Positions 1 to 26,481 of a DNA stretch of 26,481 bases are shown here, one piece after another. A program made the translations under genes and the position numbers. The DNA lies in IMG/VR virus record IMGVR_UViG_3300005613_000356, positions 1 to 26,481 of that record. One strand, 5' to 3'. The notes under the pieces were generated by a model that was not told where the DNA came from, made no database searches, and saw only the letters and a list, made by a program, of their open reading frames with translations. Origin of the DNA: a virus. Position 1 is the first letter of the stretch. Each line of letters begins with the position of its first letter.

Positions 1-183
1 GGATTGATTCTGTATGTGAGCTAGTGTATCTGTTCTAAATACAGACTTATCCTCATTGTTGAATATAGTAACATTATTATTTTCTATCCTGTAGATAGCT
101 TTGTTTCTAGGGATGTTTAACAATGGCTGTCCAGTCTGATCTATTTCTACTGTATCGCCATTAATATAGACTTTCATTGCCAT
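1..183 (-). CDS. Partial tail-region protein, cut by the window edge
   Basis: An open frame starts at ATG 183-181 and runs 61 codons to the left edge without a stop, so only the N-terminus is present. It begins MAMKVYINGDTVEIDQ, and a second in-frame ATG two codons later (MKVYING) could also be the start. The visible part looks like a small beta-rich domain with many Asn, Asp and Ile residues. There is no signal peptide or membrane helix. The start is 2 bases after the stop of the upstream gene, so it is translated as part of the tail operon. Function is not recognised; position suggests a tail-tip or fibre-related protein. Confidence 0.7.
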   Translation of the reverse strand, partial: MAMKVYINGDTVEIDQTGQPLLNIPRNKAIYRIENNNVTIFNNEDKSVFRTDTLAHIQNQS

Positions 184-185
184 GT

Positions 186-1499
186 TTAGCAGTTTATTTT
201 ACGATCATCCTCAGTACGATCCGAGAATGTCAGATTAACATTTACTCCTCTATCAGTTACAAAATATTCAGTACCTGCATTCCCCTCCAATTTGACAGGA
301 ACTAGCTCATATTTGTAGCTGTGATTGTTTCCATTGTAGTCAGATATAAACAGCTCTTTACCAAAAAGGATAAAATTAAACATCTCATCTGTGATGCATT
401 CCGGTAGCTGCAAAGCTTGGTACTTATACTCCCTTTTGCTGCTCATGGTATTTTGCTTAAAGCTGTAGTCTCTTTGTGCTATGTTGTCCTGTTCGTAGCT
501 ATATTCAGGATTGCCAAAATACCCTCGTACTCTTAGAGATGTAGTATATCCACTATTCAAAAAGTCTGTATCTATAGCTACTAGCTTGCCATCCATGACA
601 GTATCTATCCTAACTGTGCCATCGGCAACAGGGATGCTAAATTGCTTTAGATGGTAGGTATCCGATAGAATGTCTACCGATATCCCTGCAATAGTCAGCT
701 CCTTTTTAATCTGATATACTCCCTCTCCTAGTAAGGTCAAAACTTTTCTCCACTCTACAATATAGTAGCTTAAATCATCCTGCACTCCTCCGAAATCCTG
801 AAAGATGCCATAGGTAGAGCTATTTAGTGCATATTCTGTAGTAGTAGCTACATCTACTAGCTTAAAATCTACTGTGCTGTTTGGTGTTTCTCGCTTATAA
901 AAGCTGCCTGTAAAATCGTTTTTGTATGGATCTGTATCCGTTGTATCTGCTAAAACTAGGTTTTTATAGCAGCACTTGCTAAATCCTCTATCTACAGGAG
1001 GCTGCTCCGGTAGCTTTACTCTTACAGCATAGCTCAATGTTCGCTCTCCACTAGGACATATTGTATCAGCTCTAGCCTCTAAGCACTCCTCACAATTTGT
1101 ATAGCTACTAAAAGATGTAGTAACTACCTCCTGTGCTCTGCTTTCCTCTCCTACAAATGTCCAACAATCGCACTCGCCATCAATCCTAAAAGCACCTGGA
1201 GCTGTTGCACCGGGAAAGCCAAATATCCTCTCGTCTCCTGTTTCGCAATTACTATATCGAAAGATATCATAGGTAGGAGTACAAGTCTGCTCGGTAGCTA
1301 CTTGCAATGCAGGCAAATTAGCCACACATACAGCAGTATCTATCCCCTGATAAACTAGAGTATAGGTTTGTAATGGATTGCCACCATCCAAATATACTAC
1401 CAATCCACTGTACGGATGGGCAGGAGATCTCCAACATTGATCTATAATGTCAGGATAACTAGCAGGATTGCACGAATTTAAGTTGTATAAAAAAGCCAT
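186..1499 (-). CDS. Cysteine-rich tail/baseplate protein (unknown family)
   Basis: A 437-residue protein in the distal tail part of the operon. The N-terminal 180 residues carry about twelve cysteines, several in close pairs or spaced motifs: GECDCW near residue 110, NCEEC near residue 135, then IC about ten residues later, and a KCC pair near residue 176. The C-terminal half is beta-rich, almost Cys-free, and ends in a lone terminal Cys. There is no signal peptide. The Cys pattern fits metal binding or disulfide-stabilised repeats in a virion surface protein. It is the third large gene after the tape measure and follows the 848-residue gene by 6 bases, so I infer a baseplate or receptor-contact role. 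I do not recognise a named family. Confidence 0.8.
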   Translation of the reverse strand: MAFLYNLNSCNPASYPDIIDQCWRSPAHPYSGLVVYLDGGNPLQTYTLVYQGIDTAVCVANLPALQVATEQTCTPTYDIFRYSNCETGDERIFGFPGATAPGAFRIDGECDCWTFVGEESRAQEVVTTSFSSYTNCEECLEARADTICPSGERTLSYAVRVKLPEQPPVDRGFSKCCYKNLVLADTTDTDPYKNDFTGSFYKRETPNSTVDFKLVDVATTTEYALNSSTYGIFQDFGGVQDDLSYYIVEWRKVLTLLGEGVYQIKKELTIAGISVDILSDTYHLKQFSIPVADGTVRIDTVMDGKLVAIDTDFLNSGYTTSLRVRGYFGNPEYSYEQDNIAQRDYSFKQNTMSSKREYKYQALQLPECITDEMFNFILFGKELFISDYNGNNHSYKYELVPVKLEGNAGTEYFVTDRGVNVNLTFSDRTEDDRKINC

Positions 1500-1505
1500 T
1501 ATCTA

Positions 1506-4052
1506 TTATTTACACCCCTCTCTACCTGTAATCTTGTAGCGAGTAGCATCTATTAATTTATTAGGATCTACTAAACAGGAACATCTAAGTACTGTAGGAG
1601 ATATAATCTGCACATCTAGCAACGTACCACCGGACAAAGGTAGTAAAGGATTATCAATTTCGGGTAGATAGATGGAGCTAAGCTGTCTATATTCTAGGAA
1701 ACCTGCTCCCTGATCTACCTCGATAGTGTTCAATCCGTAAATATTTGCTAAGGTTGTCCATGTTCCTGTAGCTCTAGTGTATTCTATCTCTATTCTAACT
1801 AGCTCATCATCTAAGATAACTCCTAGAGGCAAGCCACTCACAGGATCAATACCACCATTTAACAATGTGCTATCAGATTCTCTGTAGTATCTTACGACAG
1901 ATGTTATGTCTGTGTTCGCATCATAGTCCTTAAATGTCAAAGGTAAAGTATTTTTATACCTTACTGCCTTACCATTTAGGATAGCATCGGTATAAACTAC
2001 AAAGCTAAAAGTATATCCTGCAGTATCTAGCCATTGATACCAGTCATTATTAATGCCATTGTTAGCCTCTGTGTTGTCGTAGAAATCCTGTACTATCTCT
2101 GCAGGAACATTGATACGTTTCAACCAATCCTCCCATCGTATCTTATAGCCATAGAGGCCTCGTACTCCTTTCTCTGTTCCGACATCTAATGGAGACCAAT
2201 AATCTACCTTTATAAAGTTTTTATTGTTGCCTGCTACAAGCTTAAAACCTCTGCTAGCATCAAAATTAAATTGTGTAGGATCAGGATACTGAGTTAAGTC
2301 TACTTGGAATGTCTCTAGCTCGTAAGTTAGGCCATCGCTGTCACGTTCTACAATGAATCCATAAGTCAAAGCTGTAGGTTTAGGTATTGTTGCCCCTGTA
2401 GCTGTATCTATGGTAAAGAATACACGAGCTAACAAATCGTCCTCTATGCGTATATCATTGCCACATGGAGAGGCTATGTCTGTCTCATCTTGCGGATGGT
2501 CTAACATCTCCAATGTCATGCCCGGATATGCACCTACAGGCTCTACAAATGTTTCCATCTGATTGTAGTCTAGCAATAGGCTTACTCTGTTGCTAAAATT
2601 AGTAACTAGGTTCTGATCAGCTATGCTAAACCATAGGATATAGTTTCGCTCTATCTCATTTTTAGCATCAAAAAAGGTAGTAAAATCAGCACTAGGAATA
2701 AAAGTAGCCTCAAAAGTAACCTGATCAAGTCCTGTAATACTGGCCTTAAGCCATTGTACATCCATAGTAACTGAATCTTTGCTATAACCGATAGCACTTG
2801 TAACAGCAGAACTCGGAGTAAATCTGTAAGCATTCGATAAATTGAAAACATCTTGAAAGTTATCGATATCTCCTCCTGTATTCATCAAAAGGTTTTTATA
2901 AAAGGGATATTCATTCTGCTTGAAATCGGTATCCTCCAAAGGTATCCAAGAGAAACCATAGGCAAACTTTGTCTGCCCTGAAAGATTAGCTACACCATCT
3001 ATAACAGCAGTAACCTTGATAGCATTCTGATAGTCTAGCTGTGTTACTGTAGTAGTTCCGTTAGGCTGTGTTAAGTCCTCATGTTTCTGATAGGTTATTG
3101 AGCTGATAGTAAAATCATTCTCAAATCCGTTGTAATTCTCATCAAACCATCCGGTATTACCAAGCTTATCAGTATTCTCTAAAAAGTTCTGTATAGTGAT
3201 GTTTGGATTGTTGTAGACAGGGAATCCCTGTATCAGAAAGTTATCGGTAATGGCTGCAGCATCGAATACCTGTTGAGGAGCTACTCTATCCTCAAAGTTA
3301 GTAACATCCTCAAAGAAAGAGCTAAGCATATAAACTATCTCTATCTCATAGTTGTGCTTGATTCCAAAAAATGATGCACCTAAATACTTGAGATTGACAA
3401 AAGCTATGCTCATTCCGGATTGATTGCCTAATGGCTGCATCTGTGTAGTAGCTCCGATAGCTAGGGTATCTGTGTTCTCTGCTAAAAACTCTGTTAAAGT
3501 GCCATCAATAAAGCTGCTAAGGTTCGCAGATTGGCTGTTACTGTTCTCTAAATGTCCATAGGTAAGCTTGATTCCTTGAGGCCTTTTTAATGTGTAAATA
3601 ACGACATCTACAATATTAAATTCTCCACTATTTACGGGTAGAATCTGTGACCATGCACCTATCCCTCCGATTGGCTGCCCATTTGGCTGTACTATGAATG
3701 CTTTGTTATCCTCAATCTTGCCAATAAACATCTGATCTCCTGGATAGGGAACTCTATTAAAATTGTCTACAGGAGAGCTAGGGTTAGATATATCCCTATG
3801 TATCCATTGCAATACTATATCATCCCCCTCAGCAAAGCCATACTCATTCCAGCTCTTGCCATTGGTTAGGGTTAGTACATCCGGCTCATCAATGAATAAG
3901 CTATTCAATGTATCGAACTCTATAAATACACCAAAGCTCGCATCTATTGTCAGTTTTTGCCAATCTCCAGTATTACCTAGTAACCAATTTACATTGGCAT
4001 CTATTGGCCTGTATGGAGATGTGTACTCCCTTTTATTTATTTCTACGCCCAT
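1506..4052 (-). CDS. Large tail-tip/baseplate structural protein (unknown family)
   Basis: An 848-residue acidic protein rich in Asn, Thr, aromatic and beta-branched residues, as expected for a virion protein built of beta-sandwich domains. No Walker motif, protease triad, collagen repeat or membrane helix is visible. The ATG at 4052 lies inside the end of the preceding 85-residue gene (20-base overlap), which points to translational coupling. It is the longest gene in the window and lies downstream of the tape measure and tail-tip hub genes. That is where siphoviruses encode central fibre, baseplate or receptor-binding proteins. The functional assignment rests on position and composition only. 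Confidence 0.8.
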   Translation of the reverse strand: MGVEINKREYTSPYRPIDANVNWLLGNTGDWQKLTIDASFGVFIEFDTLNSLFIDEPDVLTLTNGKSWNEYGFAEGDDIVLQWIHRDISNPSSPVDNFNRVPYPGDQMFIGKIEDNKAFIVQPNGQPIGGIGAWSQILPVNSGEFNIVDVVIYTLKRPQGIKLTYGHLENSNSQSANLSSFIDGTLTEFLAENTDTLAIGATTQMQPLGNQSGMSIAFVNLKYLGASFFGIKHNYEIEIVYMLSSFFEDVTNFEDRVAPQQVFDAAAITDNFLIQGFPVYNNPNITIQNFLENTDKLGNTGWFDENYNGFENDFTISSITYQKHEDLTQPNGTTTVTQLDYQNAIKVTAVIDGVANLSGQTKFAYGFSWIPLEDTDFKQNEYPFYKNLLMNTGGDIDNFQDVFNLSNAYRFTPSSAVTSAIGYSKDSVTMDVQWLKASITGLDQVTFEATFIPSADFTTFFDAKNEIERNYILWFSIADQNLVTNFSNRVSLLLDYNQMETFVEPVGAYPGMTLEMLDHPQDETDIASPCGNDIRIEDDLLARVFFTIDTATGATIPKPTALTYGFIVERDSDGLTYELETFQVDLTQYPDPTQFNFDASRGFKLVAGNNKNFIKVDYWSPLDVGTEKGVRGLYGYKIRWEDWLKRINVPAEIVQDFYDNTEANNGINNDWYQWLDTAGYTFSFVVYTDAILNGKAVRYKNTLPLTFKDYDANTDITSVVRYYRESDSTLLNGGIDPVSGLPLGVILDDELVRIEIEYTRATGTWTTLANIYGLNTIEVDQGAGFLEYRQLSSIYLPEIDNPLLPLSGGTLLDVQIISPTVLRCSCLVDPNKLIDATRYKITGREGCK

Positions 4053-4290
4053 TGTTTATAGTTTTTGCTATGCTAGATATCTCAGCATCTACATTCTCTC
4101 CCTTTTTAGCTTTGTTCATCAATGTTTTTATGCTGATAACATTCTTTTGAATGCTCTGCAGTTGTTCAGGATTAGCATCTTTCATAAGTGCATCCATCGT
4201 AGCATTAATTGTGCTTTCTGTAGCTTTTAGCATAGCATTAGCCTGCTGTACTGTAGCTTTTAGGTTGTTTAAACTGTTCTCTAAACTCAT
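4033..4290 (-). CDS. Small coiled-coil tail-region protein
   Basis: An 85-residue protein, MSLENSLNNLKATVQQ..., mostly predicted helix with a heptad-like spacing of Leu, Ile, Val and Met through most of its length and a basic end (NNGRRNK). The start codon shares bases with the stop of the upstream tail-tip gene (ATGA overlap) and its 3' end overlaps the 848-residue gene by 20 bases. Coupled translation with both neighbours supports a true gene. It may be a small assembly factor or minor structural helix bundle for the tail tip. No family is recognised. Confidence 0.75.
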   Translation of the reverse strand: MSLENSLNNLKATVQQANAMLKATESTINATMDALMKDANPEQLQSIQKNVISIKTLMNKAKKGENVDAEISSIAKTINNGRRNK

Positions 4291-6080
4291 TCTAAAAATG
4301 TTATCTCGAAATTATCATCATAAAGTCTATTGACCTTGTAGTTTATGGTAGCATAGTTATCCCATATCTGCCACTCCAAAGATTCTATCTGTGCAGGCTC
4401 TCCGGCCTCTGTCTCTACTTGGTTGTTGTCTAGTAAAGTTACAAAATCCTCAAAACAAAAAGGTATTTTTTGCTCCCTGTATAACCAGTATTGATTATGC
4501 TTGCCATCTATCTGCTTAAAGCTATTGATAAAATGGTAATTTTGCCACAACTTAGATGCAGCCATTATACTCCTTTGGTCTTTCTGCAATGTTCCTCCTG
4601 CCATTACTACCATCCTACATCCGCTGCTAAAATGGCTAGAGCTCAACATACTGCCTATCCTGTTGGTAATCTTACCGGATAAGCTTTGTGGATTGCCTAG
4701 CTGTCCTGTCAAAGCATCGGCCACACTAACCAAAGCTCTAGCTATCTCCTCTATTACTGTTAACTTATCCTTTCTAAGTGCTAAGCTGATAGGTATGCTT
4801 ACCTCTTTCAATCCTTTCAAGGTAGTAAGCTTTGAGTTTATTGTTACCTTTGGCTTTAAAACTGCTTGATATACTCTGCCGTTCTGATTATCTAAGGTGT
4901 TCAAATCTTGATTGTCGAATGCCCAGTTAATATTGTAGTTAGCTTTTATCTCGTCGGTATTAAAGCTGTTTGTATCTATCAACTTTTCCTGATCGATAAA
5001 GGTATCAGGTATTACATATCCTGCACTCTTTTCAAAGAAATCTCTACGCTCAAAGATAAACTTACCATCTGTTAGCTGAAAGTCAGCATTAAATACCTCT
5101 TTAAATGTTCGTACTACTCCTGCAAAGGTATTTAACGGATCCTGTGCCGATGGTACGCCCGTTTCTCTCCAGGTATTATCTGCACCTGTAGGCTTTTCGC
5201 CTCCTCTGTGATTCTTTGCAGGAATTACTACCCATTGATTGCCACTAACATCAAAGCTATCTAGCAAGGTACTTTCTAAGGTCAAATCTAAGTACTCACA
5301 GGCCTTAGCAAATAGGCTTTTAACAGTCATCCCCTTATGAAATCTTTTAGGAGGTAAGATTTGCTCTATAATCTGCTCTACAAGCTCAACAATGGCAACA
5401 ATAATAGCTACGATATAGGCAATTTGTGCAATTAGCTTTAATGCAGCCATAATGATATTACCGATATCGTATGCCGTAACAACTCCTGCACCTAATCCTG
5501 CAGATACACCCACCACAGGAGTAGCAGCATCTGTAAGGTCAGCTATCCTATCTGCTAGGGTTTGGATGTTTTCTATCAGCTCTTTTGTCAATATAAAGGT
5601 AGATATAGACAATATCAATAGCTGTGCTCCATCGGGAATATAGTTGATAACATAAGGTACAGATACAAAATCTGCATCAGTTATGATTCCCTGATTCTCT
5701 AGGTATCGATAGCTAAAACCATCGGCCACCTCATTAAGCCAGTCATTACCTTGCTCCCTCTTTAGGGTACATTCTACCTCGCACTCATCAATAAACTGCA
5801 CTCCTGCACTAAAATCTAAGAATCCCTCAAAGCTTGCAGGATTGTTCAGGTCTCCTACCTCTATCCTGTATGGTTCTCCCTCAAAAAAGCCTACTCCTCC
5901 TGTCAATCCGGATAGTATTCTATCTCTAAGTGCTTTCCCCTCATCCGCTACCAATCTGATAGAATTGATAGTAATATTGGCAGCCTCTTTTTTGCCCTCC
6001 CAATCCATAACTATCTTTGCTTGGTCGAAATCTCTAGGATTAACTAGGATACCATTCCTGTAGTGCCGAATATCTGCCAT
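4287..6080 (-). CDS. Tail-tip hub-like protein with internal membrane-like segment
   Basis: A 597-residue protein immediately after the tape measure (TAATG overlap), the usual place for distal tail or baseplate hub proteins. Residues 1-125 and 245-597 are ordinary soluble alpha/beta sequence. Residues about 151-165 are strongly hydrophobic. Residues about 188-243 form a Gly/Ala-rich then Ile/Val/Leu-rich stretch (GVSAGLGAGVV..., IAQIAYIVAIIVAIVELV) long enough for two membrane helices. The hydrophobic block is followed by a PPKRFHKGMTV sequence that starts the C-terminal domain. A membrane-active segment in the tail tip would fit a role in genome entry through the host inner membrane. That role is inferred, not shown. 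Confidence 0.8.
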   Translation of the reverse strand: MADIRHYRNGILVNPRDFDQAKIVMDWEGKKEAANITINSIRLVADEGKALRDRILSGLTGGVGFFEGEPYRIEVGDLNNPASFEGFLDFSAGVQFIDECEVECTLKREQGNDWLNEVADGFSYRYLENQGIITDADFVSVPYVINYIPDGAQLLILSISTFILTKELIENIQTLADRIADLTDAATPVVGVSAGLGAGVVTAYDIGNIIMAALKLIAQIAYIVAIIVAIVELVEQIIEQILPPKRFHKGMTVKSLFAKACEYLDLTLESTLLDSFDVSGNQWVVIPAKNHRGGEKPTGADNTWRETGVPSAQDPLNTFAGVVRTFKEVFNADFQLTDGKFIFERRDFFEKSAGYVIPDTFIDQEKLIDTNSFNTDEIKANYNINWAFDNQDLNTLDNQNGRVYQAVLKPKVTINSKLTTLKGLKEVSIPISLALRKDKLTVIEEIARALVSVADALTGQLGNPQSLSGKITNRIGSMLSSSHFSSGCRMVVMAGGTLQKDQRSIMAASKLWQNYHFINSFKQIDGKHNQYWLYREQKIPFCFEDFVTLLDNNQVETEAGEPAQIESLEWQIWDNYATINYKVNRLYDDNFEITFLE

Positions 6081-8548
6081 TATAATCTTTTTCTCTGTTT
6101 ACTTACGTTTGTTAGCCTGTTTTGTGTCACTCTTTTAGAAATCTCTACAAAATAATCAGTCATTTGCAAAAGGTCATAATCTTTCTGAGGCATAGACTGG
6201 AATGCTTTACGCATCTCCCTAACCTCGTTCTCTAAAGATGCAAACCTATTTACTACAGTCATTCCCTTTTTAAAGTTATCTGCCTGTGATCCATACAAGT
6301 TTTGCTGCAATGGAGAGTAAAAATAGTCAGACATTGCCTCTCCGAACTCGTCTCCTCCCTTTCCTGCTAGTCCATATTTCTTAACATCGTCTGCTGTCAC
6401 TACGAACTCCTGACCATGCACCACACCTGCAATATCTTTAGTGCCATTATCTCCGGTATAACCACCCTCCTCAAATCCTGTCTCTAATGCTTTTAGTAAG
6501 CTGAAATCTACTAGGCCTCGTGCTAAAGCATTGGTATCTCCTGATGCAGCATAGCTAGATACAAGGTTTAGTAGTGTTATAAACTCTGCAGCCTGCTTAG
6601 CTTTCTGTTCTGCTCTTATCCTTTCTGCCTCTCTTTGTGCTAGCTGTTGCTGCTCGAATGCTAAAGTATTTTCTAATCCCTGCTCTGCTCTTTGTCTCTG
6701 TGTTTCTACTGCCTCTGCTTGCTGCTCCACTAAGGTAGATGCTAGGTCTAGCTGTTTCTCGAATGCAGCATTTATAGCCTCTCCTACTTTTTGAGTAGTA
6801 GCAGCTATGCCCTCTAGTAATTCCTTTTGCTTTTTCTCTTTATCTTTAGCATTCTGCTCATCAATCTTAGCACCTAGCTCTACTAGCTCCCTTTGCTTTT
6901 TATTGAAATCCTCTAATGCTTTTTCATCTTTATCCTGCTGCGTTTTGATAATAGTGTTAATCTCAGCAGTAGCCTTTTTGATGTCTTTAACTGTTTCCTT
7001 ATTAGCTTTATCTCGGATAGCTTGTTTCCTTTTTTCAGATTCTAATAACTGCAGCTCCGATAGTTCCTGATTCTTAGCCTCCAAAGCTAGTAGCTCATTA
7101 CCTAGCTCCTCTCTAAACTTAATAACCTCATCGCTATTCTCTCCATAAAACTTTATCAACTCCTCCTCTTGTTTCTCCAGGAGAGCTAGAAAAGCCTCAA
7201 ACTGCTTCTCCCTTTGCTCGTTAATAGATTTAGCCTTTAACTCCTCTAACCTTAGTAATCGCTCTTGGCTATCTTTGATTAAATTTGCCTCAGCCTCCTC
7301 TATCTGGTTTTGTAGCGATACGATGGCCTCTATCCTAGCAGATATGTTCTGCTCTATGGATTGCTGTAATTTTAGTAGCTCGTTTTGTCTTTTTATCGCC
7401 TCCTCCCTAGCTTTGTCTGCTGCTGCTTTTCTCTTTTCGGCCTTTTCTGCTGCTAGTTCGTTCTCTTTTTGCTGCTTGGCAAAATCCTCCTGTGCTTTTA
7501 ATGTTTCACTAAATGCCTCATTAAATGCCTCTCCTACCGAACGCTGATCCTCGTTTATAGTTCTAATCTGTTGTCTTAGACGATTAATATTTGCTGTTAT
7601 CTGTTCCTGACTTTCATCACTAAATGGATTAGCTCTATTTATTGTCTGAAAAGCTATCTGTATCTGTATGCTAAGCTTTCTAAACTGATCAATAGCATTA
7701 CTAGCAAATTGCCTAGCTCCTGCAGCAGCTCCGGCAAAGAATGCAGGTAGTTTAGCAAGTGCACTCGTAACAACATTGATAGCCGGAGCTAAAAACTCTA
7801 GTAGCTTTGTTCCTGCAAATGCCAGTGCATTAGTAACACCCTCAAATCCTTTTCCTACTCCTGCTAAAGTGCTGTTAAACTCTTTGTTTTTATCGATTAA
7901 ATCAGTAAAAAAGGAGCTGATTCTACGCAATCCATCGACTAATGATCTACCTAAGAATACAGCAGATGCAGCCTTACCTAGCCGACCTAAGCTAGATGTA
8001 TAGTTACCTACATTCCTACGAGTATCGCCTGTCTGCTTTTCTAGCCTTTTAAGCTGGTCTGTAAGCCTCTTTTTTGTCTTAATAAGGTCTTTGCCTCGCT
8101 TAGTGTTTTCTAGCTCGTTTTTGCTTAGTTTTTTCCACTCTAACGTAGTTAGACTAAGCTTTGCTCTAAGCTTTTCTATCTCTCCGGCCTCTTTGTTGAG
8201 GAGGATGGCTTGTTGCTTAGCTATCTGCACCCGTTCCCGATTGGCTATCTTTAGCTTTTCTCGCTGTATTAACTCCTCATCTGTTAGCTCATTGACCTTT
8301 TTTCTAGTCTTTATAGCCTTTTTTCGCTCGGTTTCTAGCTGTTTGCTAGCCTTTGTAAGCTTTTCTACTTGGGCAGTAGCTTTCTTTAGCTCCTCCTCAT
8401 TGTTAGGATTAATCAGGTCAAGGTCTTTCTGTGCCTGCTTAGCCAAGTCAGAAAGCTCCTTTTTTAACCTATCGATATTGGCAAAGATGTCATCAAATGT
8501 ATCATCCTTACCTATCAGGTCACTATAATTTATAACACTATCAGCCAT
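6080..8548 (-). CDS. Tape measure protein
   Basis: An 822-residue, highly charged, mostly helical protein that sets tail length and travels inside the tail tube. Residues 20-175 are long coiled coil rich in Lys, Glu and Leu. Next is a TGDTRRNVGNYTSSLG motif of the kind seen in Bacteroidetes tape measures, then a hydrophobic Ala/Gly/Phe-rich block at about residues 190-285 typical of the membrane-interacting part. Residues 340-640 are more coiled coil with QREKQ/AEKAEKRKAA-type repeats, and the end is soluble. It follows the frameshifted chaperone pair, with its ATG overlapping the end of the fusion frame by 8 bases, which is the classical siphovirus order. Length predicts a tail near 120 nm. 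Confidence 0.93.
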   Translation of the reverse strand: MADSVINYSDLIGKDDTFDDIFANIDRLKKELSDLAKQAQKDLDLINPNNEEELKKATAQVEKLTKASKQLETERKKAIKTRKKVNELTDEELIQREKLKIANRERVQIAKQQAILLNKEAGEIEKLRAKLSLTTLEWKKLSKNELENTKRGKDLIKTKKRLTDQLKRLEKQTGDTRRNVGNYTSSLGRLGKAASAVFLGRSLVDGLRRISSFFTDLIDKNKEFNSTLAGVGKGFEGVTNALAFAGTKLLEFLAPAINVVTSALAKLPAFFAGAAAGARQFASNAIDQFRKLSIQIQIAFQTINRANPFSDESQEQITANINRLRQQIRTINEDQRSVGEAFNEAFSETLKAQEDFAKQQKENELAAEKAEKRKAAADKAREEAIKRQNELLKLQQSIEQNISARIEAIVSLQNQIEEAEANLIKDSQERLLRLEELKAKSINEQREKQFEAFLALLEKQEEELIKFYGENSDEVIKFREELGNELLALEAKNQELSELQLLESEKRKQAIRDKANKETVKDIKKATAEINTIIKTQQDKDEKALEDFNKKQRELVELGAKIDEQNAKDKEKKQKELLEGIAATTQKVGEAINAAFEKQLDLASTLVEQQAEAVETQRQRAEQGLENTLAFEQQQLAQREAERIRAEQKAKQAAEFITLLNLVSSYAASGDTNALARGLVDFSLLKALETGFEEGGYTGDNGTKDIAGVVHGQEFVVTADDVKKYGLAGKGGDEFGEAMSDYFYSPLQQNLYGSQADNFKKGMTVVNRFASLENEVREMRKAFQSMPQKDYDLLQMTDYFVEISKRVTQNRLTNVSKQRKRL

Positions 8549-9292
8549 GTTTTTGCTTTTTCTTAATGTAGTCTAATAGACTGTAAAATCTAAAAGTAGT
8601 AATTTTCTCTAAATCCTCTGTCGTATGCTCCTTAACAGCCAACATAAACTCCTCAAAACCTAGCTCTATCTGCTTTTCTGCTGAATTATCTCTACTTAAA
8701 TTCCAATAATTAGGATTTATAAGCCTTAGTAGCTCATTATTTGCCTGCTCCCTGTCTTGTTCTGCATTCTCATCTCCTATAATTACGGATAATTGGCTCT
8801 TTAGTTTCTTGATTAACGCCTGATTATAGATGATATTTTTGCCCTCAAATTGGAGAGGAAAGAATATTTTGAGCTCTTGTTCGACTTTTTTTTTATGCCA
8901 TCGGCAGTATCCTCCACCTCTTTCTTAGTAATACCGATTCTTTGGAGCAAATCTAAGGTATTTTGTAGTCCGGATGTAGTGATATCCTCTACCTCTACTC
9001 CGTTTATACTCTTTACCATTGCAGCCAATGCCAATCCTTTAGGATCTAGCTCTGCCTGTGAGTAGTTAAAAGCCATGCGAGCATTAGATAGCTCTTTCAT
9101 AGCTTTGTCTCCCTCATTTGCCCCAATAAATCCCATAGCTCTATTAATCCTTTTGATTATATCGGCCATCGTATTGCCTACCTCGTTACTCCTCATCATC
9201 TCCTTATTAAATTTCATGTATCTACGATGTGGCATCTCCTCTATGGAATCATAAAATATTACCTCTGTTTTACGTTTTTTGAATGTTATCAT
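8541..9292 (-). CDS. Tail assembly chaperone fusion made by -1 frameshift (gpGT-like)
   Basis: A -1 shift at the slippery run 8885-8891 joins codons 1-136 of the upstream chaperone gene to a 114-codon frame (8541-8885) that ends at TGA 8543-8541, giving a 250-residue fusion. The added part begins VEQELKIFFPLQFEG and ends DYIKKKQKHG; it is helical and charged. The downstream frame has no usable start codon near its beginning: upstream it is closed by a TAA about 12 codons before the slippery site, and its first ATG is 80 codons in. It also fills the gap between the chaperone and the tape measure. In lambda and many siphoviruses the G and GT proteins coat the tape measure during tail tube assembly. 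Confidence 0.85.
8813..9292 (-). CDS. Tail assembly chaperone, short form (gpG-like)
   Basis: A 159-residue helical protein starting MITFKKRKTEVIFYD and ending in a basic tail (NLRAKISSIIRR). It is the unshifted product of the chaperone locus. Codons 133-136 read ATA AAA AAA AAG, which contains the slippery heptamer. The unshifted ribosome continues 23 more codons to TAA. The start overlaps the stop of the preceding membrane-protein gene (ATGA). Position directly upstream of the tape measure plus the frameshift signal identifies the role; the sequence itself is not close to lambda gpG, as is usual for these fast-evolving proteins. Confidence 0.85.
   Translation of the reverse strand: MITFKKRKTEVIFYDSIEEMPHRRYMKFNKEMMRSNEVGNTMADIIKRINRAMGFIGANEGDKAMKELSNARMAFNYSQAELDPKGLALAAMVKSINGVEVEDITTSGLQNTLDLLQRIGITKKEVEDTADGIKKKSNKSSKYSFLSNLRAKISSIIRR
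8844..8891 (-). promoter_or_regulatory. -1 ribosomal frameshift site (A AAA AAG) with possible downstream hairpin
   Basis: On the minus strand nine A are followed by G (8894-8885). In the chaperone frame the last seven bases form A AAA AAG, the same heptamer used in E. coli dnaX. After a one-base backward slip the next codon is GTC and the frame stays open for 114 codons. Eleven bases after the heptamer, CTCAAA (8873-8868) can pair with TTTGAG (8849-8844) across an 18-base loop, a weak candidate stimulator. A purine-rich GAGGTGGAGG lies about 18 bases upstream. Polymerase slippage on the A9 run adding one base would give the same fusion. Confidence 0.82.
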
Positions 9293-9552
9293 TTTTTGAG
9301 AATGTTTATCAATGCTGCTGACATTGGTGCGTATAAAAGGATCAGATGGTTCTGATCATAGATTGCTAAGATTATAGCAAGTAGTGTAGCTGTGTGTGAT
9401 TCCATGCAGAACTCACAATTAGTAAGCTCATCAATGAACTTGGTACTAAACCTGTTGTATAGCTTTATAGGTAGCTCTAGCTTATAGATTATAAGCATTA
9501 ACCACCAAAAAAACAAAAAAAAACATATAAAATCTATAATACTGATGTCCAT
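9289..9552 (-). CDS. Small membrane protein, DUF1360-like CxxC motif
   Basis: An 87-residue protein with a strongly hydrophobic N-terminal helix (residues 5-24, FICFFLFFWWLMLIIY) and two further hydrophobic segments around residues 55-64 and 69-84. Between them is NCEFCMESHTA, with C46, C49 and H53, resembling the C-x-x-C-x-S motif of the DUF1360 family of small membrane proteins. It overlaps the upstream gene by 19 bases and the chaperone start by 4 bases. It sits between the neck genes and the tail chaperones, an odd place for a membrane protein. Family assignment is by eye. A holin or host-membrane role is possible but not supported by more than topology. Confidence 0.7.
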   Translation of the reverse strand: MDISIIDFICFFLFFWWLMLIIYKLELPIKLYNRFSTKFIDELTNCEFCMESHTATLLAIILAIYDQNHLILLYAPMSAALINILKK

Positions 9553-9770
9553 TCTAATGTATGTATCTGTTCTAAAATAGCATCATGGTTATACTCTGTA
9601 TAATCTGCCAAAAACTCATAGTTATTATGGTCATTATAATGCAGCTTAACTACTAATTTAAGACCATCTAATGAATATCTTTGAGTATCCATAGAACCTA
9701 CTATAACATGAGCTATCTCATCCATATTAGGGTCATCTGCATTAATGATAAAGTATCTGTTATGTGCCAT
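9534..9770 (-). CDS. Small unknown protein in the neck-tail interval
   Basis: A 78-residue acidic soluble protein, MAHNRYFIINADDPNMDEI..., rich in His, Asp, Asn and Tyr. The ATG overlaps the stop of the 32-residue membrane peptide gene (TAATG) and the end overlaps the next membrane protein by 19 bases, so it is embedded in the operon. No motif or family is recognised. Its small size and place between neck and tail chaperone genes would fit a tail assembly factor or an accessory gene inserted into the structural operon. Confidence 0.65.
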   Translation of the reverse strand: MAHNRYFIINADDPNMDEIAHVIVGSMDTQRYSLDGLKLVVKLHYNDHNNYEFLADYTEYNHDAILEQIHTLEWTSVL

Positions 9771-9868
9771 TATATTAGTTTTATAAGTTCTATTAAAAAA
9801 GCTATCAATGCTGCAATAAGGCCTATAGCTGTAATGATAGTAGTTCTATATTTCTTTAGTAATTTCAT
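9770..9868 (-). CDS. 32-residue single-span membrane peptide
   Basis: A short frame, MKLLKKYRTTIITAIGLIAA..., with a basic N-terminus followed by one hydrophobic helix to the C-terminus. Its ATG shares bases with the stop of the LamG-fusion gene (TAATG) and its TAA shares bases with the next ATG (TAATG). A double TAATG linkage with an intact hydrophobic helix is unlikely by chance. The peptide would insert with its basic end in the cytoplasm. It could be a minimal holin or a membrane modulator. No homology is claimed. Confidence 0.65.
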   Translation of the reverse strand: MKLLKKYRTTIITAIGLIAALIAFLIELIKLI

Positions 9869-11178
9869 TAGATTGGACATTCATCTACTCTATCCTCTAC
9901 CTCCATATTTACAGATGTGTATCCTGTTGTAAATCCTGTAAGGTCAGGGATAGTCCATTCTGTGCCAAAGCTACCATTAGGTATGTCTGTATCTAAGACT
10001 AAACTAGCACTTTGTACAGGAGTATTCTGTATAACTCCTCCATTGTATTGAGTATTTATATCGGATACACTTAGCTCAGTATTCCACATACGAGTCTTAG
10101 CAATCTGTGCGGCACTAAAGAAAGTATCTTGGCCACCTATCTGCAATGGCTCTGTATTAGTTGATACTCCTGTTAAATCATTCCTAATAATTGTACTATT
10201 TTCAACATTGTTTATGTACATACTTACACCATTTGCACTTGTTGAACCATCATAGGTCAGAGCTAAATGATACCATAACCCTGTAGATAATGTGTTTGTA
10301 GTCTGTAAAATTATTCCGCTTGTATTAGAGCTGAAAAAAGAAAATCTTAATAGATTACCATTTGTGCTAAAAATATATGCTCTGATATCTGTAGGAGTAG
10401 GCCTTGTGTATTTAGAAACAATAAACCTAAAGCCTACTAAATTGTCAAATTTAATCCAAGTTTCTATACTAAATGCATTCCCTCCATTAAAATCAAATGC
10501 TGAATTATTAGTACAGTTTAAAGCCTCATTTACCCCATCAAAAACCAAGCTCCTACATTCGACTACAGGAGGAGCAATAGTTGGTACAGGGCAGGCCTCC
10601 GGTACTTGGATAGTGCAGTTGAATCTAAAATGTGACAATGGAGCTTTCTCCAACTGTGTAGCATCCGCTAAATCGAACTCGCTAAACACATTCTCAAACA
10701 AAAAGTCTACACTACTGATAGTTAAATTGTAATTTACGCCTAACAGTTTGCGAGTAAGAACATCTCTAACCTGAGCTACTAGGTTCTGTTGGAATATCTC
10801 TGTATCTAAAACGCTGCTATTGATTAGCTCCATGTTTACACTAAAAATGATAGCAGTATCATAGGATAGAAAGCTATACATATTGGTGTTAAACTGCTGT
10901 ATATTCTCCCGAAAAACATAAAACATACATTGGCCTGTCTTATCGTTATCGGGCGAGATATTTACGTATCTCTGGCTGTTGTTCTGTGTTCCCAAATATA
11001 CCTCCGGATAAAAGACAGTAGTACCATTCCTGGCATCTAAATTCTTATAGGTTCTACCATAACCATGAGTAAGCCAAGTAAGATTACTCTCTAACTTGGC
11101 CTTTATATCTAAGATTGCAGCATCAATCTCTACAGGGTTTGTAGCTGTTGGTACGCTAGGATTTTGCAATAATATCAT
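9868..11178 (-). CDS. Neck/tail-terminator-like protein fused to a LamG-type lectin domain
   Basis: A 436-residue protein in two parts. Residues 1 to about 195 form an alpha/beta domain (EIDAAILDIKAKLE... and FRFNCTIQVP), placed where siphoviruses encode the tail terminator or neck completion protein. A short Pro/Val/Cys linker follows. Residues about 208-395 match the LamG/concanavalin A-like jellyroll pattern: LVFDGVNEAL near the start, AFSIETWIKFDN in the first core strand, LWYHLALTYDGS near residue 301, MYINNVEN, then EPLQIGGQ and RMWNTELS. Such domains bind glycans on cell surfaces. The gene overlaps the gp10-like gene by 23 bases. The lectin part is confidently recognised; the N-terminal role is inferred from order. 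Confidence 0.82.
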   Translation of the reverse strand: MILLQNPSVPTATNPVEIDAAILDIKAKLESNLTWLTHGYGRTYKNLDARNGTTVFYPEVYLGTQNNSQRYVNISPDNDKTGQCMFYVFRENIQQFNTNMYSFLSYDTAIIFSVNMELINSSVLDTEIFQQNLVAQVRDVLTRKLLGVNYNLTISSVDFLFENVFSEFDLADATQLEKAPLSHFRFNCTIQVPEACPVPTIAPPVVECRSLVFDGVNEALNCTNNSAFDFNGGNAFSIETWIKFDNLVGFRFIVSKYTRPTPTDIRAYIFSTNGNLLRFSFFSSNTSGIILQTTNTLSTGLWYHLALTYDGSTSANGVSMYINNVENSTIIRNDLTGVSTNTEPLQIGGQDTFFSAAQIAKTRMWNTELSVSDINTQYNGGVIQNTPVQSASLVLDTDIPNGSFGTEWTIPDLTGFTTGYTSVNMEVEDRVDECPI

Positions 11179-11608
11179 CGAAATTCTTTTTTATGGTTGG
11201 TATTGTATATTGAGATAGGAACTTAGTCCAACTCTCCTCGTCTAAGCCAAGTATATCAGCATATTTGTTCACTAAAAATACAGAATAGCTAATAACTGTC
11301 CTAATAATTGCATTATTATTCCCTGCAATAACCTCTAAACTCCTGTAAAAATCTCCGCTATCGAACAAAGTAACTCTATCTGTAGGCAATCCTTTCTTAC
11401 GCTTGATTTTGATAGTTGAATTAGCATAAGCAGGTTTAATGTCTATACCTTTGCTATTTGTTCCTTGAAATAGCTGCTCCTGTGTCTGTAGCTGCTTAAT
11501 CTCGTCTTTATTCTTATTTATGCTTTCCTGAATACTAGAGTTTATAGATAGCTGTAGCAGTTCTACAGTCCTAGTCAAGTTGTTTAATATGGAATCATCG
11601 AAAGCCAT
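11156..11608 (-). CDS. Head-tail completion protein, gp10-like
   Basis: A 150-residue protein with a helical N-terminus (about 1-45) and a core containing VTLFDSGDFYRSLEV (about 79-93) followed by VNKYADILGLDEESW. The order of an L-x-D/S-G-x-x-x-x-S motif and then a Y-A motif is the usual signature of HK97 gp10-like and virion morphogenesis (neck/tail completion) proteins. It starts on the stop of the 379-residue gene (TAATG) and is followed by the neck-LamG gene, matching head-tail joining gene order. Family assignment is by pattern and position. Confidence 0.7.
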   Translation of the reverse strand: MAFDDSILNNLTRTVELLQLSINSSIQESINKNKDEIKQLQTQEQLFQGTNSKGIDIKPAYANSTIKIKRKKGLPTDRVTLFDSGDFYRSLEVIAGNNNAIIRTVISYSVFLVNKYADILGLDEESWTKFLSQYTIPTIKKNFDDIIAKS

Positions 11609-12747
11609 TATACAGCACCATAGCTAGCACCTTTACGAGCGCAGGGAACACAGATGCTGTTGACATTTGCCTGATCTAAATTTGTGGCCTTAACAGCTCT
11701 TTCTACTTGCGCCCAATATGGAACTTGTCTAGTATCAGAATCTCCCTCCAAATCTCGGATAATGTTTATCTGTACATTCTGCTCAACTGCACTAACTTGA
11801 CTGCTAGCTTTCATCATCTGCAGAACTTTCAAAGCTACCATCTTACCGATGGCCTGTGTCATGGTTAGCCTGTTGTCTATCCAAAACTGTGTCAGGTTGC
11901 ATTTGATACTTATGTTAAAATTGAATCCGTAGTTATTGTCATAGGTATAGACGATATCATCCTTGTCAAAGATAGTGCCGACTACAGGAACATTGCTAGC
12001 ATCGATGTAAAAAGGAGACATCTCCACATATCTAGCTACGCTGTTATACTTGCTAGACCTACGTCCACCATCACAGGTACGGCAGTAACCATTTTTCCAG
12101 TTCAAAGCATCATACTGAATAGCTTGACCTACTAGATCATCCTGATAATACCCAAGATACCAAACGCCTCCGGATGTATCTGTACCATCCGAGTAGTCTA
12201 AAACGATGTCAGTAGCTAACCATGTAAAGCTATTTGCATTGGTAGAGCTGAATGTATATGTAGCTACAGCAGATTCCTGTAAGCTATTGTATAGGTACAA
12301 TGTTAATGATGGCTGTGCCTGTGTTAGATATAGTCCTACTCTATGAATCATAGACCTTAGACCAATCGTAGGATCCATCCAAAACTCTACTCCTACAAAT
12401 CTGCTCTCATTGATAATAGGCTTATTCTTTACCACATTATCATAGATAAGATTGTTTCTAGCCAAATCCATCCCTGCATTATTCAGCTTTTTTTGTGCTA
12501 CCATCTTTTCTAGCATCTGATTGATGGCAGTTGTTTCGATATCGTCTAAAAAGGTATTTAGAGGATAGTTGCTTGGCAATAATGCCTGAATGTAATCGAG
12601 TCTTACAGATGGATGGTATTCCTGGTAATATTGGCCAGACTCAGTACCAGTAAGTGATGCAGGCAAAGCAGGAATCTCGGTAGTATCCCAATGATCTTTC
12701 CATCCTATAACTTTCTTAAGTTCTGTAATAACCCGATTATCAAACAT
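11608..12747 (-). CDS. Structural/connector protein with two CxxC motifs (unknown family)
   Basis: A 379-residue protein, the first gene after the capsid terminator. The first 130 residues are helical with DNRVITELKKVIGWKDHW at the start. The middle (about 120-210) looks like a beta-sandwich (RVGLYLTQAQPSLTLYLYNS..., GGVWYLGYYQDD). It has YCRTCDGGRR near residue 225 and SICVPCARKG near the C-terminus, two CxxC pairs that could form one zinc site. The start is only 11 bases after the terminator T-tract. Position next to the capsid and gp10-like genes suggests a head-tail connector or head decoration protein; no family is recognised. Confidence 0.75.
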   Translation of the reverse strand: MFDNRVITELKKVIGWKDHWDTTEIPALPASLTGTESGQYYQEYHPSVRLDYIQALLPSNYPLNTFLDDIETTAINQMLEKMVAQKKLNNAGMDLARNNLIYDNVVKNKPIINESRFVGVEFWMDPTIGLRSMIHRVGLYLTQAQPSLTLYLYNSLQESAVATYTFSSTNANSFTWLATDIVLDYSDGTDTSGGVWYLGYYQDDLVGQAIQYDALNWKNGYCRTCDGGRRSSKYNSVARYVEMSPFYIDASNVPVVGTIFDKDDIVYTYDNNYGFNFNISIKCNLTQFWIDNRLTMTQAIGKMVALKVLQMMKASSQVSAVEQNVQINIIRDLEGDSDTRQVPYWAQVERAVKATNLDQANVNSICVPCARKGASYGAV

Positions 12748-12758
12748 AGCATAATATT

Positions 12759-12795
12759 AAAAAAGGGCAGCAGCTCAGCAGGATACCGCTGCCCT
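12759..12795 (-). terminator. Intrinsic terminator after the major capsid gene
   Basis: On the minus strand AGGGCAGC (12795-12788) and GCTGCCCT (12771-12764) form a perfect 8-bp GC-rich stem with a 16-base loop, followed by a run of six T (12764-12759). It lies 27 bases after the capsid stop region and ends 11 bases before the next gene start, leaving no room for a separate promoter. Partial read-through would give high capsid and lower neck/tail transcript levels. Confidence 0.85.
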
Positions 12796-12821
12796 AAAAC
12801 ATTCAAAAAAAAACGTAACTC

Positions 12822-13865
12822 TTAAGGCAAGTAGTCAAATTTCTTGATACCTCCGTTTGTGCCTGTGTTGTAAGGAGTAACGATTGCAACATTGATACCC
12901 ATCTGATACTTTTTAACTAAAGCATTAGTATCATCAGCATTACCAGTGATTGCAGAAACATCATCACACTCATCCTTAACCATCAAGCTCATAGGTAGAC
13001 CCATCAAATCAGACTGCTCAACAGACCAACGGATGCCATCACTCATAGACTGTCTGTTTGCAGCAGCATCAGGAGATACTTTAGCAACCATACCTACAGA
13101 TCCTTGAGGCATAATGTATCCGGTAGATACAGCAGCAGCAGATGTAGCAACAGTATTAGAGTAAGTAAATGTGTATCCATTGAATTGGAATGCAGTGTTC
13201 TCTGAGTTACCAGAACCTTGATTAACATACTGAGATACGAAAGAGGCCAACTGAGCATCTCCAATAACCTCTAGTCCGTTACGGCTAAAGTCATCAGCTT
13301 GCATGATAGACTTAGCATCGTTCAAGAAAAATGGTACATCAGCAGCAGCTACCTGTAAAGCATCAGCCAACAAAGGATATTTAGCAGCAGCACCAACAAA
13401 AGCAGAATTGTAAGTAGTTGCCTTAGCAGCATCTACAGCAGCTAATAGCTGTGCCTCTAAAAAGTTAGCTAATCCCTCCTCAGCATCGCTATACTGACGC
13501 ATAAAATCCTGTGCCTCAGTAACGATATCAGATTGGTCAGTAAGTCTAGGAATGATGCGGAAACCCGTATGAGCAGAAACAAAAGTAACGTTTACCAATG
13601 CAGCAGTAGCATCCTTAGTAGGGAAAGTACAAGTCATTGTACCAACTGTAGCAGCAGTAATGTTCTTTGAAAATACAGGAATCTGTGTAGCAGGAGCTCC
13701 CCATGATTGAGAGATTACACCTTGATTCACACCTGATAGGATTCCGTTAGTGCCTCTTAAGGCCATGTCGATAAATCCGTATTCCTGTTGTCTTAATTCT
13801 TGTCTATCTAGTAACGAGGGATAGACGCCTCTAGCATTTTGCTTTTTTAAATTTACGATTGACAT
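12822..13865 (-). CDS. Major capsid protein (HK97-fold candidate)
   Basis: A 347-residue protein, MSIVNLKKQNARGVYPSLLDRQE..., Ala-rich, free of membrane segments, with a core like that of HK97-fold capsids: an N-arm, then VPVFSKNI-type strands, a long Ala-rich helix (residues about 130-155, NFLEAQLLAAVDAAK), FFLNDAKSIMQ and RNGLEVIGDAQLASFV in the P/A domain, and a C-terminal strand region with MGLPMSLMVKDECDD. It follows a coiled-coil scaffold-like gene and precedes a strong terminator, as expected for the most abundant virion protein. The ATG at 13865 has an A/T-rich leader and no clear Shine-Dalgarno site. Confidence 0.88.
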   Translation of the reverse strand: MSIVNLKKQNARGVYPSLLDRQELRQQEYGFIDMALRGTNGILSGVNQGVISQSWGAPATQIPVFSKNITAATVGTMTCTFPTKDATAALVNVTFVSAHTGFRIIPRLTDQSDIVTEAQDFMRQYSDAEEGLANFLEAQLLAAVDAAKATTYNSAFVGAAAKYPLLADALQVAAADVPFFLNDAKSIMQADDFSRNGLEVIGDAQLASFVSQYVNQGSGNSENTAFQFNGYTFTYSNTVATSAAAVSTGYIMPQGSVGMVAKVSPDAAANRQSMSDGIRWSVEQSDLMGLPMSLMVKDECDDVSAITGNADDTNALVKKYQMGINVAIVTPYNTGTNGGIKKFDYLP

Positions 13866-13883
13866 TGTAATAAAAGTTGATTA

Positions 13884-14777
13884 CTAGTATTCTCTCAAGC
13901 TTGAAACATTGTAACGCTCGAAAGCCTCCCAGTAAAGTTTGTTGTATTCATCGCCTTTAGGAATCCCTTTCCTTTGTGCTACTTTATCGAACTCGGACAA
14001 AAATTGTTCCTGAGTTTTAAATGAGGATTCAGATACGATAACCTGAGATCCGTTGAAATCTCCACTTTTGGTAGGTATATTCCCTGCCCCACCTCCTGCG
14101 GAGTTTTTATGTAATACAGACTGCAGCTCCTGTTGTAGAATTGTCTCTAATGAGGCGTTAAGGATACCATCCTTATAAGCAGTACCATCCGGCTTGCACC
14201 AAATAGTTTTACCATCCTCCTCTACAGCATTGGCTATCAATGTCTGGGTTTTCATTTTTATGATGTCGTTTATTAAGGCCTCATCTAAGCCTTTATTAAA
14301 TTCCATCTTACCTAGAGTACTGTTTATCTCTGTGCTCATGGTAAGGTTTCTTTCTTTGAGTTTTAGGCTCTGTATCATCTGCTCTCTTTCCTGTATCTGC
14401 TGTTGTGCAGTATTGGTAAGTTCAGCTTTCTCCTTTTTGTGTTTAGCCTTTAGCTCCTCAAGCTTTTTCAACGTTTCATCCGGATTTGTGTTACCTTTTA
14501 GGCTTTCTAATTTTTCTGATAGCTCCTTATTTTGTTCCGCTATCATCTTTGCCCAGTCAGATGTCTTTACTCCAGATGGTTTTTCAAGGCCTACAGATGT
14601 CAGGGCATTGTCTACAAAATCATAGATCTTTTTATGCTCCTGTCCTATGTTCTGCTCAAAGTAGTTCTTAGCTATTGTCTCTGCATAAGCTTTGCCTACC
14701 TCTGTAGTTTTAAGGATATCTAATACCTGTGCTTGTAAGGCCTTGTCCTCTGCTAATTTACTTTTGAAATCGTCCAT
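13884..14777 (-). CDS. Capsid scaffolding protein candidate
   Basis: A 297-residue, mostly helical, strongly charged protein. Residues about 80-150 form coiled coil (EQNKELSEKLESLK, LKKLEELKAKHKKEKAEL, QEREQMIQSLKLKERN). Residues about 155-225 contain a conserved-looking IWCKPDGTAYKDG loop, and a Gly-rich linker (SAGGGAGNIPT) leads to a C-terminal helical region ending SLREY. A coiled-coil protein directly upstream of the major capsid gene is the standard scaffold arrangement. No protease motif is seen, so maturation protease activity is not supported. Confidence 0.8.
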   Translation of the reverse strand: MDDFKSKLAEDKALQAQVLDILKTTEVGKAYAETIAKNYFEQNIGQEHKKIYDFVDNALTSVGLEKPSGVKTSDWAKMIAEQNKELSEKLESLKGNTNPDETLKKLEELKAKHKKEKAELTNTAQQQIQEREQMIQSLKLKERNLTMSTEINSTLGKMEFNKGLDEALINDIIKMKTQTLIANAVEEDGKTIWCKPDGTAYKDGILNASLETILQQELQSVLHKNSAGGGAGNIPTKSGDFNGSQVIVSESSFKTQEQFLSEFDKVAQRKGIPKGDEYNKLYWEAFERYNVSSLREY

Positions 14778-14801
14778 ACGTCTCTATATGATTTTGAATG
14801 T

Positions 14802-15254
14802 TTATAAATACTTTTCTACTTGATCAACTGTTAGCTCTAGCTCCTCTGCAATTACATCGGCACTAGCACCATCGGCAGCCATTGACTCAATCTTTTTCTT
14901 TACAGGAGGAGTAACACGTTTTTTCTTGTTTGCCTCCTTGACTACCTCCGGCTTTTCTACCTTGATGGTAGGATTGTGTATCATAATTACACTATGGTAG
15001 TTGCCTAGATACTGAGGAGTCTTAAACTCGTCTTTCAATCTCATCCAATCGGATGTACTTTTGCAGAATTGGTGTATCTGTAGCGTTTGTGTTAATCCGT
15101 TGTTTTTAGCACGAACACCTATAAAGCAGTAAGCTCCGGCATTATGCTCAGGAATTAAGACAGGAAAATCATAGTTAGGATACTGCTGTATCACTTGTGC
15201 TAGCTCCTTGCTCTTGAGTACTAGATTCCCCTGTATCTGTTTGCTCGGTTTCAT
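14802..15254 (-). CDS. Unknown capsid-module protein with C-terminal HTH-like segment
   Basis: A 150-residue protein between portal and scaffold. An N-terminal alpha/beta region contains PVLIPEHNAGAYCFIGVRAKN, and a basic linker (EANKKKRVTPPVKKK) precedes a C-terminal segment, MAADGASADVIAEELELTVDQVEKYL, that reads like a small helix-turn-helix. The ATG at 15254 gives an 80-base overlap with the portal gene. An alternative GTG at 15194 (VIQQYPNYDF) has AAGGAG nine bases before it and would cut the overlap to 20 bases and the length to 130 residues. Function unknown; DNA contact inside the head or regulation are both possible. Confidence 0.7.
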   Translation of the reverse strand: MKPSKQIQGNLVLKSKELAQVIQQYPNYDFPVLIPEHNAGAYCFIGVRAKNNGLTQTLQIHQFCKSTSDWMRLKDEFKTPQYLGNYHSVIMIHNPTIKVEKPEVVKEANKKKRVTPPVKKKIESMAADGASADVIAEELELTVDQVEKYL

Positions 15255-16917
15255 CTTTTACGTAAGTTTTGAATGTGTTATAAATAATATCTATCTTTTG
15301 CTCGAACGTTATATCAGTACCAAAATCTACTAGACTGCCGTTTTCTCGCTCGAATCTACTAACAAATTTAGTGAAATTAGCTTTAATATACAAATCCTCT
15401 AGCTGCATCACTCCCATCTCTAGCTTTTTGTAGCACTCCTCTAGGGTAGAATATGGTGCAGGATTAAGGTTGTTCTCTATCATCAGCTTTCTTACTGTCT
15501 GCGGATCTCCCTTGTATTTTGTTTCGATTAGCAGCTTGTAGATTTGGTCTATCTCTGACTCAGGCATACCGGCTGTCTTAGCACCAACAAAGAGCTCCTG
15601 TAGTTGTGCCTCTGTAAGTAAAAACCACTCAGTACCATAGTTTGCATGCACCATAACATCTACATCTATGGCCAATTTGATAGCTGTAGATACCATCCAC
15701 TTATGTAGCCTGTTGCAGATGCCTGCCAATTTTAGTAGAGGCTTTTTCCTATCCTCCATCAATGAACGAACCTGATCAGCATTAATAGCCTCCTTATTCA
15801 TCATGTCATTAAAGCCTGTAGTATTGACCTTAATAAAGTTTTCTCGCTGATCTTGCTTGCTTTGCTCGAACTCTAGGTTAGATGTAGGAGGAGATATAAA
15901 CCTGAAATAGCCGGATACATCGTTTTCATCATTATCAATCTTTGGATTAATCTTGATAGCTGTTCCTGCTCCGCTGAACTTGTTAGCTGTACAAGTTCTA
16001 CAGGCTGTAGGTGTAGACATCTCCCCATTTTCCATAGGTACGGATACCATGCCATTGACACAGTATTCATCCTCACATACGGCAGCAGCATATTCTACTA
16101 CTGGGAATACACCATAATGCTCAGCATAGTAGCTGTATGCATGGAATTGCTGCCATTCGGACATACTACCTAAGACGGCAGACAATGGAGCAAATCTTTT
16201 GCAGTCATCTTTTGTGTTTAATGGTGTATCGATAAACCATCTAGCCGGACAATAGCCTAAATTGTGTGGTGTTTCTAAGACTAACGAATATGCACCATCT
16301 CTAACCTCTACTACTCGGTAGAACTCGTCATCATAGAAAGCAATCTTTTTATATTTGCCTAGCTCGTCATAGCCATCACTATGATGAAAGATGATGTACT
16401 TAAAAAATTGTTTGCATGGTGTAAGCTCGTAGCTCATAAGCTTGTCTAGCTCTACAGTCACATAGTAAGGGATGCCGTTAGCATCTTTATCCACTACTAC
16501 GATTGTCTGAGGCTTGCACTTGAATGCTCTACGTCCTACTTTTTCTATGTAATTTCTAGTATCCAGGTTAATAAGCATTTGAGCTGTCTGCTCCTCTGCT
16601 CTCTTGTTGGGATATTGGATACCAAAGTTAGCATTCCTGCCATTAAAGACTCTGTTTAAATCGCTCAATATATCATCCGAGATAGATACAATAGCTAGAG
16701 GATAGCTAAAAAAGTTTAGCACCCTATTATACTTTTCCTCTGTTACGCTGTTGTAGATGGCACGTTTAATCTCATCCCATCCTACCTCAGACTCTAGCTC
16801 GCTAAAGAACATTGGCTCAGACATGACTTTTAACCTACTTTCATAGGACATCATGTAGCCGATATCACTCTTTTTCTGCTTTACTAGCTTTATTACTTGG
16901 CTTTCGTTTAATAACAT
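15175..16917 (-). CDS. Portal protein with Cys4 insertion
   Basis: A 580-residue protein in the portal position between large terminase and scaffold/capsid genes. It has portal-like features: an N-terminal alpha/beta region, a central segment with ETPHNLGYCPARWF (residues 215-227, typical of portal cores), a helical stem-like region (about 350-415, EFEQSKQDQRENFIKVN... and NADQVRSLMEDRKKPLLKLA), and an acidic Ser/Thr/Gln-rich tail. Residues C281, C286, C306 and C309 (CEDEYC ... CRTC) form a C-x4-C-x19-C-x2-C cluster that could bind zinc. The start overlaps the upstream 67-residue gene by 53 bases. Portal identity is inferred from length, position and these motifs. Confidence 0.85.
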   Translation of the reverse strand: MLLNESQVIKLVKQKKSDIGYMMSYESRLKVMSEPMFFSELESEVGWDEIKRAIYNSVTEEKYNRVLNFFSYPLAIVSISDDILSDLNRVFNGRNANFGIQYPNKRAEEQTAQMLINLDTRNYIEKVGRRAFKCKPQTIVVVDKDANGIPYYVTVELDKLMSYELTPCKQFFKYIIFHHSDGYDELGKYKKIAFYDDEFYRVVEVRDGAYSLVLETPHNLGYCPARWFIDTPLNTKDDCKRFAPLSAVLGSMSEWQQFHAYSYYAEHYGVFPVVEYAAAVCEDEYCVNGMVSVPMENGEMSTPTACRTCTANKFSGAGTAIKINPKIDNDENDVSGYFRFISPPTSNLEFEQSKQDQRENFIKVNTTGFNDMMNKEAINADQVRSLMEDRKKPLLKLAGICNRLHKWMVSTAIKLAIDVDVMVHANYGTEWFLLTEAQLQELFVGAKTAGMPESEIDQIYKLLIETKYKGDPQTVRKLMIENNLNPAPYSTLEECYKKLEMGVMQLEDLYIKANFTKFVSRFERENGSLVDFGTDITFEQKIDIIYNTFKTYVKDETEQTDTGESSTQEQGASTSDTAVS

Positions 16918-17068
16918 TATCCTTAAATTGAAACTTTTTACTTTCTATCTCCCAGTCATCCCTATTCTGAGAGGCTTGCAACTGTAAGACAGCTTGAGCA
17001 TGCACCAAAGATAGCTCGATGCATGCTCCTGCCTTAGTTTTTAGCTTTACTTTCGTAGGCTTAGCCAT
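16865..17068 (-). CDS. Small basic protein upstream of portal
   Basis: A 67-residue protein, MAKPTKVKLKTKAGACIELS..., with Lys-rich ends and a predicted helix in the middle (VHAQAVLQLQASQN). It starts 2 bases before the end of the preceding 220-residue gene region and overlaps the portal gene by 53 bases in another frame. The overlap suggests coupled translation with the portal. No family is recognised; a small head assembly factor is possible. Confidence 0.65.
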   Translation of the reverse strand: MAKPTKVKLKTKAGACIELSLVHAQAVLQLQASQNRDDWEIESKKFQFKDNVIKRKPSNKASKAEKE

Positions 17069-17069
17069 A

Positions 17070-17732
17070 CTAGATAGTCAAAGCATTGAAATCTGCCGGA
17101 GTAATAGCATATTTTGTTTCATCCCAGTCAAATGCTAGTTGGAATGTCAAAACATTGCTATCTCTAGTACCAAATCCTGCATTAGACATAGATCCTAGTA
17201 CTACGTTTGTAGCATCAAAACCAGTTACAAGGTCGCCTACCTTGCTACCCCAAATTTTACCCTCTTGAGAGATAAGATAAACCTCTAGGCCATTGCCCTC
17301 ACAGGCTAAAGTACGGAAAGCAGCAATCTGAGCACCTGTCAAAGAATCAAAACGAGCAGAACCATCGGTAGGGTTGATGCCGTTTACTAATGTTTCTCCG
17401 TTTAGAGTAGAGTTATCTCCTCCTCCCTGTGTGATTGTTGTGCCTGCAGTTAGCGTAGAATCTCCACCGATTAGAGGAGATTTGACAACTTTTGTATCGT
17501 CAGCAGCAGCAAAAAGAATGTTCCATCCGGCAGCATCCTCCGGAGCTTGTGCGGCAATAGTTGCAGGAACGTTGTTTGCAGGAGTTACTACATCCCAAAT
17601 AACCTGTCCTTTACGGACAAACCAATAACGCTGAATCTGACCTATATTTTCAGGACAAGCACTTGCAGGAATGTCTGTAAGACTAGGATCCAAAGGGCAG
17701 CAGTCTAGCAAAAATGAATTTAATAAGTTCAT
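17070..17732 (-). CDS. Virion structural protein, tail tube candidate
   Basis: A 220-residue Gly, Thr, Asn and Ala-rich protein with a beta-rich character: RYWFVRKGQVIWDVVTP, a Gly/Thr-rich loop around residues 85-110, then GLEVYLISQEGKIWGSKVGD and FQLAFDWDETKYAITPADFNALTI at the end. Five cysteines lie in the first 35 residues and near residue 144. The composition fits a highly expressed virion protein. No tail tube gene is seen in the usual place between the neck and chaperone genes, so this gene is the best candidate. The evidence is compositional and positional, and a head decoration role is also possible. Confidence 0.7.
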   Translation of the reverse strand: MNLLNSFLLDCCPLDPSLTDIPASACPENIGQIQRYWFVRKGQVIWDVVTPANNVPATIAAQAPEDAAGWNILFAAADDTKVVKSPLIGGDSTLTAGTTITQGGGDNSTLNGETLVNGINPTDGSARFDSLTGAQIAAFRTLACEGNGLEVYLISQEGKIWGSKVGDLVTGFDATNVVLGSMSNAGFGTRDSNVLTFQLAFDWDETKYAITPADFNALTI

Positions 17733-17744
17733 AATTAAAAAAAA

Positions 17745-18380
17745 TTAAGTAATAGTAATAAAATCAGGGATAGACACTATGCTTGCCCCTGTTGAATCTT
17801 TAAAATCAATAACCAAATCATAGCTCTGTCCTGCAGGAGATGATACAAAATCAATCCATAGGTAACTATAAACACTTTGCCCCTGAACACAGCCTAAGCT
17901 ATTCAAGGTAACAGGATTCACAGTCAGGGCAGGAGCTGGAGATACGGGCAAAAATGTAACCTCGATATTAAAGACATCACAGGTAACAGTATCCGCTAGG
18001 TTTAACCTAAACTCCTTTTCAAACGTAGCACTACCTACTCTATCATTTACCTCCTTAACATAGCTCGATATTGTTGGAGTATCTGTACCGCAACAGTTGA
18101 ACGATGGTGCAGGCTCTAGGTAATCTCTTATGACGTTGAGCACAGTTTTCTCCGCTGCCGTTAATGATGCCTGGTCTAGCTCCAAATCATACAGCTCCTG
18201 TAAGAACTGATCAAAAGCATTATCAGTAAAGGTAGTTGTTTGGTTTAGCTCTAGTGCTGTCCTACAATCAGGTATATTGAAAGGAGATACTAGCGTTATC
18301 TGTCTTAAAGACTGCAATAATAGAGCTGTATTGCTCTGCAGGCCGGACAAAAACTGTGATGGTAATAAAACGTATGCCAT
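17745..18380 (-). CDS. Virion-associated protein of unknown function
   Basis: A 211-residue protein directly after large terminase. The first 110 residues are helical (SQFLSGLQSNTALLLQSLRQ, FDQFLQELYDLELDQASLTAAEKTVLNVI), then comes FNCCGTD and a beta-rich C-terminal half (EVTFLPVSPAPALTVNPVTL, YDLVIDFKDSTGASI). It ends at TAA 12 bases before the next gene. Its pairing with the 220-residue gene, and the Cys-containing beta-rich style shared with other structural genes here, suggest a virion protein. No family is recognised. Confidence 0.7.
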   Translation of the reverse strand: MAYVLLPSQFLSGLQSNTALLLQSLRQITLVSPFNIPDCRTALELNQTTTFTDNAFDQFLQELYDLELDQASLTAAEKTVLNVIRDYLEPAPSFNCCGTDTPTISSYVKEVNDRVGSATFEKEFRLNLADTVTCDVFNIEVTFLPVSPAPALTVNPVTLNSLGCVQGQSVYSYLWIDFVSSPAGQSYDLVIDFKDSTGASIVSIPDFITIT

Positions 18381-18389
18381 GATTTTTTT

Positions 18390-19577
18390 TTATGTGCCGT
18401 AAGATACGAGATTATTTGTATTTTTCCTAATTCCCTGTTCGCCATACCTATAAGCATCCCAAATATGATTGAATTGGTCTACTGGCTTATTTAATGCCCT
18501 CCCATCCTTACGATCTATTTTCCATACGTATTTTTGCTGTTCTTGTTTCCATAATTCGTTAGAAACTAGATTTATTGTGCCATAACTTTTTATCTTGTCT
18601 ATACCATTTCGGATAGAATCTGCTCCCTTTTTGCATGGTTTAACTCTATATCCTAGATTACGCAGCTCCTTAATGCTCTTTGGCTCGGCACTATCTGCCA
18701 TGACTAGAGATCCTGTTCTTAATCCTTTCTTTACTCCTAGCCTTTCGAACTCCTTAGCGATGTCTTGGTTTGTTAGTCCTGTCTTGTATACCAACAGCTC
18801 TCCATATAGCTGACCTTGACTAAGAACAAGCTTGACTATTGTTGTAGGATCATTGGTATATCCGAAATCCATTCCGTAGCAGCTACGCTTGATATTTTCT
18901 GTAGGTAACTCATGCACCCAATTAACTACAGGGAATATAGCTCCATCTACCTGTCCTGTCATCCCTAAGCCATATACCCTCCATTTGTTTGGATCTATAG
19001 ACCTCAGCTGTTCAATCTTTTCTTTGATGCTATCTTTGAGGAATGGATTGTGTCTGTAGTTAGATATCAGTAGCTCTACATTCTCTGCACCTATCAGCTT
19101 GTCATGCACCCAAAATGCAAAGGTAGGATTGTAGTCTATGAATACCTGTTTAGTTGTCCTGATCTGCAGTTGATCATAGATGCTATAAGGGATGCCATTG
19201 GCCTCATTCATAAAAAGATAATCCCTCTTACCGGATTTAGCATCCTGCTCGTTATCAAAAGACTTAAACTCCATAATGCTGCCATTATGAAAGTAATAGG
19301 TTTTGTCTGTTTTATTGACTGCCTTAATCATTGAGCTGAAAAAGGGAATAGAGCTAAGGATGTTGTCAAAATCTCTGATAGCTCCGGCTTTTAGGTTAGG
19401 AATATCCTGCCCTACTATTGTGATAACTTGGTTAGCTTTCTCTGCAGCTTTGCAGGCAAGTACCTGTAGTAAGCTGTAGGTCTTTCCGGAGGATGTGCCA
19501 CCTTGATTGATAACTATCTGCTTATTGCTCTGATAGTTCCATTCAAAGATAGGCGATATTGGAAAGGGATTAATCAT
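18390..19577 (-). CDS. terL: Terminase large subunit
   Basis: A 395-residue packaging motor that cuts and pumps DNA into the prohead. Counting from the ATG at 19577, residues 26-33 are the Walker A motif GGTSSGKT. Residues 120-127 (YLFMNEAN) are the Walker B with its catalytic Glu. The C-terminal RNase H-like nuclease shows D237 in GMDFGYTNDPT, D295 in VMADSAEP and D372 in NHIWDAYRY. This is the layout of Terminase_3/PBSX-type large subunits, and the length is usual. A TTG two codons upstream extends the frame, but ATG is preferred. The start overlaps the small subunit gene by 8 bases. Confidence 0.95.
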   Translation of the reverse strand: MINPFPISPIFEWNYQSNKQIVINQGGTSSGKTYSLLQVLACKAAEKANQVITIVGQDIPNLKAGAIRDFDNILSSIPFFSSMIKAVNKTDKTYYFHNGSIMEFKSFDNEQDAKSGKRDYLFMNEANGIPYSIYDQLQIRTTKQVFIDYNPTFAFWVHDKLIGAENVELLISNYRHNPFLKDSIKEKIEQLRSIDPNKWRVYGLGMTGQVDGAIFPVVNWVHELPTENIKRSCYGMDFGYTNDPTTIVKLVLSQGQLYGELLVYKTGLTNQDIAKEFERLGVKKGLRTGSLVMADSAEPKSIKELRNLGYRVKPCKKGADSIRNGIDKIKSYGTINLVSNELWKQEQQKYVWKIDRKDGRALNKPVDQFNHIWDAYRYGEQGIRKNTNNLVSYGT

Positions 19578-19887
19578 CGACAAACTCCGACTCGTTATGG
19601 ATGGGCAGAACTTTAGTAGACTCGAACTGCACTTGTATTAGATTGGTATGCAAATCTGCATCCATCTCTATCTTTTGCTGTTTAGGCATTACGAACTCCA
19701 AAGCTTTTAGATAAGCATTGATTTTATCTTTGTCTGCAAGATCAGGAGAATCTAACAGCTCAAAAAAGTAGCCAAGCCTTTCTATAAGTCCTGATTTTAG
19801 CTCCTTTTTGAATCCTGATAGCTCTTTGTTTTTGCTGCCCTTTGGCCTACCGGATGGATTCCCTGACATCCCTTTCTTAAAACGCAT
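19570..19887 (-). CDS. Terminase small subunit candidate (GNPxGRPKGS motif)
   Basis: A 105-residue protein beginning MRFKKGMSGNPSGRPKGSKNK, the basic AT-hook-like start typical of DUF5681-type phage proteins often found beside large terminase. The rest is helical (FKKELKSGLIERLGYFFELL, DKINAYLKALEFV), and the C-terminal 30 residues are acidic. Its stop overlaps the start of large terminase by 8 bases. A small DNA-binding protein coupled to TerL is most simply the small terminase. The assignment comes from position plus the N-terminal motif. Confidence 0.75.
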   Translation of the reverse strand: MRFKKGMSGNPSGRPKGSKNKELSGFKKELKSGLIERLGYFFELLDSPDLADKDKINAYLKALEFVMPKQQKIEMDADLHTNLIQVQFESTKVLPIHNESEFVDD

Positions 19888-19918
19888 AATTTCTGTATTT
19901 TTTCTGTTTTATAACAGG

Positions 19919-20002
19919 TTATTTCTTTTTTTTCTTGGCCTTAATCTTGGCCTTAGTTGTTTTGACTCTCATTCCTCTCTTTGGATACTTACTTTTTGGC
20001 AT
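19919..20002 (-). CDS. 27-residue lysine-rich peptide
   Basis: A short frame, MPKSKYPKRGMRVKTTKAKI..., ending in a run of lysines. It starts 2 bases after the stop of the 98-residue basic protein and lies 31 bases before the small terminase gene, exactly filling the gap between them. About half of the residues are Lys or Arg, so it would bind nucleic acid or other polyanions. A packaging-associated DNA-binding peptide is possible. Its size makes the call tentative. Confidence 0.55.
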   Translation of the reverse strand: MPKSKYPKRGMRVKTTKAKIKAKKKKK

Positions 20003-20004
20003 TT

Positions 20005-20301
20005 TTATCTGTTTTTAGACTTTTTACCCTCGCAATTCCATAGGATACGGGCAAAATCGTTAGGAGTAGCACCTTTCTTGCTAGACTTGATGCCTGATGA
20101 ACGAGCACAGTAGTTATCTCCCCGATCAGTACCAGGACCAACCTTGTAACCTTTTGCCCCAAACTGCACAATACCTTTAGCTCCATCGAATGGAATAGCC
20201 TTATACTTTTTACCTTTGGCTGTTCCTGCAGCTATCCGGTATTTTTTTCCTTTAACTGTGATAGTTTTGCCAATCTGTATCCTAGATTTTCGCTTAGCCA
20301 T
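20005..20301 (-). CDS. Small basic protein with YCARSxGIK motif
   Basis: A 98-residue protein rich in Lys and Gly. The N-terminal half carries beta-like KTITVKGKKYRIAAGTAKGKKY. The C-terminal half has VQFGAKGYKVGPGTDRGDNY followed by CARSSGIK and ends NDFARILWNCEGKKSK. The G-D-x-YCARS-x-GIK ... W-x-C pattern recurs in small phage and giant-virus proteins (DUF5872-like) of unknown function, as far as I recall. Two conserved Cys could pair. It overlaps the upstream gene by 8 bases. A role near the DNA or packaging genes is inferred only from charge and neighbours. Confidence 0.7.
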   Translation of the reverse strand: MAKRKSRIQIGKTITVKGKKYRIAAGTAKGKKYKAIPFDGAKGIVQFGAKGYKVGPGTDRGDNYCARSSGIKSSKKGATPNDFARILWNCEGKKSKNR

Positions 20302-20647
20302 CTAATCCTATTTTTAATTTTAGCTCTAAAAAGTCATGGTGTAGATACATTTGCTTGGTTATCTGATACATAGTACCTACCTTATATTTTAACGGATGTT
20401 TGTAGTCAAAAGTTTTGCTCTCAAGAATCAAATATACATCGATGGAGTTAAAATAATCAATTTTGCTGTTAATTCCATCATCTATAAGCAAAAAATCTAT
20501 CATTGCCTCATCCATATGGCAGATGTCCTCTAATATTTCTGCCTGCTCTAGTGTATAGGTTTTGTACCATACGCATCCGATTATAGGCTTTACTTTTGCT
20601 GCTAGCTTTAGTGCTTTTTTGATGAATCTATCTTTTGGTGTTTGCAT
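20294..20647 (-). CDS. Unknown 117-residue protein
   Basis: A soluble alpha/beta protein starting MQTPKDRFIKKALKLAAKV. It has a TYTLEQAEILEDICHMDEAMIDFLLIDDG segment and a second half with DYFNSIDVYLILESKTFDYKHPLKYKVG, then a basic-amphipathic end. The ATG at 20647 is chosen over an upstream TTG (20671) because the latter would lie deep inside the preceding membrane-peptide gene. No motif allows a functional call. It is one of the small accessory genes between replication and packaging modules. Confidence 0.7.
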   Translation of the reverse strand: MQTPKDRFIKKALKLAAKVKPIIGCVWYKTYTLEQAEILEDICHMDEAMIDFLLIDDGINSKIDYFNSIDVYLILESKTFDYKHPLKYKVGTMYQITKQMYLHHDFLELKLKIGLDG

Positions 20648-20747
20648 CTCTAATCTCTTTGTATATTGCAAATATCAGTCCTCCAATAGTAAATCCGGCA
20701 TAGTAGAGGATGAATGGTAGCAATAGGATGATTAATAGTATTTTCAT
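20628..20747 (-). CDS. 39-residue membrane peptide
   Basis: A short frame, MKILLIILLLPFILYYAGFT..., with a hydrophobic stretch of about 28 residues followed by a charged tail (YKEIRDANTKR). It starts one base after the stop of the upstream gene, in a CTGACATGAAAA junction also found at 21893-21898. It overlaps the next gene by 20 bases. The long hydrophobic start without a clear cleavage site suggests an anchored inner-membrane peptide. Function unknown. Confidence 0.6.
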   Translation of the reverse strand: MKILLIILLLPFILYYAGFTIGGLIFAIYKEIRDANTKR

Positions 20748-20748
20748 G

Positions 20749-21012
20749 TCAGTTGTAATTTAGTGTTTCGGTTATTTCGAATATTTCTAGCTGTCGTATC
20801 TCCTGATCGGTAAACTCTATAAACTTGTAAGGTAAAGAACTGCCCCAAAAAGAAATATACTGAATATCCTTATTCAAGAGAAACTTAAAGTATTTAGTTT
20901 TGTATGTATGCCTTTTGCCATCTTTGGTAAACGACATAGAAAAATAGTGCTCATTGTGGTAGTAGACAAACATAGCATAATTTTTAAAATGGGGATAAAT
21001 GCAACGCCACAT
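20749..21012 (-). CDS. Unknown 87-residue protein
   Basis: A soluble aromatic-rich protein, MWRCIYPHFKNYAMFVYYHN..., with many Tyr and Phe and a beta-like pattern (HYFSMSFTKDGKRHTYKTKYFKF), ending in an acidic helix. AGGGG lies six bases before the ATG at 21012, one of the few Shine-Dalgarno-like sites here, so this start is preferred over an inner ATG at 20973. No family is recognised. Confidence 0.7.
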   Translation of the reverse strand: MWRCIYPHFKNYAMFVYYHNEHYFSMSFTKDGKRHTYKTKYFKFLLNKDIQYISFWGSSLPYKFIEFTDQEIRQLEIFEITETLNYN

Positions 21013-21046
21013 CTATCCCCTGGACATCAAAACAATAAAAATATAA

Positions 21047-21499
21047 TCACTTAGCCTCTGATATTATTGTACCAAAAATCTCGGTAACAGTAATTATGTT
21101 TCTTTTGCCGTTATCGAATATCCATACTCCTTTAAATCCTATTTCCTTAATCTGATGCAACAGCTGCTCAGTCAGGTAGATGTCTTTGGAATCGTTAATA
21201 TTGGTTATCTTTTTAATAAACTCCTCATAGGTTAGGCCTCCAGTCCGATGGTCGTAGAATAAGCCTATATCTGTAGGAACATAGACAGCATCTGTCTGCT
21301 CTTGTATCAATGGATCGTGTATTGGCTCATCGATGATAATTTTGTAGGTATAAGACTTAGGAGGATTCTGTTTTGCGGAATCCATAAGCTTTCTATCTAC
21401 GATGGCATCTACTCTCTCCTGGAATAGTACACACATTTGAGGTACTTGTATTACTGATCCTACTGGTATTTTCTGCTCAGAATTTATGTAAAGTAGCAT
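21047..21499 (-). CDS. Unknown 150-residue protein
   Basis: A soluble protein from ATG 21499 (MLLYINSEQKIPVGSVIQVP); an upstream TTG at 21514 is less likely. It contains DAIVDRKLMDSAKQN, an acidic IIIDEPIHDPLIQEQTDAVYVP stretch, TGGLTYEEFIKKITN, and ends in a beta-like GVWIFDNGKRNIITVTEIFG. There is no membrane helix. The 25-base gap before it holds an A/T-rich stretch with no stem. A 34-base gap follows it. Function unknown. Confidence 0.7.
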   Translation of the reverse strand: MLLYINSEQKIPVGSVIQVPQMCVLFQERVDAIVDRKLMDSAKQNPPKSYTYKIIIDEPIHDPLIQEQTDAVYVPTDIGLFYDHRTGGLTYEEFIKKITNINDSKDIYLTEQLLHQIKEIGFKGVWIFDNGKRNIITVTEIFGTIISEAK

Positions 21500-21524
21500 A
21501 GTTTTTTTTGTCAAATTACAAAAA

Positions 21525-21893
21525 TTACAATATTAAACCAAGCTCCTCTGTTTTTTTCGATATATTGATTGATTGCTTTCTTGTTAGTTTAGGATTATTG
21601 TATGTTGTTTTCATCATTAATCCGAACTCATCCCAAGCATTGGTATATTGATACGTTTTGCCTGTTCCAAAGATATCTCCTACCTTGTATCTGCCGTTTC
21701 TGCCGTAATTGGTTTTTACTGCAGCCATTGCTAAGGTGTAGTAAACAGGTACATCCCACTTTACGTATGTGTACCAAGCCATATCATAATTCTTTTTGTA
21801 GAACTCGGTTTTATATTTGGGTAGCTCTATATTTAATGATGATTGTGCGTTAATTGTTGTCGATAAGATTAAAATTACTATTAATGTTTTCAT
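21525..21893 (-). CDS. Secreted glucosaminidase-like protein lacking the expected catalytic Glu
   Basis: A 122-residue protein with a clear signal peptide (MKTLIVILILSTTINAQ, likely cut before Q17, a common Bacteroidetes site). The mature part has VPVYYTLAMAAVKTNYG (about 48-64), then DIFGTGKTYQYTNAWDEFGLMM. This fits the mannosyl-glycoprotein endo-beta-N-acetylglucosaminidase pattern, in which a Leu-Ala-Gln-Ala-x-x-Glu-Ser-x-x-Gly helix is followed by an N-x-F-G loop. Here the Glu position is K60, so hydrolase activity is doubtful. It could bind peptidoglycan, block superinfection or act as a modified lysin. The family call is by pattern. Confidence 0.65.
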   Translation of the reverse strand: MKTLIVILILSTTINAQSSLNIELPKYKTEFYKKNYDMAWYTYVKWDVPVYYTLAMAAVKTNYGRNGRYKVGDIFGTGKTYQYTNAWDEFGLMMKTTYNNPKLTRKQSINISKKTEELGLIL

Positions 21894-21894
21894 G

Positions 21895-22026
21895 TCAGAT
21901 TATTATTTTGTAGCGTTTCCGCATGTCTTTTAAAAGTAGCTGTATTTCTTTTGTTGTTAAAGCCTTAGGAGACAGCTCCATTCCCAAAAACTTTTCTGCT
22001 CTGTGCAGCCTATCTAGTAATGTCAT
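21895..22026 (-). CDS. 43-residue small charged protein
   Basis: A short frame, MTLLDRLHRAEKFLGMELSP..., ending in a basic LLKDMRKRYKIII. It starts 5 bases after the upstream stop and ends one base before the secreted-protein gene, so it precisely fills the gap. It looks helical and amphipathic. No function or family is recognised. Confidence 0.55.
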   Translation of the reverse strand: MTLLDRLHRAEKFLGMELSPKALTTKEIQLLLKDMRKRYKIII

Positions 22027-22031
22027 TAGTA

Positions 22032-22226
22032 TTAAGATGCACCGAACACAGGCTTGATATCGCCTGTGTCGGTAGTGAATGGATCTTGAACGCTATCGAT
22101 GGATGTATATTTTGCATAATCGTTTATCATGTCTAGCGTTTTTTTTGTTTCTGCGATTATCATTTTCAGCACCTTATTCTCTGATTGTAGTCTGATAATC
22201 TCTTTTTTCATTTCCTGTGCATCCAT
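22032..22226 (-). CDS. 64-residue coiled-coil protein
   Basis: A short protein whose first 40 residues form a leucine-zipper-like helix (EIIRLQSENKVLKMIIAETKKTLDMI) followed by a flexible acidic tail ending PVFGAS. It starts 2 bases after the stop of the SSB-like gene. It could dimerise and act with the SSB or replication proteins. That is inference from position; the family is unknown. Confidence 0.65.
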   Translation of the reverse strand: MDAQEMKKEIIRLQSENKVLKMIIAETKKTLDMINDYAKYTSIDSVQDPFTTDTGDIKPVFGAS

Positions 22227-22228
22227 GA

Positions 22229-22588
22229 CTAGAAAGGTAGATCGTCCGTTAATTGTGATGTTTTGTCCTGTGCACCTACTGCATGCTCAGGTGTAATATC
22301 AGTATCTTGTTCCTGCTCAGCTGTTTCTACTCTCCATACATCGATAGTATTAAAGTAGACTGTTTTGCCCTCCGGAGATGTCCACTTACGGCCACGTAGG
22401 TTGAAATGAAAGTTATAGATGCCTCCCATTGTAAGCTTTTCTATCTTTTCGATTTTGTCCTGTACAGCTTGCATCTTAATTGTTTGCGGATATTCTCCAT
22501 CTGTTTCGATTACAAACTCTTGCTTTCTGAATGATTCGCCATGCGTTGTTACGTCAAATCTTTCGATTAATCTTGCTGTGATTTCCAT
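22229..22588 (-). CDS. ssDNA-binding-like protein (DUF3127-type)
   Basis: A 119-residue protein, MEITARLIERFDVTTHGESF..., with the pattern of DUF3127: KQEFVIETDGEYPQTIKMQA, an I-E-K-I-x-x-L-x-x-G loop, then FHFNLRGRKWTSPEGKTVYFNTIDVWRVE, an OB-fold-like ladder of strands. A disordered acidic tail ends DDLPF, the classical SSB tip that recruits replication partners. It would coat single-stranded DNA during phage replication. It lies two genes after the primase-helicase. The leader AAAACATTCAAAA immediately precedes the ATG and has no Shine-Dalgarno site. Confidence 0.82.
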   Translation of the reverse strand: MEITARLIERFDVTTHGESFRKQEFVIETDGEYPQTIKMQAVQDKIEKIEKLTMGGIYNFHFNLRGRKWTSPEGKTVYFNTIDVWRVETAEQEQDTDITPEHAVGAQDKTSQLTDDLPF

Positions 22589-22599
22589 TTTTGAATGTT

Positions 22600-22911
22600 T
22601 TAAAAATTGTTATTGAAAAAATTTGTTAATTCATCTACTGATAAGCCTTTTGCTAGCTTTTTAAAGACCTCTTTACCTTTGTCCTTATTGTTTTGCTGCA
22701 GGAGCATCGGAGGTAGGTAGGATTGGTTGATAGGATCCTCATAAATTTTGAATCCTTGCATCTGTCCGGATAGCATCCATGAGGTTAGTTGTTTCTCGTC
22801 TATTTTGCTTTCTAGTGCAGCTTTGTAGCCTTGTTGGAATGCTTTTCGGTACTGCTTTTCTAGCATTATGGTAATATCTCTTGATATCTCCTCTATTTTT
22901 CTGCTGTTCAT
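22600..22911 (-). CDS. Unknown 103-residue replication-module protein
   Basis: A helical, charged protein, MNSRKIEEISRDITIMLEKQ..., with a KQYRKAFQQGYKAALE segment near residues 19-34 and a QQNNKDKGKEVFKKLAKGLS segment near the C-terminus. The tail is Asn/Phe-rich (TNFFNNNF). No enzymatic motif is visible. It sits between an unknown gene and the SSB-like gene, so a role in phage DNA replication or recombination is possible. The family is not recognised. Confidence 0.7.
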   Translation of the reverse strand: MNSRKIEEISRDITIMLEKQYRKAFQQGYKAALESKIDEKQLTSWMLSGQMQGFKIYEDPINQSYLPPMLLQQNNKDKGKEVFKKLAKGLSVDELTNFFNNNF

Positions 22912-22944
22912 GTTCGTAATTTTTGTTGAATATAGAAAAAAATA

Positions 22945-23415
22945 TTAAAAAAGTCTAGGTTTTAGATTAGCATTATAGGCATCAATTTGTTTTTTGTGCT
23001 TATGTATAGCTTTTTTTATCACATTTAGGTTGCATTCTGTCAAGGTTCTTATTGTTTTATCATCAATATATCTCTTTTTTTCTATGTGCATAAGATAGAG
23101 GATTGTTTTTTCAACCTTAAAAGCTCCTTTTTCAGCATCTATTTGATTTAGCTGTAGCAGGAATTTCAAAAAGTCATTAATATTGCTTTTATACTTTTTA
23201 GCTGTTTCTGTTAGCAGGTTCTCTACATCTGCATCTAGGTCTATAGGATTCAAGGGAATGCTAATGTTATAGATTGTGTCCATTAGCTGCTTATTAATTT
23301 TAGCATTTTTCAAGAAATTATCATCTTTATAGACTTGCACCATTTTTACTGCTAGGTGTTGTCCAAAAGTATCGGTTACTAAGCTTACGTTTTTAAATTT
23401 TAGTTTTACGCTCAT
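22945..23415 (-). CDS. Unknown 156-residue replication-module protein
   Basis: A helical basic protein starting MSVKLKFKNVSLVTDTFGQH, with a long region of helices (NLLTETAKKYKSNINDFLKFLL, EKTILYLMHIEKKRYIDDK) and a C-terminal LTECNLNVIKKAIHKHKKQI that could be a small DNA-binding or helix-turn-helix-like tail. It starts 11 bases after the primase-helicase gene end. The position suggests a helicase loader or replication accessory factor; nothing in the sequence proves this. Confidence 0.7.
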   Translation of the reverse strand: MSVKLKFKNVSLVTDTFGQHLAVKMVQVYKDDNFLKNAKINKQLMDTIYNISIPLNPIDLDADVENLLTETAKKYKSNINDFLKFLLQLNQIDAEKGAFKVEKTILYLMHIEKKRYIDDKTIRTLTECNLNVIKKAIHKHKKQIDAYNANLKPRLF

Positions 23416-23426
23416 TTTAAAAAGTT

Positions 23427-25214
23427 TTATAGTGTTACTAAATTACCATTTTCATCATGTGTGAATCTAAATTCATCAGGATCTTTACTACCTCTGACAA
23501 AAGGAAACTCTACAGTAGAATCTTTTGAATCTTTATTTTTTGTTACTCTGATAGTCATTTTACATTTATTTTGTAGTTCACCTCCTAGATGGCCTCTTGC
23601 TGAACCAGTGCTACGAGCTGTATGCAGTACAGGTATAAACATGGTATTATTCTCTCTTGTGATGTTCATCAAAAAATTTATGAGAGCTCTTGAACCTTTT
23701 TGGTCGTTATAGTCCTCACAGATATCCACTATACCATCAAGGATAAGTACTCCAACATCATACTGATCAAATACACTCTTAACAAACTGCAATCTTTCGC
23801 TTATTGTGTATTTACAGATATCAAAAGCCTCAAAGTTAGGAGGATCTATATCCGGTTGTACTCCTGCTTGTTTGTATATCTGTTTTACGCTATCATAAAA
23901 GTCGTTTTTATTCTGCTCTGTATCTATCACTATTACGTGCCGACCTTTTACATCTCCTGAAAATTTTAGCACCTCATTAGTACCAGACAAAAGTGCTGCA
24001 GCTATAGAGTTTGACAGTGCCGATTTTCTTGATTTTGCAGCACCTGAAATCATAATCATATCTCCGAATGCAGCCATTGGCATTCTTTCCTCGAAAGGTT
24101 CGTTTTGAAAATATAGGATATGCTCTATTTTATCAGGAACATTTTTAATCCTAAACCTGTGCTGATGTACTCTTTCAAATATGGTGAGATCTCCTTTATC
24201 TTTTCCTGTCTCCTCAGATAGATTCATTATCGTATCATAGTAGGAGTCTCTATTTTTTGAATATCTTTCACCATATCCCTCTTTGTAAAGTTGGCTACCT
24301 GCTTTTTTTTCATCACCTCCATGTTCGTAGACCGAATAAATATGAAAAGCATTATAAGCTTTTTTTGCCTCAAAAGGAGTAGATGTAGAGTAAACATAAA
24401 AAAGGTTTAATCCGGTATGATAAGACCCACTATGACCCTCTCTTATTGTTTTACCAGGTCTTACGTAATATAGATTTTCTCCAACTTTATATTTAAACTG
24501 CCAACCATACTGCTCTATCAAATCTTTAGGACTGTGTGCCTCGTTAAAGGCCTGTCTAGGACCTTTCGTTTTTCCATAATCCTTTACAGGAGTTGGAGCT
24601 AAGTTTTTGTAGTGATCTGTAGTTTCGTTAAAAAGTCTGCAGGCACTGATTATCCCATTGCGCTCCTCATCTGTGATTAGGTGAACATTTAGTATCGAAT
24701 GAGTTTCTTGGTTATCGTATTCATATCCTGGTGTTGGGGGAATAAGTATGTATCCACCTACTCCTCTAGTTTCTAGCAGGACTCTAATCTTATCATTTTC
24801 GTTTTTCTTTTCGCTCTCGATGGTATATCTCTGCGCTAGCTTTTGATTGCCTTGAGGGATATTGGTTCGATAGATTAGGTGATACCCTCCGGATATTGTT
24901 TTTGACAGAATTAGCTTTTCATAAGTTTCTAATCCTACAGCATCAATTATCTTATCCATCAATTTGGTGAAAAGATCATCATCTAAGCTATATTTTAGGT
25001 CAATATCAATAACCTCTATGCCATCTGCTGTAAGTAGTGCCATCCCTCCGATATTGGTTTGAGAAAACAGCTGCTCTACATCCTGTTGTGTTTGTTTATC
25101 TTGGTATTGTTTCCAAGATTTGCACATTGGCCTTTTTCCATTAGGCTTAGATGGAGATGTTGTAGGGATGACTTTAAAGCCAGCCTTATGTAGTTTTAAT
25201 GCCTCTTGTTTCAT
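23427..25214 (-). CDS. Bifunctional primase-polymerase / helicase
   Basis: A 595-residue replication protein with two domains. The N-terminal prim-pol domain has GIEVIDIDLK (catalytic D70 and D72), SGGYHLIYR with H112, and LLETRGVGGYILIPPTPGYE with E148. A linker region with YGWQF...YVRPGKT and a STSTPFEAKKAYN segment follows. The C-terminal RecA-like AAA_25/RepA-type helicase has Walker A GAAKSRKS (391-398), Walker B VLILDGIVDI (489-498, D493) and HTARSTGSARGHLGGELQ (531-548). It would unwind the origin and prime DNA synthesis. It begins 4 bases after the initiator gene, and the two would act together. Confidence 0.93.
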   Translation of the reverse strand: MKQEALKLHKAGFKVIPTTSPSKPNGKRPMCKSWKQYQDKQTQQDVEQLFSQTNIGGMALLTADGIEVIDIDLKYSLDDDLFTKLMDKIIDAVGLETYEKLILSKTISGGYHLIYRTNIPQGNQKLAQRYTIESEKKNENDKIRVLLETRGVGGYILIPPTPGYEYDNQETHSILNVHLITDEERNGIISACRLFNETTDHYKNLAPTPVKDYGKTKGPRQAFNEAHSPKDLIEQYGWQFKYKVGENLYYVRPGKTIREGHSGSYHTGLNLFYVYSTSTPFEAKKAYNAFHIYSVYEHGGDEKKAGSQLYKEGYGERYSKNRDSYYDTIMNLSEETGKDKGDLTIFERVHQHRFRIKNVPDKIEHILYFQNEPFEERMPMAAFGDMIMISGAAKSRKSALSNSIAAALLSGTNEVLKFSGDVKGRHVIVIDTEQNKNDFYDSVKQIYKQAGVQPDIDPPNFEAFDICKYTISERLQFVKSVFDQYDVGVLILDGIVDICEDYNDQKGSRALINFLMNITRENNTMFIPVLHTARSTGSARGHLGGELQNKCKMTIRVTKNKDSKDSTVEFPFVRGSKDPDEFRFTHDENGNLVTL

Positions 25215-25218
25215 GTCG

Positions 25219-26379
25219 TTATAAGTCTCTTTTATCCTTTTCGTCTTGTAGGAGTCTGCGGATATGTTTTTTGTTTACATTATATTCTGATTGATTCTTT
25301 AAAAAAACTAGAAATTCACCCCATCTATTATCCGCCGCAAAATCCTCATAAGTTATGGTTTCGTAATATTCTACAAGATTTTTATCTACAGGATAAATTG
25401 TTACTACTTTATCCAAGAGAACATCTAGGAGAGTGAATATAGTTAGATTTTTGTATTTACTAAATTTTTCCTTGTGTAACTTTACAAGATGTGGTCTAAT
25501 CAGATCAAAAACATCAAGTCGGTACTGCAGATGCCCATTAGGCCATCGCCATTTGTTTACATCTCTCTTTAATGCTCCTAAGTAGTAATCAGAACCACTT
25601 TTAGTATCTTTGTGATGGTTATCAAAAAAGTCAGCTAAGTAAGCTTTGTAGTCTACCTGATTAAGTAAAGATTGACTGGCTTTTTTATCGGAGTGTGTAT
25701 ATCGACTAAGCAAATGTTTTTGCAGGGCATCTACTACTGCCTGATCATTGTAATACTTGTATTTATCGAACATCACAAAGAATGCTGATAAATGTTCTTG
25801 GATAAATTCGGTAGTAAGTAGAAATCCATTGTAATGCTGAAACTCTTTATTAATGTTGTCAAGCTTATCACTACCCTCCCCGTAGAAATTTACTATTGCC
25901 TGAAACGCCTGACGTTTATCATAATGATTACCATTTGAATCATTGCGATCAGCAATGTTTTTCTTTTTATTTATTTCTTTATTTCTTTCTTTAGTTGTTG
26001 TTAGTCCTTTGTTGCTCCTTTGTTGCTCCTTTGTTAACACTATGTTGGCAGGGATATCAGTTTCAACATTACAAGATGCGTAAGCCTCGTAAGCACAGAC
26101 AGTTATAACAGTATATTGGGTAGTAGAGTCCTTTGTTAGTGCCTTTAGTTTTTCAAGCTTGCTAACATACGTTCTAACAGACTGTATACTCCATTGTAAT
26201 TCATCTGCTAAGTTGCCATAAGAGGATACAAATTGACCTCTTTTGATAATTATTCCATGCCAATTCTTAGGCTTAAAATTAGCCTTTAACAAGCAATGAT
26301 AAAATAGCTTGAATGCTTTGTCATCTGTGTAAAACGGGAGATCCATAATAGATCTACTGGTTGCAATATGTCCTATCAT
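25219..26379 (-). CDS. Replication initiator with winged-helix domain; carries origin-like repeats
   Basis: A 386-residue protein. Residues about 40-100 (HGIIIKRGQFVSSYGNLADELQ, IQSVRTYVSKLEKLKALTKD) form a winged helix-turn-helix like those of phage initiation proteins that bind the origin. Residues 110-150 are a charged low-complexity linker (TKEQQRSNKGLTTTKERNKE). The rest is helical and would bind the primase-helicase or its loader. The linker is encoded by three tandem 11-bp repeats next to a T-rich block and a palindrome. It is the first gene of the replication operon in the window, right after a hairpin/T-tract in its leader. Confidence 0.82.
   Translation of the reverse strand: MIGHIATSRSIMDLPFYTDDKAFKLFYHCLLKANFKPKNWHGIIIKRGQFVSSYGNLADELQWSIQSVRTYVSKLEKLKALTKDSTTQYTVITVCAYEAYASCNVETDIPANIVLTKEQQRSNKGLTTTKERNKEINKKKNIADRNDSNGNHYDKRQAFQAIVNFYGEGSDKLDNINKEFQHYNGFLLTTEFIQEHLSAFFVMFDKYKYYNDQAVVDALQKHLLSRYTHSDKKASQSLLNQVDYKAYLADFFDNHHKDTKSGSDYYLGALKRDVNKWRWPNGHLQYRLDVFDLIRPHLVKLHKEKFSKYKNLTIFTLLDVLLDKVVTIYPVDKNLVEYYETITYEDFAADNRWGEFLVFLKNQSEYNVNKKHIRRLLQDEKDKRDL
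25941..26035. other. Candidate replication origin inside the initiator gene
   Basis: Three parts lie in order. Three tandem 11-bp units, read GCTCCTTTGTT on the plus strand, occupy 26014-26024, 26025-26035 and, with two changes (AGTCCTTTGTT), 26003-26013. A nearly pure T/C stretch follows at 25958-26002. A perfect 6-bp inverted repeat, CATTGC/GCAATG with GATCA between, sits at 25941-25957. Iterons, AT-rich element and palindrome inside an initiator gene match the plan of the lambda origin in gene O. Origin activity is inferred. Confidence 0.6.
26003..26035. repeat. Tandem 11-bp iteron-like repeats
   Basis: Two perfect copies and one imperfect copy of GCTCCTTTGTT sit head to tail. The unit length is about one helical turn, so bound proteins would lie on one face of the DNA. 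In protein they encode part of the charged linker of the initiator, and because 11 is not a multiple of three the copies are read in different frames. Confidence 0.8.
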
Positions 26380-26389
26380 AATAATAAAT

Positions 26390-26468
26390 AAAAAAAGGTC
26401 TATACAAGTGATTGCAAGTTTTGGCTGAGCCCACAGACAAGCTCCTTACTAACCACCTGTATAGACCT
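26390..26468 (-). terminator. Leader hairpin with T-tract before the initiator gene (terminator/attenuator)
   Basis: On the minus strand AGGTCTATACAGGTG (26468-26454) pairs with CACTTGTATAGACCT (26410-26396) over 15 positions, one of them a G-U pair, with a 43-base loop. A run of seven T (26396-26390) follows and the ATG comes 11 bases later. The loop can form a minor GAGC/GCTC stem. It could end transcripts from the right or attenuate the replication operon. Confidence 0.75.
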
Positions 26469-26478
26469 ATTCTATACA
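26458..26478. repeat. Second inverted repeat sharing an arm with the leader hairpin
   Basis: TGTATAG (26458-26464) and CTATACA (26472-26478) are perfectly complementary with a 7-base spacer. The left arm is also part of the terminator stem, so on RNA the two hairpins exclude each other. As DNA, it is a symmetric 21-bp site that could be an operator. The window ends 3 bases later. Confidence 0.6.
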
Positions 26479-26481
26479 AAT

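Follow-up and report, generated by a model that had tools for sequence, protein, structure and literature searches.

A probable replication origin within the initiator gene of a tailed phage, with 11-bp repeats and a candidate residue–base recognition code

Replication origins situated inside the initiator gene are known from a few model phages, and the pairing of initiators with their origins has been solved case by case. In the lambda O protein, the N-terminal domain binds and the C-terminal domain recruits. The lambda iterons lie about 20 bp apart, possess dyad symmetry and are bound by dimers (PMC7466680). The replisome organizers of phages Tuc2009 and TP901-1 bind direct repeats within their own genes, and these repeats act as origins (PMC8965321). 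In the RepA_N initiators, such as that of pSK41, Rep boxes in the centre of the initiator's own gene are bound by an N-terminal winged-helix domain; the origin DNA encodes the middle domain, and the C-terminal domain is separate (PMC5703833).

The locus described here belongs to a 26,481-base virus fragment (the window, that is, the whole stretch of DNA that was analysed), which represents a tailed phage with terminase, portal and virion genes and carries its main genes on the minus strand throughout. The initiator gene occupies the right end of the window and is followed by the gene of a PrimPol/RecA-like protein and by an SSB-like gene:

25219..26379, minus strand: initiator gene (open reading frame), 386 aa, winged helix, disordered linker and helical C-terminal domain
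23427..25214, minus strand: partner gene, PrimPol with RecA-like ATPase (PF09250, E 2e-11)
22229-22588: SSB-like DUF3127 gene, downstream of the partner PrimPol gene

As judged from its sequence and by analogy with described systems, the initiator gene very probably harbours the phage's replication origin in the part that encodes the protein linker. The product of the partner gene, which matches phrog_19930 (E 8e-52), contains the Walker A motif GAAKSRKSA and matches AAA_25 at an E of 2e-4 that falls under the Pfam cut-off, is presumed to be a primase-helicase.

Residues 1–154 of the initiator match phrog_2514, a family of DnaD-like helicase loaders (E 2.9e-23), which is also the top family for the initiator of the relative L022 and for seven L100-series loci, and O-like PHROGs are matched weakly (phrog_345, E 3e-5). 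The Pfam search of the initiator returned no family at E 0.1, hence no RepA_N domain, and the sequence search against solved structures gave nothing significant. The AlphaFold2 model comprises a confident winged helix (aa 5–101; pLDDT about 84–93 across aa 21–100; order of elements H-H-E-E-E-H-H-E-E), a disordered linker (aa 103–148) and a helical C-terminal domain. In the fold search against the PDB, only generic winged helices were retrieved, at E 0.065 or worse, and the RepA_N structures 4pt7, 4pql and 5kbj reached Z scores of 8.1–8.8, level with unrelated winged helices. The repeat array and the AT-rich tract are encoded exactly within the disordered linker of the model; the first-pass annotation had placed the repeats in the linker-coding part of a winged-helix initiator gene, and the phrog_2514 match and the AlphaFold2 model agree with this placement. 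The relevant features are as follows:

26077..26379, minus strand: winged-helix DNA-binding domain, aa 1–101 (AlphaFold2 model and fold matches)
26149..26187, minus strand: recognition helix, aa 65–77, in which Gln66 shows covariation with iteron positions 2-3 and Arg69 with position 8
26026..26036, minus strand: iteron 1, TAACAAAGGAG
26015..26025, minus strand: iteron 2, CAACAAAGGAG
26004..26014, minus strand: iteron 3, CAACAAAGGAC
25993..26003, minus strand: iteron 4, degenerate, TAACAACAACT, with matching positions 1–6 (from the sequence; relatives carry 3–6 copies)
25958..25997, minus strand: AT-rich, purine-biased tract, 85% AT

Iterons 1–3, which were delineated by sequence, period scan and synonymous-codon shuffles, read on the coding (minus) strand as AACAAAGGAGC-like units. 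When periods 4–39 were scanned over the whole 26.5-kb window, period 11 at this array scored highest. The score of 22.0 was unmatched in 20,000 synonymous-codon shuffles within the gene (period-11 maximum 16.5), and shuffles evaluated over periods 5–30 (n = 2,000) attained at most 18.5; furthermore, AACAAAGGA occurs five times in the window against 0.34 expected. The tandem 11-bp repeats reported initially, three units at 26036-26004, are thus far beyond chance by the synonymous-codon shuffles. The T/C-rich stretch that had been described next to them was likewise recovered: over 25958-26003 the AT content is 85%, and purines make up 83% of the coding strand. Just 0.34% of 40-bp windows match or exceed the AT content of the tract (85%), which is the presumed DNA unwinding element. 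An extra TAACAAAGGA copy is found at 26127-26138, some 100 bp upstream of the array, with an equivalent at about 5145-5156 in L022. This copy is possibly a fifth site, or else only an echo of the conserved LTK(D/E)ST peptide.

A search of IMG/VR with the winged-helix domain identified 449 related stretches, 80 of which were taken for analysis, and the comparison covers more than 150 relatives in all. Cellulophaga phage phi18:3 and Vibrio phages are among the relatives in culture. Most of the relatives examined, which include viruses and prophages of several bacterial phyla, carry arrays with approximately 11-bp spacing at the same place in the gene. Directly after the winged helix, 50 of 76 distinct ORFs have 11 as their best period, and 5 further ones have 22. 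Under the synonymous null (P<0.01), period 11 is detected in 60 of 81 ORFs (window and relatives) and period 22 in 58, whereas periods such as 10, 13, 17 and 19 are detected in only 0–3 of the 81 and most others in 0–4. The periods above this level are 23 (14 ORFs), 9 and 12 (12 each), 7 (8) and 18 (7); period 22 is the harmonic of 11, 23 is the neighbour of 22, and 9, 12 and 18 are codon-related. As a control, 249 further ORFs from these loci were analysed, of which 3 pass at period 11, and among the held-out loci described below, 60 of 160 distinct ones are without an array above the score used. The arrays of the family consist of 3 to 6 copies with the consensus YAACAAACRAN and begin in all three codon phases, and hence are not imposed by the protein. 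In the average of 59 arrays, an AT-rich tract comes next, the 40 bp past the array being 79–82% AT in relatives versus about 65–70% farther on. The array of the window is genuine, widely conserved and under selection.

The relatives L022 and L023 differ at only three sites over 768 bp (4597-5364). At two of these, 5263 and 5274, iterons 2 and 3 show one and the same A-to-G substitution at equivalent positions, a pattern resembling concerted evolution of the repeats. Such a pair of identical changes in adjacent repeats is what homogenisation would yield, and, given that the low-complexity, Gln/Asn/Lys-rich linker is disordered and tolerant, the repeats could be conceived of as neutral tandem duplications. 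This is highly improbable, however, considering that period 11 is common to most of the family despite differing units and phases, that it is all but absent from the remaining ORFs of these loci, and that the letters of the unit track the recognition helix (see below).

The identity of the partner does not define the array, because arrays also adjoin genes for DnaB helicases, TOPRIM-DnaB_C primase-helicases and DnaC/IstB-like loaders, in addition to PrimPol proteins. The suggestion of the first-pass annotation that this may be a compact version paired with a prim-pol/helicase rather than a host DnaB system is contradicted by the presence of the module beside DnaB and DnaC/IstB-like genes. Most of the 26–40% identical PrimPol loci (L025-L099) have no strong period-11 array near their PrimPol gene, and the search for PrimPol relatives in bacterial genomes gave zero confirmed matches. 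Among L025-L099, period-11 arrays near the PrimPol gene were found in four loci, with units of the TGCGAACGCAT, AAGCGAATCGG and AAAGCAAAAAG types that are quite unlike those of the window:

L035, 5623-5658: 11-bp array upstream of a distant PrimPol gene
L069, 5098-5154: 11-bp array upstream of a distant PrimPol gene
L089, 5075-5126: 11-bp array upstream of a distant PrimPol gene
L093, 1168-1219: 11-bp array upstream of a distant PrimPol gene

A natural domain swap helps to identify the part of the gene with which the repeats are associated. The window and L003 share the DNA before the start codon and C-terminal domains that are 87% identical, whereas their winged helices are only 20% identical; the iterons are of the AACAAAGGAGC type in the window and of the CAACCATCGAG type in L003, with 11-bp spacing in both; the exchanged segment includes the array. 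Conversely, L022 and L023 resemble the window in the winged helix (75–76% identity; 76% for L022) rather than in the C-terminal domain (30–31%; 31% for L022), and their iterons, of the AACAAACGAGY and AACAGACGAGY types, respectively, are both near those of the window. The repeats therefore follow the winged helix, not the remainder of the gene. When C-terminal distance is controlled, winged-helix distance and iteron distance are correlated across the full set (partial r 0.22–0.24, P 0.005–0.011). Controlling for winged-helix distance instead leaves only a weak correlation between iteron and C-terminal distance (r 0.09, P 0.03), which loses significance in the non-redundant set (P 0.21).

Covariation within the family points to particular residues. 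Across 40 non-redundant discovery sequences, mutual information is highest for two pairs: residue 66 and iteron position 2, at z 10.5, followed by residue 69 and position 8, at z 9.0. Both residues belong to the recognition helix, and both values exceed the 95% limit of the null (z 7.8). The resulting code assigns positions 2-3 to residue 66 as follows: Gln, AA; Arg, GA; Lys, GG; Asn, CA; Met, AA; Asp, CC. In the discovery set, Gln66 is accompanied by AA in 32/32 cases, Arg66 by GA in 7/7 and, given Arg69, Lys66 by GG in 7/7, and the window conforms with Gln66 and AA. Gln-A, Arg-G and Lys-G pairings are commonplace in helix-turn-helix contacts. For the held-out test, the rules were fixed and then applied to 231 newly obtained loci, 71 of them from bacterial genomes; discovery arrays were removed, and the register was set with positions 1–3 masked. 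An array counted as testable if residue 69 was Arg or Lys and a rule existed for residue 66; 75 of the 91 such arrays were predicted correctly with the blind register, compared with a permutation mean of 25.7 and maximum of 38, and the success rate with rising certainty of the register was 63/70 (margin 1), 49/52 and 35/35 (margin 3).

Closely related initiators show the same dependence. Among winged-helix pairs that are 55–97% identical, positions 2-3 differ in 354/423 pairs with different residues 66 and in 38/366 pairs with the same residue, although these pairs are not independent. With the same reservation that the pairs are not independent, the effect size of residue 66 is by far the largest among 90 residues (0.70 versus 0.38 for the runner-up). 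For example, L007 and L009, with winged helices 91% identical, have Arg and Gln at residue 66 and GA and AA in the iteron, respectively. Exceptions to the residue 66 rules occur, mostly where the register is uncertain; the rule for Ser66 is unlike between the discovery and held-out sets, and Lys66 combined with a residue 69 other than Arg violates the Lys-GG rule. The loci with Lys66 and Gln, Leu or Ile69 (L129, L137, L145, L148, L202, L207, L209, L211 and L242) carry CAACAAAAG/CAACAAAGG-type repeats, and this subgroup without Arg69 likely represents a second pairing mode. On the strength of the sequence comparisons, the array is, with high probability, read by the winged helix of its own gene, and it is probable that one residue (66) sets two iteron bases and residue 69 another, a simple code that would determine which origin is used across a very large phage group. 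In the literature searched, outside which most subscription papers lie, no statement of a residue–base code for these initiators was found.

The code indicates binding, not the consequence of binding, and the repeats might accordingly be conceived of as an autoregulatory site through which the initiator represses or blocks transcription of its own gene while replication starts elsewhere. In this connection, the region before the gene contains a strongly structured element with counterparts in relatives:

26385-26471, minus strand: long hairpin with a T-run, directly 5' of the initiator start codon
L003, 4715-4826: hairpin counterpart
L009, 5434-5555: hairpin counterpart
L022, 4790-4910: hairpin counterpart

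Of the 28 predicted pairs of the hairpin, 9 keep pairing through two-sided changes among four sequences; the window extends about 10 bases past the hairpin, and the L007 contig starts within it. The Rfam search of 25800-26481 gave no real match. The hairpin has the appearance of a terminator or attenuator acting on the initiator, and because such a structure precedes the gene, expression of the initiator is probably controlled, as the autoregulatory reading would have it. The array, however, lies about 340 bp into the gene, away from the promoter side, an AT-rich tract follows it in the family average, and the same plan is recorded as an origin in Tuc2009, all of which make exclusive autoregulation unlikely; the two roles may also coexist. 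Since the window is a fragment, a second origin beyond it is possible. The GC skew of the longest relative (40.9 kb) is nearly monotonic and follows gene direction, with no minimum at the initiator gene, and is uninformative.

Returning to the reading of the locus as an origin, we infer, beyond the computed repeats, conservation, disordered linker, swap and residue–base code, a course of initiation that starts with binding of the winged-helix domain to the 11-bp direct repeats, in which positions 2-3 would be read by residue 66 and position 8 by residue 69. Most likely, one monomer would occupy each repeat, i.e., each helical turn, in a head-to-tail arrangement on a single face of the helix, which is favoured because the unit lacks a dyad and recurs every 11 bp, about one turn. 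The bound array would then strain and open the adjoining AT-rich tract, and the C-terminal domain would recruit and load the neighbouring PrimPol-helicase, so starting synthesis.

The new elements are the wide distribution of the 11-bp plan, its occurrence with a PrimPol partner, the domain swap and, most of all, the residue–base code. With the reader and its sites in one gene, many uncultured phages and prophages can reveal the pairing rule. If binding is confirmed, origin specificity becomes predictable from sequence, and replication modules can be typed into compatibility groups; if the code is true, origin compatibility would be predictable for phages and prophages of many bacterial phyla, and gene-internal origins would travel with their reader through domain swaps. 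By such swaps, phages could change origins yet keep the match to their replication enzymes. Origin annotation would also become easier, by seeking an 11-bp array after a winged helix.

Among the described systems, lambda was the one originally invoked, with a plan of in-gene iterons, AT-rich DNA and a palindrome. The likeness to the O gene, iterons and then AT-rich DNA within the initiator gene, is one of anatomy only, and this part of the proposal holds, whereas the palindrome and the lambda-type iteron do not. The GATC-centred palindrome of the window corresponds to the following element:

25941..25957, no strand assigned: short inverted repeat CATTGCGATCAGCAATG, perfect 6-bp arms around 5 bp

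Its letters are present, but the window contains 62 inverted repeats with 6-bp arms and loops of 0–8 (14 of them with at least 3 GC), and most relatives are without it: it is missing from L007, L009, L022 and L023 and has an exact match among relatives only in L003, inside a near-identical C-terminal coding stretch. Other exact copies found in an exact scan of viral contigs are located in unrelated genes, and the palindrome was rejected as a conserved origin element. Neither is the 11-bp repeat a shortened lambda iteron, because its spacing is 11 bp and its profile is without a dyad (correlation with its own reverse complement -0.07), versus iterons of about 19 bp, spaced by about 20 bp and with a dyad, in lambda; the same period test gives a best period of 20 for the lambda O gene. 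Moreover, the lambda partner P loads the host DnaB, whereas in the window a PrimPol carrying a RecA-like domain is encoded downstream. A true lambda-type origin, with O-like dimers on inverted-repeat iterons and a functional palindrome, would agree with the identical order of iterons and AT-rich tract and with the weak O-like PHROG matches, but it is very unlikely given the spacing, the missing dyad, the unconserved palindrome and a PrimPol in place of a P-like loader.

The RepA_N initiator of pSK41 has the same three-part plan but differs in its repeats and in the Pfam RepA_N match that the window initiator lacks. In the DnaD-like orf46 of Staphylococcus phage PVL, approximately seven 11-bp copies of ACATCAAAACA stand directly after a winged helix with detectable homology to that of the window initiator and are followed by an A-rich tract; this likeness is known from the sequence layout, and PVL has more copies, other repeat letters and other partner genes. 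The 11-bp plan is not universal for in-gene origins, because the initiators TP901-1 orf13 (L182) and 80alpha orf20 (L183), which have another type of winged helix, show 15-bp or 30-bp periods and no 11-bp array, perhaps a second spacing class of in-gene origins. In Tuc2009, orf16 (Rep2009), annotated as a DnaD-like helicase loader whose record states that it "contains origin of replication", carries four CAACCA copies exactly 11 bp apart in the middle of the gene, the period-11 score of which is marginal by itself (P 0.04). Phage r1t orf11 has a mid-gene 11-bp array of the TGGAACCGAAA type, whose score is reached in 0/500 shuffles. In both phages, the array is followed by a simple-sequence tract, whereas the winged-helix sequences and the repeat letters are other than those of the window, and in r1t a DnaC-like loader adjoins instead of the PrimPol-AAA protein that accompanies the long C-terminal domain in the window. 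By virtue of this shared layout, the window groups, by anatomy, with the known in-gene origins of that type, and the putative origin is best read as an in-gene origin of the Tuc2009/r1t type that resembles lambda in plan only.
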